A stretch of DNA of 64,000 nucleotides, taken from Propionibacteriaceae bacterium (GTDB lineage: Bacteria; Actinomycetota; Actinomycetes; Propionibacteriales; Propionibacteriaceae). Under the pieces are notes generated by a model. That model saw only the letters and a program-made list of their open reading frames with translations. It did not search any database and was not told the origin of the DNA. The stretch lies in the NCBI GenBank assembly GCA_031265875.1, contig JAISCA010000043.1, forward strand, positions 1-64,000, in the 5' to 3' direction. Of the stretch, positions 1 to 64,000 are shown one piece after another. Made by a program: the position numbers and the translations under genes. The first letter of the stretch is position 1; every line of letters starts with the position of its first letter.

Positions 1-81
1 CTCGGCCCACCCCGATACGGCACCGGCCTCAGCGCCGAAGAAGGCCTCCACCCCCGCAAAGGCTGGGCCGGACGCTCATGA
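1..81 (+). CDS. C-terminal end of an unidentified protein (partial)
   Basis: The first 26 codons of the window read openly in frame 1 and stop at TGA 79-81, ending in ...HPRKGWAGRS. The codons have GC-rich third positions like real genes here. The 5' part lies outside the window, so no family can be named. It sits just left of the accreted att-like repeats and may belong to a neighbouring integrated element. It could be a chance open frame, since only 27 codons are visible. Confidence 0.35.
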   Translation, partial: LGPPRYGTGLSAEEGLHPRKGWAGRS

Positions 82-118
82 CACACCCGAACCGGACACA
101 CATTCTGTCCGATAACCC

Positions 119-268
119 CTATTTTGTGTGTCACCCTACGGGGTCCGGGAGGCGAAGCCACAGGCGGGGGTGTGGGGGTCGTCCCCCACACAGAAGGACG
201 AGACGAGAAAGGCCGGCTCTCAGCCGGCACAATCCACCCTTCTTCGAGTGGAGCTAACGGGACTCGAC
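119..268. repeat. Att-like remnant left of the integrative element
   Basis: GTGGAGCTAACGGGACTCGA at 249-268 matches the att core at 440-461 and the tRNA-Ala 3' end at 7582-7603. Upstream, 119-143 resembles the left arm of the hairpin that precedes the 440 copy (CTATTTTGTGTGTCACCC against CTATTTTCTGTGTCACCC). A 9-bp hairpin (170-178/183-191) lies between them. The unit hairpin-like sequence plus core is therefore present twice, as expected if elements inserted repeatedly at one tRNA site. No gene is seen in 82-637. Confidence 0.6.
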
Positions 269-401
269 GCGGTTTCCTCCGGAAACCGCCATCCTCAGCC
301 TTCCCTCCAGTCAGGCCTCGGACCGCTCGCTACGTGAAGGCCAACCATGGCCTTCACGCTTAACGCTCGCGCCCTCCCGGGTCCGAGTCACTGTTTTAGA
401 T

Positions 402-440
402 CTATTTTCTGTGTCACCCTACGGGTGACACAGAAAATAG
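402..440. repeat. Perfect 18-bp inverted repeat abutting attL
   Basis: Arms CTATTTTCTGTGTCACCC (402-419) and its exact reverse complement (423-440) flank a 3-nt loop TAC. The right arm shares base 440 with the att core. It could be a bidirectional terminator at the element border or a recombination-site accessory sequence. The degenerate left arm also occurs at 119. Confidence 0.7.
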
Positions 441-461
441 TGGAGCTAACGGGACTCGAAC
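440..461. repeat. att core repeat distal to the tRNA (attL)
   Basis: 22 bp starting GTGGAGCTAACGGGACTCGA and ending AC are identical to 7582-7603, which lies in the T-arm/acceptor 3' end of tRNA-Ala. The two copies are 7142 bp apart, and identity stops immediately outside them, marking the ends of the integrated element. A 20-bp version lies at 249-268. Confidence 0.85.
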
Positions 462-580
462 AGTTGAGCCTGGGGGTCTGGGAATCGTGGTTTGACGGGG
501 GGTTATGCGGTCTGACTAGGTGTTTTGAACCGCAGTGGCTAATCGCATGAGTGTGATTAGATGGGCATAATGTGGCATCC

Positions 581-601
581 TAGTTGCACGCTAGTTGCAC
601 G
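581..601 (+). repeat. Arm-type integrase site candidates, left end
   Basis: Two direct TAGTTGCACG motifs (581-590, 592-601) at an 11-bp step lie between attL and the integrase start. The same paired motif with the same step and orientation occurs at 7499-7519, next to attR. Paired direct repeats at both ends of a tyrosine-integrase element are the usual look of arm-type binding sites for the integrase N-terminal domain. Their position just upstream of the gene could also allow autoregulation. Confidence 0.65.
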
Positions 602-637
602 ACACGTCGAAGGGCGGGGTCAGGGAGGGGACGCGAC

Positions 638-1792
638 ATGGCCGCACGACGTGACTTCGGGAGCCTCAGGAAGCTGCCCTCGGGCCGCTGGCAGGCCCAA
701 TTCACCGGTATCGACGGACGCCGCCACAAGGCCCCGGGCACGTTCACTGACAAAGCGTCGGCCGAGGCCTGGCTGAGGAAGCAGCAGCGGGCCATGGATC
801 GGGCCATGGAAGACGGAGAGGCCTGGGAACCCCCAGACCTACCCAAGGCCGAGCCCGCGCCTATGCCTACCTTCGGGGAGTTCGTCGGCTTGTTCCTGGC
901 CGGCCGTCAGCTCCGGCCACGGACCGAGCAGGACTACCGGCGGCTGGCCGCCCGTCATCTGCTGCCCACGTTCGGCCACCTGCCACTTGACGAGGTCACG
1001 CCGGCCAGAGTGGCCGCTTGGCACGCGCGGCTGCTGCCGGGCCGTCCGACCGAGCGGGCCCACGCCTACAGCCTCGGGCGGACCGTGATGGTTGAGGCGG
1101 TCCGGTTGCAGTTGATCCCGGTCAGCCCTTTCACGATCCGGGGAGCGGGACGGACCAGGCGGCGGCCCGTCATCGATCTGCCCGGTCCGGTGGAGGTCGG
1201 GTTGGCCGCTGAGATGATGCCTGAGCGTCTTCGTCTGGCGGTCCTGCTGGCCGCCAGTCTGGGCCTCAGATCGGGGGAGGTCAGGGCGCTGCGCCGGCAC
1301 GATGTTGACTTCGGCGGGCCGTCTATCAAGGTGGCGCGCGGTGTCACTCAAGTCAACGGGGCGATCATCGTCGGGCCGCCCAAGACAGCCGCCTCGGCCC
1401 GTACGGTCCCTATGCCGGGGTGGTTGGCCGAGCGGGTGGCCGAGCATCTGGACGGGCATGTCTGCGGCCGGTCCGACGCTTGGCTGTTCCCCGGCCCGTC
1501 GGGCGAGTGGCAGGAAGCCGGCCAGGGCCGGTCTGGGCCGAGGCCGTTGTCTCAGACGGCGTTGAATCGGGCCTGGGTGCGGGCGCGCGGCCTGGCTGGG
1601 CTGGATCTCCGGTTCCATGATCTGCGTCATTGGGCGGCCACGATGGCGATCATTGAGGGTGGGGCTTCGGAGCATGAGGCCGGCCAGATGCTGGGGCAGG
1701 ACGATCCTGGGGTGATCCGCCGGTATGTGGAGCGGACGAAGGATCGGCCGAGGGCGATCGTTGAGGCCATGCCTAGGCCGGGGGTGGCGTGA
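638..1792 (+). CDS. int: Tyrosine recombinase / integrase
   Basis: Catalyses site-specific integration and excision of the element at the tRNA-Ala 3' end. The 384-residue product has an N-terminal arm-binding-like domain (GSLRKLPSGRWQAQF), a SAM-like core-binding domain (about 75-160) and a C-terminal catalytic domain. The catalytic residues visible are Arg211 (LGLRSGE), His327 and Arg330 (HDLRH) and the Tyr363 nucleophile (RRYVE). I chose ATG 638 because GGGAGGGG precedes it; an upstream in-frame start at 584 would put coding sequence over the arm-type repeats. Its stop overlaps the next start (TGATG). Its place beside attL with a tRNA target at the other end is typical of actinobacterial integrative elements. 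Confidence 0.93.
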   Translation: MAARRDFGSLRKLPSGRWQAQFTGIDGRRHKAPGTFTDKASAEAWLRKQQRAMDRAMEDGEAWEPPDLPKAEPAPMPTFGEFVGLFLAGRQLRPRTEQDYRRLAARHLLPTFGHLPLDEVTPARVAAWHARLLPGRPTERAHAYSLGRTVMVEAVRLQLIPVSPFTIRGAGRTRRRPVIDLPGPVEVGLAAEMMPERLRLAVLLAASLGLRSGEVRALRRHDVDFGGPSIKVARGVTQVNGAIIVGPPKTAASARTVPMPGWLAERVAEHLDGHVCGRSDAWLFPGPSGEWQEAGQGRSGPRPLSQTALNRAWVRARGLAGLDLRFHDLRHWAATMAIIEGGASEHEAGQMLGQDDPGVIRRYVERTKDRPRAIVEAMPRPGVA

Positions 1793-2364
1793 TGGGACGT
1801 GAGTTCGATCCTGCCGGGTTCGGCAACCAGGTCGAAAGCAGCTATTTCTTGAAGCGTGTCGCCATTCAGGTGCTGTGCGCACGGTGCGGTAGGCCTGCCT
1901 TCTTCTGGGTCGTGAGCGCCGCCCGTGATCGGCTCACCCCCGCGAAGTGGTTGTCACTGTCTTCGGCTAAGCGCAACGGGCAATGGGTTCAGACCGAGCG
2001 GTGGGAGTCGGGTGAGCGCTTCCTGTCTCGGATCAGCCTGGGTTCTTTCCCGGAAGAGGCCGCTTTCAGGGCGGAACTGACATTGGCTACCGGTGAGCCG
2101 CATGGTCCCGGTTGCCCAGTGGACTGGATTACCCCGCCCATCCTTCGGGACAAGTGGTTGAAAGATGCCCTTAGGGCCGGTCAGGAGAATGAGGAGGCTG
2201 TACGCCGGCTGGACACTTACGCGCATGACGGGCCGGACTGGCTTGGCGGGTCGGACGTGTCCGATGGCGAGGCCCGCCGCGCCTGGCGGGCCATCAAGGG
2301 CACGCGCTACAGCCCTTGGCTCACAGTGGAATCCATGCCTAGACGCGCGTATGACGCGGCTTGA
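1792..2364 (+). CDS. Element protein of unknown function
   Basis: The 190-residue product is probably translationally coupled to the integrase, since the integrase TGA and this ATG share base 1792. An early CARCG pair (VLCARCGRPAFF) could be half of a zinc knuckle; several Trp and acidic residues follow, and no membrane segment is seen. No family was recognised. The coupling suggests co-expression with the recombinase, perhaps as an accessory or cargo protein. Confidence 0.7.
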   Translation: MGREFDPAGFGNQVESSYFLKRVAIQVLCARCGRPAFFWVVSAARDRLTPAKWLSLSSAKRNGQWVQTERWESGERFLSRISLGSFPEEAAFRAELTLATGEPHGPGCPVDWITPPILRDKWLKDALRAGQENEEAVRRLDTYAHDGPDWLGGSDVSDGEARRAWRAIKGTRYSPWLTVESMPRRAYDAA

Positions 2365-2562
2365 TTACGATCAAGTTCAATCAGCGGGTCTATGATGAGT
2401 TTCAATCGGAATAGCAGGTGCCTGAGTTTCCAGAAATCAGGATAGGCCGGGGAGTCCGAATACACCCCTACCGCTGTCAGAGCGCAACCGCGTTCAGCGC
2501 GCCCCCTAAGGCCCATAGGCCCCGCCAGTGTCGGACGGCTGGCAGACCCGAAAGGCTCTGCT

Positions 2563-2790
2563 ATGCCCGAATACGGCATCAATCCGTCCAAGTCCACCTA
2601 CCTGACCATCCCCGCCGCCGCTGAAGACGTTGGGATCTCTCAAGACACCATTCGTCGGCTGATCGCTGACGGGACACTCCCGGCCAAGCGTGTCCGCCGG
2701 CTTTGGTTCATCCCACGTGCCGAGCTGGACCGGGTGTTTTCACCCGAGCCCACGGTCAAGCCGGCGAAGTCTAAGAAGTCGAAGCGGTGA
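2563..2790 (+). CDS. Excisionase-like helix-turn-helix protein
   Basis: The 75-residue protein carries a MerR/Xis-type winged HTH of the excisionase-binding family: YLTIPAAAEDVGISQDTIRR, then LIADGTLPAKRVRRLWFIPRAELDRVF, with a basic Lys-rich tail. Such proteins bend DNA at att sites and steer the integrase towards excision, or act as repressors. AAAGG precedes the ATG. Its TGA overlaps the GTG of the helicase gene, so both are likely co-translated. About 200 bp without a gene (2365-2562) precedes it and probably holds the promoter of this replication/excision module. Confidence 0.8.
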   Translation: MPEYGINPSKSTYLTIPAAAEDVGISQDTIRRLIADGTLPAKRVRRLWFIPRAELDRVFSPEPTVKPAKSKKSKR

Positions 2791-4391
2791 CCGCCAGGCC
2801 ACTCGTGGGGGGAGCTGGCCGGCCCGAGCCGCCGGCCGGCGCGCCCCCTCGGAGACGAGACACGACCCGAGGCGGGGAAGGAAGTGCCGGATCTAGATCC
2901 GAGCCCGAGCCCGACCCGTGGCCTGACGCTGACCCGTGGCAGGACGCCGCGCCGGCCGGCCCTGACCATCCCGAGGGCGAGCCCGAGCGAGCCCATCGAA
3001 CGTCATGGCTATGGCAAGGCCAAGACGAGGTCCTAGCGGCGCTCAACCGGACGAAGGAACGGCCCAGGCCGACAGTCGGCCGGCTAACCGACGGGCGCTG
3101 CCTGTTCTACAAGGGGCGGCTCAACGGCATCTTCGGGCCGGGGGGCATCGGCAAGACTTGGACGCTGGCGCTGACCTGTGCCCAAGTCCTAGCCGACGGC
3201 GACAGCTGCTTCTACTACGACGTTGAGAACACTGTCGATGACATCGTACAGAGGATGGAAGACCTGGGGGCCGACCCGAGGGCGATAGCCGAGCGCTTCC
3301 ATTACAAGCGCGCGTCATCGGCGCTGCTGAAGGATATGCGGGCGCAGGAAGACCTTCGGGAGAGCGTCGGGCGGACCAGTCCGACTGTCGTCACTCTCGA
3401 CTCCGTCAACCGTGGTCTGGCGCTGGACCGGCTGGATTCCGACTCGGGGTCTGACGTGACTCCGTGGCTGAACATTTGGGACCAGCTGGCCGTCGATTCG
3501 GGTGCCGCCGTAGTCCTCTGCGATCACATAGCGAAGGGGAGGGACGGGACGGACACGCCTATCGGTTCTCAGGGGAAGTTCACAATCGTGCAAGGCGCGC
3601 TCTACATGGTGACCGCCGGAGTCCGGTTCAGCGGGGGCCAGGAAGGGCACTCGCGGCTGAGGTGCGTGAAAGACAACGCCGGGGCTTGGACGCCTGACTC
3701 TGAGGCGGCCGAGTTGCACGTCAGGCCGTCGGGCGAAGGTCGGGTCGAGTGCTCATTCGAGCCCGCCAGGTCCTGGCCTTCGGCCGCCCCGGCCATGGGG
3801 TCTGACGGGCGTCTGAGGGACTTGATTCTTGACTGTCTGAGGGTCAACGGGCCGATGAGCGGGACCGCCATCACCAAGGCCGTCGGGAAGAGCAGGAACG
3901 ATGTGCTCAGGCTCCTTCCGACCATGAGAGATGATGGCTTTATTGTCAATGCTGGTTCTGAGAGGATGCCTAAGTGGGAGCTTCCAGCGGAAGCTCAACC
4001 TGAACTCCCCACTTCAGACCCAACCGGTTCCATACCGGTATCGACCGGTTCCATACCGGTGGGTCTGACCGGTACCGAAACCGGTATCGGAACGGTAACC
4101 CCCCCTTTAGGGGGGGTACCGGTCAATACCGGTTCGGACCAGACCGATACCGGCCGAACTGCTGAGGATGACATGACAGACCCCGAGCCCGTATCTCCGG
4201 TCGCCCTGGAAGGCCCGATCTGCGAGACCGAGGGATGCAACAAGATTGCCACCAGTGGTTTCCCGCTTTGCATCATGTGCGACTTGCTCAAGCGAGGGGC
4301 TGATAAGCGAGCGGCCGAGGCCGAGGCCACAGAAGACGAACCGATCACAGAAGACGAACACGAGAGGAAAGACCATGGGAAAGATCACTGA
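2787..4391 (+). CDS. RepA-like AAA ATPase/helicase of the element
   Basis: The 534-residue product is a RecA-fold replicative-helicase-type ATPase. The Walker A is GPGGIGKT (117-124), followed by FYYDVENT, a Walker B-like VVTLDSVN and AVVLCDHIAKG, the layout of plasmid RepA/AAA_25 proteins. About 85 N-terminal residues are Pro/Glu-rich and probably disordered. After the ATPase a winged-helix-like stretch (GPMSGTAITKAVGKSRNDVL) leads into a Thr/Gly/Pro linker encoded by ACCGGT repeats. A C-terminal zinc-finger-like motif follows (CETEGC...CIMC). The start is GTG 2787, overlapping the excisionase stop. It likely drives replication of the excised circle. Confidence 0.8.
   Translation: MTARPLVGGAGRPEPPAGAPPRRRDTTRGGEGSAGSRSEPEPDPWPDADPWQDAAPAGPDHPEGEPERAHRTSWLWQGQDEVLAALNRTKERPRPTVGRLTDGRCLFYKGRLNGIFGPGGIGKTWTLALTCAQVLADGDSCFYYDVENTVDDIVQRMEDLGADPRAIAERFHYKRASSALLKDMRAQEDLRESVGRTSPTVVTLDSVNRGLALDRLDSDSGSDVTPWLNIWDQLAVDSGAAVVLCDHIAKGRDGTDTPIGSQGKFTIVQGALYMVTAGVRFSGGQEGHSRLRCVKDNAGAWTPDSEAAELHVRPSGEGRVECSFEPARSWPSAAPAMGSDGRLRDLILDCLRVNGPMSGTAITKAVGKSRNDVLRLLPTMRDDGFIVNAGSERMPKWELPAEAQPELPTSDPTGSIPVSTGSIPVGLTGTETGIGTVTPPLGGVPVNTGSDQTDTGRTAEDDMTDPEPVSPVALEGPICETEGCNKIATSGFPLCIMCDLLKRGADKRAAEAEATEDEPITEDEHERKDHGKDH
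4021..4160. repeat. ACCGGT-rich repeats and hairpin inside the helicase gene; candidate origin
   Basis: The coding strand holds two exact 17-mers ACCGGTTCCATACCGGT (4023-4039 and 4044-4060, 21-bp step). Several degenerate ACCGGT units follow on both sides of a hairpin made of seven C, TTTA and seven G near 4099-4116. The 21-bp step equals two helical turns and seven codons. Replication origins inside the 3' part of a rep gene are common in small plasmids, so this is a candidate iteron origin. It could instead be only a low-complexity linker. Confidence 0.4.
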
Positions 4392-4704
4392 CGGGGGCAC
4401 GATGACCGAGAGCGGCGTCAGGCGCGGTGGACGCGGCCGGGGCGGCGGCGGGCACGAGGCCTTGGTCCGTTCGGCGCTGGACCGCAAGTTGCGGGGCGAG
4501 CCATTGAACCGGGCCGAGCGTCGTCTACTCGCCAGGGCCAAGTCGTCTCTGACGGCTGGCGCTGAGTCGGACGTGATTCAGAGCATCACCAAGGCGGCGA
4601 TGACTGGCAGGTGGGAGACGAAGCCGATCGGGGTGGGGGGTATCCCCTCCCCCTGGGGCCTGAGGCAGTCAACGGTGGAAGGGCCGATCCCCCCCCTCGG
4701 GTAA
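4375..4704 (+). CDS. Small basic element protein
   Basis: The 109-residue protein starts at ATG 4375 inside the end of the helicase gene, with GAGAGGAAAG just upstream, so the two overlap by 17 bp. It is rich in Gly/Arg (RRGGRGRGGGG) followed by a helical basic segment (LNRAERRLLARAKSSL). This suggests nucleic-acid binding, though no family was recognised. Confidence 0.6.
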   Translation: MGKITDGGTMTESGVRRGGRGRGGGGHEALVRSALDRKLRGEPLNRAERRLLARAKSSLTAGAESDVIQSITKAAMTGRWETKPIGVGGIPSPWGLRQSTVEGPIPPLG

Positions 4705-4784
4705 ATCCCAGCGCGGGGCGAGACGAAGGGGCCCGGCCGGTCATGACGACTAGCCGGGCCCCCTCACCCTCCCACGGGGCCTGT

Positions 4785-5228
4785 TCAGCCCAGGCCGTCA
4801 ACCTCAGGTTCGGCCGTGGGCCTGGTAGGGACGCCGCTGGCCGTGCCGGCCAGACAGTGGGCCAGGAAGACTTGGGCCGACGGGTACAGGCGTCTGGCGG
4901 CGCTGTCGAGCCATGGGAGTCCCTGGGGCGCTTCCGTCGGTGTCGTGCAGACATCGAAGCAGGCGCGGCAGAAGGGGACGCCGGCCGGGGCCATGGGGCC
5001 GAGCGGGTGGCCGTCCGGCAACGCTATCCGGCAGGCCGTCCACTGGCCTTGCACGATGTGGAAGCCGTCGGGCAGGAGGGTGAAGCCGTAGTCCCCCCAG
5101 CCGCCTGGGGGCGGCCAGCCGGGCTCGCCCCAGTCGTGCACGGCGGCCAGGATGAGATCCAGGTCTTCGGGCACGTCGAACTCGATGGCGGGCATGTCGT
5201 CTGGGGTCATGGGGCGGAAGTCAGGCAT
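4785..5228 (-). CDS. Element protein with CxxC motif, paralogue of the upstream gene
   Basis: The 147-residue protein is encoded opposite to the replication genes. It shares an ordered motif set with the 226-residue product of the next gene upstream: W.ACRI, a G.P.CRAC pair, then LPWLD and RLYPS. This indicates a tandem duplication. The single CRACFDVC cluster could bind zinc. Its start overlaps the stop of the upstream gene by 8 bp, so the two form an operon. Function unknown. Confidence 0.65.
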   Translation of the reverse strand: MPDFRPMTPDDMPAIEFDVPEDLDLILAAVHDWGEPGWPPPGGWGDYGFTLLPDGFHIVQGQWTACRIALPDGHPLGPMAPAGVPFCRACFDVCTTPTEAPQGLPWLDSAARRLYPSAQVFLAHCLAGTASGVPTRPTAEPEVDGLG

Positions 5229-5901
5229 GGCGCGAACCTACCTGCTCGGTCTGCCAGTCGGCTTGGGCGGCTTCCATCACGGCCACGATCTGGGGCCAGT
5301 GGTCGGCCAGGGCCCGGGCGTCTTCGAGGTGGAGGTCTCCGCCCGGCTGGGTTCGGACGCTGAGGGTCGGTGGTTCGTCTGGCCAGGCGCGTGTCCCGTC
5401 CCAGGTCCAGCCTTGGCCGACGTCGGCCGCGTCGTCACCCCATTTGGCGTAGGCGGACCGCGTCCAGATGGGCCGGTGGCTGCTGGGTTCCCATTCGGTG
5501 GCGTGTGTGGCCCACGCGGGGTCTGGGATTCCCTCCGGGGGCTGGGGGCACTTGTTCCCCCGCCTGGTGGCCTGGGCGGCCTGCCGGGCCCGTTCTGAGG
5601 GCCATAGGCGGCCGGTGCTGGTGTCGAGCCACGGGAGGGGCTGATAGTCCTCTGGCGGGCTGATGGGGCGGTCCCATGGGATCGAGCAGGCGCGTTCGCA
5701 GTCTCGGCACAGCGGGACGCCGTCGGGCTTGTCGGGGCCGGTCCAGATTTCGACGTCGTCTGGAGTCGGGTCGGGTCGGCAGGCGATCCGCCAGCCCTCG
5801 GCCGTGGCATGGCCTATGTGGCAGGCGGGACTGCTGTCGAGGGTGGTGTAGCCGTAGCTGGCGGCGTCGGTGGGCACGGTGGGTAGGGTGATGTCAGCCA
5901 T
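5221..5901 (-). CDS. Element protein with CxxC motif
   Basis: The 226-residue protein starts at ATG 5901, preceded on its strand by AGGAGG, much better than the further upstream in-frame starts. Motifs shared with the downstream gene are W.IACR, P.CRDCERAC and LPWLD...RLWPS, followed by a Trp-rich region. Its C-terminal half (DAARALADHWPQIVAVMEAAQ-like) is absent from the smaller paralogue. Possibly a cargo or regulatory gene of the element; no family recognised. Confidence 0.65.
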   Translation of the reverse strand: MADITLPTVPTDAASYGYTTLDSSPACHIGHATAEGWRIACRPDPTPDDVEIWTGPDKPDGVPLCRDCERACSIPWDRPISPPEDYQPLPWLDTSTGRLWPSERARQAAQATRRGNKCPQPPEGIPDPAWATHATEWEPSSHRPIWTRSAYAKWGDDAADVGQGWTWDGTRAWPDEPPTLSVRTQPGGDLHLEDARALADHWPQIVAVMEAAQADWQTEQVGSRHA

Positions 5902-6034
5902 GAGGCCTCCTAGGAAGGTGTCTTGGTCAGGCCCTGGCCAGCGCGGCAACGCTGGCCAGGGCCGCTCATTGATCACACTCTGGCGCAGACCCGGCCAACT
6001 TGTCAACGTTGAGGGGCGCTGCCACCATGGTGGG

Positions 6035-6307
6035 ATGACCGGAGACGAGACGAGACGACAGGCCGAACTGCTGGCCGCCGTACGCGCGGGCGCCGAGGGC
6101 ATGGCCGAGGCCGAGCGGGCCCGCGCCACGGCCATCAGGCGCGCGCTGCTGGAGGTGGCCGACACGCGCCGGCGGGCCACGCTGAGACGGGCCGAGGCGA
6201 TCAGGGCGGCTGACGACGCCGGGATACCGAGGGAAGCGATAGCCGAGGCGGCCGGGTTGAAGTGGCCGATGACCCGGCAACGCTGGTCCAAGGTACGGCA
6301 GGGCTGA
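6035..6307 (+). CDS. Small coiled-coil HTH-like protein
   Basis: The 90-residue protein is transcribed divergently from the CxxC pair. A long Ala/Arg/Glu-rich helix (about 5-60) is followed by AGIPREAIAEAAGLKWPMTR, which looks like a helix-turn-helix. A 10-bp palindrome TCAACGTTGA at 6003-6012 lies in the divergent promoter and could be its operator. It may be a local regulator, but the HTH reading is by eye. Confidence 0.55.
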   Translation: MTGDETRRQAELLAAVRAGAEGMAEAERARATAIRRALLEVADTRRRATLRRAEAIRAADDAGIPREAIAEAAGLKWPMTRQRWSKVRQG

Positions 6308-7498
6308 CCCCGGCCCCGAGGGGTTGCGCGAAATCCGACCACATCTGAGGCCAGCCCAGTTCCCCCCTGAGAGCCCCGTAGGCCCCAGACCGGGGGAGGA
6401 TGCCCAGGAAGGCCCGCCAGGCGCTCACAGGCCAACCTCGGGCTTCCCACGGGCATCCCGGGTCGGAAGCGGCTACCATGGGCACCACGACCCCAGGGTC
6501 GGCACCACGGCCCAACGCCGGCGCCACGTGACACTCACGGCAGACAGCTCCCACCGAGCCCACACACCAACCCCCTGAGGGACTCAACGCTTGAGGCCCC
6601 ACCATGCGCCCAAGGGCGTCCATCTGGCGTACACCCTTCCCACCCCAGCAGTGATGAGGGTCTGAATTCCCTAAGCCTGGCTGAGGATTTTCGGTGACGT
6701 CACCGAAAAATCCTTCGTTGTCGCGTGTCTCTCGATATTCCCGGCCCCGGGAATATCGACCCCTGTAACGGAAACCCCGGCTTGACCAGGGGTTATTCGG
6801 CGATCACCGCGAAACCCCCCAATCCCAGACCAGCCGAGTTCCGCACAGTTTCCGAGGCCCTAAGACAAACGGTGTCGGATCGGGGTGGGGAGGGGGCCAC
6901 CCCCTGGGGTCGGCCGGCAGTCCTAGGGCCGCGTCGATTCGTTTCTGACTCGTTTCGGCTTCGGGTTCCTCGGCCTGACCGCTCGCCCCGTGGCCCGGGG
7001 ATGGCCCGAGGGGGCCGGGCTCGCTCGCTCCGCTCTGGTCTGGGCTTCGGCCGTGTCCGCCATGCTTTCTTTCGTTCGGCCGGTAGGCTCGGTCGTGCCC
7101 TGGTGTGCTTGGGTACGCACGCATTAGCAGCTATCTAGTCTGTCGGTCAGGGTTCGTGAAACGCCTAGTCAGGGCACGTTTGGCGCGCGCACCCCCCCAG
7201 GCCGTGCCCCAAACGTGCCCCACCGGCGCTGAAAAGCTGGAATCGGCATTGCTTTTCGTCGTGTTTGGGCCCCAGGGAGAGATCGGCGCTTGCGGGGGTG
7301 GAAGCGCCCGAGGCGGGGGGAGGGGGCCATGCCCACCTCCCAGGGCCACGGCTCGCCCTCCCCCGCGCCGATCACTCTGTCATTCCTTCCAGCGGGTCTC
7401 GCCCTGGCCGTGCCGCTTCGGTTCGGCGCTTCCTGGGCCGGGGGCGGGGCCTGTCTCCGTTCCGATCACGCCGCCGAAAGGGGCTAGAGCGGGCCTTC
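6308..7498. other. 1.2-kb non-coding segment with palindromes
   Basis: No convincing gene is seen; open frames here have poor codon character. It contains a 22-bp perfect palindrome centred at 6698/6699 (TTTTCGGTGAC and its complement, extended to 6685-6713 with one extra A) and a second palindrome at 6732-6759 (TCGATATTCCCGG arms, 2-nt centre). An inverted pair GGGCACGTTTGG (7172-7183) / CCAAACGTGCCC (7209-7220) follows. Candidate roles are origin, transfer origin, terminators or regulator sites. Confidence 0.55.
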
Positions 7499-7519
7499 TA
7501 GTTGCACGTTGGTTGCACG
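7499..7519 (+). repeat. Arm-type integrase site candidates, right end
   Basis: TAGTTGCACG at 7499-7508 and TGGTTGCACG at 7510-7519 repeat the 11-bp-step pair found at 581-601. They lie 63 bp from the att core at 7582. Confidence 0.65.
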
Positions 7520-7581
7520 CGGCCTTGAGACGAGCCCCCCACTGGGGTTTATTTCACCTAGTGGAGGGCACATTAGTGTTT

Positions 7582-7603
7582 GTGGAGCTAACGGGACTCG
7601 AAC
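7582..7603. repeat. att core repeat in the tRNA-Ala 3' end (attR)
   Basis: Identical to 440-461; covers the acceptor 3' strand and T-arm of the tRNA, so recombination restores an intact tRNA. Confidence 0.85.
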
Positions 7604-7655
7604 CCGTGACCTGTTCGTTGCGAACGAACCGCGCTACCACCTGCGCTATAGCCCC
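7583..7655 (-). tRNA. tRNA-Ala (CGC)
   Basis: The reverse complement folds as a complete 73-nt cloverleaf: GGGGCTA acceptor strand paired with TAGCTCC, discriminator A, D-arm GCGC...GCGC, anticodon stem GTTCG/CGAAC with loop TTCGCAA (anticodon CGC), and T-arm ACGGG/CCCGT with TTCGAGT loop. No CCA is encoded. It is the integration target of the element to its left. Confidence 0.95.
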
Positions 7656-7857
7656 TCAGAGCAGCTATGAGGCTACCACAGGGGACCCGCGACAGCCTCC
7701 CGTCAAGCGTGACCAAGTCCGCACCGGACCGCCCTAGCAGGGAGCTCTTAGGCCGCGCCGCTTCGGCTAACCGTCCAGCGACGAGAGGTCGTCTCGGTAG
7801 GCTGCCTCCGAATGTATGGCAGCGACCCGGCTGAGGCGGACGGAGAGGGGACGAAGG

Positions 7858-8481
7858 GTGCGTCTGATCTTGGCCCGGCACGGGCGGACGGCCAGCAACA
7901 CCGACCATCTGATCGACACCGGGGCGCCGGGGGCCGACTTGGACCGGGTCGGACAAGGCCAAGCCCAGGCGCTGCGGGAGCGGTTGGGCGGGCGGCCGAT
8001 CACCGCCGTCTACGCCTCCAGCTTGGTCCGTTCCCAGCAGACCGCCCGACCCCTGGCTCAGGCGCTCGGGCTGCCGGTCTCCATCCTGGACGGCCTGCGC
8101 GAGGTCTCGGCCGGCCAGTGGGACCAGGTCAAGGTGGACACCCCAGGCCAGCCCAATCCGTACACCACCATGCTGTTGGCTTGGTTGGACGGAGACCGCT
8201 CCGCCAGCCTGCCCGGCGGGGAGACGGCGGACCAGTTCATAACCCGCTTCGACGCCGCCTTGGCTACGGTCGAGGCGGCCGACCCAGACCTCGCTCTGAT
8301 CGTCAGCCATGGCTCCGCCTTGCTGATCTGGTGCTCCGAGCGCGTGGCCGGCTTCGCCGAGCTGTCGCCCGCCCCCTGGTTCGGCCACGTCGGCCACATC
8401 GAGGTCGAGGGCTCCCTGGCCGCCGGGCTCCGTCTGGTCGACGCCGCCTCCATCGCTGGTTGGACGCCCGACCCGGCCTAG
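7858..8481 (+). CDS. Histidine phosphatase family protein
   Basis: The 207-residue protein belongs to the phosphoglycerate-mutase-like histidine phosphatases. The RHG phosphate pocket is near the N terminus (LILARHGRTASN), with YASSLVRSQQTA, the acidic LREVSAGQWD and the second catalytic His in ALIVSHGSALL. I chose GTG 7858 because GGAGAGGGG lies 7 nt upstream and it puts RHG within the first ten residues; ATG 7816 is the alternative. Substrate cannot be told from sequence. First ordinary gene beyond the tRNA. Confidence 0.88.
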   Translation: MRLILARHGRTASNTDHLIDTGAPGADLDRVGQGQAQALRERLGGRPITAVYASSLVRSQQTARPLAQALGLPVSILDGLREVSAGQWDQVKVDTPGQPNPYTTMLLAWLDGDRSASLPGGETADQFITRFDAALATVEAADPDLALIVSHGSALLIWCSERVAGFAELSPAPWFGHVGHIEVEGSLAAGLRLVDAASIAGWTPDPA

Positions 8482-8896
8482 TGGGCCGTCGCCCACCAGT
8501 TTCCAACACCCGACTCGCCAGCGTTTTGGTCGCAACTGCTCAACCGCGCCCGCCCCCACCGCCGATTGACACTCACAGAGCACCTACGACACCCGACACG
8601 CCGGAGAAGCGGTCGCAACTGCTCAACCGCGTGACCCACCCCGCCGATCGGACGCTTACGACAATCCGCCAGCGCCGAACCCGGCCCAGAACCCCCATGG
8701 AGACGCCGAAAGCGACCTCGGGGACTGAATCGACCGTCCGTCTCGGCCCCGCAGGGGGCTGCGGCAGACATATCTGTCCGGCCGCCCGCCAGGGCGACCG
8801 GAGCCAAGAGCACGAAAGGCCACAGACGGCGACGACGACAGCCACACAGCTACGGGGAAGGACCGTGACGACGGATGGAACCCCCAGCCGGTCCGG
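8482..8896. other. Intergenic region with a degenerate 83-bp repeat
   Basis: No gene seen. GGTCGCAACTGCTCAACCGC is repeated exactly at 8528 and 8611, each preceded by ACACCCGAC(T/A)CGCC at 8506 and 8589, giving two imperfect 83-bp units. It separates two convergent genes. Confidence 0.6.
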
Positions 8897-9529
8897 TCAG
8901 GCCAACCGGGCCCGGATCGTCCGTTTGACCGCGTCCAGGTCCGGGTCGGACAGCAGTGGGATCAGGGCCTTGATCTCGGCCACCGGCCGGTCCCACCAGC
9001 GGAACTCCTCCAGCAAGCCGATCAGCTCGTCGTCGAAGCGCCGCCGGATCAGCCGGGCCGGCGCGCCCGCCACGACGCTGTACGGAGCGACGTCGGAGCC
9101 GACCACCGACTTCAGGCCGATGATGGCGCCGTCGCCGATGTGGACGCCGGGCAGGATCGTGGCGCCCTGGCCGATCCAGACGTCGTTTCCGACGACCGTG
9201 TCGCCTTTGATCGGCATGACCGTCATGGCCGGGACCGGCTGCTCCCAGCCGGCCAGGATGTAGAAGGGGAAGGTGCTGACGGCGTTCATCTGATGGTTGA
9301 CACCGTTCATGACGAACTCGACTCCGGCGGCGATCTGGCAGAACTTCCCGATGATCAACCGGTCGCCGTACTGCTCCGGATAGTGGTGGGTGACCTGGGC
9401 CTCGAAGTCCAAGCCGGAGTAGTACGTGAAGTCGCCCACCTCGATGTTGGGGCGCGTGATGGTCGGCTTGACGTAGGTCACGTCGAAGCCCGGCACCGGG
9501 AAACGCTTATTGGGGTCTGGAGTGGGCAT
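8897..9529 (-). CDS. Xenobiotic-type hexapeptide acetyltransferase (Vat/CatB-like)
   Basis: The 210-residue protein is a left-handed beta-helix acetyltransferase of the XAT family, which acetylates streptogramin A or chloramphenicol in characterised members. Visible features are the hydrophobic hexapeptides (VVGNDVWIGQGATILPG, IGDGAIIGLKSVV), the NH motif carrying the catalytic His (NGVNHQMNAVSTFPF), and the terminal RRRFDDELI...RWWD helix. I chose ATG 9529 because the family begins PNKRFPVPG. An in-frame duplicated start lies 75 bp upstream at 9604 (MPTPDPNERFP). Resistance is not shown by sequence alone. Confidence 0.85.
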   Translation of the reverse strand: MPTPDPNKRFPVPGFDVTYVKPTITRPNIEVGDFTYYSGLDFEAQVTHHYPEQYGDRLIIGKFCQIAAGVEFVMNGVNHQMNAVSTFPFYILAGWEQPVPAMTVMPIKGDTVVGNDVWIGQGATILPGVHIGDGAIIGLKSVVGSDVAPYSVVAGAPARLIRRRFDDELIGLLEEFRWWDRPVAEIKALIPLLSDPDLDAVKRTIRARLA

Positions 9530-9604
9530 GACCAAATCCTGGAAAAACTCGATTATCGGGGATCCGAGGATCGGGAAACGCTCATTGGGGTCTGGAGTGG
9601 GCAT
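9498..9604 (-). repeat. In-frame duplication of the acetyltransferase 5' end
   Basis: A 32-bp sequence including the ATG occurs at 9498-9529 and 9573-9604 with one mismatch, at a 75-bp (25-codon) step. Both copies encode MPTPDPN(K/E)RFP. It offers two alternative starts and leaves a 25-residue N-terminal extension if the outer one is used. Confidence 0.8.
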
Positions 9605-9782
9605 GGCCCCACCCTATCGACCACCGCGTCGACCGCCGCTAGTGCGGCTGAGCGAAGCTCGGCCAGTGACGAAACGCTCGGTCTCAGGATCCCGCCCAGC
9701 CGGTGGCGACCGCCACTGGACCCGGCCAGCGAGTCTCCGCCAGGGCTCCCCGTGATAGATCACCCCGGCGGAGACAGTGCTA

Positions 9783-11204
9783 TCACGAGCGCTTGAGCGC
9801 CCTTCGCCCCACCGGGCTGACGCCTGACGGAGCGCTCAGGAAGACGGGCCGGACCAACAGTAGGACAAGACCGGCCGCCGTCAGGCCGAGGGCCGGCCAG
9901 AGCAAGTCGCTGGTGGCGCCGGCGCCGGTGTCAGGCAGGGGGCCAGGCCCAGGGTCCGGAGCCGGTTGCCGGGTCAGGGCGTAAACCATGACGATCGGGG
10001 CGGGGGCGGTCGAGTAGTTGTCGCCGTAGTTGGAGACGTAGATGCGCGTCCCGTCCGAGCTGAAAGCCAGGCCGACCATACGCTCGTCCGGACGGCTCAC
10101 CTCATAAACCACCTCGCCGATGTTTCCCACCGTGGGGTCGATGACTACGAAGGCCCCGCCACTCGCCAGGTTGAAGGTGACGTAGAGAAGGCCGTCAGTG
10201 GACAGATAGGACGTCTGAACGGTGGCGTCAAGCCCGATGACACCGGACGCTGTGACAGTGCCGGCATTGTTATCAAAGACATAGACGTTATAGTCTACCT
10301 CAAGAGACGTGAAAATATTGCTCGGTGCGTAAATGTGTTGTGGGGTGACGATGATGTTATGGATCAGTTCCTGAACCTCGCACAGCATCGCGTACTCAAA
10401 GTTGAGCGAGCCGTCGGAGCCGACGGAGTAGGCCATGAACAGGCCACGCCCGTCAGTGCCCCCAAACCGCAAATGCGCGCCGACGTAGACGAAGGCCCCA
10501 TCGGGCGAGACCGCGATCGCCTCCGCGGTCGCCTTCACATACGTGGAAGCCTCGTCTGCGGGGACGAAGGGGCGGGCGTCCTCGGTCAAAGGATACGTAC
10601 GCATGGAGCTGCCGTCGAGGGGCATCATGATGACGCCCGAGCGACCGTCGTCATCAGCCACGAAAATTGTGTCACCCACAGCCGCTACGCTCTGGTTATA
10701 GACATGAGGATCGCCCGCCATGACTTGCAGATCGATGTCATTTATTTCTTGCGCGCCCACAGGCAAGGTGGGATCGAAGATGACCAGGTGCCCCTCAGTG
10801 GGGAAAGAAGCGTAAATATAACCATTGTCACCTTGGTACAGGTCGACCACATGGCCGGACAAGAACCAAGGTCGGTCGTCGAACCACTGGCGGTCGATGA
10901 TATCGCCCGTCGTCAGATCGATGATGAAGATCGAGCCACCCCGGTCAGAGTCGTTCTCCCCCTCGTTGCTGACGTAAAGATAGCGGTCGTCGACCAGCAC
11001 CATCTCGTCGGGGTCCACCGCGTCCGGACCAAGGTCGATGGTCCCGATCTGCTCGATCGACTCGATCGGCGTGTCAGCCTGGGCCGGAGCCGCCGTCGCC
11101 CAAGCCAGTCCCAGCAGCGCCGCCACCAGCGCTACCAGACCCCGCCGGCCGAAGCGCCGCCTCCGTCCGGCCGACCAGCGCCCGTCTGTTCTCATACCAT
11201 CCAT
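9783..11204 (-). CDS. Cell-wall-anchored beta-propeller surface protein
   Basis: The 473-residue protein has a twin-Arg-rich N terminus and a signal peptide (LVALVAALLGLAWATAAPAQA), then repeated beta-propeller blades (YVSNEGENDSD, YIYASFPTEG, FVYVGAHL, IYVSNYGDN). A Pro-rich wall-spanning piece, an LPDTG sortase motif, a hydrophobic helix (LLWPALGLTAAGLVLLL) and a basic tail follow. A sortase would link it to peptidoglycan. The tail after the hydrophobic helix is longer than usual. Ligand unknown. Confidence 0.85.
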   Translation of the reverse strand: MDGMRTDGRWSAGRRRRFGRRGLVALVAALLGLAWATAAPAQADTPIESIEQIGTIDLGPDAVDPDEMVLVDDRYLYVSNEGENDSDRGGSIFIIDLTTGDIIDRQWFDDRPWFLSGHVVDLYQGDNGYIYASFPTEGHLVIFDPTLPVGAQEINDIDLQVMAGDPHVYNQSVAAVGDTIFVADDDGRSGVIMMPLDGSSMRTYPLTEDARPFVPADEASTYVKATAEAIAVSPDGAFVYVGAHLRFGGTDGRGLFMAYSVGSDGSLNFEYAMLCEVQELIHNIIVTPQHIYAPSNIFTSLEVDYNVYVFDNNAGTVTASGVIGLDATVQTSYLSTDGLLYVTFNLASGGAFVVIDPTVGNIGEVVYEVSRPDERMVGLAFSSDGTRIYVSNYGDNYSTAPAPIVMVYALTRQPAPDPGPGPLPDTGAGATSDLLWPALGLTAAGLVLLLVRPVFLSAPSGVSPVGRRALKRS

Positions 11205-11709
11205 GACATACCTCGATCCTTCATAGACGCTGGCTCCATCGCCACCGCGCTGTCCTAGGGGAACGCCAATCGATCACCTGCTGTCATCAGACGCCGGGAG
11301 GAAGGCGGTCACAGCGTGTTCGAGCAGGCGTAGCTCCGTTAGTCACTACGTTGACGGGCGCTCACGCGCCTTTCGCGCAGCCTGACGGAGACTGATCAGA
11401 GTGTCCCTAGAGATGATTTGCCGCCCATATTAGGTAATTAGACCACCGAGGTCAACCGTTATTTGACTCGTTGTGAATACCCTGAGGAGCGGCTCCTCGG
11501 CCTGTCGGAGCGCCTCACCCGACGTATCGGTCGCGGGCGGATCGAAGTCGTCACTCGCCTCGCCCTCGCACTAGCGGTGAACCGACCCGGCTGGACCAGG
11601 TGGATCGGCTAATCGATTGACCCTCTCGGTGGACCAGACTCCGCCCATCACCCGTCCGGATGCTTTCTGCGTAAACGTCAGGAGATCTTCTCACCTGGAA
11701 AGGGCAGCC
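11205..11709. other. Intergenic boundary between host genes and the accessory island
   Basis: About 500 bp without a supported gene between divergently transcribed genes. A near-perfect GAGGAGC-G-GCTCCTC hairpin lies around 11482-11496. Two promoters must lie here, but no clear -35/-10 pair could be placed. Confidence 0.4.
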
Positions 11710-14058
11710 ATGATTAACGAACACTACGCCGAGTCGACGGACCGCACCATCGCAACCATTCCTCACCCGCCGGTCGCCTGTCGGCACTTCCGTTTGAAGG
11801 GGCTGGTCGGCCGTCATGATCCGGCCAAAGCGGCCAGTTGGGCGGTCGAGAACTTGTACAACGCGGTCTCGGAGTGGCCGACCGACTCGATGCTGGCCCT
11901 AATCATCGCCCGCCATAAGAAGGCCATCCGCATCGGCGGTTGGGTCAACGACGCGGCGCCGGCCGACTGGCTGATCGACCTGGCCTACGCGCTGGGACCG
12001 ATCGCCCAGGTCAGGCCAGCGGAATCCTCGCCCGCGCTCGCCACCCCACTCCTGGAGGTGGTGCCGGCTCGGACCGACCAAGGCGAAGCGCTGGAGGGGT
12101 TCGCTGAGCCTGACACGCCTCAATTAAACAACCGTGATTCTGGACGCGACGCCGTGCCCGTGCATAAGAACGATCCCATGTGGGAGTTCCTGTCGGTGCT
12201 ACGGACGGTGCCCGGCGCCGCCATGGGCGTCTTCGTCTCCCCCGCTTCCGGCCTGGAGCAGCAGATGTCCGACTCATCTTGGCGGGCCGCTTTCCAGGGC
12301 AGTTCCAGAGTGGAATGGCAGATGTACCGGGGCACCCCGATCCGCACTCGCGTGATTCTTTACGGTGACTGTCCCGAAATACCCGCCCGTCTGCGCGCGG
12401 AGTTGAAGATCATGTCTCAACGGATCGCCTTCTCAGCGCTGACCGGACAAGACCGGCTGGAGTTACGGCAACCGACCGTGGATTCGATCAAGGGTTTCGC
12501 TGTGCCGAAACAGGTCTTCCGCGCCTTGGTCCATCTCCCGGCGGCTGGACCGAACCGGCCGGCGCCTGGCTTGAAGGTGCTACCCCCGGAACCACGCCTA
12601 GTCCCTTACGACGCCCCGACCCGGCCGGCCCAGGCCTTCCGGTTGGGACGGTGCGTGAACTCGCACGGTCAGCGCCGCCCGGTCTGGATCTCTCCGTCAG
12701 ACATGTGCCGCCATATGCGTTTCGTCGGCTCCACCGGATCCGGCAAGTCCACTGCGATCCGAGGCTTGCTCGGCCCGATGATCGATGACGGCTACGGAGT
12801 TCTGCTGTTGGACCCGCACGGCAGCCTCTGCGCGGATCTGATGGGAGACATCGGCGACCCCGACCGGGCTTTGTACGTCGATTACTCCGACCCCACCGCG
12901 ACCGTGCCCTTCAACGCCCTACGTGGGAGGACGGCAACCGAGTTCGAGGCCCGCCTCCAAGCCTTCATCAACATCATCATGGACCGGGACTCCGATCAAT
13001 ACACCGGGCCGCGCTGGCGGCGCGCGATCGGCCTGGCCGCCCGTGGCTGTCACAAGCTCTTCGGTGAGCGCTGCTCGTTGGTGGCTGTCTTCTCCGTCCT
13101 GGGCAGTCCTGAACTGGCCCAGGCCTTAGCCGACGCGGTCAAGCCCATCGATGAGCCGCTGTCAGGGCAGATCCGTCACGAACTGGCCAACTTGACTGGC
13201 TCCAGCAACTCTGACCTGTGGCCGTGGTTGGTCTGCAAGGGCGAAGAGATCCTCGGTTCGGCGGCGCTCGGACGTATCTTGGGCACGGGCGCGCACGCCG
13301 TGGATTTGGTCGAAGCCATGGACGACTCCCGCGCCGTCCTAGTCAATCTTGGCTTGGCTGAGTTGGGAGAACGCTCGGCCCAACTCCTGGGTTGTCTGTG
13401 GGTGGCGGAACTGCGCCAGGCGATGCTGGAGCGCCAGCGCCGCGACCAGCCCTTCATCATAGCCATCGACGAAGCCCACTTGTTCCAGTACGGCGCCCTG
13501 CCTTCACTGCTGGACGAGGCCCGCAAGTTCGGCGTCGGCGTCATCGTCTGCCACCAGCGCCCGGACCAACTCCGCTTCCAGCTCAAGGACGCCCTCTCAG
13601 CCAACGCCGGCAGCTACATCCAGCTCCGCACCGGCAATCCGCAGGACGCGGCCCAGGCCTCCAAGATGTTGAACGGTTGGCCGCTCGACGACTTGACGCG
13701 CTGCCGCGACCTGACCGGCGTGGCCGTGCTCTCGCGCGACGGGACGCCCTCCGAGCCGTTCTCCATCGAGTTCGACTTCTTCAAGCGGAACGCCGAACGC
13801 CTAGCCGACGCCGAACTGCGGCAGTGGCGCACGGAGCGAGTCTCCTCGACCTCACGCCAGGCCCTGGTCGAGCCCTACGCCGACTGGCGGCCGATCAGCC
13901 GCGACACCATCGTCCAGGACCTGCGCGAGGCACGCTCCCAGAACCGGGGCCAGCGCATCGCCGAGCTGAAGCAGTCGTACCGCCCCCGCCCTCGGCGGGA
14001 CGAACCCGGCGCTCACTCCCAGGCGCCCGCCGGGCTGAGCGATGACGCATTGCTATAA
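11710..14058 (+). CDS. HerA/VirD4-like hexameric ATPase
   Basis: The 782-residue product is a FtsK/HerA-clade pump ATPase like those of type IV transfer systems. Walker A is GSTGSGKST (340-348, after RHMRFV), then LLLDPHGSL, the Walker B FIIAIDEAHLF (Asp587, Glu588), an arginine/His-rich GVIVCHQRPDQL and a sensor-like AGSYIQLRTGNPQDA. The first 300 residues are family-specific and hold no membrane helix. GAAAGGG before ATG 11710 supports this start over one 93 bp upstream. It opens the left block of the island, followed 33 bp later by small genes and a ubiquitin-like pathway locus. It may thread DNA or protein, but no relaxase or T4SS channel gene lies in the window. Confidence 0.85.
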   Translation: MINEHYAESTDRTIATIPHPPVACRHFRLKGLVGRHDPAKAASWAVENLYNAVSEWPTDSMLALIIARHKKAIRIGGWVNDAAPADWLIDLAYALGPIAQVRPAESSPALATPLLEVVPARTDQGEALEGFAEPDTPQLNNRDSGRDAVPVHKNDPMWEFLSVLRTVPGAAMGVFVSPASGLEQQMSDSSWRAAFQGSSRVEWQMYRGTPIRTRVILYGDCPEIPARLRAELKIMSQRIAFSALTGQDRLELRQPTVDSIKGFAVPKQVFRALVHLPAAGPNRPAPGLKVLPPEPRLVPYDAPTRPAQAFRLGRCVNSHGQRRPVWISPSDMCRHMRFVGSTGSGKSTAIRGLLGPMIDDGYGVLLLDPHGSLCADLMGDIGDPDRALYVDYSDPTATVPFNALRGRTATEFEARLQAFINIIMDRDSDQYTGPRWRRAIGLAARGCHKLFGERCSLVAVFSVLGSPELAQALADAVKPIDEPLSGQIRHELANLTGSSNSDLWPWLVCKGEEILGSAALGRILGTGAHAVDLVEAMDDSRAVLVNLGLAELGERSAQLLGCLWVAELRQAMLERQRRDQPFIIAIDEAHLFQYGALPSLLDEARKFGVGVIVCHQRPDQLRFQLKDALSANAGSYIQLRTGNPQDAAQASKMLNGWPLDDLTRCRDLTGVAVLSRDGTPSEPFSIEFDFFKRNAERLADAELRQWRTERVSSTSRQALVEPYADWRPISRDTIVQDLREARSQNRGQRIAELKQSYRPRPRRDEPGAHSQAPAGLSDDALL

Positions 14059-14090
14059 CGACAACTAACTACTCGAAAGGATGACTCGCC

Positions 14091-14201
14091 ATGATCAAAC
14101 TCGATAGACAGTTCCTGGCCGACCTCGGCCTGGAGAGCGTCACCACCAGCACACCGGATGCAGATTGCGTATCCATTCATGCTTCATCCCTATCGAGCTA
14201 A
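14091..14201 (+). CDS. 36-residue protein, DUF5663-like N terminus
   Basis: A short open frame beginning MIKLDRQFLADLGLES and rich in Ser/Thr after residue 18, with one Cys. GAAAGG precedes the ATG, and its TAA runs into the AAGGAGG of the next gene, which argues for a real small gene. The start resembles the FLxDLGL opening of DUF5663-type proteins found beside transfer ATPases, but the usual remainder is missing. It could be a truncated relict or a peptide substrate. Confidence 0.45.
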   Translation: MIKLDRQFLADLGLESVTTSTPDADCVSIHASSLSS

Positions 14202-14213
14202 GGAGGCCCAACC

Positions 14214-14426
14214 ATGAAGCACAGCGCCATCCACCAGATCATCAGCCAAGGCGGCGAAGAGATCCCTGCGGGGACCTTCCACGGCGGCGAAGAGATCCCG
14301 GCCGGCACTTTCCACGGCGGCGAAGAGATCCCAGCTGGCACCTTCCACGCTGGTCTCGTCCAATGCCCGAAGTGCAAGCACTGGTTCGCCCGCGACAGCT
14401 ACCGCTGGCGGACGCACAGCTGCTGA
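14214..14426 (+). CDS. 70-residue repeat peptide with terminal zinc-finger-like motif
   Basis: Residues 13-45 are three exact copies of GGEEIPAGTFH, encoded by three 33-bp units that differ only at synonymous sites. The tail carries CPKCKHWFARDSYRWRTHSC, a CxxC...HxxC arrangement that could bind zinc. A perfect AAGGAGG precedes ATG 14214. Synonymous divergence between units shows selection on the peptide. It precedes an E2-like gene and a JAB-E1 fusion, so a substrate, modifier or adaptor role is possible. It does not have a recognisable beta-grasp. Confidence 0.75.
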   Translation: MKHSAIHQIISQGGEEIPAGTFHGGEEIPAGTFHGGEEIPAGTFHAGLVQCPKCKHWFARDSYRWRTHSC

Positions 14427-14520
14427 ACGCCGCCAGCTCGCCCGCGCCGCTGGCGCGGACCGTCCCACCGGGCGGTCCGCGCCAGTCGGCGGACTAGCGG
14501 ACTGACAGAGAGGAACGACC

Positions 14521-15069
14521 TTGAACTCGCCTGTGACCGAAGCCCAAGCCCGCCAGGTCGGCCGTTGGAGACACATCAGATACCGCGCCTGGCCGACCAA
14601 ACGTGACTACTCGTTCACCTTCGAGCACCTGGAGGGCGGCTGGCGGGTCTACCTCGACAGTTCACCCGACTACCACGGCCGGCCTTCCGGCAGCCTTGAG
14701 AGCCACCGGCTCGACATCGGCGGACGACCCTACATCTGCTGGGACCGTACGCTCTCGACCATCTCCGAGGCCCAAGCCGTCGCCGCTCTGTGGGCGGACT
14801 CGACCGAGAACTACATCGCGACCGGACGCTTCGAACCAGCCCGGGGCCGGCCCCAGGTCCAAGACCGCACCGTTCTCAACGGCTACCCAGCTTCGTCTAG
14901 ACCAGCGCCGCCCGCCCCAACCCGACCGGCCCCCGTTCCAGCGCTGCCCGCCCCAGCCCGACCGGCCCCTGTTCCGGCCCCCGTTCCGGCGCCGGCCGAC
15001 CCGGCCCCACCGCCGCAACCGCGCCAGTCGCTGTGGTCCCGCGTCAAAGACCAACTCTTCGATTACTAG
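14521..15069 (+). CDS. E2-like (UBC-fold candidate) protein, soluble paralogue
   Basis: The 182-residue protein has a conserved domain (1-105), then a long Pro/Ala-rich linker and a short amphipathic tail (QSLWSRVKDQLFDY). The domain shows E2 landmarks in order: a W-rich strand (GGWRVYLDSSPDY), Y51..P55, His62 (ESHRL), Cys73 (RPYICW) 11 residues later, and a helix with Trp91 (AVAALWADSTENYIATG). In E2 enzymes the HPN His and the active Cys are about 10 apart. Its paralogue at 51163-52005 aligns without gaps and keeps His62 and Cys73. TTG start with GAGAGGAA. It sits directly before the JAB-E1 gene. Fold assignment is by eye. Confidence 0.55.
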   Translation: MNSPVTEAQARQVGRWRHIRYRAWPTKRDYSFTFEHLEGGWRVYLDSSPDYHGRPSGSLESHRLDIGGRPYICWDRTLSTISEAQAVAALWADSTENYIATGRFEPARGRPQVQDRTVLNGYPASSRPAPPAPTRPAPVPALPAPARPAPVPAPVPAPADPAPPPQPRQSLWSRVKDQLFDY

Positions 15070-15082
15070 GAGGAACTTCACT

Positions 15083-16747
15083 ATGACCAGCCGTCGTATT
15101 CCCTGCCCTTTCTGCCACATCCGCTCTTGGTTCATTCCCGACGCCACAGCGCGGATGAGCGTACGGCCGCAACGGATCACACGCCTGACCCCGGAAGATC
15201 TGTCCACTGGCATGTCCTTCGCCATCACCCACGAGGCCTACGACCTGATCGCCCGCACCATCGGCCGACGACCGGCCGAGACCGGCGCCGTGCTGGGCGG
15301 CTGCCGAGCCCAGGGACTCGTCACCCACGTCCACCTCGACCACAGCGCCGACGTCAGCGGCGTCACTTACTCACCCGACATCGACGTCGTCAATCGGCTC
15401 TTACGTGAGGAATGGGACCCCGCCGGCGTCGACTTCATGGGTTTCGTGCACAGCCATCCCGGCGGCTTCGCCCGACCCTCTCAGGGCGACCAGATTTACG
15501 CTGAACGCATCCTGCGGGCTCTGCCGCAGCTGGACCGCCTGGCCCTGCCCATCGTCCAGACCATCCCCGACACCGGAATCTTCCGGATGAAGGGCCACAT
15601 GGCGGTGCGCACCGGCCAGTCCGAGACTCCGGGCTGGTTGAGTCGGGGCCGCCTGCCCGAGAACGGACGCTCCGTGCGGGTCCTGGAGGCCCCGCTCGTG
15701 ATCCTCGATCCCGATCAGCTCTACGAGCGTCCGCGGCCGAACCCGTTCCTGGGCCGGGTCACCAACGCTTACGACCCCGCGGTGATGGCGTCCACCCGGA
15801 TCGTCGCCATCGGCGTAGGCGGTTCCGTCGGCTACCTAGAGACGATGGCGCGCGGCGGCATCGGTCAGTTCGTGCTGATCGACCCGGACGTGATCGAAGC
15901 GAAGAACGTCGGCACCCAAGCCGTCGACCCGCTCGACATCGGCCGGCCCAAGGTGGATGCCCTGGCCGACAGGCTGGCCCGGCTCAACCCGAACTGCCAC
16001 GTTTGGACCATCCCAGCCCGGGAGGACGCCATCGACGATTCTGGCTTCCATCGCTTGCTGCGCGAGCCACTGCCAGGTGGTCCTGAAGCCCTGCCCGCCA
16101 CCACCCTGCTGTGCGCCTTCACGGACAACTTCCTGGCCCAAGACCGCGTCCAGCGGCTCGGCCTGCATTTCGGCCTGCCCACGCTGGCGGCGGCAGTCTA
16201 CAAGGAGGGACGCGGCGCCGAGTTGGCCTTCGCGGCCCCCGGCCTGACCCAGGCCTGCATCCGCTGCGCCCAATCGGCCCGCTACCGCTCCGTGCTCAAA
16301 GAGGGCACCAGCGGCGAAGAGACCTCCGACGGCACGCCCTTTCTGGCCACCGACCGTCTCAACGCCACCAAGCAGATGGTCACGCTAGGGCTGCTGCACG
16401 CCCTCAACCCGATCGCCCAAGCCGACCATCCCGCCACCGTCCGCTGGCGCCGGGTGATGGAGTGTCTGAGGGACCGTAACCTCGACCTCACCCGGCTGGA
16501 CCCGGACAGCCCCTTGCCCTCGTTCAGGCCGCTCGACGACATCGCGGATGGACGTTGCGTGCTGGACGAGACGGTCTGGACCAAGCCCAGCCCGGACGGG
16601 CCGGACTCCCCCGGCGGAGCTTGCCCCGATTGCGGTGGCACAGGCGACCTGACCGACGCTGTCGGCGCCTTCCGCGACACCCGCGCCATGCCCCTGGTCT
16701 ACGGCCAAGAACGCCGGGGCAGCCGCGCAGTCGCTAAGGCCGCCTGA
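15083..16747 (+). CDS. JAB metallopeptidase-E1 (ThiF-type) fusion
   Basis: The 554-residue protein fuses a deubiquitinase-like and an E1-like domain. The JAB/MPN part has Glu66 (ETGAVLGG) and the HSHPGGFARPSQGD motif (His123, His125, Asp136), a complete JAMM zinc site. The E1/ThiF part has the nucleotide loop GVGGSVG (244-250), VLIDPD (Asp267), EAKN, RPKVDAL and a zinc pair ACIRC; a second CPDC lies near the C terminus. E1 enzymes adenylate the C terminus of ubiquitin-like proteins and JAB peptidases process or remove them. AGGAGG precedes ATG 15083, 13 bp after the E2-like gene. I could not identify an obvious E1 catalytic Cys. No ubiquitin-like gene is recognised nearby. Confidence 0.88.
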   Translation: MTSRRIPCPFCHIRSWFIPDATARMSVRPQRITRLTPEDLSTGMSFAITHEAYDLIARTIGRRPAETGAVLGGCRAQGLVTHVHLDHSADVSGVTYSPDIDVVNRLLREEWDPAGVDFMGFVHSHPGGFARPSQGDQIYAERILRALPQLDRLALPIVQTIPDTGIFRMKGHMAVRTGQSETPGWLSRGRLPENGRSVRVLEAPLVILDPDQLYERPRPNPFLGRVTNAYDPAVMASTRIVAIGVGGSVGYLETMARGGIGQFVLIDPDVIEAKNVGTQAVDPLDIGRPKVDALADRLARLNPNCHVWTIPAREDAIDDSGFHRLLREPLPGGPEALPATTLLCAFTDNFLAQDRVQRLGLHFGLPTLAAAVYKEGRGAELAFAAPGLTQACIRCAQSARYRSVLKEGTSGEETSDGTPFLATDRLNATKQMVTLGLLHALNPIAQADHPATVRWRRVMECLRDRNLDLTRLDPDSPLPSFRPLDDIADGRCVLDETVWTKPSPDGPDSPGGACPDCGGTGDLTDAVGAFRDTRAMPLVYGQERRGSRAVAKAA

Positions 16748-16904
16748 CCCACCCGGGGCGCGACCGGGTGGGAGCGCACTCCCGACCTATCACGCGCGAC
16801 CGTGATTAAACGCCTGACCCGTCCGGGCCGGCCGAGCGGGAACGCACCGAATCTCTCCCACCCGGCCGCGCGCCGAAACAGAACCGAGACCGAAAGGAAC
16901 ACCC
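16748..16904. other. Intergenic region before the Clp-like gene
   Basis: 157 bp without a gene; GAAAGGAA precedes the TTG start at 16905. The repeated CCGACC/GACC-rich stretch shows no clear hairpin. Confidence 0.3.
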
Positions 16905-18233
16905 TTGTCTAACTTGACCATCGCCAGCCGCACCAGCCTGGCCGCCCTGGAGGAGCGCTCACGCGCCACCTGCGTCGTCTTCACCGACCATCCGCTGCCC
17001 ACCGGCGTCCAACCGGCCGCCGGGGACATCGGGTTGGAGAGCGCTGAAACGTCCACCCTGCTGCACGTCAGACGCGGCTTCACCTACGACGGAGACGACG
17101 CCGAAGTCAGCCACTGGATCGAGACCGGCACCCGGTCCTTCGCCAGTCTGGCCGACTGCGTCGCCTGGCTACGGGCCAAGCTGCCCGCGCCCGCCCCCGC
17201 CCAGCGGGCGCCGCAGTCAGCCCTGGCCGAGCCCAGGATCGCCCGCCTGCCCGTGGACCAAGTCACTGAGCTGGACCAGGTCGACCTCGACTTGCCGCCG
17301 GCCCCGACCCCCCAAGATCTGGAGACGATCCTGTCCCAGCAGGTCTTGGGCCAGGACTCCGCCGTACGCGGCCTAGCCGAACTGGCCGCCCACCATGTGG
17401 CCAAGCCATACCCACGCCGGCCCGCCTCCGCCCTTCTGATCGGGGCCACGGGCACCGGCAAGACGCTGGCCGCCGAGCAGTTGGCGCTGCATTTGACCAG
17501 TTCCACCGGCTCGACTTGGTCCTATGAACGCCTCGATCTGAACGAGTTCTCCGAGAAGCACAGCGCCGCCCGGCTGTTCGGCGCCCCGCCCGGCTACATC
17601 GGCTACGACGACGGCCGTGACCTGGCGGCCACGCTACGGGCCAACCCCCGCACCGTGGTGGTGCTCGACGAGATCGACAAAGCCCACCCCCAGCTGTGGC
17701 GCTCCCTGATGAATCTGATGGACGCCGGCCGCTTGAGCGGCCAAGCCGGAGACATCGACGCCCGCCAAGCCATCCTGCTGCTGACCTCGAACAAGGACGC
17801 CGCCGCCATCCAGCCCCTGGCCGACGCCCCAGACGACCGGCTGCGCGCCTTCCTGCGCGACCACGGCTACCCGCCCGAGATCGTGGGCCGTCTGGGCCGG
17901 ATCCTGGTCTTCCAACCGCTCACGGCGGACATCACCGCCCGCCTCATCGTCCTGACCGTCCAACGAGTCGTGGAGTCTTGGGGCTTCCAGCTACAGCGCA
18001 TCGCCCCCGAAGCCGTCACCGCCCTGGCCCACCGCGCTCCCTTGCAGACCGGCGGGCGCGACGTCGAGCACTTCATCGAGCGCGAACTGTCCCCGGGCTT
18101 GGCCAGCCTGAACGGAGTCGGATCTGCGGTCAGCGTCGACGAATCCATGCTAATCACGGCCGAGGTACTGGCCGAGTCGCCCATGGACGGCACCGACCAG
18201 TTGAATCAACCCGACGAAAGGACAGCACCATGA
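16905..18233 (+). CDS. Single-module ClpA/ClpB-type AAA+ protein
   Basis: The 442-residue protein has an unrecognised N-terminal domain (1-130) and one AAA+ module of the Clp D2 type: VLGQDSAVRGL, Walker A GATGTGKT (180-187), the pore-loop region LFGAPPGYIGY, Walker B VVVLDEIDKAH, sensor 1 LLTSNKD and a small C-terminal domain. Clp unfoldases normally have two modules or a ClpX zinc domain; neither is present, and no ClpP-binding loop is seen. TTG start after GAAAGG. It probably unfolds or remodels a partner of this locus, plausibly conjugated proteins. Overlaps the next gene by 4 bp (ATGA). Confidence 0.85.
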   Translation: MSNLTIASRTSLAALEERSRATCVVFTDHPLPTGVQPAAGDIGLESAETSTLLHVRRGFTYDGDDAEVSHWIETGTRSFASLADCVAWLRAKLPAPAPAQRAPQSALAEPRIARLPVDQVTELDQVDLDLPPAPTPQDLETILSQQVLGQDSAVRGLAELAAHHVAKPYPRRPASALLIGATGTGKTLAAEQLALHLTSSTGSTWSYERLDLNEFSEKHSAARLFGAPPGYIGYDDGRDLAATLRANPRTVVVLDEIDKAHPQLWRSLMNLMDAGRLSGQAGDIDARQAILLLTSNKDAAAIQPLADAPDDRLRAFLRDHGYPPEIVGRLGRILVFQPLTADITARLIVLTVQRVVESWGFQLQRIAPEAVTALAHRAPLQTGGRDVEHFIERELSPGLASLNGVGSAVSVDESMLITAEVLAESPMDGTDQLNQPDERTAP

Positions 18234-18622
18234 TCCACCAGGAAGACGACTTCACCCTGTACGACCCGTCCCGGACCGCCGGCGTTCAAGACCCTTCCAC
18301 GTTCGTCACCACGCTGGACGGCGAGTACATCGAGCACGCGCGGCGTGCCGGCGCCCACCGCGACTGGACTGAGGCGAACAAATTCCTCCGCCAGGTGCAA
18401 GACATAGCCAGGCGCCAGGACGAACTGATCCGGGCGGCGTACCAGGCGGCGAAGCATCGCGCCTGGCCGTGTGTGAACGACTTCCTAAAGCAGGTCACAG
18501 ACCAGAACCGCCGCAACCCTGCCCTGATCTGCGTCGCTAACGAGGCAGGAAAGCACCGCGATTGGGGATGGGTGCAGAACTTCCTGAGACAAGTCAAAGC
18601 CGACCAAGACAGCCCTAACTAG
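18230..18622 (+). CDS. Small helical-repeat protein
   Basis: The 130-residue protein is coupled to the Clp-like gene (ATGA). It contains three similar helical units: AGAHRDWTEANKFLRQVQD, AAKHRAWPCVNDFLKQVTD and AGKHRDWGWVQNFLRQVKA, spaced about 38 residues apart. The repeated (K/A)HR(D/A)W...(N/D)FL(R/K)QV signature suggests a protein-protein scaffold, perhaps an adaptor for the AAA+ protein. Family not recognised. Confidence 0.75.
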   Translation: MIHQEDDFTLYDPSRTAGVQDPSTFVTTLDGEYIEHARRAGAHRDWTEANKFLRQVQDIARRQDELIRAAYQAAKHRAWPCVNDFLKQVTDQNRRNPALICVANEAGKHRDWGWVQNFLRQVKADQDSPN

Positions 18623-19243
18623 ACAGCCGCGCCGCCACCTCAAACCGTTCCCCATGCGGCCCGTAGAATTCAGCTCCGTCTCGACTGCGTTCTCGTTGCT
18701 CGCCAGGAACGTCACAATGCGACTGGCAGGTGAGAGAGCGTCTGTTAGCGGCGACCGTCACCACGCGGAAGGAGGCCCCGAATACTCACGGTGCTGCTCT
18801 GTGGCACCGTTGACACTGAGCCTCTCACCCAGGACTTCGCCGACGAAGTACGTGCGTCCGGCAGAGAGTAATAGTTCTACCAGTCCGGCGATATCCAATG
18901 TAGTCGACACTATTGTCAAATTCGACCTGCACCAATCGAAACACTTCGACAGTAGGTAGATCAGCCCAGCTCACTACGCATCACAACACTGGCCAACCCT
19001 CCCGGAATCGCGGCTTCATCCGAGCGGAATATGCACCATCACAGACGGCGTTGTAGAACGTGCACTACTCTCGCTAAGGGTGATCCTGAGCAGAGTGAAA
19101 TGACTCCTGACGACGAAGTCCAAGATCAAGGCGTGAGACAGGTAATATTCACACAGACCCATTCCTCGGTCAGTGTTTATTCGGAGAAGTCACAGACCAT
19201 CGGAACTAAGGGCTTTGTAAAAACTTAGTCGTTAAGCGGCGCT
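18623..19243. other. Intergenic region between convergent genes
   Basis: About 620 bp, AT-richer than the left block. Apart from a gene remnant on the minus strand (18758-18970) nothing is supported, and no clear terminator hairpin was found. Confidence 0.4.
18758..18970 (-). pseudogene. Possible C-terminal remnant of a receptor-like gene
   Basis: The minus strand is open for 70 codons with protein-like content: FDWCRSNLTIVSTTLDIAGL, then VELLLSAGRTYFVGEVLGER. It has no good start codon or ribosome site and begins right after a stop. The FVGEVLGERLSVNG ending loosely resembles the end of the TIR-NACHT protein encoded just upstream on the same strand (WGQVITRERLDG). It may be the tail of a decayed related gene. 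Confidence 0.35.
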
Positions 19244-21979
19244 TTACTTGTCTACTGAACCGGGGAGAAGTTGGCATCCATCCAGGCGCTCCCGTGTAAT
19301 CACCTGCCCCCAAATGTCGACCTCCAAACCACAGCAGTCGAACATGACCGTGGCAAAACCATCACCGGACGATGCGCAAACTAATCTAGGTTGTACAGGA
19401 TGCCAGCGCGGCTCCCCGGTCAACCTATTTAAGATAACTTGCGCATGACTGTTAACATCGGAAGCCCGTGCGAACCGATTAAAGTAATTGCTTCCCCTTG
19501 TATTGGCCACGTTGAAAGCGAGGGACGTGATGATGCCCGGATCCGCGCCAGCGGCCAGTATCCGTCTCAGCCTCTGCTCGTTGGGGGTGGAAGCGTTGGT
19601 GAACTCGTAAGCTGCGGCGCAGTAGTTAAAATTCACGGCCCGTTCCGGGAGCATTTGCCCCAGTGGCTGGGATGCTTCGGCCTCAGGATCATCGAACACC
19701 CCGTAGCTGTACAACAGCGGGTGACGAATCAATGACTCTGAACGCCAGACCGCGTTGGGGGCGGTCAGACCCCAATACTGGCTAGACGCGGCAACCCTAG
19801 CCGCAAAGAGTTGGACATCCTCCGGTATGGGGACGCCCAGGTCATCGCAGCGCTTGAGAGCACCCACAAGCTCTTCTGCTACCCGTTCCTTATATCCTGG
19901 TGCGTCGCCCAGCTCCGAAGCTCCGGAACGAAAGTACGCGTCCAACCGCTCGGGGCCTCTGAGCATGGCAAGGAACTGCTGGACGAGGCGGGGCCCACGA
20001 GCAGCCCGACGGATTACCCCGAACACATGCTTCCAAAGATCGTGCACTCCGTACTTGGCGCGTCTGATGTCATCCCAAGGTTGGCGGTAGGCGTGGCCTA
20101 GTACGTTATAGATGCTCGACATGTCCCAATACGGTGGGAAGGAGTCAATGCCGTCCCAAAGCACTCCAAAACGTCTATCACCGAGAAGAGCGGCTTCGTA
20201 CTCCTCCCACATCTCCGCCAAGGCGTAGTAACGCCAAAGGTTAGTACGCAGGTGGCCAAGTTCGTAGGCCGCAGGGTCGCCTATACTCAACGTGGTCGAC
20301 GAACGGCGATAGTGTGCTTCCATGCGGTTCAGGTAGTTCACAAGTCGCCGTCCGCCCTGCCTTCTGTCCACGAAGTAAGCTCCACCAGTTGGCCGATGCG
20401 CAAGCCAGTCGGCAACAGACTTGTGGCAGAAAGCCAAGGCCTCGAGTACCATCAACGTATCACTCCATATATCTAGGGATGGCATAGTCGTCTTCGTATA
20501 CCTAATTTCCTTATCGACGAGTAAACTGCCTGCGCTGTGTCTGAACTCTGACAGGTCATATAAGCTGCGTCTGGCCACCGCCATCAGAAGTCTCTCTGAC
20601 AGAGCTTCATCGGCCAGCATCAGTTCCAGAAAACTGCGTGCTGTGGACCATGATTCGGGATCTGGGAAAGCACGCATGAACCATTGTCGATAAAGGCCAC
20701 TAAGCCCTTTGGCTTCATCGCCCGCATCGGACAGTCCGTGAGCAATTACATGCTCGCACATAAGTTTTGCCCACCAGAAGGAGCCTTCTGCGTTCATGGC
20801 GAGCTCGTTCAAGGACGAGGTTGGTACAACAGTTCCAGATTCATCAAATGCAGACTTGAAATAGCTCCGGATATCACGAGTGTTCTCTGTGCTGTTCGCA
20901 TCCAACACGACCGGGTCGAAGCCTTCGAAGAGGCTGACGAGGTCCGGTTCAGGGCGTGATGTGATCAACAGGCCGATCCATGGCGGGAGGTACTTGAGAT
21001 TCACAGCGAGCATCTCAGATAGATCGTCGTTGGAGCACTCGTCCAGAGCATCGAGAACGATGTAGATACGATCTCGGTCGTGGGCACTGGCCAGTAGGCT
21101 AAGTGGTTGAGTGATCAGCCAGGCGAACAGTTCGGACACCCCGGCATGCTGAAGATTAAGACGCTGTCGCGAGATGTCTAGCAAAGCCGCTCGGTAGTCC
21201 GGCACTTTGCAGGCAAGCTTGAATGCCATTGTTTTAACCACCTGAGCAGGATCACTGGAAGCGGGTTTGTCCCACTCGCACAGCACCCCACATACGGCGT
21301 GCGGATCAGCCGCAAGACGGTCGACGCAGAACGCTGACTTTCCTGCGCCGGGTGTGCCAAACAGCACGAACGCCTTCGAGTCCCGCTGGTTGACGCGCCA
21401 GTGCTCCACGGAAGCAGCGAGCCACTCGCGACCAGTGTAGGCGTCGGCCAGAAGGTCCTGCTGCTTCTGATCCAACAAGATCGGATGTAGGTATCCGGTT
21501 AGTTCCTCGATCTCACCATGGAACGCGACAGCTTCAGAGCTTTCCACCGCCCCACACAGTTTCTCGAACTGCTCCTTGTACCACGCCTCGAACGCCTCAT
21601 TACCCTGCGTCTCGACCTCGCGCCACTGGCTCAAGTCGAGCCACTGTACCTCGGTGATAATTGCCGGCGGTTGGACCTCAGCCTCTGGTTCCAGTAGGAC
21701 GGTCTGAATGTAGCAACCCTTAGCCGCGACCGCGATCCGCAGTTCGTCGCGGCAGGTCCCCGGGTCACGAGTGGAATGCTTCGACAAGAACGCCACCACT
21801 CCCGATGATTCCTTAATGCCGTCGTAGATCGCCCGCCGCCAGTGCCTCCCAGCCTTTATCTGCTGTTGATCGATCCACACCTGATGCCCGCGTGCCTCCA
21901 GGTCATGGTGGATCCTGGTCACGAGCGGCGCGTTGTCGTCATGGCCGTAAGAAAGAAAAAGCCGCAGCGAGTCAAGCAT
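19244..21979 (-). CDS. TIR-NACHT STAND receptor
   Basis: The 911-residue protein has an N-terminal TIR domain (1-140; LRLFLSYGHDD, VWIDQQQIKAG, and CRDELRIA with Glu79 at the NADase position). A NACHT-type ATPase follows: Walker A GTPGAGKS (208-215), Walker B IYIVLDALDEC, and LLITSRPEPD. A long C-terminal sensor region (about 450-911) has no clear repeats. Related bacterial TIR-STAND proteins sense phage components and deplete NAD. ATG 21979 overlaps the stop of the exported-protein gene by 8 bp, so they are co-translated. AT-richer than its neighbours, consistent with transfer. Confidence 0.88.
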   Translation of the reverse strand: MLDSLRLFLSYGHDDNAPLVTRIHHDLEARGHQVWIDQQQIKAGRHWRRAIYDGIKESSGVVAFLSKHSTRDPGTCRDELRIAVAAKGCYIQTVLLEPEAEVQPPAIITEVQWLDLSQWREVETQGNEAFEAWYKEQFEKLCGAVESSEAVAFHGEIEELTGYLHPILLDQKQQDLLADAYTGREWLAASVEHWRVNQRDSKAFVLFGTPGAGKSAFCVDRLAADPHAVCGVLCEWDKPASSDPAQVVKTMAFKLACKVPDYRAALLDISRQRLNLQHAGVSELFAWLITQPLSLLASAHDRDRIYIVLDALDECSNDDLSEMLAVNLKYLPPWIGLLITSRPEPDLVSLFEGFDPVVLDANSTENTRDIRSYFKSAFDESGTVVPTSSLNELAMNAEGSFWWAKLMCEHVIAHGLSDAGDEAKGLSGLYRQWFMRAFPDPESWSTARSFLELMLADEALSERLLMAVARRSLYDLSEFRHSAGSLLVDKEIRYTKTTMPSLDIWSDTLMVLEALAFCHKSVADWLAHRPTGGAYFVDRRQGGRRLVNYLNRMEAHYRRSSTTLSIGDPAAYELGHLRTNLWRYYALAEMWEEYEAALLGDRRFGVLWDGIDSFPPYWDMSSIYNVLGHAYRQPWDDIRRAKYGVHDLWKHVFGVIRRAARGPRLVQQFLAMLRGPERLDAYFRSGASELGDAPGYKERVAEELVGALKRCDDLGVPIPEDVQLFAARVAASSQYWGLTAPNAVWRSESLIRHPLLYSYGVFDDPEAEASQPLGQMLPERAVNFNYCAAAYEFTNASTPNEQRLRRILAAGADPGIITSLAFNVANTRGSNYFNRFARASDVNSHAQVILNRLTGEPRWHPVQPRLVCASSGDGFATVMFDCCGLEVDIWGQVITRERLDGCQLLPGSVDK

Positions 21980-22457
21980 GACACCTACAATCTAGCTGCC
22001 ATATTTGCGTACCGCTCTTGCGGCGAGTTCTGATACGAACGCCGAAACTGGCGGTCAGAGCGAGAGCCGATCCTAGAACTTCACAGAATACGAGGCTGTT
22101 CTTGACCTGTTGTATGTCGGGGGACTCCCGAGTTGGTCCCGGCAACCGTGCGACATACACGTACCTTCCTGAATTAATTATCAGTAAGACGTTTATCTGA
22201 GGGCTATGCGTCGCCGGGGCGTCGACTGTCCACTGCGCCGCGACGCTACCTGACAAAATCCAGTTTCCACCGACAGGACTCCACCCGTTGAGTGGTGCGG
22301 CTTGGGCCACCGTCGCCGATCCCAGGAAAATAAACGTGGCTCTTAGCGGGATAAAGAGAACTGAAGCGACGCGACCTCGGGCGGATCCTGGACGTACGCT
22401 TACACGATGGCGGAACGATAAACAAGTACAACCGTCACGAAGGACTGCGACACGCAT
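21972..22457 (-). CDS. Exported small protein coupled to the TIR-NACHT gene
   Basis: The 161-residue product starts at ATG 22457 behind GAGGAGG with a 5-nt gap. A basic N terminus and hydrophobic core (VASVLFIPLRATFIFLGSA) end in TVAQAAP, a plausible signal-peptidase site near residue 50. The mature part is small and beta-rich (GWSPVGGNWILSGSVAAQW). Its stop overlaps the TIR-NACHT start. No family recognised. An exported partner for a cytosolic receptor is unusual; the signal could also act as a membrane anchor. Confidence 0.65.
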   Translation of the reverse strand: MRVAVLRDGCTCLSFRHRVSVRPGSARGRVASVLFIPLRATFIFLGSATVAQAAPLNGWSPVGGNWILSGSVAAQWTVDAPATHSPQINVLLIINSGRYVYVARLPGPTRESPDIQQVKNSLVFCEVLGSALALTASFGVRIRTRRKSGTQIWQLDCRCHA

Positions 22458-22692
22458 AATTACCTCCTCTTCGCGGCCCGACGGTGTGACCTCCTCCCCG
22501 CCGAAAGGACGCAAGCCCAGCCCCTGACAGGAGGAACTTCGACTCAATCCTATGGCCGCTGGAGCGTCGTGATCTCATACCCCTACCATTTACAATTTAT
22601 AATGTGGACATGTATATGACACCCCCGCTAAACACCACTTAGGCTGGCGGGCGCTTGTACCCGTCGGACAGACCAATGGAGGATGCCGTCTG
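22458..22692. promoter_or_regulatory. Divergent promoter region
   Basis: The only gap between the minus-strand TIR-NACHT operon and the plus-strand ATP-grasp operon. A perfect TATAAT lies at 22598-22603 in an AT-rich island (TTTACAATTTATAATG), about 95 bp before the first start of the plus operon. No good -35 was seen at 16-18 bp. Shared regulation of both operons is possible. Confidence 0.45.
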
Positions 22693-22725
22693 ATGATCAT
22701 CGACCCTCTAGTCGAGCCGATATGA
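22693..22725 (+). CDS. 10-residue leader peptide (candidate)
   Basis: ATG 22693 lies 10 nt after GGAGG and encodes MIIDPLVEPI, ending in TGA that overlaps the ATG 22722 of the ATP-grasp gene. No good ribosome site precedes 22722 itself, so the leader would load ribosomes for the main gene. The alternative is an ATG at 22683 directly touching GGAGG, in frame with the ATP-grasp gene, which is too close to be efficient. Confidence 0.4.
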   Translation: MIIDPLVEPI

Positions 22726-24101
22726 CGACATCTAGGCAGGCGCTCAACGTCCAGATCGACAAGGCCCTGGGCCGGCGCCGGCTGTACTGGTTCGGGACCC
22801 GGGGCAGCGACGCGACTTCGCTGGCTGACGTGCCGCAGTTCTCGGGCGCCTTCTCGATCATCGACCGATTGAAGTGGAACTTCGAGTGGTCTGAGGCTTG
22901 GGAGGACAGCAGCGACGGGACGCGGATCGATCTGGACGAGTGGGACATCGACGAGCATCCGACGCATCCGGCCACGCGGGATTTGCGGGCGGCGATGTTG
23001 ACGGCGATGGATTACGACCATGCCATCGTCCCCTACCGCCCGTGCGAATTCCTGTCCGATCTGACCTTCGTGCGCCGCGACCACTGTCTGTACCTGGGCA
23101 TGTTCGCTGGCCAGCAGCGGGCTTTCGAGCACAAGCCGTGGGTGGAGACCGCCGTCGCGAAGATGGACATGAAGTGGCTGGGTTGGCGCTATCTGGCGGG
23201 GCGGGATCGCGCTGTGGCCGAAGCCTGGATCAGACGAGAAGGATCGGTGGTCGTGCGGCCCAGCCGGGGCTCGGGCGGGTTCGGCATGCGCCGGATCGAC
23301 ACGGTGGCGGACTTAGACGCGTTCTGGCCCACGTCCGACGACACTTACGTCAACGTGTCCGCTTACAGACACAACGCTCTGCCCTTGAACATCGGCGCGG
23401 TCGTCTGGGACGACGGCGTGACCTTGCATTATCCATCGGTGCAGCTCATCGGCGTCACGGCCTGCACCGCCTGGCCGTTCGGCTACTGCGGTAATGATTT
23501 CGGTCTGACCAAGCAACTGCCCGCCGACATCGTGGCTGAGATCGAACGCACCGCGCTGCTGCTGGGCCAGTGGTTGCGGAGTGAGGGTTTCCGCGGCGCC
23601 TTCGGAGTGGATTACCTCCTCGACCGCGACGATCTCTTATTCACTGAGATCAACCCCCGCTTCCAGGGCTCCACCCGTCTCTCGGCCCAGATGTCGGCCG
23701 GGCGTGGCGAGCCCTGTCTGCTGATCGACCATATCGCCGCCCTGCTCCACCTCCCCACCCCTGCCCGCCCCGGTCTGCGGGAACTCATCATGGACGGGCC
23801 CGCCGGCGGTCATGTCGTGTTGCATAACATCGGAGACCGCGCCGTGTATGCGGACACCTCGTCACTGATAGACAAGCTGCGCGACGATCTTAACGACGCC
23901 TACGGCCAGCTTGACTTCACTGTCGCCGCCCCCGCAGAACGCCGTGTCGAAGCGGGCGCGACCCTGCTCTCGATGCAGACACGGTCCGGATTGACCACCG
24001 ACGGCTACCGGTTGAGCGTGATCGCCGAAGACGTGATCAGGACGGCGGTCCGCCGCTCGACGCGATCCATCACGGAAGGAAGTTCACTGAGCGATGGCTA
24101 G
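22722..24101 (+). CDS. ATP-grasp family ligase
   Basis: The 459-residue protein shows ATP-grasp features: VAKMDMKWLGWRYL, the glycine-rich loop VVVRPSRGSGGFGMRRI, and the metal-binding LLFTEINPRFQGSTRLSA. ATP-grasp enzymes activate a carboxylate as acyl phosphate and couple it to an amine or thiol. Preceding (1-150) and trailing (360-459) domains are unassigned. It begins an operon with 4-11-bp overlaps that also encodes nSTAND and TIR proteins and a radical SAM enzyme. The substrate may be a peptide or small signal; none is identified. Confidence 0.82.
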   Translation: MTTSRQALNVQIDKALGRRRLYWFGTRGSDATSLADVPQFSGAFSIIDRLKWNFEWSEAWEDSSDGTRIDLDEWDIDEHPTHPATRDLRAAMLTAMDYDHAIVPYRPCEFLSDLTFVRRDHCLYLGMFAGQQRAFEHKPWVETAVAKMDMKWLGWRYLAGRDRAVAEAWIRREGSVVVRPSRGSGGFGMRRIDTVADLDAFWPTSDDTYVNVSAYRHNALPLNIGAVVWDDGVTLHYPSVQLIGVTACTAWPFGYCGNDFGLTKQLPADIVAEIERTALLLGQWLRSEGFRGAFGVDYLLDRDDLLFTEINPRFQGSTRLSAQMSAGRGEPCLLIDHIAALLHLPTPARPGLRELIMDGPAGGHVVLHNIGDRAVYADTSSLIDKLRDDLNDAYGQLDFTVAAPAERRVEAGATLLSMQTRSGLTTDGYRLSVIAEDVIRTAVRRSTRSITEGSSLSDG

Positions 24102-26532
24102 CAAGCGCGAGATCATGGCCGACGTGCCGCCAGGCATGCGCCCCTTCACCAGCATCAAGGACTACATCGAAAACGTCCGTGGAACCGACTCAGTTCATCA
24201 AGACGCGAGCCTTTGCCGGGTGCTGGCCTGGACCAGCGGCTGGCTAGAGAAGACCGCCGGCACCGAGAACAATCCAGGAATACCGATTCCATGGGTCACG
24301 CTGGTCCTAGGCTCAGAGGTGTTGGACTCACTACCGCCCAAAGTGCCGCAGGCCTCTTTCATCGCCAATCTTGAAGCGAAGCTCAAATCAGAGCAGACAC
24401 TCAATAAGCATGGCTTTCCCATCGCCGAGGAAGCCAACGACGTCGCCCAGTTCGCCTGGACTCTGCTCGAGAGCCGTGACTCGATGCGACGGCCGGATGG
24501 CCGGAGCCATGGAAGCTCTGACCCCGAAGGCAGCAACAGCGAACCGGTGCTGCCTGACTATGACGACGTCCAACTGAACGTCATAGTGGCCGCGTACGCG
24601 GTGACCCGCGCCTACTTCTTTTCCAAGTTGGCGCAGCATGCCCCCATCAACCGGGAAGAGGACCAAGTCTTCGCCATCGCCTTCGGTTTCAAGTGGTCTG
24701 GTCCGCTCCAGGGCGCTGATCCGGAGGAGGTGTTCTGGCGTAGGGCCGCCGCCGCCCTGGAGAGTCTGAAGGCATTGACGGAGCACCGCCCGGCCGCGTC
24801 CGACATCGGCCTAGATCATCCAGCGAGGGCAACCCGAGTCGATCAGACAGTCATGATCGGACAATTGGCCGATCTCATGCAGAATTCCATTAAAGAACAG
24901 GCTTCACTGGCCAATGTGAGTTCTGGATCCTTACTGCTGCTGACAGAAATCGCCTGGCATTACTTGGTCGACACGCTCCGCAAAACGCAGGACCCGAACG
25001 CCTACCACGATTGGTCGGAACAACTTATCACCATTGATATGCAACCCGGCCGGGGCACTCAACCCAACCCGAGCCGTGTTCAATTCCTCAACGGGACCGA
25101 ACCGCTTGGCGTGGCTTACGAGGTCGCCAGCGACGCCATCGAGAGAGAACTCATCAACACTACTGAGTTACGCGACGCCCACCTAGCCAAGATGGGTGAG
25201 GCCATCCGCGCGGGACAACTCGATAAATTATCCGGTCATGACCGCGCGTACAAGGTCTACTGCGACCTGCTCCACGCTCAATCCGCTGTGCGTCGGAGAG
25301 CCTCTGATATGAAGACCAAACGTAAGATTGGGGATGGGGATCCGCTACCGGACATAACTACGGACTTCAATATACTGCCGAGACAAGGAATCGCGTCACC
25401 GAGCAGGAGCGTCCCCCCAGCTCGCCTGCCCCAATCGACTGAGTCTGCCAAGCCGACATCCCCTGACTCCGGTGAGACTTCAACCGAAGACGGCAGCGAT
25501 GTCCTATCCATGGAAGCGGTGCCATATGCCACGGCCGTCGTCACCACCTTTGACATCGAGCTTGAACTGGCCTTGTGGCATTTCCACCAGGAATCATTTA
25601 TGGTTATCATCCCCGTCAATGTGGTGCATGAGACCGATACGGTCTACAAGGGTCAGCAAGCCTGGGTCGGCTATGTGGTACATCCCAGAGATGGCGCTGA
25701 CGCCGTCACGTCGATCACCCAACCCCCAAAAAATAGCTTCTTCCTCGTCGAATCCGGCGAGGGCGAATCTGTTATTGCTGAGACAACATCAAATTCGGAT
25801 CGTCTTGGTGACACAAATATGCCTATAGTCGTCAAACTGTGCGGCTCTCCGCTCGTCAGTCTTCCGGAATTCCCCCGAGAACTCAGCAGATTGAACCCGG
25901 AGGCTAAACTACCCGTCTTCAACGATCTCGACCGAGCCGAGTTCCCTCTCGTGAGTGGATTCTGGGAAGCCAAGGAAGGGGTGAACCCGAAACAACCGAA
26001 ACTTCGCCACGGATTGGTGCTTGAAGATTTTCAAGCGATGGTAGCCGCCCTTCCTGAAGCGGACGCTACGGCCAAGCTGACTCTCCCGGCTAATCTGAGA
26101 GGATCGGTCAGCCCGGGGTATTGGCGATACTGGACCCTGCTCGGCGTCGATATGACTGACTCCGCCTTGCGTTATCGGCTGATCGGACAAATGCTGGGCT
26201 CAACCTTCGGGACCGGCGCGCCGCGCCAACAACGGCGGACCGGGGTAGCCATCAACCACGAACGAAGAGTGAACCGCAAAGCGCGCTCGCTGATGCAATG
26301 GCGTCAGATCGAAGTGGTACATGACGACGCATTGGCTTTCCGCACTGCTCTCGATCATTACGTTAAACACCTCAATGACGAAAAGTTACTCGACAGAAAA
26401 ATCGTCTGCGGGGCTGCAGATGGCCAGCCGAGTCCGATTAGGACCTCACAGAAGGATCCTGTAAGTAGACGGACCTGGACCTTCCACGGCGATCCCTGTG
26501 ATCTTGACAAAGACGAGAGGCATCAGTCATGA
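24094..26532 (+). CDS. Large conflict-operon protein of unknown function
   Basis: The 812-residue product overlaps the ATP-grasp gene by 8 bp and the STAND gene by 4 bp. The N-terminal half is helical with an acidic/Ser linker around 140-155. Residues about 470-740 show a pattern reminiscent of the tail of SIR2-like domains: IVVKLCGSP (KLHGS-like), HGLVLEDFQAM, and YWTLLGVDMTDSALRYRLIG (LGYSLxDxxxR-like). No NAD-pocket motif is evident at the N terminus, so if related it may be non-catalytic. Its fixed place between ATP-grasp and STAND genes suggests a partner of the ATPase. Confidence 0.6.
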   Translation: MASKREIMADVPPGMRPFTSIKDYIENVRGTDSVHQDASLCRVLAWTSGWLEKTAGTENNPGIPIPWVTLVLGSEVLDSLPPKVPQASFIANLEAKLKSEQTLNKHGFPIAEEANDVAQFAWTLLESRDSMRRPDGRSHGSSDPEGSNSEPVLPDYDDVQLNVIVAAYAVTRAYFFSKLAQHAPINREEDQVFAIAFGFKWSGPLQGADPEEVFWRRAAAALESLKALTEHRPAASDIGLDHPARATRVDQTVMIGQLADLMQNSIKEQASLANVSSGSLLLLTEIAWHYLVDTLRKTQDPNAYHDWSEQLITIDMQPGRGTQPNPSRVQFLNGTEPLGVAYEVASDAIERELINTTELRDAHLAKMGEAIRAGQLDKLSGHDRAYKVYCDLLHAQSAVRRRASDMKTKRKIGDGDPLPDITTDFNILPRQGIASPSRSVPPARLPQSTESAKPTSPDSGETSTEDGSDVLSMEAVPYATAVVTTFDIELELALWHFHQESFMVIIPVNVVHETDTVYKGQQAWVGYVVHPRDGADAVTSITQPPKNSFFLVESGEGESVIAETTSNSDRLGDTNMPIVVKLCGSPLVSLPEFPRELSRLNPEAKLPVFNDLDRAEFPLVSGFWEAKEGVNPKQPKLRHGLVLEDFQAMVAALPEADATAKLTLPANLRGSVSPGYWRYWTLLGVDMTDSALRYRLIGQMLGSTFGTGAPRQQRRTGVAINHERRVNRKARSLMQWRQIEVVHDDALAFRTALDHYVKHLNDEKLLDRKIVCGAADGQPSPIRTSQKDPVSRRTWTFHGDPCDLDKDERHQS

Positions 26533-29333
26533 ACACTGAGACCTGGCAGATGCGCTTGACGGCGCTTGAGGAACGATGCCCCTGGCGGCCTGAGCCGATC
26601 ATCAGCGCGAGATATCTGATCGGCCGGGACCAAGACGTCGACAACGTGATAAGGCTGATCCAATCCCGACCCGTTCTTGTGCTGCATGGTGAGACTGGGG
26701 TAGGCAAAACATCTCTATTCGCCGGTCTAGATCCCAGTCTTCAGGCTAGTTTCCGCGTCATCAAATGCGCGAAGTGGGCCACCGCTCCCTTGGCCGTAGA
26801 TTCGGATGGCAGCGAAAGACACGCCGGGTATAGTTTCAACCGACTGCTCGCAGCACAGGTCCAAGAGGAACTCGCCCTGACGAAGGATACTGTGGAAAGT
26901 TGGCTCGAGTTCGGCTTTACTGACGCGCTCAAGGAAGTCGTGTACCAGGTGGCAGGCAAGATGCCGATTCTGGTTCTCGATCAGTTCGAGGAGTTCCTGC
27001 GTGGCGCCACCCGTCACCAAGAGAAGGCCTTCGTCTCGTGGATCGAGGGCGTCAACGGAAATGACGAACCCATCAAGGTGATCCTGTCACTTCGGTCCGA
27101 GTACCAGCACCGTCTGATATCAATTCTCAGCAACTTGACCAAGGCTGGAAAGACCGACGCCTACCAGCTATTCCCGCTTGATCAGAAGGAAGACATCGAG
27201 ACTGTGATCCTTGGGCTAGACGGGGAGAACAGACCAGTCACCGCGTCTGTGGCGCAACGCCTCACTGCGGCCTGGGATCGCTCGCTGGAGTCCCCCAGCC
27301 CCTTGGGGTTGCTCCCACTGAAGTCCATGCTCTACTCGCTCTTCTGGCGAGCCAACCCGGACCGCGGGGAGTTGATGCGAAACTCGCCCAACAGCATCAC
27401 AGACGACACTCTCGACAAACTACTCGAGGACTACCTGTCCGACACTGATGATGCGACGGACGATGACGCGCTGCTGTCAGAACAAGTGCAGCGCGGTGTG
27501 TACTACGAATTGGTCAGCGACAAGTTGCAGAACTGTGAGGAGACGACAGGTGGCGACCCCGTCATGGGCGCTTTGGTCCCGCAGATCCTGGACCAGATCT
27601 GTGCCATGCGGACGTTCTTGGCCACGGCTAATTTCAAGGAGTACCGCCAACTCGACAGTCTGTTCCGCGACGCCAACCAAGCGACCCTCGATTTCGCGAC
27701 CGGTGGTCTGGAGCCGAGCGCGGCTGAGCGGATGATCGCAGAAGTTTTCGCGCAGGCGCTGGCTGACGCGGCGACCGGCGACATGCTGGCGGTCATCCGG
27801 GCAGGCGCTAACCAGGCCGGGCAGTGGGCGACTGACAAGTTCACCGGGATGCCTGTGTATGGGCTGGATTTCCCGCCCTGGGATAGACGACAGGATCCTG
27901 AGGACAAGACCTCCGCGTCATGGCTCGGGCTCACCCCGCGGTCAGCGCTGCTGCATCTCGCCCGCATGTTCGTCATGGCGGCCCAATGGCTGGACGAGTC
28001 GCATATCTGCCGAGTCCCGTGGGACGCCGAGGTCCCCAGCATCACCTTGTTCCACGACCAACTGTCGAACGCCCTGCGGGCCTGGGGCAACCGCCACTCC
28101 CTCGACAGCCGACGACTGGCGCAGGCCATAGTCACCTCGCCGTTCGCCACCCTCGGCCGCCGCCTCGATCTGGAGACCTTGGATTCGCTCCCCGGTTGCG
28201 ATGGCGACGGGCACGCGGTCGTGGCCAATGCCCGGTGGACCCGTAACCAGATCATCGGCCAGTTCGCCCGCGTCGCCTTCGTCAACTGTGACTTCCGTAA
28301 CACTCGCTTCTCCAATTGCCGCTTCGAGGGAGTCGTGTTCGTCAACTGCTCGTTGGACGGAACCCTCTTCGAGGGCTGCACCATCGTCGGATCACCTAAT
28401 GACAGGCTGGTGCAGGGTAGTGACCTGACCGATGGTCAGTCCAATTTCGACCGCGTCTGGGCCTCGCTCGAGACCACTTTGTCGGCGCCCAAATTCAAAA
28501 TCCCTGTGCCACCAGAGTTGGCCGACCAGATCATGACTCTGCGCGGTTACAGCCTGTCGGAAGGACGCCTCTGGCTCTACAGCACGGCGTCCGGAGTGGC
28601 CGCTCTGCCGCTCAGCGATGAGGACATCTGGCGGGCCGCTGGCGCGATCGCGGAGAGCCTGGCGGAGCTCCCGGACGTGCGCCGAACTGAGATCAGCCAA
28701 GACAGACTCCGCGACGGGGCGATCGGCGATATCGTTCTGCCGACCGGCGGCCTGGCCATCGTCGGAGGGCGCGTGTCCTCGCTTATGTTCTCCAAGTGCC
28801 TGTTCGAGTTCGCGGAGAACGCCACGCCCCAGACCAATCAGCCCGTCAGCGCTTTGACGCTGGCCTATGTCGGAGGCTCGTCCGTCGACTTCGTGGAACA
28901 AGACTCCATGTGGCTGTCGATCTACGGATCCGCCTTGAGAGGACTGTCCTTCTCCCGGCCGGTGGACGCCGATACGGCAGACGCTTCCGCTGAGGGCGAC
29001 GACACTGGTCGATTCCAGATCGATGTCTCCGAGAGCGCCCTAATTAACACCTGGATAGGCAGTAACATCCGAGGTGAGATCTGGGCCAACCACTCAACTT
29101 TGCAAGCGCTCACATCGCTGTCAACCACCGCCGACGGCTTCGTGATCACAGCCAGTCCAGGAGATAACAGTAACCAGCAGTACGTCGCACCACCAGCCCC
29201 AGAGAATTACCAAGGAGATGCTTCAGCAGCGCTCATGGTGCGGTGGACGGGTAACATCGAGTACAAGACAAACTACCGGTCACGTCCCGCCCAAGCCGAA
29301 TACGACGGCATCCTGGCCAAGGACGAATCGTGA
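26529..29333 (+). CDS. nSTAND-type NTPase with pentapeptide-like segment
   Basis: The 934-residue protein opens with PEPIISARYLIGRDQDVDNV, Walker A GETGVGKT (54-61) and Walker B ILVLDQFEEF (Asp151), the DQFEE signature typical of the nSTAND1 group of conflict NTPases. A helical region follows, then about 580-625 a run of pentapeptide-like units (FVNCDFRNTRFSNCRFEGVV, then FVNCSLDGTLFEGCTIVG). The rest (650-934) is beta-rich and probably the sensor. STAND NTPases oligomerise on ligand binding to trigger an effector; here the effector is likely the TIR protein encoded 4 bp downstream. Confidence 0.85.
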   Translation: MNTETWQMRLTALEERCPWRPEPIISARYLIGRDQDVDNVIRLIQSRPVLVLHGETGVGKTSLFAGLDPSLQASFRVIKCAKWATAPLAVDSDGSERHAGYSFNRLLAAQVQEELALTKDTVESWLEFGFTDALKEVVYQVAGKMPILVLDQFEEFLRGATRHQEKAFVSWIEGVNGNDEPIKVILSLRSEYQHRLISILSNLTKAGKTDAYQLFPLDQKEDIETVILGLDGENRPVTASVAQRLTAAWDRSLESPSPLGLLPLKSMLYSLFWRANPDRGELMRNSPNSITDDTLDKLLEDYLSDTDDATDDDALLSEQVQRGVYYELVSDKLQNCEETTGGDPVMGALVPQILDQICAMRTFLATANFKEYRQLDSLFRDANQATLDFATGGLEPSAAERMIAEVFAQALADAATGDMLAVIRAGANQAGQWATDKFTGMPVYGLDFPPWDRRQDPEDKTSASWLGLTPRSALLHLARMFVMAAQWLDESHICRVPWDAEVPSITLFHDQLSNALRAWGNRHSLDSRRLAQAIVTSPFATLGRRLDLETLDSLPGCDGDGHAVVANARWTRNQIIGQFARVAFVNCDFRNTRFSNCRFEGVVFVNCSLDGTLFEGCTIVGSPNDRLVQGSDLTDGQSNFDRVWASLETTLSAPKFKIPVPPELADQIMTLRGYSLSEGRLWLYSTASGVAALPLSDEDIWRAAGAIAESLAELPDVRRTEISQDRLRDGAIGDIVLPTGGLAIVGGRVSSLMFSKCLFEFAENATPQTNQPVSALTLAYVGGSSVDFVEQDSMWLSIYGSALRGLSFSRPVDADTADASAEGDDTGRFQIDVSESALINTWIGSNIRGEIWANHSTLQALTSLSTTADGFVITASPGDNSNQQYVAPPAPENYQGDASAALMVRWTGNIEYKTNYRSRPAQAEYDGILAKDES

Positions 29334-30349
29334 CAGAGGAAAACGCCCCACTCCTGGACGGCGATCCGAGCGGCACCCGACCGAACCAGTCGGGTGGAGG
29401 TGTACCACTCACCGTGTTCATCAGCTACCACAGGGAAGACAGCGAAGATTATGCAGATTTCATACCGCTGCTCGCCAAGAATCTACAGAGCACACTCCGA
29501 AATAGGACACCCGCACACGTAATTCTTGACATTAAGCAATATCCCTTATCTAGCGACTTTCAAGCCGATGTGGCCTCAGACCTCCTCAAACAGCCGATAT
29601 TTTTACCAATTATCACACCTGGATGGGTAGACTCCGATAATTGTCATAAGGAATATCGAGCGTTTCTCGCAGGTTACGAGCTTGATGAGCAAGCCGAGGA
29701 AGAGGAATGTGCGCAAACGGCCAACCGCGTACGGGTTCTTGTCTTACATGCCGAGGCCGTGAAAGACCTCCAAAAATACTTTCCCGACGAGCACTCCATT
29801 AAGACACTATTCAGAGGAAGCGTCGGGAGCGACCAGTACGTGCCTGATCGTAGTATCGTGCGCATGGCCAAGCGCAAGAAAGGGAGTGACGAGTGGGATG
29901 ATTGGATTAAGAAACTAGCCAGTGATCTGATCAAGATTCATAGGGACAAACCACCGAATCCGCCTGAACTCCAATCACACAACGGTTATCCAACGAGCGA
30001 TGATCTCATCGACGCCGTCCCGAAGACTGAACTCGAACCAGGACAGCTGCCGCCATCTCCGAAGGATGTCAGTCCAGCCGCGCCGCCACTTAGCACATTA
30101 TCCGATGCGATTCAAGACCGATGCTCCGCTCTGAACCTTAATAGCGCCAGTCTGCCCGACTGGCTCGGCGAACTAGATATAGCTCCAGAAACCTGGACCG
30201 GGAGCGACTCCCAGACCCTTCTCCTAGACCTCCTATTGACCAGGTCGCACCACGATGCGACCCAGCCGAAGCGATGGTTCGAAGGTGTGCTCCGCGACAT
30301 GGGCGCCACGGACACCAACGTTAGAAAGGCCGCCAAGAGTGCTAAGTGA
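29330..30349 (+). CDS. TIR-domain protein
   Basis: The 339-residue protein has a TIR domain at about 26-165: LTVFISYHREDSEDYADFIP, LDIKQYPLSSDF, IFLPIITPGWVDSDNCHKEY with an acidic residue at the catalytic-Glu position. A helical C-terminal region (about 250-339, DWLGELDIAPETWTG) may be a death-like adaptor binding the STAND protein. TIR domains of immune systems hydrolyse NAD or make signalling nucleotides. The TIR portion is clearly AT-richer than flanking genes, so it was probably swapped in. Overlaps both neighbours. Confidence 0.85.
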   Translation: MTEENAPLLDGDPSGTRPNQSGGGVPLTVFISYHREDSEDYADFIPLLAKNLQSTLRNRTPAHVILDIKQYPLSSDFQADVASDLLKQPIFLPIITPGWVDSDNCHKEYRAFLAGYELDEQAEEEECAQTANRVRVLVLHAEAVKDLQKYFPDEHSIKTLFRGSVGSDQYVPDRSIVRMAKRKKGSDEWDDWIKKLASDLIKIHRDKPPNPPELQSHNGYPTSDDLIDAVPKTELEPGQLPPSPKDVSPAAPPLSTLSDAIQDRCSALNLNSASLPDWLGELDIAPETWTGSDSQTLLLDLLLTRSHHDATQPKRWFEGVLRDMGATDTNVRKAAKSAK

Positions 30350-31469
30350 CCTCACCCCAGCCCAGCGACTCAAGCTCCTCCTGCTCGCCAACGGTCTAGC
30401 CGTCTCGCCCGCCGCCCGCCGCTGGATCACCGACGCCGCCCACGGGGCGGGACTCTCATCGGCCGATTACGCGTCCACCTCGGGGCCGATCCTCAAACTC
30501 GACGACGACGTCTGGGTCAACGCTCCCGTTCAGGACCACAACGCTTTCGCCGCCCAAGCCACCACTGTCTTGGACCTCGAAGGCGACCGCCTGGTGATCC
30601 ACGACGGGAATCTGGTGTCACCTGCCTGGTATTGTCTCCAGCCCCAGTACCACGAGCCCAACCATGGCCGTGAGCTGATGAATTTGGTCGTCACCCATGG
30701 GGACCGTGTGCGCTTGTCGCCGCTGCGGTCGTGCGCGATGACCTGCACCTTCTGCAACGTGCCTTACGACGACCCGCTCTCGACCTACCAGTTGAAGCCC
30801 ATCGACGCCTGCGTCGCCGCGTTGCGTGTCGCGGTCGACGATCCGATCCAGCCCGCCCATCACATTCTCATCTCCGGCGGCACGCCGAAGCCCAAGGACG
30901 TGGAGAACCATCGCGAGCTGTACCGCAGCGTCATCGAGTCGTTCCCCGGCGTCCCAGTCGACATCATGATGGTCCCGATCCCCGGAGTCATCGATCTGCC
31001 CGGGCTCAAAACCGCCGGGCTGAACGACCTGTCGATCAACCTCGAGGTGTACGACCGGGCGCGGCAGCAGGAGGTGGCCCGTCAGAAATACAACTGGGGC
31101 CGCGACTACTACCTCGACTTCATCGAACAGGCGGCGGACACGCTTGGCCCCGGCCGCACCCGGTCGATGCTGCTCGTCGGTCTGGAGTCCGTCGAATCGA
31201 CCCTGGCCGGCGTTGAAGCCATCGCCCAACGCGGCGGCGTCCCCGTCCTCAGCCCCTTCCGCCCCGACCCGGCCACCCCGCTGGGCGACATGGCGCCACC
31301 CGGCTTCGACCAGTTGCTCGACGTCTACCAGCGCGCCCAAGAGATCGTGGACAAATACGGCGCCTTCATCGGCCCGTCCTGCCCACCCTGCACTCACAAC
31401 ACGCTCAACTTCGGCACCGGAGCGGACGGAAATGTCACCTACGGTTATCCCCATCCGGCCATGCTCTGA
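30339..31469 (+). CDS. Radical SAM enzyme
   Basis: The 376-residue protein carries the CxxxCxxC [4Fe-4S] site at Cys132, Cys136 and Cys139 (SCAMTCTFC), then ISGGTPKPKDVENH (GGE-like), the INLEVYD strand and LLVGLES. A C-terminal CPPC (GPSCPPCTHNT) could hold a second metal or disulfide. I chose GTG 30339, 11 bp inside the TIR gene and behind GAAAGG. GC-rich like the ATP-grasp gene at the operon's other end. Substrate unknown; peptide or nucleotide modification are both possible. Confidence 0.85.
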   Translation: MLSDLTPAQRLKLLLLANGLAVSPAARRWITDAAHGAGLSSADYASTSGPILKLDDDVWVNAPVQDHNAFAAQATTVLDLEGDRLVIHDGNLVSPAWYCLQPQYHEPNHGRELMNLVVTHGDRVRLSPLRSCAMTCTFCNVPYDDPLSTYQLKPIDACVAALRVAVDDPIQPAHHILISGGTPKPKDVENHRELYRSVIESFPGVPVDIMMVPIPGVIDLPGLKTAGLNDLSINLEVYDRARQQEVARQKYNWGRDYYLDFIEQAADTLGPGRTRSMLLVGLESVESTLAGVEAIAQRGGVPVLSPFRPDPATPLGDMAPPGFDQLLDVYQRAQEIVDKYGAFIGPSCPPCTHNTLNFGTGADGNVTYGYPHPAML

Positions 31470-31555
31470 TCCGATTTACCTAGACGGCGGTATAGACAGA
31501 TGTGGACAGATACTTACCCCCTCTAAAATGATTGAGGCTAAGCAAGGAGGCTACC
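31470..31555. promoter_or_regulatory. Short gap before the SLOG-HD-caspase operon
   Basis: 86 bp with an AT-rich CTCTAAAATGATT and a strong AAGGAGG before ATG 31556. It could hold an internal promoter; no hairpin terminator was seen, so read-through from the radical SAM gene is likely. Confidence 0.35.
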
Positions 31556-32029
31556 ATGACCGCACTCGGTGTCACTGGACACCAGAACATCCCCCTGGCG
31601 GCGCGAGAATATGTCGTCGCCGGGATCAGGGACTGTGTCGGCGCCCAACCGGCCCCACTGATCGGCTACAGCAGCCTCGCCGCCGGCGCGGACCAACTGT
31701 TCGCCCGTGAGGTCTTAGCCGCCGGTGGCCAGTTGATCGCGATCATCCCTTCCCAGGGCTACGAGGGCGCCTTCGCCGAGGATGGGCTGAGGTCGTACCA
31801 GGACCTGCTTGCGAGTTGTACGGAGACGGTCACTCTAGATTTCACCGAGCCCAGCGAGGAGGCCTTCATGGCGGCGGGTGAGGAGGTCATGAGGCGCAGC
31901 GACGTGGTCATAGCCGTCTGGGACGGGTTGCCCGCCGCCGGCCTCGGAGGCACCGCGGACGCCGTCGAGTACGCGCGGGGCCTCGGTAAGACTGTCGTCG
32001 TGGTGTGGCCGGAAGGAGTACGGAGATGA
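31556..32029 (+). CDS. SLOG-like Rossmann protein
   Basis: The 157-residue protein resembles the YspA/cpYpsA branch of the SLOG superfamily: the nucleotide loop LGVTGHQNI at the N terminus, SSLAAGADQLFAREVL in the middle, IIPSQGYE, and SDVVIAVWDGLPAAGLGGTA followed by GKTVVVVWPEG at the end. SLOG proteins bind or make nucleotide ligands and recur in nucleotide-activated defence systems. It may produce or sense a signal for the HD and caspase-like products of the next genes. Overlaps the HD gene by 4 bp. Confidence 0.78.
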   Translation: MTALGVTGHQNIPLAAREYVVAGIRDCVGAQPAPLIGYSSLAAGADQLFAREVLAAGGQLIAIIPSQGYEGAFAEDGLRSYQDLLASCTETVTLDFTEPSEEAFMAAGEEVMRRSDVVIAVWDGLPAAGLGGTADAVEYARGLGKTVVVVWPEGVRR

Positions 32030-34953
32030 CAACCCATCTGATTATCAGTGAATACAATGACCGAGACATCCTTGAACTGGAAAAAAGACTTAGCTCGGCC
32101 AATGACCAAGACATTCTTGAACTGAAAGAAAAACTTAGCTCAACTAGTGATGATTTCACTTTCATCCTGGTGTGTGGTTCCAACCAGGACTACGAAGAGG
32201 CCAAGCAGCGGCATATGAGCCAAACAGCGATCCACTTCGTCGACGCTAGTACCGACACAGATGGAATCGTCGGAGACCTCATCGGTTCCATCACCCTGGC
32301 CATGCCCGCCACCAGCGCCGACATCATCAAGGATTTGGGGAAATCGGTCACCATCACACTGGAGTTAGGTGAACAACCAGTCAAGTTAGTTGGAATTGGT
32401 CGCATCGATTGCCATTTGACCGGTAGTGACTTCGCCGTGCGCGACGCCCTTGCGACGGCCTGCGGTCTTGCTGGCATCAGTGTCTGGGGTCCTCATGGCT
32501 TAGCTCATAGACAACGTGGTTCAGCGGCTCTGGCTATGGCCGCCTGGCGCTCAACCCTGGCCGATCCGGCCGACATCCGTCAAAGAGAGTTCAGAACACT
32601 GGTTAAGGCCAGTGATCGGACATTGACCACTTTGACTTACGCCCTGCTGGCCAGCGACGCAGTGATACTGGGAGGCGGACATGAGTCGGCTTGCGCCGAC
32701 CTGCTGGAGAGGGCTGGATACATCGACTACGCCCAAGGCCTTCGTGGGCTGATCGATCATTGGATGCAGCAGAGGCTGTGGCGGGTCAACTATGTGCCCG
32801 AGATGGTGCTCCATGACTCCGCCCATTCGGTGGCCGTCGACCGCAACGTAGCTAGTATCTGCGAGCCTTTCTTGCGCACTATCACGCAGAGTGAGAGCCA
32901 CGACACATCGAAGCGCCTCGACAAGGAAGACCTGCTCATCCTGGCCATCGCGGCCTGGCTGCACGACTGGGGGCACGCCTCCGCTGAATACAGTTCCAAC
33001 TTCGCTGTCGACGCCATTGATGTCCGCAATTACCATGGGGCGTTCAGCGCCCGGCTCCTTCAGAATTACGAAGATCATTATCACGGGATCAGGGCGCTCG
33101 GCAACAACCTGAAAATTACTAATTTAACTAAGCAGGTAGGCCTCATCAGTCGTCATCACCAAGGGTGGACTTCTTGTGATGATACTGTCGATCTAAAAAA
33201 CTATAAAAACCCGGACGATCCAAGTCGACTCCAACCATCATGTCTGTCCACATGGGAGCCGGAGGAAAGTACAGGCCCCATCGTACGGTCCTTCCATGAT
33301 GATTTCTTCCGCGTCGAAGGTGGCCCGATCAAACAGGGAGATAATCACTACGACGATCAACAAAAACGCCTGAAAAAAGCCGAGCTTCGACTTGCGATCC
33401 TGCGACTAGCTGACGCGTTAGATGTCGGGATACACCGCATTCCAAACTACAGTACTCAAGCGGATGACCGCAGCCAAGTGTTGAAAAATTATCTCCTCCA
33501 TTTAACTTATCAACTCAATCTCGGGAATAGTGGCCGCAATGTGGTTCTATTCAAGGGGGGAAACCTGATCGATAAGCTCGTAGATGCTTTCGCTAAGGTT
33601 GCTGGAACAGTGACCACACTTACAGGTGAACAAAACGAGGACGATTTGACGAAAAAGTTCCGTGCTGCTTTAGCGAATGATTTCACTCGGGATTTAGATC
33701 CGTTTCCAAAAGACGATCTCTCAGCTGAGCAGACATACCTGTTTGAATTCATCAAAGATGATGTCAAGAGCGCCGCCAAGTACGTCGAGCATATTATCCA
33801 TCAAAGCATATACTACGAAGAGCAGTACAAAGTCCGCGCCGTCCTGCCGGTGCCAAAGAAAAGTGAGAGTGGATATCGACTCGAACTCAATGTACTACCG
33901 AATGGAGAGTCGGATGAGTGCGATCTGCGTGCCCAGATGCAGGCTTTCGCCCAGCGAGAATGGGGCCAAGAAGTCCAACGTCCCGGACATGCGCATGAAC
34001 CAGGGAACTCATCGAAAAAGAACATACTAAAATACTTGGAAGAACTGGGAATAGTCATCGACACGAACAGCACAACCAGTTGCGGTAGGATTCAGCTACT
34101 GAAAGATATGCCCGTGGTTTTCCTAAAACCGCCCCAGCCCCCCATCACCGGACAGCCGCCTGGTGCACCAAGGCCTGATATCCCACCAGAACCAATGGCA
34201 AGCGAGCCAGAAGTCGCCCCGTTCACGGAATTCCCTGACGGCTGGGACGGCTGGACCAGGGTCGAGGACTTGGGCGGTACGGACACATTAGCGACCACTC
34301 TTGACCGGGAACGGGTTCTGACCATCGGCGCAGAAGGTCTGGTCCAGATGACGCCCGATATCCCCGGACGCGTTCAGAGCCTTCCTTTGCGGAGATGGAA
34401 CGACTACCCCACCATGCGACCTTTATGCGTCAGCGAACCCTCCCCCAGTAGCGAACCCTCCCCCAGTTTCGTGGCGGCGACCGACGACGCCTTGCTCTTC
34501 TACACCTGGACCAACGACGACTGGAGCGACCCTAAGATCGTGCCCTGCCCCAAAGCGGCTGACATCCGGCGAGCCTTCTGGTGGCCTGGCCCAGGCAAGG
34601 CCGATGACCATCTCATCCTGGTCTTGAAGGACGGCCGCCTGAGACAGGGGACTCAACTGGTTCAGTTGACGAAGAAGTACAACGAACTACCGCGGGAAGT
34701 GCGAGGCGTCGACGTGCTGCGAGTCGACAAGATCACTTGGTGGGCCTGGAGCGACGAGGACGGCCTGCACGTCCAGAGCGAGAACGCCGACGAACTACCC
34801 CCATGGATCGAAGGCCTGCCGAGTGGCGAGATCTTGAACGTCTGGCTCGCCAACCCTGATCCGGACACGATCAGTCTGTACGCGCAATCGGCCCATGGCA
34901 TCAGACGACGGATCATCCGCGCCGGAGCCAAAGAGTGGAAGAAGACGCTATGA
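32026..34953 (+). CDS. Large HD-domain protein
   Basis: The 975-residue protein starts at ATG 32026 inside the SLOG stop. Near the N terminus a short unit is repeated (DILELEKRLSS and DILELKEKLSS). A Rossmann-like region (about 50-230, FILVCGSNQDYEEA, VGIGRIDCHLTG) precedes an HD phosphohydrolase-like domain with His263-Asp264 (VLHDSAHS), His313-Asp314 (WLHDWGHA) and SRHHQGW. The C-terminal third is beta-rich and propeller-like, with a tandem 18-bp repeat (34431-34466, SEPSPS twice). The HD part may hydrolyse a nucleotide signal; the rest may bind partners. AT-rich between about 33.0 and 34.1 kb. Confidence 0.75.
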   Translation: MTTHLIISEYNDRDILELEKRLSSANDQDILELKEKLSSTSDDFTFILVCGSNQDYEEAKQRHMSQTAIHFVDASTDTDGIVGDLIGSITLAMPATSADIIKDLGKSVTITLELGEQPVKLVGIGRIDCHLTGSDFAVRDALATACGLAGISVWGPHGLAHRQRGSAALAMAAWRSTLADPADIRQREFRTLVKASDRTLTTLTYALLASDAVILGGGHESACADLLERAGYIDYAQGLRGLIDHWMQQRLWRVNYVPEMVLHDSAHSVAVDRNVASICEPFLRTITQSESHDTSKRLDKEDLLILAIAAWLHDWGHASAEYSSNFAVDAIDVRNYHGAFSARLLQNYEDHYHGIRALGNNLKITNLTKQVGLISRHHQGWTSCDDTVDLKNYKNPDDPSRLQPSCLSTWEPEESTGPIVRSFHDDFFRVEGGPIKQGDNHYDDQQKRLKKAELRLAILRLADALDVGIHRIPNYSTQADDRSQVLKNYLLHLTYQLNLGNSGRNVVLFKGGNLIDKLVDAFAKVAGTVTTLTGEQNEDDLTKKFRAALANDFTRDLDPFPKDDLSAEQTYLFEFIKDDVKSAAKYVEHIIHQSIYYEEQYKVRAVLPVPKKSESGYRLELNVLPNGESDECDLRAQMQAFAQREWGQEVQRPGHAHEPGNSSKKNILKYLEELGIVIDTNSTTSCGRIQLLKDMPVVFLKPPQPPITGQPPGAPRPDIPPEPMASEPEVAPFTEFPDGWDGWTRVEDLGGTDTLATTLDRERVLTIGAEGLVQMTPDIPGRVQSLPLRRWNDYPTMRPLCVSEPSPSSEPSPSFVAATDDALLFYTWTNDDWSDPKIVPCPKAADIRRAFWWPGPGKADDHLILVLKDGRLRQGTQLVQLTKKYNELPREVRGVDVLRVDKITWWAWSDEDGLHVQSENADELPPWIEGLPSGEILNVWLANPDPDTISLYAQSAHGIRRRIIRAGAKEWKKTL

Positions 34954-36083
34954 CGGAGAGAGCGCAGCGGTCCGCCCTGCTAGTCGGAATCAATGAGTAC
35001 GACTGTTTTCCTGATCAAGTGGGCGCAGCGGAGGACGCTGGCCAGCTGGCTGAGCGGCTGTCAGACCCGCAAGCGACCTGGCATTGGGGCCTCCCCGGCG
35101 GGGAAGCCGGCACGGTCCTGTCTGGTCGCGTCGGCGCAGGGGATTTCAGACACCGCTTGGACGAGGCGATCCAGCGGGCGTCCGGCGGCGACTTCTTCTT
35201 CTACTTCGCCGGCCACGGCTTCGCCTTAGGATCTGACGACGTCGTCCTAGCGGATTCGGGCTATGACCCCGACTACAACAAAGACAGAAACAGAATCCGA
35301 CTGCAGCAGGACATCTTGGACCAGATCAAGAAGGAGCGCGTCAAGCACGCCATCATCTTGCTCGACTGCGCCGGGTCCGAAGTCATCGAGGCGATCCGAC
35401 CTCCCACCGGCACGGTCCTGGTGGCCTGCCCCGGGCCATCGCGTGAGCATGACAGACACTTCGCTCAAACCTTGTTCAGTGGTCTTGGCGGAAACTACAA
35501 GGATGCTCCGCTAGGGCAAGCCTGGGACCTGTCCGGTTCGATCACAGCTCTCTCACTGCTGACCTATGCGGTGAACGCCGTGGCGACTAAGCCAAATTGG
35601 AATCCTCTCCTGGTCGGCGCGATCAGCGACCAAACTGAGATACGGACCGTCGACATCATCGACCCGGACCAGATGAGGGCCATTTGGCCGCTCATTCGGT
35701 CGGAGGGGACCGATCTGGTGATCGACGTGTTCCCGGACATGGAGTATGACAAAGGTATTGACGACCTAGATTACTTGATCACTCGGCTCGGCTGGGACGC
35801 CCAGATCGTCAGCGAAGCCGTCCAGCGCGTCAAAACTAAAGGACATTCCTTCAGTTTCCGCAGCCGACCGCCGGGCTACGACCTAGCGACTCGGAAAGAG
35901 CAGCACCCGCGCGAAAATCAAATGGAATGCCTCAAAGCCATGAGGAAGCAGAAATTAGCAGAAGTGGTGACACCTGACAGCGATCTGTTCTGGGCCTGTC
36001 TCAACTGGGGTAAAGTACGCTTGACCGAGGCCGGACGCGATTGGTACCGGCACATCGAGGCCAGCAAGACGGCGGGGGCTTGA
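34950..36083 (+). CDS. Caspase-like (C14) peptidase
   Basis: The 377-residue protein has the caspase fold order: LLVGINEYDCFP, linker, FFFYFAGHGFAL with catalytic His89, and HAIILLDCAGSE with catalytic Cys140, then a strand VLVACPG. The C-terminal 130 residues (GTDLVIDVFPD, TEAGRDWYRHIE) look like a winged-helix or effector-associated domain. Overlaps the HD gene by 4 bp, so SLOG, HD and caspase are one translational unit. Bacterial caspase-like proteases act as death effectors in STAND- or nucleotide-activated immunity. Probably kept inactive until signalled. Confidence 0.85.
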   Translation: MTERAQRSALLVGINEYDCFPDQVGAAEDAGQLAERLSDPQATWHWGLPGGEAGTVLSGRVGAGDFRHRLDEAIQRASGGDFFFYFAGHGFALGSDDVVLADSGYDPDYNKDRNRIRLQQDILDQIKKERVKHAIILLDCAGSEVIEAIRPPTGTVLVACPGPSREHDRHFAQTLFSGLGGNYKDAPLGQAWDLSGSITALSLLTYAVNAVATKPNWNPLLVGAISDQTEIRTVDIIDPDQMRAIWPLIRSEGTDLVIDVFPDMEYDKGIDDLDYLITRLGWDAQIVSEAVQRVKTKGHSFSFRSRPPGYDLATRKEQHPRENQMECLKAMRKQKLAEVVTPDSDLFWACLNWGKVRLTEAGRDWYRHIEASKTAGA

Positions 36084-36194
36084 ATCGCTCGCGCTAAGCG
36101 GTTCCATCGCTGATTCGGCGCAGGCTCACCGCCAGACCCGCCTCCAGCCTCTGCCCCACAGGGACGTCGAGACGACAGAACGTAGGATTGCAGC

Positions 36195-39100
36195 GTGGAG
36201 ACTCCGCTCCCGCCCTTCGCGGCCTATCGTGGGCCTGAGCCGTATGCGTTTGTGTCTTATGCGCGACGCGACGCCCCCGTCGTCTACGACCTGCTGAGCC
36301 GTCTACACCGTGACGGATACCGCATCTGGTACGACGAGGGGATCGAGTCCGGTGGGGATTTCACCGACGAGATCGCTGCGGCCATCGACAATTGTTCCCT
36401 CTTCGTGGTGTTCGTGTCCGCCGTGTCAGTGGCCAGGCGAATGGTCCGTGATGAGACCAGGCATGCGTACATCCACGACAAGCCCATCCTGCCGATCTAC
36501 GTGGAGGAGACCGCGCCGCCCTCCGGCGTGGAACTGATCATCGGTTCAGCCCAGGCGATCATGCTTCACAGAAAGACCGCAGCGGCGGTTTTAGCCGACG
36601 TCAGTACGGTTCTCGACAGCCATGGAGCTGGGAGGGTGACCGGAATCGGGCTTGACACCAAGGTCGACTTGTCTCTCCCCGTGGCTGCGCGGACAGAGCT
36701 TCCGGCCGAGACAACCTCGTGGCGGCGCAGTCGCGGAAGGAAGGCCCTCTCGGTCTCTGAGGCATTCACTGATCGAGTCCCCGAGTCGGCGGCACTGCTC
36801 GGGTCATTCGACCGGCAACTGGCGCGCCTGCGAGGAGTTGAGCCTATTGAGGAAGGAGTCTTCCCGAACGTGCTAGTCTTCCACGGCGGCGGAGGGGTCG
36901 GCAAGACGGGTCTCTCTCGGCGTCTGCAGTTGTGGGCGACCGGTCAACTGTCAGACGATGGCGAGTGGGGCCCGTGGCCGCGCGATCCTGTGACAGCCGT
37001 CCGGTGGGACTTCAACAATTCCGACGGCAACGTCAACATTGTGACCCTCATGGAGGCCCTCCGTGCTGGCGTCGCGCATCACGCCTACCCAGCCTTCGAT
37101 TTGGCTCTGGCCGCCTACTTCGAGGCCGTCCGGCCCGGGAGTGAGACCGGCGAACTGAGCGTCAAGGGGAAGGTTGCGGACGACCTCCTCCGGTCGCTTC
37201 AGCGAATCGCCTCCGACCTCCAACTCTCTATTCCCCGAGCCCTCGTGTCTCGGGATGTCCGCTCGGTCCGGGACGGCGTCCTCGCTGCGGCCGGTCACTG
37301 GCCACTCCTCGACCGTCACGACGGCCTCGCTGCCACCCTCGAACGATGCCAGGACCTCTCGCCGGGCTCGGCAGACGCTGTCGAGGTGGCTGCCGAGGTC
37401 GCGTCCGTGCTCACCCAGGAGATCCTCGGGGTCACGCCGGCCGCCCGCCCGGCCCTAATTATCTTTGTGGACCATTTCGAGCGACTTCAGCGCGCCGACG
37501 TGACGGCCGCTGAAGAGGCCATCGTTTCGCTCGTCATCAGCCTGCCGACGGTCCTATTCGTCGTCACGGGCCGAGACAACCTCAACTGGCACGAGCCCCA
37601 CCGGACCTACCTCGAAGCCGCAGGCGCCCGCGCCTGGCCAGGACTCGTCCCCGGCGCCACCAACGACCCACGCCAGCACGTCCTCGACCGGCTGAGTCGC
37701 CAGGACACCCGCCGCCTCTACACGGCCCACCGGGATACCCACCGCTGGCACATGTCCGACGAGTTGATCGACCACCTCGTCGTCCGTTCCGACGGCCTGC
37801 CGCTCCACGTCGACGCCGTCCTCAAGCTGGCCAAGAACCTCGAAGACCATGAACCAGGTCGGACCTTCAGGGAAGCCGACCTCGACCGAGAGCTGCCCGA
37901 GGTTGTCACCGCCATAATGAAGACTCTGAGCGACCACGAACGCGACGCGTTCCGGGCCATGTGCGTGCTCCCGTTCTTCGATATCCAACTCGCCGCCGCC
38001 GTCGCTCGACCGGCGGCCGAGCGATCTGTCGACGCCGAGGGCGCGGTCCATCGGGCCGTCAAGCGAGCATTGGTGGAGTCGAATGCCGACAGGCTGTACC
38101 CCTATCGGGTACACGACGAGATCCGCGAACTGGTCAGACGCGACAGGGCGACAGAAGGGCACTGGGGCGAGGGGGACTGGAAGGCGGCAGCAGAGCGAGG
38201 AATCGAAGAAGCGCAGCGACGAATTACTATTGCTCACACCGACGCCTCGGATGACGAGGAGAGCCACTCTCTTGCACTGGCCATCCGCCTGGCGTACGAC
38301 TGGGGGCTCCTGGACACAGACCTGAAGAAGGCCGTGGACCGGTCCCCCACTATCGGCGGATTGGCACACCTGATTCCGGTCATCGCCGGCAACGAGCCTG
38401 ATACGCCTCTCGTCACACTCATGCGGTTCATCCACGCGATGGCCCTGCCCTACGAAGCCTCGATCGCGGCGCTGCGGTCGGTGTGCAGCGCTGGCATGCC
38501 CGTATCGGGCACAGCCACCCTGTGGCTCACTTATCGCCTTCGCGTGGTTGCGCGATACGACGACGCTCTGTCCTGTCTGGAAGGCTTCATAGCCGATCCT
38601 CCACAGGGATCGTCTGTTGGCTACGCCCACCACCAGTACGCCATGACTCTGCGACTGGCCCGTCGATTCAGCGATGCCCTTGAATACGAGGAAGAGCACC
38701 GACCCGATCTGTTGCCCAGACTCCAAGGGTTCGTCGAGCGCGACCAGGGCTTGCTGTCGCAAGACCCTGGGGTCGAGCGCGCTTATCTTGATAGACAGGG
38801 GTCAAGCCGGTATCGCTTCGAGTTGCGAGTGCAGGACATTGTGCGTAGGTCTCGGCAAGGGGCTGCCAGCCTCAAGGAGGTCCTGCAGTGTCTGGAGGAA
38901 GCGAGTGCGAGACGGTTGCAGCCCGAGCGGACGAGATGTCTGAGAGTTCTGGGGTATCTGAGCTTGAACCAGACGGACGCGTTCCTTGACACCATCCGAC
39001 GGGCCCGGGAGCACGTCTCTGCGCACGGGCACGGCAACACACTGGTTCCTGAACTGTTGGCCCTGCGGGCGCTACTCACCAGGAATCCGGCCGATGCGCA

Positions 39101-39299
39101 AGCGGCTCGGGACTCCGTCATGGGGCCTTCTTTGCGTGGTTCCGCCTGGATTGCCACCGAGGTGTTCCTGGACGAACTCGGCTACCCCCTCCCATCTATC
39201 CCGACCCAGTGGACCATCCCGTACGAAGAAGTCCGCCGCAACTGGCTCAACATCGCCGACGGCATCATCGAACACGCCAAGGCGGCGACGAGCCCGTAG
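36195..39299 (+). CDS. TIR-STAND NTPase with TPR-like tail
   Basis: The 1034-residue protein begins with a TIR domain (10-135): YAFVSYARRDAPVVYDLLSR, WYDEGIESGGDFTDEI, and VRDETRHAY with Glu87 at the catalytic position. A STAND ATPase follows: Walker A GGGGVGKT (231-238), Walker B ALIIFVDHFERL, and VVTGRDNLNWHE. The C-terminal 400 residues are helical and TPR-like (YDDALSCLEGF, RFSDALEYEEE). GTG 36195 is chosen because it places the TIR domain at the N terminus; no strong ribosome site is visible. A self-contained sensor-effector, separated from the caspase gene by 111 bp. Confidence 0.85.
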   Translation: METPLPPFAAYRGPEPYAFVSYARRDAPVVYDLLSRLHRDGYRIWYDEGIESGGDFTDEIAAAIDNCSLFVVFVSAVSVARRMVRDETRHAYIHDKPILPIYVEETAPPSGVELIIGSAQAIMLHRKTAAAVLADVSTVLDSHGAGRVTGIGLDTKVDLSLPVAARTELPAETTSWRRSRGRKALSVSEAFTDRVPESAALLGSFDRQLARLRGVEPIEEGVFPNVLVFHGGGGVGKTGLSRRLQLWATGQLSDDGEWGPWPRDPVTAVRWDFNNSDGNVNIVTLMEALRAGVAHHAYPAFDLALAAYFEAVRPGSETGELSVKGKVADDLLRSLQRIASDLQLSIPRALVSRDVRSVRDGVLAAAGHWPLLDRHDGLAATLERCQDLSPGSADAVEVAAEVASVLTQEILGVTPAARPALIIFVDHFERLQRADVTAAEEAIVSLVISLPTVLFVVTGRDNLNWHEPHRTYLEAAGARAWPGLVPGATNDPRQHVLDRLSRQDTRRLYTAHRDTHRWHMSDELIDHLVVRSDGLPLHVDAVLKLAKNLEDHEPGRTFREADLDRELPEVVTAIMKTLSDHERDAFRAMCVLPFFDIQLAAAVARPAAERSVDAEGAVHRAVKRALVESNADRLYPYRVHDEIRELVRRDRATEGHWGEGDWKAAAERGIEEAQRRITIAHTDASDDEESHSLALAIRLAYDWGLLDTDLKKAVDRSPTIGGLAHLIPVIAGNEPDTPLVTLMRFIHAMALPYEASIAALRSVCSAGMPVSGTATLWLTYRLRVVARYDDALSCLEGFIADPPQGSSVGYAHHQYAMTLRLARRFSDALEYEEEHRPDLLPRLQGFVERDQGLLSQDPGVERAYLDRQGSSRYRFELRVQDIVRRSRQGAASLKEVLQCLEEASARRLQPERTRCLRVLGYLSLNQTDAFLDTIRRAREHVSAHGHGNTLVPELLALRALLTRNPADAQAARDSVMGPSLRGSAWIATEVFLDELGYPLPSIPTQWTIPYEEVRRNWLNIADGIIEHAKAATSP

Positions 39300-39633
39300 G
39301 TGTTCTCGATTCTGGCCTCCCTCATGCCGCAGACCTCGGGCCGGTGACCGTCAGAAGTTCGGTCGTCCACCTTCCAGACACTGTGGCAAGGACACGGCTC
39401 GCTCTGTCGACCTACGTGATGCCAGATCGTGCGCGGACGATCATTTTTACTGTGGGGACGTAGACCGCGACAGCCCTGATAGCCGAGCGGGCGGCGAGGC
39501 CGCGCCGTGTCGCCCTCCCGTCAGACCCGATGACGCCGCCTCTACGCGGCCCGACCGGGCCGTGGATGCGGTTTGCGTTTATAGAGGTGATCCGTCCAGA
39601 ACAATACCACAACCTTAAGAAAGGAGGTCTCCC
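39300..39633. other. Intergenic region before the envelope block
   Basis: 334 bp with no supported gene. GGCCCGACCGGGCC near 39551 is palindromic, a TTTATAGA near 39580 could be a -10, and a strong AAAGGAGG precedes ATG 39634. Confidence 0.35.
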
Positions 39634-40332
39634 ATGGAGAACACCTTCAATCCCTACACCCGACGAGTCCTGTCGGAGGGCCGCTTCCCCTTCTCGGTTC
39701 CCAAAGAGACGCTGACCGCCCGCGACGAACGGGCGATCCAACGCGCCGCCAAAGCGGAGAGAGCCCGTCTGTTGCGACTCGACCCAGGAGAGATGACCCC
39801 GGTCATGCGCCTATATCAGGACACCTGCCAAGCTGGACAAATTGAGGTTCACCGCCAGCGGGTGGAGCATGTGCGGAACGTCATCGAGCGGCGCACGCGC
39901 GCTGAAGCAATCTTCGACCGGGATCCTGTGCCGCCAGAGCCGGAGATCGCCCCCGTTCCGCCGGCGTCAGGTCTGGATCGTCAGGTCTGGCTCGCCGACA
40001 AGCGTCGCGCCATCCGAGCCCAGTCGGAGCTGAACCGCCGGGAGGAGGAGATTTACGAGGCCAGGATCATCATCGAGGTCTGTGGCACCGACCTCGAAGC
40101 CATCGACTACTTAGCCAGCTTCGCGCTTGGTCAATGGGCATCCCACTATAAAGTCCTCTTCCAACTCCACATGCACGCCGCCATCGGCCGCAATAACGAG
40201 AATCCGACGCTCCGTCATCTTGAATTCAACGCCTACCAACCACTCGACACCGGCCTCGAACCGCTCTCACTCGAGGCGTCGGGACCCAAAGCGACCCGGG
40301 CCTTGGAAGCCAATCGGGTCGATCCCGAGTGA
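39634..40332 (+). CDS. Helical protein of unknown function
   Basis: The 232-residue protein is highly charged and helical, rich in Arg/Glu/Ala, with a Pro-rich hinge (PVPPEPEIAPVPPASG) near 108. A C-terminal region (ALGQWASHYKVLFQLHMHAA) is more hydrophobic. AAAGGAGG with a 7-nt gap marks ATG 39634. It opens a five-gene block leading to envelope proteins, suggesting a cytosolic or peripheral partner. No family recognised. Confidence 0.65.
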   Translation: MENTFNPYTRRVLSEGRFPFSVPKETLTARDERAIQRAAKAERARLLRLDPGEMTPVMRLYQDTCQAGQIEVHRQRVEHVRNVIERRTRAEAIFDRDPVPPEPEIAPVPPASGLDRQVWLADKRRAIRAQSELNRREEEIYEARIIIEVCGTDLEAIDYLASFALGQWASHYKVLFQLHMHAAIGRNNENPTLRHLEFNAYQPLDTGLEPLSLEASGPKATRALEANRVDPE

Positions 40333-40419
40333 CCGGCACGACCAATTGACATCAGCACGGATCCGCTCGACCCATCGAACGACCCCACAATCCCATAAGC
40401 ACACCAGAAAGAGACAACC

Positions 40420-41685
40420 ATGACCACTAATTACCCCGTTCCCCGTGTGACGATCACCGATCCCGCCTTGGATCGGCCGGCGGGCCCGCCCAGCGAAGAC
40501 CCGGTCGACCACGCCACCATGCTGAGGTACGCCGAACAGCAAGCCGCCCGTGACAAAGACACCATCGATGATATCTACGTCAGATACCAAGAGGGGCGTG
40601 CTTATCCAGGAGAGGAAGAAGCGGCCCGCCGTCTGGAGCGTGAGACCCATGAGGCCCGCCAGGGACTGTCCGATGCCAAGAGCCTCGGTGAAGCGCTTAA
40701 GAAGACCGCCTCGGTCTCCCTGACCGTGAATGGGAAAGGGGTCCAGAAGGACCTTGGCACCACTGTCGCCATCGAAAAGAAGACTGTCAAAGAGGTCGCC
40801 GCGCAGTTGGTGGGGACCTTGGCCGAGCGGGACTCGCTGACTAAAACCCTCGTAGGCCAGACTCCCGCCTCCGACGGGATCATGTGGACCGGATCGGTCC
40901 CACCCAAACCAAGTCCCGACACGACCAAACGACAGATTCATTGGTCGGCGGCCAACCTCAAAGCCAAGGCCCTGATCTGGGGGCCGATCATTGGCCTGGG
41001 CTCAGCGGAAGGGGCCATCGTGATCGGCACGATTAAGGATTACCTGCGCACGGACAATTACCTCATGGTCATCGGCTTCGGCCTCGCCATCTTGGTCGGT
41101 CTGATCGGCCTGCCCGGCTTCCTCGGCCAAGTGCTGGCCAAGTGCTTCCATCGCGGCTTCGCGATGGTCAAAGAACTGACGACCCTGATCGCATGGGGTC
41201 TAGTCTGGTTGCTAGCAGTCGGAAGTACGGTTTTCTTCCGAGTCAGCGCCGACCGAGACAAGGCGATCCGGGTGGCCGCGGAAGCCAAACAGGTGCCACT
41301 CGACCAGGTCGACGCGGCCGCCGTGTACAACATTCCGGCCCATATCGCCGTCTGGAGCGCAGCGGTCATTCTGATCGGCGCGATCGTCATCATCGCCAAA
41401 GTGATGTTCTACAACCCTGTGGTCACCGATGTCATCAAGACTGACCTCCACCTGGTGGATCTCTACCGCAGCCGCTTCCTCCACGCCTCGATCCTGGAAC
41501 AGGGCAAGGCCCTGATCAAAGCCCGGGTCGCCGCCGCCGACGCCGTCGTCGCGCAATGGGACCACTACATCGACGACACCCTACCCGCTCATAAGAAAGA
41601 GTTCTGCGTCCATTACCGGAACTGGCTGGCTCGCTACATGGGCGATCCGAACATCACCAACGGTCTCTTCGACTCGGAGGTCTGA
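40420..41685 (+). CDS. Polytopic membrane protein with coiled coil
   Basis: The 421-residue protein has a long charged helical N-terminal half (20-170), then about four membrane segments: LIWGPIIGLGSAEGAIVIG, LMVIGFGLAILVGLIGLPGF, LIAWGLVWLLAVGSTVFF and VWSAAVILIGAIVIIAKVMF. A cytosolic-looking helical tail follows. The layout recalls membrane effectors or scaffold proteins linked to conflict NTPases, though no family was recognised. GAAAGAG precedes the ATG; one base separates its stop from the next start. Confidence 0.7.
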   Translation: MTTNYPVPRVTITDPALDRPAGPPSEDPVDHATMLRYAEQQAARDKDTIDDIYVRYQEGRAYPGEEEAARRLERETHEARQGLSDAKSLGEALKKTASVSLTVNGKGVQKDLGTTVAIEKKTVKEVAAQLVGTLAERDSLTKTLVGQTPASDGIMWTGSVPPKPSPDTTKRQIHWSAANLKAKALIWGPIIGLGSAEGAIVIGTIKDYLRTDNYLMVIGFGLAILVGLIGLPGFLGQVLAKCFHRGFAMVKELTTLIAWGLVWLLAVGSTVFFRVSADRDKAIRVAAEAKQVPLDQVDAAAVYNIPAHIAVWSAAVILIGAIVIIAKVMFYNPVVTDVIKTDLHLVDLYRSRFLHASILEQGKALIKARVAAADAVVAQWDHYIDDTLPAHKKEFCVHYRNWLARYMGDPNITNGLFDSEV

Positions 41686-41686
41686 C

Positions 41687-41875
41687 ATGCCGCGCTGGAT
41701 CAGCTGGTTCTGGGGCCGCCCCGGGCGCGTCCCTAATTACAGCGCCTGCCGCACCTGCGGCAAACCGCTCGCACTGTGCGGCGTCTGTCACGGTGACTGG
41801 CGCCGCGACGCCTGCCGGGCCTGCCAACTGGGGCTTCAGTGTCCCAGCCTCGACCACGCCAATAACTGGATTTGA
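41687..41875 (+). CDS. Small zinc-ribbon-like protein
   Basis: The 62-residue protein carries seven Cys in CRTC...CGVC...CRAC...C order (CRTCGKPLALCGVCHGDW, then CRACQLGLQC), consistent with one or two zinc sites. It is packed directly between the membrane-protein and OmpA-lipoprotein genes, and GGAGG lies 6-10 nt before its ATG inside the previous gene. Possibly a small adaptor; function unknown. Confidence 0.65.
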   Translation: MPRWISWFWGRPGRVPNYSACRTCGKPLALCGVCHGDWRRDACRACQLGLQCPSLDHANNWI

Positions 41876-41889
41876 TTAGGAGCCTCCTC

Positions 41890-43077
41890 ATGGAACACAC
41901 ACTCAATCGACTAATCGCGCTCCTGGCCGGAGCTCTTGGGAGCATCGCCGCCCTCTCCGGTTGCTCCCAGCCGCCTTCTCCGCCTCCCAGGCCGATCTGC
42001 CTCGGCATCGTGGCCGGCAATCGATCGAACAGCGCGGGGGTGACCGGTCCCATGGTGGCGCCGCTCCTGCCCGATCCTCTGCCGGTGGGCAGTGTCATCG
42101 TGGTCACGGGCGTCTCCGGATCAGCCAACGGCGACCCCCTCTTGACCGGCGTCGTCGAGGAGATCGACAACTCATACGATCAGAAGGATGCGCAGCTCAA
42201 CACGCGCAATAGCGTGATCGAAGCTGTCTCCACCGCTCAAGCGACCAAGCCGGAGGCCGATGTGCTCGGAGCCATCGAGTCCACCGCCGCCAAACTCCGC
42301 GCCGCCGGTCTGAGCTGCGCCATACATGTGTACGACTCGGGCTTGCAGAGCATTGGCCTGCTCGAGTTCCAGCAAAACCTCTTAGCGCTGGATCTTCGAA
42401 CTGTCATCGACCTGATCCCCACCGCTCAGACACTGCGAAACACCAAGGTCGTCTTCGAGACCCTCGGCGCCGTTCAAGACCCGCAACCGGCTCTGGACGC
42501 CACCTCGCTGGAAAAGCTATCCGCCATCTGGCAAGGCGTCATCGCCGCCCGTGGCGGAGTCATGGGCCAACCCGACTCTGTGACCGCTCACCGGCCCGCC
42601 GAGCCGATCCCCGGCCTGCCGCCGGTCACCGTCGTGCCCGTCCCGAAGCGCACGATCGACTTCGGCGATCTCAAACCAAGTTGCACACTGACGTCCACCT
42701 CGTGGGCGATGCCGGCCAACGCCTTATTCGACGGGGACGAACACGTCCTCAAGGATGATGCCAAGACGCTCCTCGACCAGGCCATCCAAGTCCTGCGCCA
42801 ACATCCGGAGGCCGGCGTCGAGATCATCGGCCACACGGCCTCAGTCGGCACCGCGCCCTCAGGCCTGGAGTTATCGCAAGACCGCGCCGACGCGGTGGCG
42901 GATTACCTGAGCGGCGAAGGCGTCGACCGGTCGAAGATCACCGCCCGCGGCGTGGGCGACACGGAACCGTCCTGCCAAGACTGGGATCCGACCACGAGCA
43001 CGCAGATCGAAGCCTGCGCCGCCACAGAACGAAACGTCACCCTAGTCGCCACCGGCGTCGTCCTCTGTGACGCCTAG
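41890..43077 (+). CDS. OmpA-family lipoprotein
   Basis: The 395-residue protein has a lipoprotein signal peptide with lipobox LSGC (Cys25), a Pro-rich spacer, a vWA-like region (VIVVTGVSGSAN... about 60-230; assignment weak), then an OmpA/MotB-like peptidoglycan-binding domain (about 280-380): ALFDGDEHVLKDDAKTLLDQ, VEIIGHTASVG and LSQDRADAVADYL. TAGGAG precedes ATG 41890. It would be tethered to the membrane and bind cell wall. The block may form an envelope-spanning complex with its neighbours. Confidence 0.8.
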   Translation: MEHTLNRLIALLAGALGSIAALSGCSQPPSPPPRPICLGIVAGNRSNSAGVTGPMVAPLLPDPLPVGSVIVVTGVSGSANGDPLLTGVVEEIDNSYDQKDAQLNTRNSVIEAVSTAQATKPEADVLGAIESTAAKLRAAGLSCAIHVYDSGLQSIGLLEFQQNLLALDLRTVIDLIPTAQTLRNTKVVFETLGAVQDPQPALDATSLEKLSAIWQGVIAARGGVMGQPDSVTAHRPAEPIPGLPPVTVVPVPKRTIDFGDLKPSCTLTSTSWAMPANALFDGDEHVLKDDAKTLLDQAIQVLRQHPEAGVEIIGHTASVGTAPSGLELSQDRADAVADYLSGEGVDRSKITARGVGDTEPSCQDWDPTTSTQIEACAATERNVTLVATGVVLCDA

Positions 43078-43175
43078 CCCACCCATGAGAAGCGAGGCTC
43101 ACTAACAGAATCAGCCGTCCCGAACCGGCGGCGAACGTCAAACCCCATCCCAGAACAATCCGAGAAAGGACCTTC

Positions 43176-43688
43176 ATGAGGAAGTACAAGACCTACCCAG
43201 AACCAGCGGGCCACCAGTCCTGGCTCCACCGAACCCGAAACTGGCTGATCGTAGGAGCCTCGATCATCATCGGCTGCCTCCTCATCGCCTGGCAGCCCTG
43301 GACCACGGCTCAACCATCCAGCCCAGTCACCATCGAGACGACCGTCACAGCGACCCCGACACCGAACGGTCCGACGTCACCCGCCCCGGAGACCACAGCC
43401 ACAGCTCCCACGCCCGAGGCGTCCGACCCGACCACCGCCCCAACATCCGAGAGCGCCTCCTTCGTCATGCCCGACTTAGTCGGACAGAACCTGCAAGACG
43501 CCCAAGACACCCTGCAAAACCTAGGCAGCTACCTCCTGGACCAGGAAGACGCCACCGGGAAAGGCCGGCCCCAGATCATGGACCGCAACTGGCAAGTGTG
43601 CTCACAACACCCAGCGGCGGGCACACGAGTCCAAGTGAAAGACATGGTGACCCTCCGGGCCGTCAAGAACAGTGAGACCTGCCCCTAG
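43176..43688 (+). CDS. Membrane-anchored PASTA-domain protein
   Basis: The 170-residue protein has a basic N terminus, one membrane helix (LIVGASIIIGCLLIAWQPW, about 28-46), a Thr/Pro-rich extracytoplasmic linker, and one PASTA domain (MPDLVGQNLQDAQDTLQNLG ... VCSQHPAAGTRV). PASTA domains bind peptidoglycan fragments in Ser/Thr kinases and penicillin-binding proteins; no kinase is present here. GAAAGG precedes ATG 43176. Last gene of the envelope block. Confidence 0.8.
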   Translation: MRKYKTYPEPAGHQSWLHRTRNWLIVGASIIIGCLLIAWQPWTTAQPSSPVTIETTVTATPTPNGPTSPAPETTATAPTPEASDPTTAPTSESASFVMPDLVGQNLQDAQDTLQNLGSYLLDQEDATGKGRPQIMDRNWQVCSQHPAAGTRVQVKDMVTLRAVKNSETCP

Positions 43689-43711
43689 GCGCGCCATAAT
43701 TGTCGCGCGCC
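43688..43711 (+). terminator. GC hairpin after the PASTA gene
   Basis: GGCGCGC (43688-43694) pairs with GCGCGCC (43705-43711) around a 10-nt loop, starting at the last base of the stop codon. No T tract follows, so a terminator role is only plausible. Confidence 0.45.
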
Positions 43712-43839
43712 ATGGGCCAACCCAACTCTGGTGACCCCATACCTTGTCGCGGTGGGTCTCGTTCTTCTGGGAGTTGACGGGTCGGCGGTTATCCTCGTGA
43801 GCCAACGCCGATAGCCTCACGGGCGTTGATTCAGAAGAT

Positions 43840-43879
43840 GCGTGGGCGAAGTCTGCAACTCTGCGGTCTTCGCCCACGC
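43840..43879. terminator. Strong hairpin between convergent genes
   Basis: A 12-bp perfect stem (GCGTGGGCGAAG, 43840-43851, against CTTCGCCCACGC, 43868-43879) with a 16-nt loop. It lies between the ends of the PASTA gene (+) and the DUF4062 membrane gene (-), a good place for a bidirectional terminator. Confidence 0.65.
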
Positions 43880-43892
43880 GCTTTGCCGTGCT

Positions 43893-45563
43893 TCACGAAC
43901 CCTCGGTCGACTGCCTACTGGGATCTCGCCGGGCTCCGAGAATGACCTGGACAGTCATGGGCATCATCTGCGCCATCATGAACATGCAGATGACTCCGGT
44001 TGTGGCAATGCCGACGGAGCTCTCACGAGACTGCAACTCATACAACGCCTTAAGTTGAGTGCAGAGCCCACTATTGGCCTTGATCAAAGTTGTGTCTTTC
44101 ATGATCTTCAGTGTCGTGTTGAGGTCGATGGCGTCCCTGCGTAGTCCTGACTTGCACTCGGGGTCAGGCTGAGGAGGATTCGTGCCCAGCAGACTCCCGC
44201 ACAGTCGGATCTCCGCTGGCAATCGGGCAGCTTCGATGGAATCTTGATCGGCCTGGGGCAAAGCCGCCTGAGCTGCGTCCCGGACCGTTTCAGCTCTGTC
44301 GACGTCCGCCTGCGCTTGTTGGAGCGTCATGGTCGCGGCCTCGTATTGGCGCTCCAGTTCCTGATAAACCGGACCGTAGTCCGGAACGGAACTCGCTTTC
44401 CCTTGGCAGGAGGGCTCTGAGCCTCGGCCTTCACGTTCGCACACCATGAGCAGGTACGCCGCCTCCGCACCCGCCTGTGCCTCGTCGCGACGGGAGACAG
44501 CCACGTCCAGCGATGCTTGGGCCGCCGCGAGACCCGAATCGCTTGCGGCAGAACGCAGAACGGCCTCCTCTTCCACAATCTGTGCCTGGGTCTCGGCTAG
44601 TTGCATGGCCACTGGGCTGTTGGCCGCTTCCTCCAATACCGTGCTGATGGCTTGATCCTGATCCCGCTTCACCTGAACAGAGATCTCGCCGTGAAAAATC
44701 TGAAGAGTGAGCGGGGTCGTCACGACCGTACCCACTGCCGCAGCTAACCACAAGCACAAGAACAGTCGCTGGACTCGTCTGGGACCTATGCTACGCGTCA
44801 CAGCGGCGCCGAGTGCTCGGTACAAGCCTATGACAATGATCCCTGCCACCAGTCCGAAGAAAACGGAGAGGATCGCTTCGGCGGGGCTAAGGGGATCGGC
44901 AAGTTCTCCGCTGTGCGAGGTCACCACTGGCAGAAGCAGACTAATCGACACAGCAGTGACGAAGCCGCTCACCAACGCAACCAAGTTCTGAGGCGTGACC
45001 CAGGCAGGGAGAGAGGCACCTTCGGGTCTTTGCACTCGGATGGTTCGGAGGTCTTGGGCGATGTCCTTGCGGGCCTGCGAGATGAGGTCCTGAGTAGACG
45101 TGCATGTTCGAACGGTGAAACCGTTTTTGCGTAGGTCGGAGAGTTGCTGTGTCAGTTGATCGGACACGCTCTCGCCGTCCGTCTTTTGGAGACAATAGAC
45201 ACGGATAGGTTTACCGGCGCGGTGAGCGAGGTGAATCTCCGCAATGGTGCCTGACGCATAGGTCTCACCGCCGGGGCGAGGGTCGGTCCACGGCGTGCCT
45301 ACATGACCAAGAAACACGGCGACGACAATGTCAGCGTCTCTGAGACGTGTGTCATTGATCCCGGACTGAGCTCCGTAGGGGTGCCAGCCCGGTATGGGAT
45401 CCTCCATCCAGTTCCGACAAGAGACACGGACGCCATGGTTCAGCTCGCGGACGATGCGGGCATAGTCACCGCTGTCGATGTCCTTCTGCAAGTCCATGAC
45501 GTAGTCGTGAGCGTCCAGCGGGCTCGAAAGCAGAACGGAGACCTCTCTCACATCACGCGCCAT
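43893..45563 (-). CDS. DUF4062-like protein with four-helix membrane domain
   Basis: The 556-residue protein has an N-terminal DUF4062-like Rossmann domain (VSVLLSSPLDAHDYV, RDADIVVAVFLGHVGTPW, GTIAEIHLAHRAGKPI), similar to TIR-like modules at the start of STAND proteins. A DUF4407-like membrane part follows: three helices (about 205-305), an extracytoplasmic coiled coil with several Cys (310-500), and a fourth helix (GIATTGVICMFMMAQMMPM). It may be a membrane effector triggered by the soluble domain. Convergent with the envelope block; next to the larger DUF4062 receptor on the same strand. Confidence 0.72.
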   Translation of the reverse strand: MARDVREVSVLLSSPLDAHDYVMDLQKDIDSGDYARIVRELNHGVRVSCRNWMEDPIPGWHPYGAQSGINDTRLRDADIVVAVFLGHVGTPWTDPRPGGETYASGTIAEIHLAHRAGKPIRVYCLQKTDGESVSDQLTQQLSDLRKNGFTVRTCTSTQDLISQARKDIAQDLRTIRVQRPEGASLPAWVTPQNLVALVSGFVTAVSISLLLPVVTSHSGELADPLSPAEAILSVFFGLVAGIIVIGLYRALGAAVTRSIGPRRVQRLFLCLWLAAAVGTVVTTPLTLQIFHGEISVQVKRDQDQAISTVLEEAANSPVAMQLAETQAQIVEEEAVLRSAASDSGLAAAQASLDVAVSRRDEAQAGAEAAYLLMVCEREGRGSEPSCQGKASSVPDYGPVYQELERQYEAATMTLQQAQADVDRAETVRDAAQAALPQADQDSIEAARLPAEIRLCGSLLGTNPPQPDPECKSGLRRDAIDLNTTLKIMKDTTLIKANSGLCTQLKALYELQSRESSVGIATTGVICMFMMAQMMPMTVQVILGARRDPSRQSTEGS

Positions 45564-45908
45564 GTGCGAAGCCTATCCGTCTACCGGACTCTGCCACCGT
45601 CGCCCGAGATGCTCGCACCACATCGACGAGCCGCATTCCTCCAGTTCTATGAGGGTCGGCTCAACTGATTCAATGACTTCACGACAACCCACCTCGTCGC
45701 CCTAGCGTTGCTCTGCGTTGGCATACCCCTTCTGCACGCGGCACTTGCTCAGCTTTCTCTTTTGGCGCAGATCCGGTCCAGTCCCAGGTAAAGCGCGGTA
45801 AGAGAAGACTTGACAGGTGGAAACATAAGAGTATCGCCCTTCTCAGGTTCGACCGGAATACGTCCTACAGATGCGTCACCCGCACAAGGACCGAGGAGTG
45901 GATGCGGC
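45564..45908. other. Intergenic region between two minus-strand genes
   Basis: 345 bp without a supported gene; no strong hairpin seen. It should contain the promoter of the DUF4062 membrane gene. Confidence 0.35.
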
Positions 45909-48900
45909 TCAACCCAAACTCACCATAGTTTTGACTTGCTCCCTACAGGCCGCAGCCTCCCTTGCTGCATCTGCGGCTCCATCGGGGTCGCTAGTCGCGA
46001 GTAATCTCGTTAAGTTATCGAGCGCCACCCCGAGATTGCTGATTACACTGACAACGCCAGGCTGTAGATCACGAAGCTCGCGCCAGAGCACCACGGACTC
46101 GGCCATGAGTGTCGCCGCTTGGTCAGCCCGGCCTAAGGCGAGGGCGCACTCTCCTGTGTTATTCAACAGCGCAGCGAGATCTGTGAGGGGGCTGACTCGG
46201 TCCTGCGCTGACCCTTCGGCTTGTGCCTGTGAAATCGCCAGAGCCTCCTCGTAGTATGGCCACGCCACGTCCGAGTTGCCCTCGTTAACTTCAAGATCTC
46301 CCAGACGACTCAACCAAGCGATCAGGCTATGGTTCGCCTCTTGGGCGTCTGGCGACATCCGTTTGAATACACGAGCGATTTCAAGAGCTTCGATGAAGCA
46401 CGCTCTTGCTCGCGTCTTATCGGACTCCACGAGCGTGTCCCCCAGCGACCCAAGAGCCATCCCATAGCGTTCGAGAGGTCCGGGCGAGTCGGGAGACGCT
46501 TCGTGAATGCCACGTCTTATCGACACCGCCTCTTCACAACTGGCTTGTGCGTCGGAGACACGCCCCATCCCCAGCCACACGGCCGCCAGCCAGGTCAGGA
46601 TGTGAGCAACGAGTTCCGCGCTGGCTGGTGACCGAGGTCGCTCCGCCCAGAGCGCGCGTGCCCTCAGCAATGCTTCCTCGTACCGCCTCTGCGCTTCATC
46701 CAATTCACCAACGGACTCGTGGCAGCCACCCAAGTCAACTAGTGACGCCACAAGATTGTGCTGATGCTCCCAGTATTGCGGATGAGCCAGAGCGGTCCGC
46801 TCGGCATGCTCAAGCGCCAGTCGCCAGTACTTCATCGCTTCATTAACGTCCCCACGTTCGTTCGCAAAGTAGGCGAGTTGGCCCAATACGCCTGAGATAT
46901 TATTGTCATTGTCTTCCAGCCTGTCTTCGTGTTCGAGGCGCAGATCGAGGGCCTCTCGCGAACACGATTCAGCGGTCGACATATCGCCCAGAGACCAAGT
47001 GATTTCCGACAACATACACAGACACGAGGCGAGCTGCCTAGTGGACTCAATACCCAGATCGCCAACGGAGTTCATCGCGGCGACTTCACGAGCAGTATCG
47101 ACGGACTGCACGGCAGTGCTGAGAGCCATCTGGAGATCACCTGATGCCCAGTAGTACTTGGCCATGGACTCTTGCGCCCACGCGACTGAAGTCGATGCCT
47201 CACCATTAGCTTGGCGCATCGCCAAGGCCAGCACAGCCTCGAGCCAAGGAAGCCTCACTGTGCGGGCGAGAGCGTCAACATCCACATCGCTGACCGATTC
47301 GAGCAGGGCGCGCATTCCGGCATCGGTTAGAGAGCCTCCGGGCATGGAGTTGAGCCAGTCGACTCCACGGCTCCCAACGCTGAGCATCGCCTCTCGAACA
47401 AGGGCCTCCATTCTTGCATCAGCCAAGTTGAGGGCTTGCTCCAGCGCAAGTGCCACAGCAGGAACATCATTCGGAAGAGAACTGTGCATGACATGCCACA
47501 CGACATCCATGGCGTCATCGGAGTCAACCACTCCGCGGCGGACGAAGTACTCAGCGAGAACATTGTGGCCGTCGCCTGGGGCCAGCCGAGTGGCCGCTGT
47601 TTTGAGTATTTGATGGGTGAAAGTGAGGCGGCCGTTACTACCCCGGCCGCGTACTTGACCACCCAGAGCCCGTCGGGTCTGGGCGGCGATCCAGTGACCA
47701 TCTTGCACGTCCGCCGCAAGTCCCGCCAGATCTGACACTGTCAACCCCGAACGAGCTAAAGCCAGCAGCCCGACAAGCCGTGATGATTGAGGCCCAACAC
47801 GCGCGGTCGACCAGTCCAAGAACCGCTGAGCCAGTTCAGTCACGCTATCGGGAAGGCACCGCGCTCGCCTCAGTAACAGTTCGGTAATGATTGTTGACTT
47901 ATTGCTGAGATCTCCCATGGAACTGAAGTCATCCGCATCCAGAGCGGTCACCCAATCGACAGCAAGCCGGATCCAGAGTGGAATATGTTCTTCAAGGCCC
48001 AGGGCTTCGACAGTAGATCTAGGAAGGCTCCGCTTCGTTCGTCCCGGCCGACCTTCCGCGTCGACGAAGCCCGAGAACGATGCCCAGGCAGATGCCGCTT
48101 CCTTAGCGTTTTCACCCGACAGCGGCCCGATCTCCACGGGCGCGCACCCGTGGACCGCCAGAGCATCTGCATCTTCCGGCCTGGTTGTCGTGACTAAGAC
48201 AGCAACATCTCGCGGCAAACAAGTGATAGGCCAGAGACGTCCAGCGCGTGCGGGCTGAGCAATATGGTCAAAGGCATCCACCACAATTATCAAACGATTC
48301 TTAAGTGACTCCGATAGATCCACTATCAGTTCTGACCACCATTGGGCCATGAGTTCTTCATAATTGCCGTTGGGCGTGCTGATGTCGCGACCCAAATACT
48401 CGGAGACGCCACGCGACAGAACCCGCACAACATCCACAGGCGTTCGAATGTCATAAGTGGATCCGACCAAACACGACAGCACGACTGCCCCGGCGTCCCG
48501 TACTCGTTTCTCCACAGCGACCAAGACCGTGGACTTACCCACCCCGGACTCGCCCAGGATCGTCACTCTGCCGCGACCCTCGTCCAGGAGAGCGTCGGAG
48601 ACATCATTAATCGTGGGCTCGCGGCCGACGGAGATGGCGTGGTCCTCGCGGAACAGGTCGTCTGCGGCAGAGACGCCGGGGCTCCTCATTGAACCCAGGC
48701 TGGTGGCTCTATCAATTACTCGAGGAAGCAGGTATCGAACCGCAAACTCCTCGAAGGTACTGGTCGCCTCTGAGCCCGGTTGCGCCGTGACACCGTCAGC
48801 ACCCAGTGAATCCTGCGGCGTCGTCACATCATGCACAACCCGCAAGTCGACGGCAGCGCCGTCTGCCTGGACAACGTAAGCCGCCGTACGTATGGCCTTG

Positions 48901-49415
48901 TTCCTACGTGAAGCCTCCTCGATCTGTTGACGGAACCTCAAAACAGCTGAGCCATCAGGGTCACTCCAACCCTCGGGAACGGTGCCTGCTATCGAACGAA
49001 TGAAGACTGTGGGATCACCAATTCGCGCAGAGTCCCACAAGAAGCCTCGGCTAAACTCAACAGCAGTGACAGATAGACCATCCAGGCGTTCGTCGTCTGG
49101 AACGCCTGACTGGGCCGCAACCCAGCGCACGTGAGCAGCATCTGGAATCGTACCGTATCGGTTGCCCACCAGCCCAAGGAATAATGGTTGTGCTCTATCG
49201 ATCTCTGTCAGGCAGACGTCCATGATTCGGCGCTGAGCTTCGTCCTCATCGTCGTAAGACGTATCAACTCCCCAGCGAAGGTCCACTATATCCACGCGGC
49301 AACCGTACTCCGACGCAGCTTCATTTAGACGAGCCCGAACGGGGCCAGACAAAATATCACGTTCCAGGTGAAAGTCCCGAAAGGTAGAGGATACGAATAT
49401 GGGAATTGTCGGCAA
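45909..49415 (-). CDS. DUF4062-STAND-TPR receptor
   Basis: The 1168-residue protein starts with a DUF4062 domain (IPIFVSSTFRDFHLERDIL, VDIVDLRWGVD, PLFLGLVGNRYG). A NACHT-like ATPase follows: Walker A GESGVGKST near 285, Walker B LIIVVDAFDHI, and VLVTTTRPEDADAL. The C-terminal half holds many TPRs (GDMSTAESCSREALDLRLEH, NEAMKYWRLALEHAERTA, DEAQRRYEEALLRARALW). Architecture matches NPHP3/TEP1-like receptors and bacterial STAND sensors. The TPR array is the probable ligand or partner platform. Codon use is less GC-biased than the outer blocks, suggesting transfer. Confidence 0.85.
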   Translation of the reverse strand: MPTIPIFVSSTFRDFHLERDILSGPVRARLNEAASEYGCRVDIVDLRWGVDTSYDDEDEAQRRIMDVCLTEIDRAQPLFLGLVGNRYGTIPDAAHVRWVAAQSGVPDDERLDGLSVTAVEFSRGFLWDSARIGDPTVFIRSIAGTVPEGWSDPDGSAVLRFRQQIEEASRRNKAIRTAAYVVQADGAAVDLRVVHDVTTPQDSLGADGVTAQPGSEATSTFEEFAVRYLLPRVIDRATSLGSMRSPGVSAADDLFREDHAISVGREPTINDVSDALLDEGRGRVTILGESGVGKSTVLVAVEKRVRDAGAVVLSCLVGSTYDIRTPVDVVRVLSRGVSEYLGRDISTPNGNYEELMAQWWSELIVDLSESLKNRLIIVVDAFDHIAQPARAGRLWPITCLPRDVAVLVTTTRPEDADALAVHGCAPVEIGPLSGENAKEAASAWASFSGFVDAEGRPGRTKRSLPRSTVEALGLEEHIPLWIRLAVDWVTALDADDFSSMGDLSNKSTIITELLLRRARCLPDSVTELAQRFLDWSTARVGPQSSRLVGLLALARSGLTVSDLAGLAADVQDGHWIAAQTRRALGGQVRGRGSNGRLTFTHQILKTAATRLAPGDGHNVLAEYFVRRGVVDSDDAMDVVWHVMHSSLPNDVPAVALALEQALNLADARMEALVREAMLSVGSRGVDWLNSMPGGSLTDAGMRALLESVSDVDVDALARTVRLPWLEAVLALAMRQANGEASTSVAWAQESMAKYYWASGDLQMALSTAVQSVDTAREVAAMNSVGDLGIESTRQLASCLCMLSEITWSLGDMSTAESCSREALDLRLEHEDRLEDNDNNISGVLGQLAYFANERGDVNEAMKYWRLALEHAERTALAHPQYWEHQHNLVASLVDLGGCHESVGELDEAQRRYEEALLRARALWAERPRSPASAELVAHILTWLAAVWLGMGRVSDAQASCEEAVSIRRGIHEASPDSPGPLERYGMALGSLGDTLVESDKTRARACFIEALEIARVFKRMSPDAQEANHSLIAWLSRLGDLEVNEGNSDVAWPYYEEALAISQAQAEGSAQDRVSPLTDLAALLNNTGECALALGRADQAATLMAESVVLWRELRDLQPGVVSVISNLGVALDNLTRLLATSDPDGAADAAREAAACREQVKTMVSLG

Positions 49416-49561
49416 GGCACCTCCAGGGGTGTTCGTAGTGGGATATAACAGTCCCTAGACTACTGCCTTGAATCACCATCGGTTTGATGAAGGGTCTGAC
49501 TCCGCGAAAGGATCAGGCCATGCCAGCACAGAGGAAGTAGCCTCATGAAGTAAGGGAGCGC
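49416..49561. other. Upstream region of the DUF4062-STAND gene
   Basis: No gene seen; the promoter of the minus-strand receptor gene should be here. The rest of the gap up to 49789 is the transposase remnant. Confidence 0.35.
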
Positions 49562-49785
49562 CTAACTCCTGCCATTGCCCTTAGTGCCCAGTTTCGGTGA
49601 TCGCATCGCGTCGAGGATCTCCCTGGCCTCGGGCGGCACGAAAGGCGGCAGCGTCAACCGCCGCCGCCCACCTCGACCACTGCGGACCGGACCTGCCGCA
49701 ACGCCGTCACCAGCCGTTTGATCAACACGCCCGCCACGTCCTGTAAATGACGGGACACCGCCAGAGCCGCGAACACGATGATGCG
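49562..49785 (-). pseudogene. Transposase C-terminal remnant (IS1380/IS1634-like)
   Basis: The minus strand reads KRIIVFAALAVSRHLQDVAG, then VLIKRLVTALRQVRSAVVEV, a pattern of IS4-superfamily transposase C termini (xIxxAFLALxVxRxLxxxTG, SIKKxVxTLR). After a frame break in a run of GGC units, RLTLPPFVPPEAREILDAMR follows to a stop at 49562. Only the tail survives; the upstream part is replaced by the Jag_N gene. Terminal inverted repeats were not found. Confidence 0.6.
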
Positions 49786-49789
49786 CTTG

Positions 49790-50347
49790 CTATTGTCGCT
49801 CTAGCGCATTCTGTCGAACCATGTACAGCAGCTGTTCCACTTTCGCCATGCTCGACCTAAACTCGGCGCGTTCACCGCGTGCCGCGAGAGTGGTAGCACC
49901 ATCATCTATCACCTTTTGATAGCGGCTAATGGATAGACGATACGACTCTATACTGTCTACTTCACCCAGTGACATCGTGTGCCTACCCGCCTCCAAGATC
50001 TGCCTCAGCGCGTTCAGCTCGCGCGTGAGAACGGGCAAGCTGTGGTAGCCGACGGGTGATTCGGATGACAGGAGGTGCTCGATCTCTAGCCGCTGCTTCT
50101 TCAAATTGGCCACGGCGTCCCTTGCCTCAGCGGCTCTTGAAGCGGCTCTTGCCGCCTCTTTCTCCAAGCATTCTGCCGTCTTCTCCGCCTTAACGATTGC
50201 CGGCTTGGCTCCTATACCAAAGAGTCCCTTCGTCGGCTCTTGAACTACCTGGATAGCTATATCACTTTGGTTAACGACACCCAACGCTCGCAGAGCTTGC
50301 TGAATGGCTCCTTGGATAGTTGCTCCTTGTGCGGTTGCACTGTTCAC
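49790..50347 (-). CDS. Jag_N-domain coiled-coil protein
   Basis: The 185-residue protein begins with a Jag_N-like domain (GAIQQALRALGVVNQSDIAI, then VQEPTKGLFGIGAKPAIVKA), the KGLFG(I/F)G signature of the N-terminal domain of the RNA-binding protein Jag/KhpB. Instead of KH and R3H domains, a long coiled coil follows (about 60-185). Jag_N has also been seen at the front of conflict-associated proteins; here it may be an RNA-linked adaptor. AT-rich, unlike the GC-rich transposase remnant beside it. Confidence 0.7.
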   Translation of the reverse strand: MNSATAQGATIQGAIQQALRALGVVNQSDIAIQVVQEPTKGLFGIGAKPAIVKAEKTAECLEKEAARAASRAAEARDAVANLKKQRLEIEHLLSSESPVGYHSLPVLTRELNALRQILEAGRHTMSLGEVDSIESYRLSISRYQKVIDDGATTLAARGERAEFRSSMAKVEQLLYMVRQNALERQ

Positions 50348-50388
50348 TCCTAAACTCCATTCCGCTGGGCCTCTTCGGGCCCGCTTGA

Positions 50389-50739
50389 TTGATGCTCGAT
50401 TGCCGACAGCCTATCCGTAATGCCCACCGCCTTCCTTCACCCCCAGTAGCGGTTATCCTCGGTCCCCAATCTGCATCTCGCGTGCTCATCGGGCTCCCTG
50501 GCCTCTCTGCGCCCGAACAACTTGTCGCGCAGCGCTCTGCGGTTTCGCGCGTCGAAGTCGCGGGCTGCCTGGCCAAATTGTTACCTGACCCACAGCTGCC
50601 CCTGCTCTATGAGATTCAGCGCGGTCACGCGAAGGCCTGGTACTTGGCGCGCCACCGCCTCGGCAGACCGACAGCGGCTGGTCATATCTCAGACACTACG
50701 ATTGCCTCACGAAGCTGCGCACGCAGCAGTTCCGCGTGA
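50389..50739 (+). CDS. Doubtful small gene or gene relict
   Basis: An open frame of 116 codons (TTG start) whose middle looks protein-like: RVLIGLPGLSAPEQLVAQRS and LLPDPQLPLLYEIQRGHAKA. No good ribosome site, and the end runs 58 bp into a convergent gene. It may be a decayed gene or chance. Otherwise 50348-50681 holds nothing supported. Confidence 0.25.
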   Translation: MMLDCRQPIRNAHRLPSPPVAVILGPQSASRVLIGLPGLSAPEQLVAQRSAVSRVEVAGCLAKLLPDPQLPLLYEIQRGHAKAWYLARHRLGRPTAAGHISDTTIASRSCARSSSA

Positions 50740-51110
50740 GAATAAGACAGGCCGATCCAGTTCCCCTCGGGCGTTCCCTCCCCCTGCCCGGACAGGACCT
50801 TCGCAAGTTCGCTCCACTTGCATGCTAGTTCCCGCGCCTGGACCTTTTGGTCATCGGTCCAGTCCCAGGATTGCTCCAACTGGGTGATGACCGGATGCTC
50901 GGCCAGCAGTTTCGCGAGTTCGTATAAAAACTGCTCATGCTGCGGCGCGCGGGCACCTCTATGGATCCGCTCAATCAACGCGGCCTTGCCCAAGGAATCA
51001 GGGAGCCTCGCGGCACGGGCCAAGTGCTCGCTGCTCCACACCACTCCACGAGCGAGTTCGTGTCCTTTGGAAACGTCATCAAGGTATCCGAGCAGGGTCC
51101 GGTCGTCCAT
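50682..51110 (-). CDS. Helical protein of unknown function
   Basis: The 142-residue protein starts at ATG 51110 (GAGAGG upstream); a TTG at 51206 overlapping the E2-like gene is the alternative but lacks a ribosome site. It is helical with Trp-rich motifs (RGVVWSSEHLARAARLPD, SWDWTDDQKVQARELACKW, GNWIGLSYSHAELLRAQLRE). Downstream of the membrane E2-like gene and probably co-transcribed. No family recognised. Confidence 0.55.
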   Translation of the reverse strand: MDDRTLLGYLDDVSKGHELARGVVWSSEHLARAARLPDSLGKAALIERIHRGARAPQHEQFLYELAKLLAEHPVITQLEQSWDWTDDQKVQARELACKWSELAKVLSGQGEGTPEGNWIGLSYSHAELLRAQLREAIVVSEI

Positions 51111-51162
51111 CGTGCTGAACCTCTCTGTTCGATGCAGGGCTTCCGCCTCATCCGCAGTGATG

Positions 51163-52005
51163 CTACCGGAGCCGGGGTCGCTGGGAAAGGCCCCGATACC
51201 AGGCAAAGCGGCGTGCTGCGGCGATGGCGTACTGGACGCCGTTGGCCACGCCCAACCACAGGGACGCCGCCCAGAACAATCCGGGGGCAGCCCCGCTCAG
51301 CGCGGTGAGGCCGAGCAAGACCACAGAGACGGCGTAGGCGATGGGCCAGCCGCGCCCGCCCGGCTCGAACTCGGCCTGGATGACCGATACGACTGCGCCG
51401 GCCAACGCGCCAGCCATCCAGAGGAAGTCCCAGAAGCCGAAGCCGTTGCGCATGCAAACGACCCAGAACAGCCCGCACAGGCTGAGGGCGATCAGTCCGG
51501 CTCCCCAGAGCCGGAAGCCGAAGTCCTCGTGCCAGGCCCGCCGGACGGCGTCGACGGGAGCCGCCGTACGGAAGATGGCAGCGGTGGGGGAAGCGGCCCC
51601 CGTGCGGAAGGTGGCCGGCACGGCTGAGGCGGCCGGGGCGAAGTCTCCCAGCACCGAGCGGTCCTGGACAGCCGGCCGGTTGGGCGGCGCCTCGAAGCGG
51701 CCAGTGGCGATGTAGTGCTCGGTGCAGTCGGCCCACAGGGCGGCCACGCCTTGGGCGGCCGAGATAGTCGGCAGGGAGTTGGTCCAACAGATGTAGGGGC
51801 GGCGGCCCAGGCCGAGACGGTGGGTCTCGACGCTGCCCGCAGGACGACCCCTGTAGTTGGGCGAATTGTTGATATAGACCCGCCAGCCGCCACCTTCGTA
51901 TTTGAACGTGAACGAATAATCCCGACGAGTCGGCCAGGCGCAGTATTTGATATCGCGCCACTCGCCCTTTTGACGGGCTTGCGCCTCATTGATGGACGTG
52001 GGCAT
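51163..52005 (-). CDS. Membrane-anchored E2-like paralogue
   Basis: The 280-residue protein repeats the 105-residue domain of the left-block E2-like protein without gaps: EAQARQ, CAWPTRRDYSFTF, GGGWRVYINNSPNY, His62 (ETHRL), Cys73 (RPYICW), GVAALWADCTEHYIATGRFE. A Pro/Ala/Thr linker follows, then about four membrane helices (LWGAGLIALSLCGLFWVVC, FLWMAGALAGAVVSVI, IAYAVSVVLLGLTALSGA, LFWAASLWLGVANGVQY). GAGGAG precedes ATG 52005. It is divergent from the RNA polymerase operon with 218 bp between. The shared domain links this end of the island to the JAB-E1 locus 35 kb away. A localised partner or substrate-recruiting module is likely. Confidence 0.65.
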   Translation of the reverse strand: MPTSINEAQARQKGEWRDIKYCAWPTRRDYSFTFKYEGGGWRVYINNSPNYRGRPAGSVETHRLGLGRRPYICWTNSLPTISAAQGVAALWADCTEHYIATGRFEAPPNRPAVQDRSVLGDFAPAASAVPATFRTGAASPTAAIFRTAAPVDAVRRAWHEDFGFRLWGAGLIALSLCGLFWVVCMRNGFGFWDFLWMAGALAGAVVSVIQAEFEPGGRGWPIAYAVSVVLLGLTALSGAAPGLFWAASLWLGVANGVQYAIAAARRFAWYRGLSQRPRLR

Positions 52006-52223
52006 GTCAACTCCTCTTCGAGTCGGTGTTCGGGGGCTTTGCCAGCAGGCGGCTACGAGTCAATACGACCGGTGAAAAGCGGAACCGTCGGTGATGAACC
52101 GGCCAAGGCCTGGGCCGCCCGGCGGCGGGGACGAAGTGACCCAATGGTCACACCAACCCCTTACGCAATCAGCATCCAGAGCTAGTACGCTTTGACGCGG
52201 CGGCGACGACGAAGGAGTCCTCC
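52006..52223. promoter_or_regulatory. Divergent promoter of the RNA polymerase operon
   Basis: 218 bp between divergent starts. GTGACC-CAAT-GGTCAC (52136-52151) is a perfect 6-bp inverted repeat with a 4-nt spacer, a candidate operator. No consensus sigma-70 promoter was obvious. AAGGAG lies before ATG 52224. Confidence 0.45.
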
Positions 52224-55200
52224 ATGAGCAGCGAGCCATTCACGCCGGCCCAGGTCCCCCAGCTGACCGGTGATGACTGCCGCCAGTTGCTGGCGGAGGC
52301 CGCCGCCGCGCTGGTGTCACGGGAGATCGAGGGCACGGTCACGGCCACGGCGTCGGCGCTGGGGCGGCCCGAATGGCTGCCCTGCCAAAGCCGCCGGGGG
52401 CCGTCGTACCAGTGGGTCGCTCCCCTGGATGTCACGTTCATGTCCGAGGGCGTTCAGACCACGGCCCGGCTCGATTGGCCCGTGCCCTGGGAGCGTGAGG
52501 ACGGCAGCGTCTGTCTGACGGTCACCGGCGAAGAACCGGTGCGGCCCGGCCGCCACGCCGGCCTCTACATCGGCGCTCCGCTGGCCGTGGGGCAAGGGGT
52601 CCGGCTGCGACCCGGTTTGCACGTCATCCCCCGTCCGACGCCGAGCGGCGGCTGGAAGCTCGACCTGGTGGTGGCGTCGCGGCTGGGGATGGACGTATAC
52701 GGCGGCGCGGACAAAGACTCCACCTGGGAGAGGCTGTCCTGGGCCGTGCTAGGGAAGCTGCCGGGCCGATACGTCGACGACGCCCTGCGGGCGGAGATGT
52801 CAGCCTCGCTCGGGCTCGAGCCCGACACTCAAGACCGCGACTTGATCGCCAATCTGCTCCGAGCCATCTCGGTTCTGCCTGAGCATCGCGCCAGTCCCAA
52901 AGCCTTGACCTTCGTCCAGGAATCCTGCGCCGGGATCGAGCCCCGGGTGGTCGATCCCCTGTCGGAGCCCCGCCGGACGGCGGCCTCCCGTAACCGGCTG
53001 TTCGGCGGGGACGAGGCCATGGCTGAGCTGGTTTACGCCCGCCTGGCTAAGAGCACCACCCAAGTCTCGGCCCAGACAGACGGCCTGAAGGCCTGGCTGG
53101 AGGACGTCTCAAGCCGGCTGTCCCGGGCCACCGAGGCGGCTTCGGCCGCCCTGGCCTCCGGTCGAGCCGGTGTGGTCTCCGTCGTCGGCCGGGTCGACGA
53201 GGGCATGACGTTGACGCGGGTGGAGCAGGCCGCGCGGACCTGTTTCATCGGTTTCCGGGGGGTGGGCCGGATTCGAGGCCGGGCCGACCTGCGCGACTTG
53301 GAGCCGGGCTGGCGCGGCGCCTTGTGCCCGGTTCAAACGCCGGAGTCGAAGGACACCGGCCTGGTGCGCTACTCCACCGTCGGCGCCCGGGACGACGCGC
53401 CGCTCGAGCTGAGTGACTGGTTCGACCTGTCGGCCAGCGCGGCGCTGATCCCCTTCATCAACCACGACGACCCGGCCCGGGCCTCCATCGGCTCGAAGAA
53501 CTTGAAGCAAGCGGTTCCGGTGGATGGGCGCCAGCCGCCGCTGGTGGCGACCGGCTGGGAACAGGTCCTGGGATCGGCGGAAGGCGTCGCCCGGGCCCCG
53601 GAAGCCGGCCGGGTCTCAGCGATCGAGCCGGGCTTCATCATGATAGAGACCAATCGCCGCTCGCTCACAGTGGCCACGGACGCCCCCTGGCAGCGGCGAT
53701 CGCAGGTCGACAACGAATGGTTCGTCGACGTCGAGGTCGGCGACCAGGTGCGGGCCGGACAGATCCTGGCCCACGCGCCCGATGTCAAGGTGCTGGATGA
53801 GGCTAAGACGAAGGCCGAGTTATGTCTCGGCGTCAACGCCTTGGTGGCCCTGACGCCCTGGCATGGCCTGAACTACGAGGACGGCATCGTGGTCAGCCAG
53901 TCGTTCGCCGACCGCATGGGGTCGACCCACATCGTCCGGATCGATGAGCCGAGAGCGGCTGAGGATTCAGTCACCTGGTTGATCAATCCCCGATCGAAGG
54001 AGCCCGTCCCCGTTGAGGCCGGTGAGGCCATCCTGCTCGTCACCCGGCCGGGTGGACGTACGGACACAGTCCGCTCGCCTGTGACCGGACAGCTAATGGA
54101 AGCCTTCCTCGACAACACCAATGGCTTCGTCTCGGCGCTGATCCAGGTGCGCCGGCCCCTGGCAGTGGGTGACAAGCTGTCCAACCGCCACCAGGGCAAG
54201 GGCGTGGTCAGCGCCATCCTGCCGGACGACCAGATGCCTCGCTTGCCCGAGAACGTCCTGGGCGGCCGGGCGGTCGAGGTCATCCTCAATCCCGTGGGCG
54301 TGCTGCGCCGGCTCAACATCGGCCAGCTCTGGGAGATGCACGTCGGGCTGGAAGCCCTCTTGACCGACGGCCAGCCGCGCCGGGTCTCACGGGTCGTCGA
54401 GGCTCCGGCGGCGCTGGGCCAGGCTCTAGCCCAGCTGGGGGCGCCACGCGGTCGGATGAAGCTGACCTTGCCGGACGGCAGGCTCTTGGGCGGCGCGGAC
54501 GGCGTCGTCGTCGGGCCGCAATACATCATGAAACTGAACCATCTGGCCGCCGCCAAACTGTCGGTCCGGGACGGGCAGCCGTCCAAGTCCCCGGTCACCG
54601 CTCAACCCAGCCAAAGCCGCCGCTTCCAGCACGACCACTGGGTCGGCTCGGCCCAACGGCTCGGCGAGATGGAGGTCTGGGCGCTGGAGGCGGCCGGCGC
54701 CCAGGAAGTCTTAGCCGACGCCTTCCAAGTCCGTTCCGCGCCCCGGGACTGGGCCAAGGGCAAGCCCCGCGCCTCGCTGCGCAGCGTCCAAGCCCACCTG
54801 GCGGTCGGCGGCCTGAAACTGGCCGTCAACGACACCGGCCTCCGCGCTCTCCAGGACGTCTCCGCCTCTGAAGTGCGGGCGCTGACCCCGCTGTGGCGAG
54901 AAATCTACTACCCCAAGCTACCCCACTGGCGGGAGTTGGGCCGCTGGGACAGGCCCGCCTCGCAGTCCGACCTGGCGGCGCTGAGGGCAGCCTTCGGAGC
55001 CAAAGTAGGTGACTCGAATGAACCGGTCTACGCCGGCGGCGACCCGTTGTACCGATCCGACGAGCATGGCCGCGCCGGCAGCCCCAAGTCGGAGCGAGTG
55101 CTCTACGCTATCCCGTTGCCGCGCTCCATGCCTCATCCTTGGAGCACTAAGAAGGGACCGACCCTCCCGCCGCTGACCGCCGTCCCGGTTCTGCCGCCCG

Positions 55201-57386
55201 CCTTCCGCGTGGCCACACCGATCCGGCGCGGCTTAGACCGGGCCTACCAAGACCTGGCCTGGCTGCTTGTCGAGTACGACCGGGTGGTTAAAGCTGGCCC
55301 CAAGAACCAGCTCTGGCCGCTGTGGAGCCGCATCCAGGACCGGGTCAAGGCGATCCTCGGCGCCTGGCCGAAGCCGGAGCCGGACAGTGTCTTGGCCCGC
55401 CTGTCCGGCAAACGTGGCCTGCTGAGCCGTTACCTGCTAGGGCAGTCGGTCACTCACTCGGGCCGGGCCGTCATCGTGCCCGACCTGAATTTGCAGCCAG
55501 ATCAGGTCGGATTGCCGCGCTTGCTAGCCCTGGGCCTCGGCCTCAACGGTCTCGACCCGGACGACGACGTGGTGATCGTGAACCGGCAGCCGTCGCTGCA
55601 TCCTTACAACCTGGTGGCGCTGCGGGCCAAGCTGATCGACGACGACGCCATCCATCTGCATCCGCTTTGCCTGGGCGGCCTGGCGGGCGACTTCGACGGC
55701 GACACGGTGGCCGTGCATCGTCCGGTCACGCCCGCGGCCCGGCGAGACGCCTGGGAGAAGCTGTCTCCCGCCAGCCGGATCAGGTCGTCGGCCAACGGCG
55801 GCGTCTTGGCCAAGATGGATCTCGACATCGCCCTCGGTCTCTACCGGGCCAGCCGGTCCGGCTCCCTGCCCGCCGCCCTAGCCAGCACTGGTCTGGTCCT
55901 GGACTCCGACCATCTACCTCAGGCGGTCAGCGACCTGGTCTCGTCAACGTCCGATCCGAACGAAGCCCTGCGCCTTTTGGACGAGGTCGAACGAGCCGGT
56001 TTAGACGCTGCCGTGGGCTGGTCCATCGGGGCGCTGGATCTGCTAGCCGACGGGGAGCGAGGCCACCTGGCGGCCGCGCTGGCGGCAGGCGTGGCCGGCG
56101 GCGAGAAAGCCGTCAAGCAACTCTTGCGGGCGAGAGGCGGGCTGAATGAACACTCGGGGCATCCGAACTCGGTGGTACCAAACGTCGCTGGCTGTTATCT
56201 GACCGGCCTGAGCAGCGATGACTATTTCAACACCGCCCCTGTGGCCTTGGCCGAATTGGCCCACAAGAAGTTGACCACGCCTCGGGCGGGCCAGTTGACG
56301 AAGGAACTGGTGGCGATAGCCGACGCGGTCGTGATCTCTCAGACTCATTGCGAAACCGACGCGCCGGTGCGCTCCCCCTTGACCTGCTCGTCCGAGGCAG
56401 GCGTCTGCCAGGCCTGTTACGGAGCCGACCCTGGATCGGGCGCCCCGCCTCAGGTCGGGAGCCGGATCGGTCTGCTAGCCGCGACCGTGATCGGAGAACG
56501 GTCGACCCAAGATGCCATGAAGGCATTCCAGGGCGGTGGCGGACGGGGCGAAGCGCTCGGCAACGCTCTGGACGACCTCTACGCCATCTTCGGACTGGGG
56601 CGTTCCGTCGCCCTCGACCTCGCTCGGGACGATCAGCCCGGCCGACCGCTCAAGCTGAGCGAGTTCCTGGCCGCCCAAGGCGACCTGGGCGACCCGCGCC
56701 AGCGAGCCCAAGCTCTCCAGCCCCTAGTCGACCTGGCGGTGGCCAAACTGGGCGGCCAGGTGGCGGCGGTCCATGTGCAAGTGATCCTCAAACAACTGGT
56801 CGACGCCTTCATATTGCAACGCCCCACACCGCCCAAGGGCTATTCAGACCACCCCACGGTCACGCTGGAACCGACCGGCGACACGTTCGCGGTCAAACGA
56901 TCGAAGGCCGACCGGGTCGATCCCGAGTTGGAGCCGTTCATCGCCTCAGTCATCGCCCTGTTGACGAAGTGGTCGCCCATCGTCCTGCCTCCCGAATCGG
57001 GCCACCGTCTCGTGGCGGTCAGGCTCAAGCCGATGGCCAGCCGTTGGGGCAGTCACAGCCGGAAAACCCAGAGATTGAGTCTGAACCTGAAGCTAGCCGG
57101 CCGGGATCCGAGACTGTTGGAGTGTCTCATCGTCCACGAGCTGACCCACTTCTACGGCCAGGGCCATGGCCCCGACTGGCAGGCGCGCATGAACGCCCAC
57201 CTGCCCGGCTGGCGGCTCCGGGAATTGGAGCTGCGACCAGGCGACCTGGCGACTTTCGCCCAGCGCCGGGAACGATCCGCCTTCGAGACGGCCACCACCC
57301 GCGGCGATGTGTCAACGCTGACAGACACGGGCGAACCGGGCGTCGGAGGCCTGCGAACCAAACTTGTGGTGGGAGGACTGTCATGA
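52224..57386 (+). CDS. Single-chain RNA polymerase (beta/beta-prime fusion) with C-terminal YgjP-like metallopeptidase
   Basis: The 1720-residue protein contains hallmark parts of both large RNAP subunits in order. Beta: LNYEDGIVVSQSF (about 550), the double-psi barrel lysines in GDKLSNRHQGKGVVS (Lys651, Lys659), NPVGVLRRLNIGQLWEMH, and QRLGEMEVWALEA (about 810). Beta-prime: AVPVLPPAFR, LSRYLLGQSVTHSGRAVIV, NRQPSLHPYN, the Mg site LAGDFDGDTVAVH (Asp1156, 1158, 1160), the zinc cluster CSSEAGVCQACYG, and trigger-loop IGLLAATVIGERSTQDAMKA. A DUF45/YgjP-type metallopeptidase follows: SRWGSHSRKTQRLSLNLKL, VHELTHFYGQGHGPDW (His1638, Glu1639, His1642). The RNAP part (~1550 residues) is far shorter than host beta plus beta-prime. 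No alpha, omega or sigma gene is nearby. AAGGAG before ATG. Confidence 0.9.
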   Translation: MSSEPFTPAQVPQLTGDDCRQLLAEAAAALVSREIEGTVTATASALGRPEWLPCQSRRGPSYQWVAPLDVTFMSEGVQTTARLDWPVPWEREDGSVCLTVTGEEPVRPGRHAGLYIGAPLAVGQGVRLRPGLHVIPRPTPSGGWKLDLVVASRLGMDVYGGADKDSTWERLSWAVLGKLPGRYVDDALRAEMSASLGLEPDTQDRDLIANLLRAISVLPEHRASPKALTFVQESCAGIEPRVVDPLSEPRRTAASRNRLFGGDEAMAELVYARLAKSTTQVSAQTDGLKAWLEDVSSRLSRATEAASAALASGRAGVVSVVGRVDEGMTLTRVEQAARTCFIGFRGVGRIRGRADLRDLEPGWRGALCPVQTPESKDTGLVRYSTVGARDDAPLELSDWFDLSASAALIPFINHDDPARASIGSKNLKQAVPVDGRQPPLVATGWEQVLGSAEGVARAPEAGRVSAIEPGFIMIETNRRSLTVATDAPWQRRSQVDNEWFVDVEVGDQVRAGQILAHAPDVKVLDEAKTKAELCLGVNALVALTPWHGLNYEDGIVVSQSFADRMGSTHIVRIDEPRAAEDSVTWLINPRSKEPVPVEAGEAILLVTRPGGRTDTVRSPVTGQLMEAFLDNTNGFVSALIQVRRPLAVGDKLSNRHQGKGVVSAILPDDQMPRLPENVLGGRAVEVILNPVGVLRRLNIGQLWEMHVGLEALLTDGQPRRVSRVVEAPAALGQALAQLGAPRGRMKLTLPDGRLLGGADGVVVGPQYIMKLNHLAAAKLSVRDGQPSKSPVTAQPSQSRRFQHDHWVGSAQRLGEMEVWALEAAGAQEVLADAFQVRSAPRDWAKGKPRASLRSVQAHLAVGGLKLAVNDTGLRALQDVSASEVRALTPLWREIYYPKLPHWRELGRWDRPASQSDLAALRAAFGAKVGDSNEPVYAGGDPLYRSDEHGRAGSPKSERVLYAIPLPRSMPHPWSTKKGPTLPPLTAVPVLPPAFRVATPIRRGLDRAYQDLAWLLVEYDRVVKAGPKNQLWPLWSRIQDRVKAILGAWPKPEPDSVLARLSGKRGLLSRYLLGQSVTHSGRAVIVPDLNLQPDQVGLPRLLALGLGLNGLDPDDDVVIVNRQPSLHPYNLVALRAKLIDDDAIHLHPLCLGGLAGDFDGDTVAVHRPVTPAARRDAWEKLSPASRIRSSANGGVLAKMDLDIALGLYRASRSGSLPAALASTGLVLDSDHLPQAVSDLVSSTSDPNEALRLLDEVERAGLDAAVGWSIGALDLLADGERGHLAAALAAGVAGGEKAVKQLLRARGGLNEHSGHPNSVVPNVAGCYLTGLSSDDYFNTAPVALAELAHKKLTTPRAGQLTKELVAIADAVVISQTHCETDAPVRSPLTCSSEAGVCQACYGADPGSGAPPQVGSRIGLLAATVIGERSTQDAMKAFQGGGGRGEALGNALDDLYAIFGLGRSVALDLARDDQPGRPLKLSEFLAAQGDLGDPRQRAQALQPLVDLAVAKLGGQVAAVHVQVILKQLVDAFILQRPTPPKGYSDHPTVTLEPTGDTFAVKRSKADRVDPELEPFIASVIALLTKWSPIVLPPESGHRLVAVRLKPMASRWGSHSRKTQRLSLNLKLAGRDPRLLECLIVHELTHFYGQGHGPDWQARMNAHLPGWRLRELELRPGDLATFAQRRERSAFETATTRGDVSTLTDTGEPGVGGLRTKLVVGGLS

Positions 57387-58363
57387 CCGCCGTTGGAACG
57401 ACCGGCCCAGGACTACGGCGGGAACCTACGGTGACGGTGGGGCCGGACCCCAAGGCTCGTAAGAAGGGCCGCTTCAACGCCACGACCCGGTTCGCCATCG
57501 CCACCGCTGAGCGACACTTGGACGTCGACGCTGAGACGCCGTGGGAACTCGATCCCCCCGAATTCGATGACGCCCCCCGCGACGAAGACGTGCCTCCCGA
57601 TTATCACGACGACGAGGACGACGGACTCTACGACGATGGACGCGACTTGCGCGCCCCCACGTCCTCCTGGATACCTTGGGTGCGATTGTCGATCTTCTGG
57701 CGCGACGGCCGATTGGACTACAGGACCGAACTGCCGGACACGGATAGTCCCGGCGTCGGCCGATCTCAGTTTTATCTGAGGCGGAACTGGACGACGACCG
57801 CCCAGACGCTCATCAGCACTCAGGAGGAGGCGCTCCGCCGCACCACGCCGCTAGCCGCGCTCCACGCCCTCGGTCCGTACGCGATGAAGGACCTGGAACA
57901 ATCAGACGGCCAAGGCACTCGCGACCGCAGGGTCGTCATCCGCACCCCCTTCGGCCTAGCGCCCCTTTGGTTCTTCGCCCAGGGCAGAAGCGACGGCTTG
58001 TTTAACGATCTTGAGCGCATCGGCCGAGCCGTCATGAAGAGTCGTCCGAAGAGCCTGTCCAAGGAAATGATCACAGAGACGGTCCGTCACCCATCGCTGC
58101 TGCCGGACACGATCATACGTGTCCGCGGTAAGACACTGATAGCGCTGTCCCAGCATCCAGATGTCCTGGCCAAGCACCGCAGCCTATGGCCGTTGACAAC
58201 GCCACGCGACTTGCTGGACGATCTCGGCCTTGAAAGCGACGAATCTCGCCTGGGCCGGGCCGGAGATGTCGCCGTCCTGGCGTTGGCCGGCGCCTTCGAC
58301 CCGCCTGATCTACTGCTCGCAGCGTCGGCCCGGCGCGAACCGAAGAGGGAGATTGAATCATGA
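57383..58363 (+). CDS. RNA-polymerase-operon protein of unknown function
   Basis: The 326-residue protein overlaps the polymerase gene by 4 bp and the AAA+ gene by 4 bp. A basic N terminus (PKARKKGRFNATTRFA) and a very acidic stretch (DDAPRDEDVPPDYHDDEDDG, about 62-85) precede a mixed alpha/beta domain with Trp-rich strands (WIPWVRLSIFWRDGRLDY). No family recognised. Tight coupling suggests an accessory subunit or factor of the polymerase. Confidence 0.7.
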   Translation: MTAVGTTGPGLRREPTVTVGPDPKARKKGRFNATTRFAIATAERHLDVDAETPWELDPPEFDDAPRDEDVPPDYHDDEDDGLYDDGRDLRAPTSSWIPWVRLSIFWRDGRLDYRTELPDTDSPGVGRSQFYLRRNWTTTAQTLISTQEEALRRTTPLAALHALGPYAMKDLEQSDGQGTRDRRVVIRTPFGLAPLWFFAQGRSDGLFNDLERIGRAVMKSRPKSLSKEMITETVRHPSLLPDTIIRVRGKTLIALSQHPDVLAKHRSLWPLTTPRDLLDDLGLESDESRLGRAGDVAVLALAGAFDPPDLLLAASARREPKREIES

Positions 58364-59979
58364 GTCGCTGCGTCATCGTGGGGGCGGTCCCCGAGGCTGT
58401 CATCGAACTGGCCGAACAGGAGTGTGCCACCACCGTCCGACGAGCGCTGGACCAGTCGCCCCAGGTCGACGGCTCCCATCTCATCCTCCACGTCCCGACC
58501 GACGCCGACCCAATCCAGTGCCAAGACTGGCTCGACGCCGCTGCGGACGAGAACGCCCGGGTCGGCCTGACCAGCGCCGCCGGCTTGACCGCCGAGGTGA
58601 CGGATCTGCTGTTCTACGAAGGCGTCGTCTACGTCATGCGCCTGCTCAACGACGGCGACCGCGCCGTGCCCGAAGCCGTCGAACAACTGCTCAGACAGGA
58701 CCCTTACAAAGAGCGCCCCAAGGACGACGACATCCCCCTGGGCCGGTTCTTCACCTGGACCTCCGACCCGGTTCAGTACCGCATCCAACGCCAACTCTCA
58801 CTGTCCAGTGAGACTATGGAAGCTTTCCTGCGTCAGTTGCGGGACGCCGTGCTGGCCATGCAGACCAAGTTCCCGCCGGCCGTGCAGAAGCTCAAGCGGA
58901 CCCCGCCCTGGGATCCATCGGGCGGAATGACCGACAGCGACAAGCTGCCCGCCGGGGTCCCTTCGCTGCGTGACGTGTACAGGCTGCACGAGACCCCAAA
59001 GGCCCGCGCGCTGCTCCACCCCGGATCGGGAGACGACAGCACGCCTCTCAGTGAGTGGAGCGTGCCAAAACTGCTGATCCGGGGCGAGTCGGGCTCGGGC
59101 AAGACCTTGGTGGCCGAGATCGTCCGAGACCGGATCGCCCGGGGCCTGGGTATGAGCCGGAACAGTTTCCCTTATGTGACGGTTAACTGCGCCGCCTTGA
59201 CCGCCCACATTCTCACGCATGAGTTATTCGGCACGGCCGGAGGCATGTTCAACGACATCAAAGATCCGGTGGTCGGCCTGTTGGCCAAAGCGGCCTACGG
59301 CGTGGCCTTCCTCGACGAGATCGGCGACTTGGACCTGTCCGCTCAACGCGGCATGCTGGTCTATCTCCAAGACGGCGTCATCCGCCCCTTCGGCATCGAC
59401 CCATTCCCCGGCTTCGTCCGCGTCATCGCCGCTACCAACCGCGACGTGCCCCTGATGATCGAGCGCCAACAGTTCCGCAACGATCTGAACGCCCGCTTCG
59501 ACTTCCAGATCGAGATCCCGTCCCTGCGGGAGCGGGAGGAGTCCGAACGAGAGCGGCTGATCGACTTCGCCGCCCTCAACCCGCAATACAACCCAGAGCT
59601 GTATGTCAACCACATCAGCCGCAATGCCTTGGACAACCTATCGAAGCGGGATTACAGCAACGGCAACTTCCGCGAGATGGAGACGGTCGTCCACACCGCC
59701 ATCGCCAAAGCTCGTCGCCGCGGCGCCAAGTGCATCCGCAGCAAAGACCTGCCCGATCCGGCCGAGCCGCTGACGGTGCGGGAAAGCGACGCCGCCATCA
59801 TCGACCTGAAAGCGCCCCCGCCTGGCGCCACTATCGACGTCACCAGCCGAGGCGACATCGTGCGCGCCGCCGCCTTCTCAAATTCACCTTTGCTGCGGAC
59901 CCCGGACGGGAGCGAATACGTCATAACCCGCGAGTGCGTGTTCAGACACCAGCCCGCGCCTGCGCCCGAACAGTCCTAG
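58360..59979 (+). CDS. bEBP-like AAA+ protein with altered GAFTGA loop
   Basis: The 539-residue protein has an unassigned N-terminal region (1-220) and a sigma-54-activator-type AAA+ module: Walker A GESGSGKT (242-249), NCAALTAHILTHELFG, Walker B VAFLDEIGDLDL (Asp319, Glu320), RVIAATNRD, and an arginine-finger-like NARFDFQIEIPSLRERE. The GAFTGA loop, needed to contact sigma-54, is replaced by GMFNDI (295-300). No Fis-type HTH ends the protein; the tail is beta-rich (ATIDVTSRGDIVRAAAF). Coupled to the polymerase operon, it may open or remodel that polymerase instead of sigma-54 holoenzyme. Confidence 0.82.
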   Translation: MSRCVIVGAVPEAVIELAEQECATTVRRALDQSPQVDGSHLILHVPTDADPIQCQDWLDAAADENARVGLTSAAGLTAEVTDLLFYEGVVYVMRLLNDGDRAVPEAVEQLLRQDPYKERPKDDDIPLGRFFTWTSDPVQYRIQRQLSLSSETMEAFLRQLRDAVLAMQTKFPPAVQKLKRTPPWDPSGGMTDSDKLPAGVPSLRDVYRLHETPKARALLHPGSGDDSTPLSEWSVPKLLIRGESGSGKTLVAEIVRDRIARGLGMSRNSFPYVTVNCAALTAHILTHELFGTAGGMFNDIKDPVVGLLAKAAYGVAFLDEIGDLDLSAQRGMLVYLQDGVIRPFGIDPFPGFVRVIAATNRDVPLMIERQQFRNDLNARFDFQIEIPSLREREESERERLIDFAALNPQYNPELYVNHISRNALDNLSKRDYSNGNFREMETVVHTAIAKARRRGAKCIRSKDLPDPAEPLTVRESDAAIIDLKAPPPGATIDVTSRGDIVRAAAFSNSPLLRTPDGSEYVITRECVFRHQPAPAPEQS

Positions 59980-60027
59980 CTTCACTAGGCGCCTGGAACT
60001 CCTACGAATGAACCGAGTTCGGTTTCT

Positions 60028-60041
60028 CGGGGTCCCCCGAA
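60028..60041. terminator. Weak hairpin after the polymerase operon
   Basis: TCGGGG/CCCCGA with a 2-base spacer followed by AAAA, preceded by TTT, between convergent genes. The stem is only 6 bp, so the call is tentative. Confidence 0.35.
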
Positions 60042-60122
60042 AAGTACCGGAGCGGAGCGCAGCAGAGGGAGGACGTCCGCCAAGGCGGCTGTCGATGGGG
60101 ATGCCTGCCCAGGCGCAGGGCG

Positions 60123-60305
60123 CTAATTCTGCTCGGTCGACTCCTCGATAGCGACCGACTTGGCTTCCGCCCGCGTCATTTTGTCGGCCCGGGAAAGGTG
60201 AGGCGAGGCGGCGCTGCTGCGGCGTAGTTCCTGCACCGCGCGGACCCGTTCCGGGTCGGCCACGGCCCACGGCCGGGGAACCTTCGTCGTCTTCTTCTTG
60301 GGCAT
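60123..60305 (-). CDS. Small basic protein
   Basis: The 60-residue protein starts MPKKKTTKVPRPWAVADPER behind GGAGGAG (spacing only 2 nt), with helical basic and acidic stretches after it. It is convergent with the AAA+ gene and divergent from the NYN gene. Function unknown; an antisense or DNA-binding role is possible. Confidence 0.5.
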   Translation of the reverse strand: MPKKKTTKVPRPWAVADPERVRAVQELRRSSAASPHLSRADKMTRAEAKSVAIEESTEQN

Positions 60306-60465
60306 GTCTCCTCCGGCGTCAGTATGCCTCATGTCACCCCAGGCCACTCACACCCGGCTTCACAGCCCACCGGATGCTTTCTGCGTAGTGCTGGTCACAG
60401 CCAAACCTGTGTCCGCTGGCCCCTGACGAGGCGACGGACCATGAATGAAAATGAAAGGGACCGCC

Positions 60466-61212
60466 ATGTCCACCGAACTCATCACCGCCCCCAGCCCGGC
60501 GACCATGCCCAAGCGCCTCCATCTCAGCCTCGTGTCAGAAGTGTCGAAAGGGTCGGTCCCGGCCCGCCAACGTCCGCTCAAGGCGGTGGCGCCGAGGCAT
60601 CAGGTCCGGCTGCACCCCAAGGGCTGCTGCTGCAATTACCACAATCCGAACGGACCTTGGAGCATCCCACTGTCCCTGAACAATAAGACGGCGCTGCTGT
60701 CGAAGCGTCCGAAGTTAGTGGTCTGGGACGTCGAGAACTGGCAAGGCAATCCGAGAGTCTCCCCGCTCAATGTGGCCAGGGACTTCCGCTTCTGCCGCTC
60801 GGTCCTGGGACTGACCCGACAGGACTACGTCATCTTCGGCATGTCCCACTTCACGGCCAAGCGCTGCTCGTTCGCGCTGCCGACCAACCAATCGGCCCTG
60901 GTGATCGGCAGCGGTCCCGACGGGGCCGACAAGGCCCTAATCGAAGCGGCCGACCTGCCACGCCTGTCCCAGCACTACGGCACCCTCGTGGTGGTCAGCA
61001 ATGACCACATCTTCACCGACCTGGCCCGGCGGGCCAAAACCTTCGGCTTGACGACATGGCACGTCTCGACGGATCAATCGGAGTGGGGCTGCGACACCCG
61101 CGCCGCCTACGACGGTTGGACCCACATCAAGCTCAACGCGGTCCGTGAGCGGGCCAAGGCTCAGGCTCAAGAGCGAGCCGAGCGTCGCCGCGCGGCGGCG
61201 GCGACGAAGTAG
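60466..61212 (+). CDS. NYN/PIN-like ribonuclease
   Basis: The 248-residue protein has a NYN domain from about 80: VVWDVENW with Asp88, SGPDGADKALIE with Asp152 and Asp155, and VVVSNDHIFTDLARRAKTFG near 181-200, the acidic PIN-fold metal site. NYN enzymes cleave RNA. The N-terminal part has a CCC-containing basic patch (HPKGCCCNYHNPNGPW) and the C terminus is a charged helix. GAAAGGG precedes ATG 60466. Next to an RNA-polymerase operon, it could process that enzyme's transcripts. Last gene of the island. Confidence 0.8.
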   Translation: MSTELITAPSPATMPKRLHLSLVSEVSKGSVPARQRPLKAVAPRHQVRLHPKGCCCNYHNPNGPWSIPLSLNNKTALLSKRPKLVVWDVENWQGNPRVSPLNVARDFRFCRSVLGLTRQDYVIFGMSHFTAKRCSFALPTNQSALVIGSGPDGADKALIEAADLPRLSQHYGTLVVVSNDHIFTDLARRAKTFGLTTWHVSTDQSEWGCDTRAAYDGWTHIKLNAVRERAKAQAQERAERRRAAAATK

Positions 61213-61283
61213 CCAGCCAAAGCGCCGTCATAGAACGCTCCATGAGCTCGTAGCGGTCTAAGTGACGTGGAGCACGGCACCCG

Positions 61284-61628
61284 TCACTCGGCCGGGCAGA
61301 CGCAGAACTGGTTTCCGTCCGGATCGGCCAGGACCGTCCAGGCGAAACCTTCCACCTCGTGCTGGGCGACGAGCTCGGCCCCGGCGGCCAGGAACTTGGC
61401 CACTTCCGATTCCACGTCTGTGGTCGTGCAATCAAGATGGAGCCGGTTCTTGCCTGGCGTCGGCTCCGGCACGCGCTGGAGGCACAGGTTGACGCCGGAC
61501 TCGGTGGAGACGAACACGACGCCGCCCAGATCGGCGGCTATCTGGCCATCGATCTGATCGGCCCACCACTGCGCCAGCCGTTGGGGGTCGAGCGTGTCCA
61601 TGGTGACTCCGCTTATCTTCACGCTCAT
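61284..61628 (-). CDS. VOC (glyoxalase/bleomycin-resistance) family protein
   Basis: The 114-residue protein is a single-domain vicinal-oxygen-chelate member: ISGVTMDTLDPQRLAQWWAD, VNLCLQRVPEP, KNRLHLDCTT with a metal-type His, and WTVLADPDGNQFCVC with Asp-Pro-Asp-Gly-Asn. Typical of actinobacterial glyoxalase-like proteins of unknown substrate. Host-type gene marking the end of the island. Confidence 0.85.
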   Translation of the reverse strand: MSVKISGVTMDTLDPQRLAQWWADQIDGQIAADLGGVVFVSTESGVNLCLQRVPEPTPGKNRLHLDCTTTDVESEVAKFLAAGAELVAQHEVEGFAWTVLADPDGNQFCVCPAE

Positions 61629-61759
61629 CTCAGTGCCTTTCAGACGGGGTGGATGCCTATCAAAGATAGTTTGTTCGCATATCTAGCACCACCTTATCCA
61701 GGCCCGCCGTCGAACAGTCAGCGACCAAGACGACAGAGCCCGCGAAGATCACGCTACCC

Positions 61760-61904
61760 GCCCGGTCGGATCCCCGCGATCCTGCTGGCCAAGCTCGCCC
61801 TCGACCGGAGCCTCCAAGGCCACGGTCTGGGCGGCGACCACTCCCACCGCCTCACCCGTCGGCTCGCCACCATCCGTTCCGACTTCGAAGCCGCCGGCTG
61901 GTGA
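61760..61904 (+). pseudogene. GNAT acetyltransferase fragment
   Basis: The plus strand encodes IPAILLAKLALDRSLQGHGL followed by GG, a close match to motif A of GNAT proteins (PxxLLxRLAVDxxxQGxGLG), but no start, N-terminal half or normal C terminus is present. Probably a decayed GNAT gene between two minus-strand genes; the rest of 61629-61945 holds nothing else. Confidence 0.4.
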
Positions 61905-61945
61905 TGGCTTCCCACTAGGAAGACGGTCGCCGTCGCGGATCGGGA

Positions 61946-62788
61946 TCAATCGCGCGGTGGGAGTTGCCGGGTGAGGAACTCGGTCACGGCGGGGTTGACT
62001 CCGGCGGCGTCGTGGGCGACGCCTGGCACGATCTCCAATTCGACTGGCATCGCTAACGTTCGCAGTTCGGCGGCTAGCCGGCTGGCCCTTTCCAATCGGG
62101 TGGCGCCGGCACGTCGCTCTCTCTCATCGGTGGCCACCGCGGCCAGCAGAGCCGCCGCGGAGTCGTCGGCTCCGACGACGACTTGGACTGGGAGTCGTCG
62201 TAACTGGTCGAAGTCGATGTGACAGCCGAATCGGTCAGCCACGTCAGCGATCCCATACGGCCATGGTTCGGCGTCCGGCAAGGTGACTCGGCCGGGAGCG
62301 CCCACCGAGACGGCCCGTAGCCGATCCGGATGCAGATAGCTGAAACGGTGGGTGAACTGGCCGCCACCGGAGAAACCAGCCAGCAGAAAACGCTCCCCAG
62401 CCAGATTCCAACGCTGTCGCGCCTCAGCCACCATGCTCAACAGGATCAGGTCGAAACGGATACCGTTGAAGTCGATCAGCTTGTAGTTATGCAGATCGTT
62501 GGGATCGCCGATACCACCGGGGAACAGCGGGGTCAGCACGGCGACGCCATGCTCATCGGCCCACTCCACGAATGAATCCCGGGTGCGTTCCACTCGTCGC
62601 CCGGTGCCGTGCGTCGCCACCAACAGCGGCAGTGGCGCGGACGCCGTGCGATAACCATCAGGGATATACATGGCGTAGCAGAAGCGCGGATCGGCCTGGG
62701 CCACGAAGAAAGGAGTGCGACCGGTCAGAAAACCCCAAGCCGGGTGATCATCCGGCAGGCCGCGGGTCGATAGTAGTCGAGTCTCCAC
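61946..62788 (-). CDS. Alpha/beta hydrolase
   Basis: The 280-residue protein has the alpha/beta hydrolase order: PLPLLVATHGTGRR (oxyanion strand), nucleophile elbow GFSGGGQFTHRF with Ser, VQVVVGADDS with the acid, and EIVPGVAHDA with the His. It resembles polyhydroxybutyrate-depolymerase/dienelactone-hydrolase-like esterases. GTG 62788 is chosen because AGGAGG lies 5 nt upstream. A larger frame reading in from the transporter is an artefact of the transporter's frameshift. Lies 26 bp after the transporter stop; likely the same operon. Confidence 0.82.
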   Translation of the reverse strand: METRLLSTRGLPDDHPAWGFLTGRTPFFVAQADPRFCYAMYIPDGYRTASAPLPLLVATHGTGRRVERTRDSFVEWADEHGVAVLTPLFPGGIGDPNDLHNYKLIDFNGIRFDLILLSMVAEARQRWNLAGERFLLAGFSGGGQFTHRFSYLHPDRLRAVSVGAPGRVTLPDAEPWPYGIADVADRFGCHIDFDQLRRLPVQVVVGADDSAAALLAAVATDERERRAGATRLERASRLAAELRTLAMPVELEIVPGVAHDAAGVNPAVTEFLTRQLPPRD

Positions 62789-62814
62789 AATGTCCTCCTG
62801 AACAGGTCGAGCCA

Positions 62815-64000
62815 CTAGTGACCCGCGCCGGGACCATCCTCCGCCACGGCGCCGCCAGCCGCAGGCTGGCCCGCCGCCGACGGCTCCACTGACGACAGAT
62901 CGTCGTCCGACTCGGACGCGAACTGGCTCGGATTCACCTCGCTGCGGACGATCATCATCAAAACCAGCCCGATGACGCACAGCACGGCCGCCCAAGCCAT
63001 CAGGTAACGCCAGTCGGTCAGATCGACCAGCAATCCGATGGCAGCCGGTCCCAGCGAGGCCCCGATCGAGGCGGCCACACCGTACAAGCCGGTGTAGGCC
63101 CCGACCACAGCCGCGCTGGGAGCGAGATTCCACATGATGACGACGCCGTTGATGGAAAAGGCCGCATAGCCGATCGCGGCGATGCTCACCCCGACAGATG
63201 CTCACCCCGACAATGGTGACCAGGAATGAGGGCACGGCGAACGCCACCAAACAGCCCAGCACGAATACGACCAAACCGATCCGGGTGACCAAACGCCGGC
63301 CCAGCCGGTCGGAATAGAGCGCGATCGGGATGGCCACGATGATGAAGGCGACGCCGGATGGCAGGGTGAGCATGCCCGCTCGGCCCCGGGTGACGCCTAA
63401 GACCGTCATCGCGTATGGGGTCATCTGCGATCGCATAGCCGCCCAAGTGCCGGCGATGGCGAAGATCGCCAGCAGCATGATCAAGCGGCTGCGGTCACGG
63501 GCGCGGACCATATCGGAGATGACGGCCCGGAAGGTCCACTTCGTCTTGGTGGGGTCTTTCTCCTCAGCCAAAACGCGTTTATAACCCGGTAGAGAGGTCT
63601 CTTTGATGGTGAGCGCGACGATGAGGAAGACGACCACCATCAGCACAGCGGGAATGGCGAAGGCCAATTTTAGGTTGTCGTCCACGACCAACATGCTGAT
63701 CAACGAACCGACGATGATGGTGAGGCTGGCCGCCACCTTGGCGATGGCATTCGCCGTGCTGCGCTTATTGGCCGGTTGCGAATCCGGGATCAGCGCTTCA
63801 GTGACGTTTTTGAAGCAGTTGGCGATGAAGGAGAAAGTCAACACGCAGGCGATCAGCGTGGCCAGGGTCGTCATATACGGGATGAGGATGAAAAAGACTG
63901 CGGCTATCGGCGCGCCGACGATGAGATAGGGCACCCTCCTCCCCCAACGAGTCCGGGTGCGGTCGGAGAGATGCCCGATGACCGGTCGCAAAACGATCCC
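62815..64000 (-). pseudogene. MFS/GPH-type transporter, frameshifted and cut by the window edge
   Basis: Upstream of about 63200 the frame reads as an MFS transporter of the sugar:cation symporter type (GHLSDRTRTRWGRRVPYLIV, several membrane helices). Downstream the helices continue in another frame (SIAAIGYAAFSINGVVIMWN ... to TGA 62815). The break coincides with an exact 16-bp tandem duplication, GATGCTCACCCCGACA at 63181-63196 and 63197-63212. Removing one copy joins VTIVGVSI to AAIGYAA seamlessly. The N terminus may lie beyond the window. A recent mutation, a reversible switch or an assembly error are the options. Confidence 0.85.
63181..63212. repeat. 16-bp tandem duplication causing a frameshift
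   Basis: Two exact, adjacent copies of GATGCTCACCCCGACA. Sixteen bases shift the reading frame of the transporter by one. Confidence 0.95.

Follow-up and report, generated by a model that had tools for sequence, protein, structure and literature searches.

A single-chain RNA polymerase encoded with a predicted sigma54-like factor and a bEBP-like ATPase on an actinobacterial chromosomal island

Bacteria are commonly considered to use one core RNA polymerase (RNAP) that works with exchangeable sigma factors, and private RNAPs are known from phages. Why, then, does a bacterial chromosomal island encode an RNAP of its own, and which genes might that enzyme transcribe? The question is raised by a 64,000-nucleotide stretch of DNA from a Propionibacteriaceae bacterium, analyzed here as a whole (the window; Table 1). 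The first-pass annotation took a fusion of this RNAP to a metallopeptidase to be the key feature. It did not describe an operon, and missed the predicted sigma54-like protein and the bEBP-like ATPase encoded directly downstream as well as the motif shared by island genes.

Table 1. Coordinates of island features in the window
Feature	Position	Strand	Basis or remark
HerA/TrwB-like ATPase, predicted regulon member	11710..14058	+	PF10412/PF01935
70-aa small protein, three GGEEIPAGTFH repeats and Cys/His tail	14214..14426	+	Relatives in L016, L017 and L018
E2-like small protein	14521..15069	+	7 copies, C73 invariant; weak fold match to bacterial CdnG-E2
JAB-E1(ThiF) fusion	15152..16747	+	PF00899, PF14464; homology begins at 15152
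AAA_2 ATPase	16905..18233	+	PF07724; 63% in L016
E2-like domain with long hydrophobic C-terminal part	51163..52005	-	E2-like membrane protein
Single-chain beta-beta' RNAP, 1720 aa	52224..57386	+	ORF, Pfam, 35-row alignment, PDB profile matches
Beta DPBB motif GDKLSNRHQGKG, both lysines	54168..54203	+	Residues 649-660
Beta' DPBB Mg site DFDGD	55689..55703	+	Residues 1156-1160; 35/35 rows
YgjP metallopeptidase domain inserted in beta'	57000..57236	+	PF01863 E 1.7e-15; HELTH 57135-57149
Beta' C-terminal tail after peptidase	57237..57383	+	Aligned with host rpoC SAASFQETTKVLTDAA; G1694 invariant, 35 rows
Predicted sigma54-like factor, 326 aa	57383..58363	+	ATGA overlap with RNAP stop; fold match; synteny with L203
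AAA+ ATPase, sigma54-activator (bEBP/RtcR) type, 539 aa	58360..59979	+	ATGA overlap with second gene
NYN-like protein	60466..61212	+	PF01936 E 0.0064, below cut-off; L017 relative also with motif
Promoter-like motif GGATGCTTTCTGCGT	11658..11672	+	37 nt upstream of HerA-like ATG (11710)
Promoter-like motif GGATGCAGATTGCGT	14156..14170	+	43 nt upstream of PAGTFH small-protein ATG (14214)
Promoter-like motif GGATGCGGTTTGCGT	39564..39578	+	55 nt upstream of ATG at 39634
Promoter-like motif GGATGCTGATTGCGT	52163..52177	-	157 nt upstream of E2-like membrane protein (start 52005, minus)
Promoter-like motif GGATGCTTTCTGCGT	60372..60386	+	79 nt upstream of likely ATG of NYN gene (60466)

The polymerase and its peptidase insert

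The polymerase gene begins with ATG. Its product matches the Pfam families Rpb2_6 (E 3.6e-32), Rpb1_2 (3.6e-18) and Rpb1_5 (1.2e-7), with below-cut-off matches to the beta families Rpb2_7 and Rpb2_3, and carries the features of a two-barrel (msRNAP) large subunit: both DPBB catalytic motifs, the bridge/trigger region and the Zn2 site. In the family alignment (A1; 35 rows, P0001-P0035, window protein included), the GDK, RH and second K of the beta DPBB motif occur in 35/35 rows, and all four Zn2 cysteines (1376, 1388, 1395 and 1398) are invariant. A profile of the 35 relatives matches solved bacterial beta' and beta chains in the PDB, some of the beta chains from profile position 71-74. Since this profile aligns with solved beta chains, the N-terminal part, which Pfam leaves unnamed, is probably a reduced beta lobe/protrusion. 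The reading frame, Pfam matches and conserved residues thus bear out the first-pass proposal of a divergent single-chain RNAP with beta and beta' motifs; profile searches placing the protein outside the RNAP large subunits had been named as grounds for abandoning it, and both the Pfam and PDB profiles place it inside them. Other details fared less well. All catalytic residues had been said to be intact, but the trigger-loop His position of the window protein is Gln (over the 35 rows, window protein included: His 24, Gln 9, Arg 2), and an RNAP portion of about 1550 residues, thought to be notably small, is of usual size for this family, in which the 31 relatives lacking the peptidase have 1477-1808 amino acids.

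As had been supposed, the island enzyme is distinct from that of the host, since the host genome (3.12 Mb, 70 contigs) carries its own rpoB and rpoC. Natural rpoB-rpoC fusions also join beta and beta' in one chain, and constitute the only RNAP of the cell. Unlike the 1720-residue island protein, however, the models for such fusions (PRK09603 and PRK14844) span 2890 and 2839 positions, and its scores fall far below their cut-offs (248.6 bits vs 5372 and 228.5 vs 4632, respectively). Identity with a viral RNAP was likewise rejected: 79 plasmid and 45 phage records gave partial matches only, all below 60% identity, none of which spans 80% of the query, and the 40 listed are below 35% identity.

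Among 57 genomes searched (the host and 56 relatives), only the host has a full-length match. Of 198 genomes in the family, 2 match the N-terminal 357 residues; the second (G159), with coordinates identical to those of locus L017, is presumably the Micropruina genome. A search of 396 genomes of the phylum gave 5 positives; 4 of these are short (E 2e-4 to 7e-4) and were left out of the count of relatives. A separate group of single-ORF two-barrel RNAPs, mostly about 990-1240 amino acids long, occurs at loci L026-L054 in Armatimonadota, Chloroflexota, Latescibacterota, Gemmatimonadota and other hosts.

A YgjP-type metallopeptidase with a HELTH motif is indeed present in the chain: the PF01863 match covers residues 1593-1671 (58 bits vs a cut-off of 26), with HELTH at 1638-1642 and a further His at 1648. 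The chain does not end in the peptidase, as had been claimed, but continues for some 50 residues corresponding in alignment to the C-terminal tail of beta'; the same tail is found in relatives without the peptidase. In alignment with host rpoC, the domain follows the "..ILKQLVDAF" stretch and precedes the beta' tail matching SAASFQETTKVLTDAA, at a point that we take to lie near switch region 1, at the base of the clamp. The domain occurs in only 4 of the 35 aligned relatives (P0001-P0004), which also share Gln at the trigger-loop His position. Because these four form one supported clade (SH-aLRT 100; quick tree with 49 rows), a single gain of the peptidase is probable, and by this comparison of sequences the domain appears optional. 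Their motifs read HELTH, HELAH, HELAH and HALAH. Loss of catalytic residues in close homologs, on which the first-pass reading had been staked, is thus seen in one of the four, P0004, where the Glu of HExxH is gone; the other three keep HExxH. With the domain absent from 31/35 relatives and its Glu lost in 1/4 bearers, we rejected the peptidase as a defining part, and its billing as the key feature finds no support. As an optional insert adjoining the beta' tail, it may most plausibly serve to cleave proteins encountered or carried by the polymerase.

A predicted sigma54-like factor and a bEBP-like ATPase

What do the two genes that overlap the end of the polymerase gene, and then each other, encode? 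For the second gene, sequence and fold comparisons used the protein without its first Met or in a 310-residue database form (P0121). Its predicted structure matches sigma54 chains, with weak Foldseek E-values and moderate model confidence, and in this model the protein would have the ELH-HTH/DNA-binding fold of sigma54. Sequence-level proof was sought by four routes and rejected, as none gave significance. Pfam Sigma54_DBD did not match the window protein up to a limit of E 10, in a search whose HMMER filters drop most weak matches; the sole Pfam match in the family is to bpX5 (E 0.038, 1 of 10 members). PDB sequence searches returned nothing significant. Profile comparison by hhalign with eight sigma54s, namely 8 of 10 sigma54 loci found after two were excluded by a motif filter, was not significant (24.1 vs a best of 21.8, with 120 single-sequence decoys); the relative at locus L203 scored 13.9, and the non-significant alignment places TPFGLAPLWFF on TPHGVFELKYFF, the RpoN box. 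Finally, an HMM of the 326-residue family did not rank sigma54s above decoys (891 decoy frames). The syntenic counterpart in L203, in contrast, matches Sigma54_DBD with E 3.3e-14. We therefore predict that the window protein is a sigma54-like factor on the basis of its fold, its place among the neighboring genes and its relative in L203.

The third gene encodes an AAA+ protein that matches PF00158 (Sigma54_activat, E 4.1e-32). Its nearest named relative is RtcR, a regulator of RNA repair, whose NCBIfam model it matches at 1.5e-37, far below the model cut-off; unlike RtcR, only its AAA+ part matches, and no C-terminal HTH family was found by Pfam. bEBPs without DNA-binding domains do exist, according to the available part of PMC3162934, which also describes Actinobacteria as lacking a sigma54 system. 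Among the best 120 of 7996 scored candidates, 21 proteins form a family at E 1.6e-131 or better, with the next at 3.8e-40. Walker A, Walker B, the AATNR sensor and the arginine finger are kept in all 21, and the GN[FV]RE motif in 19 (EN in P0140 and P0145). At the place of GAFTGA, which the excerpted text of PMC12316311 calls invariant in sigma54-specific EBPs, the window protein deviates and reads GMFNDI; an aromatic residue occupies the Phe position in 19/21 members (exceptions P0136 and P0142), and near-canonical forms are GVFTGI in P0147 and GVWTGA in P0144. Because the GAFTGA loop has diverged, we call this protein bEBP-like only.

The three-gene order recurs in L016 (a Bifidobacteriaceae MAG), where the RNAP (P0008) has no YgjP domain, in L017 (a Micropruina MAG) and in L018 (an unclassified bacterium MAG, COS4_bin_33). 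In L017 (9850-17727), both the RNAP gene and the AAA+ gene are broken up among several frames, reflecting sequencing error or decay. For 11 of the 22 closest RNAPs, the longest contig has the same length as that of an AAA+ family member, from which we infer a shared contig. In L203 and L024 (Poribacteria), single-chain RNAPs also adjoin sigma54-activator-type ATPases; L203 has a Pfam-recognized sigma54 between the two, and L024 has two activator-type genes upstream of the RNAP and an acidic 308-residue gene downstream. In the hosts of L016-L018 no other sigma54 was found, an absence that is not firm for MAGs of unstated completeness.

A shared promoter-like motif and the genes behind it

A repeat search showed that the HerA-like and NYN genes have one and the same 18-mer in their upstream regions. 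The corresponding pattern, GGATGC-N4-TGCGT, has 5 exact matches in the window vs a mean of 0.04 in 100 shuffles; as the pattern was derived from the window, this count is post hoc, and the independent part is that from L016, L017 and the background. There are 2 exact matches in L016 and 5 in L017, and 1 more lies some 1.6 kb beyond L017, in sequence that was initially assigned to the background and then counted to the element. In the remaining background of the four host genomes (304,132 + 380,000 + 154,139 + 171,819 bp), the spacer-4 motif does not occur. When spacers of 0-10 were compared over the four stretches, spacer 4 gave 13 matches and all others together 1. The final spacer base is C or T in 13/13, giving GGATGC-N3-Y-TGCGT. 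In 11/13, the motif lies 37-89 nt from a start codon with a Shine-Dalgarno-like stretch; the other two lie farther away, at 157 nt for the gene of the E2-like membrane protein and at 116 nt for the outer copy of a tandem pair in L016. Both HerA and NYN are preceded by the motif in two elements each. Elsewhere, L019-L143 (2.36 Mb) contain 2 exact matches, in L026 and L052, which we take to be chance. L018 has no exact motif; a variant picked after looking, with 3 copies there, was rejected as support because the choice was post hoc and the host background is not clean (2 in 171.8 kb).

The motif may correspond to a -24/-12 promoter. Its GG-to-GC spacing is one base shorter than in canonical sigma54 promoters (TGGCAC-N5-TTGC; consensus TGGCACN5-7TTGCT in the accessible portion of PMC12316311). 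On the operon strand, no motif precedes the RNAP operon in the window, L016 or L017, which would suit a cascade begun by host RNAP.

The HerA-like protein has a 63% identical counterpart in L016, also with the motif, and the JAB-E1 fusion is 68% identical to its L016 counterpart. For the E2-like domain, there was no PDB sequence match and no Pfam E2 family, and no E2 was among the 50 of 101 Foldseek matches listed; E2 fold matches came only from a second look with VIA, at modest Z. Small proteins with IPAGTFH are encoded near JAB-E1 and E2-like genes at L016 ~5675 (-), L017 ~2067 (-) and ~6163 (-), and L018 2590-2661. The sequence is at the very C terminus in L018 and in one L017 copy, and occurs three times in the window protein; one L017 copy reads IPAGTFE and IPSGTFH. 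It is possible that these peptides act as modifiers that replace a ubiquitin-like protein. In the available part of PMC1779556 (Iyer et al. 2006), JAB-E1 operons of type 6e similarly have JAB N-terminal to E1 in most cases, include an extra small repeat protein and occur in certain actinobacteria, but encode Ub-like domains of 70-75 residues rather than a 70-residue PAGTFH-repeat peptide; the term "RNA polymerase" occurs 0 times there.

Between 19244 and 39299, the window is dense with conflict-type genes (TIR-NPHP3, nSTAND1-pentapeptide, TIR, radical SAM, HD-CE, caspase-like and TIR), and relatives of HD-CE and caspase genes also adjoin the RNAP cassette in L018 and L016. No exact motif stands in front of the island TIR, STAND, caspase and HD genes. 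The final 20 nt of a tRNA-Ala gene (7582-7655) have two upstream copies, at 248 and 440, which may be old attachment repeats. They are not repeated to the right as far as the contig end at 72178, and do not fix a boundary of integration.

A private transcription system and its alternatives

How might these parts work together? In our view, the single-chain RNAP, sigma54-like factor and AAA+ activator, encoded in one operon, probably transcribe island genes from the dedicated promoter GGATGC-N3-Y-TGCGT. Host RNAP would make the RNAP operon; the sigma54-like factor would then bind the single-chain core and the GG/TGC promoter, and the AAA+ protein would open that promoter with ATP when its N-terminal region senses a signal. 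The regulon so expressed would comprise the HerA-like ATPase, the PAGTFH small protein plus E2-like, JAB-E1 and AAA_2 proteins, the E2-like membrane protein and the NYN-type protein. Assignment of the motif to the single-chain RNAP is an inference from sequence. We also lean, with more reserve, toward a broader reading in which this complete second transcription system of bacterial build (core, sigma54-type factor, activator and -24/-12-type promoters) responds to a signal by switching on a ubiquitin-like conflict island. It would do so in a phylum that lacks sigma54 and would recur across phyla.

Like the sigma54 (RpoN) holoenzyme with its bEBP, the island system combines a predicted sigma54-like fold, a Sigma54_activat AAA+ protein and a GG...TGC element upstream of genes. 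It differs in having a private single-chain core instead of the host core and a diverged GAFTGA, and in residing in Actinomycetota, a phylum effectively without RpoN according to the available text of PMC12316311. YonO of the SPbeta prophage and the P23-45 RNAPs are, similarly, one-chain enzymes related to cellular RNAP and separate from that of the host. However, YonO is about 100 kDa, compared to about 1550 RNAP residues here, and the portions available of PMC5467207 and PMC10770324 describe no sigma54-like factor or AAA+ activator for these enzymes; the latter proposes two distinct promoter motifs for the P23-45 RNAPs. Among the open-licence PMC matches listed, no title or opening of an abstract describes an island in which a single-chain RNAP is accompanied by an activator and a sigma54-like gene, or an RNAP-YgjP chain, which is weak evidence of absence as subscription literature lies mostly outside this set.

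Could the polymerase instead be that of a phage-like mobile element with its own promoter, the 326-residue protein being an unrelated accessory whose likeness to sigma54 reflects a common helical arrangement? Two-barrel RNAPs are known from phages, in some cases with promoters of their own (in the parts available of PMC5467207 and PMC10770324). Portions of the chain show matches to RNAP families of PHROGs, and a terminase PHROG is a weak match (E 3e-7) to the HerA-like protein. The sequence-level support for sigma54 in the window protein is not significant, as this explanation would have it; fold, gene order and the L203 relative speak for the sigma54-like assignment, and we consider the phage-like explanation unlikely. 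Slightly less probable still is that the sigma54-like factor and AAA+ protein act on the host core, as canonical sigma54 does, leaving the single-chain RNAP for other tasks, such as RNA copying of invading DNA or service as a decoy for viral RNAP inhibitors. The conflict-type genes of the island (TIR, STAND, caspase-like and HD) would fit such tasks, but the three genes overlap and recur together, the single-chain RNAP retains catalytic motifs and, as far as the MAGs of L016-L018 go, there is no sign of a host core adapted to a sigma54. Very improbable, finally, is that the peptidase is the functional point, with the RNAP-peptidase chimera serving as an effector or releasing or cleaving a regulator: HExxH and the third His are intact in three of the four bearers and the domain is retained in their clade, but even the L016 RNAP, in the same type of operon, does without it, and P0004 lacks the Glu.

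If our preferred reading, transcription of island genes by the single-chain RNAP with its own factor and activator, is correct, the core enzyme, sigma54-type factor, activator and promoter class of this chromosomal island would together constitute an orthogonal transcription circuit, one that might escape inhibitors of host RNAP. Control of the sigma54 type would then operate with a reduced single-chain core. Such a circuit would supply the regulatory logic for the JAB-E1/E2-like island and could perhaps serve as an orthogonal expression tool.
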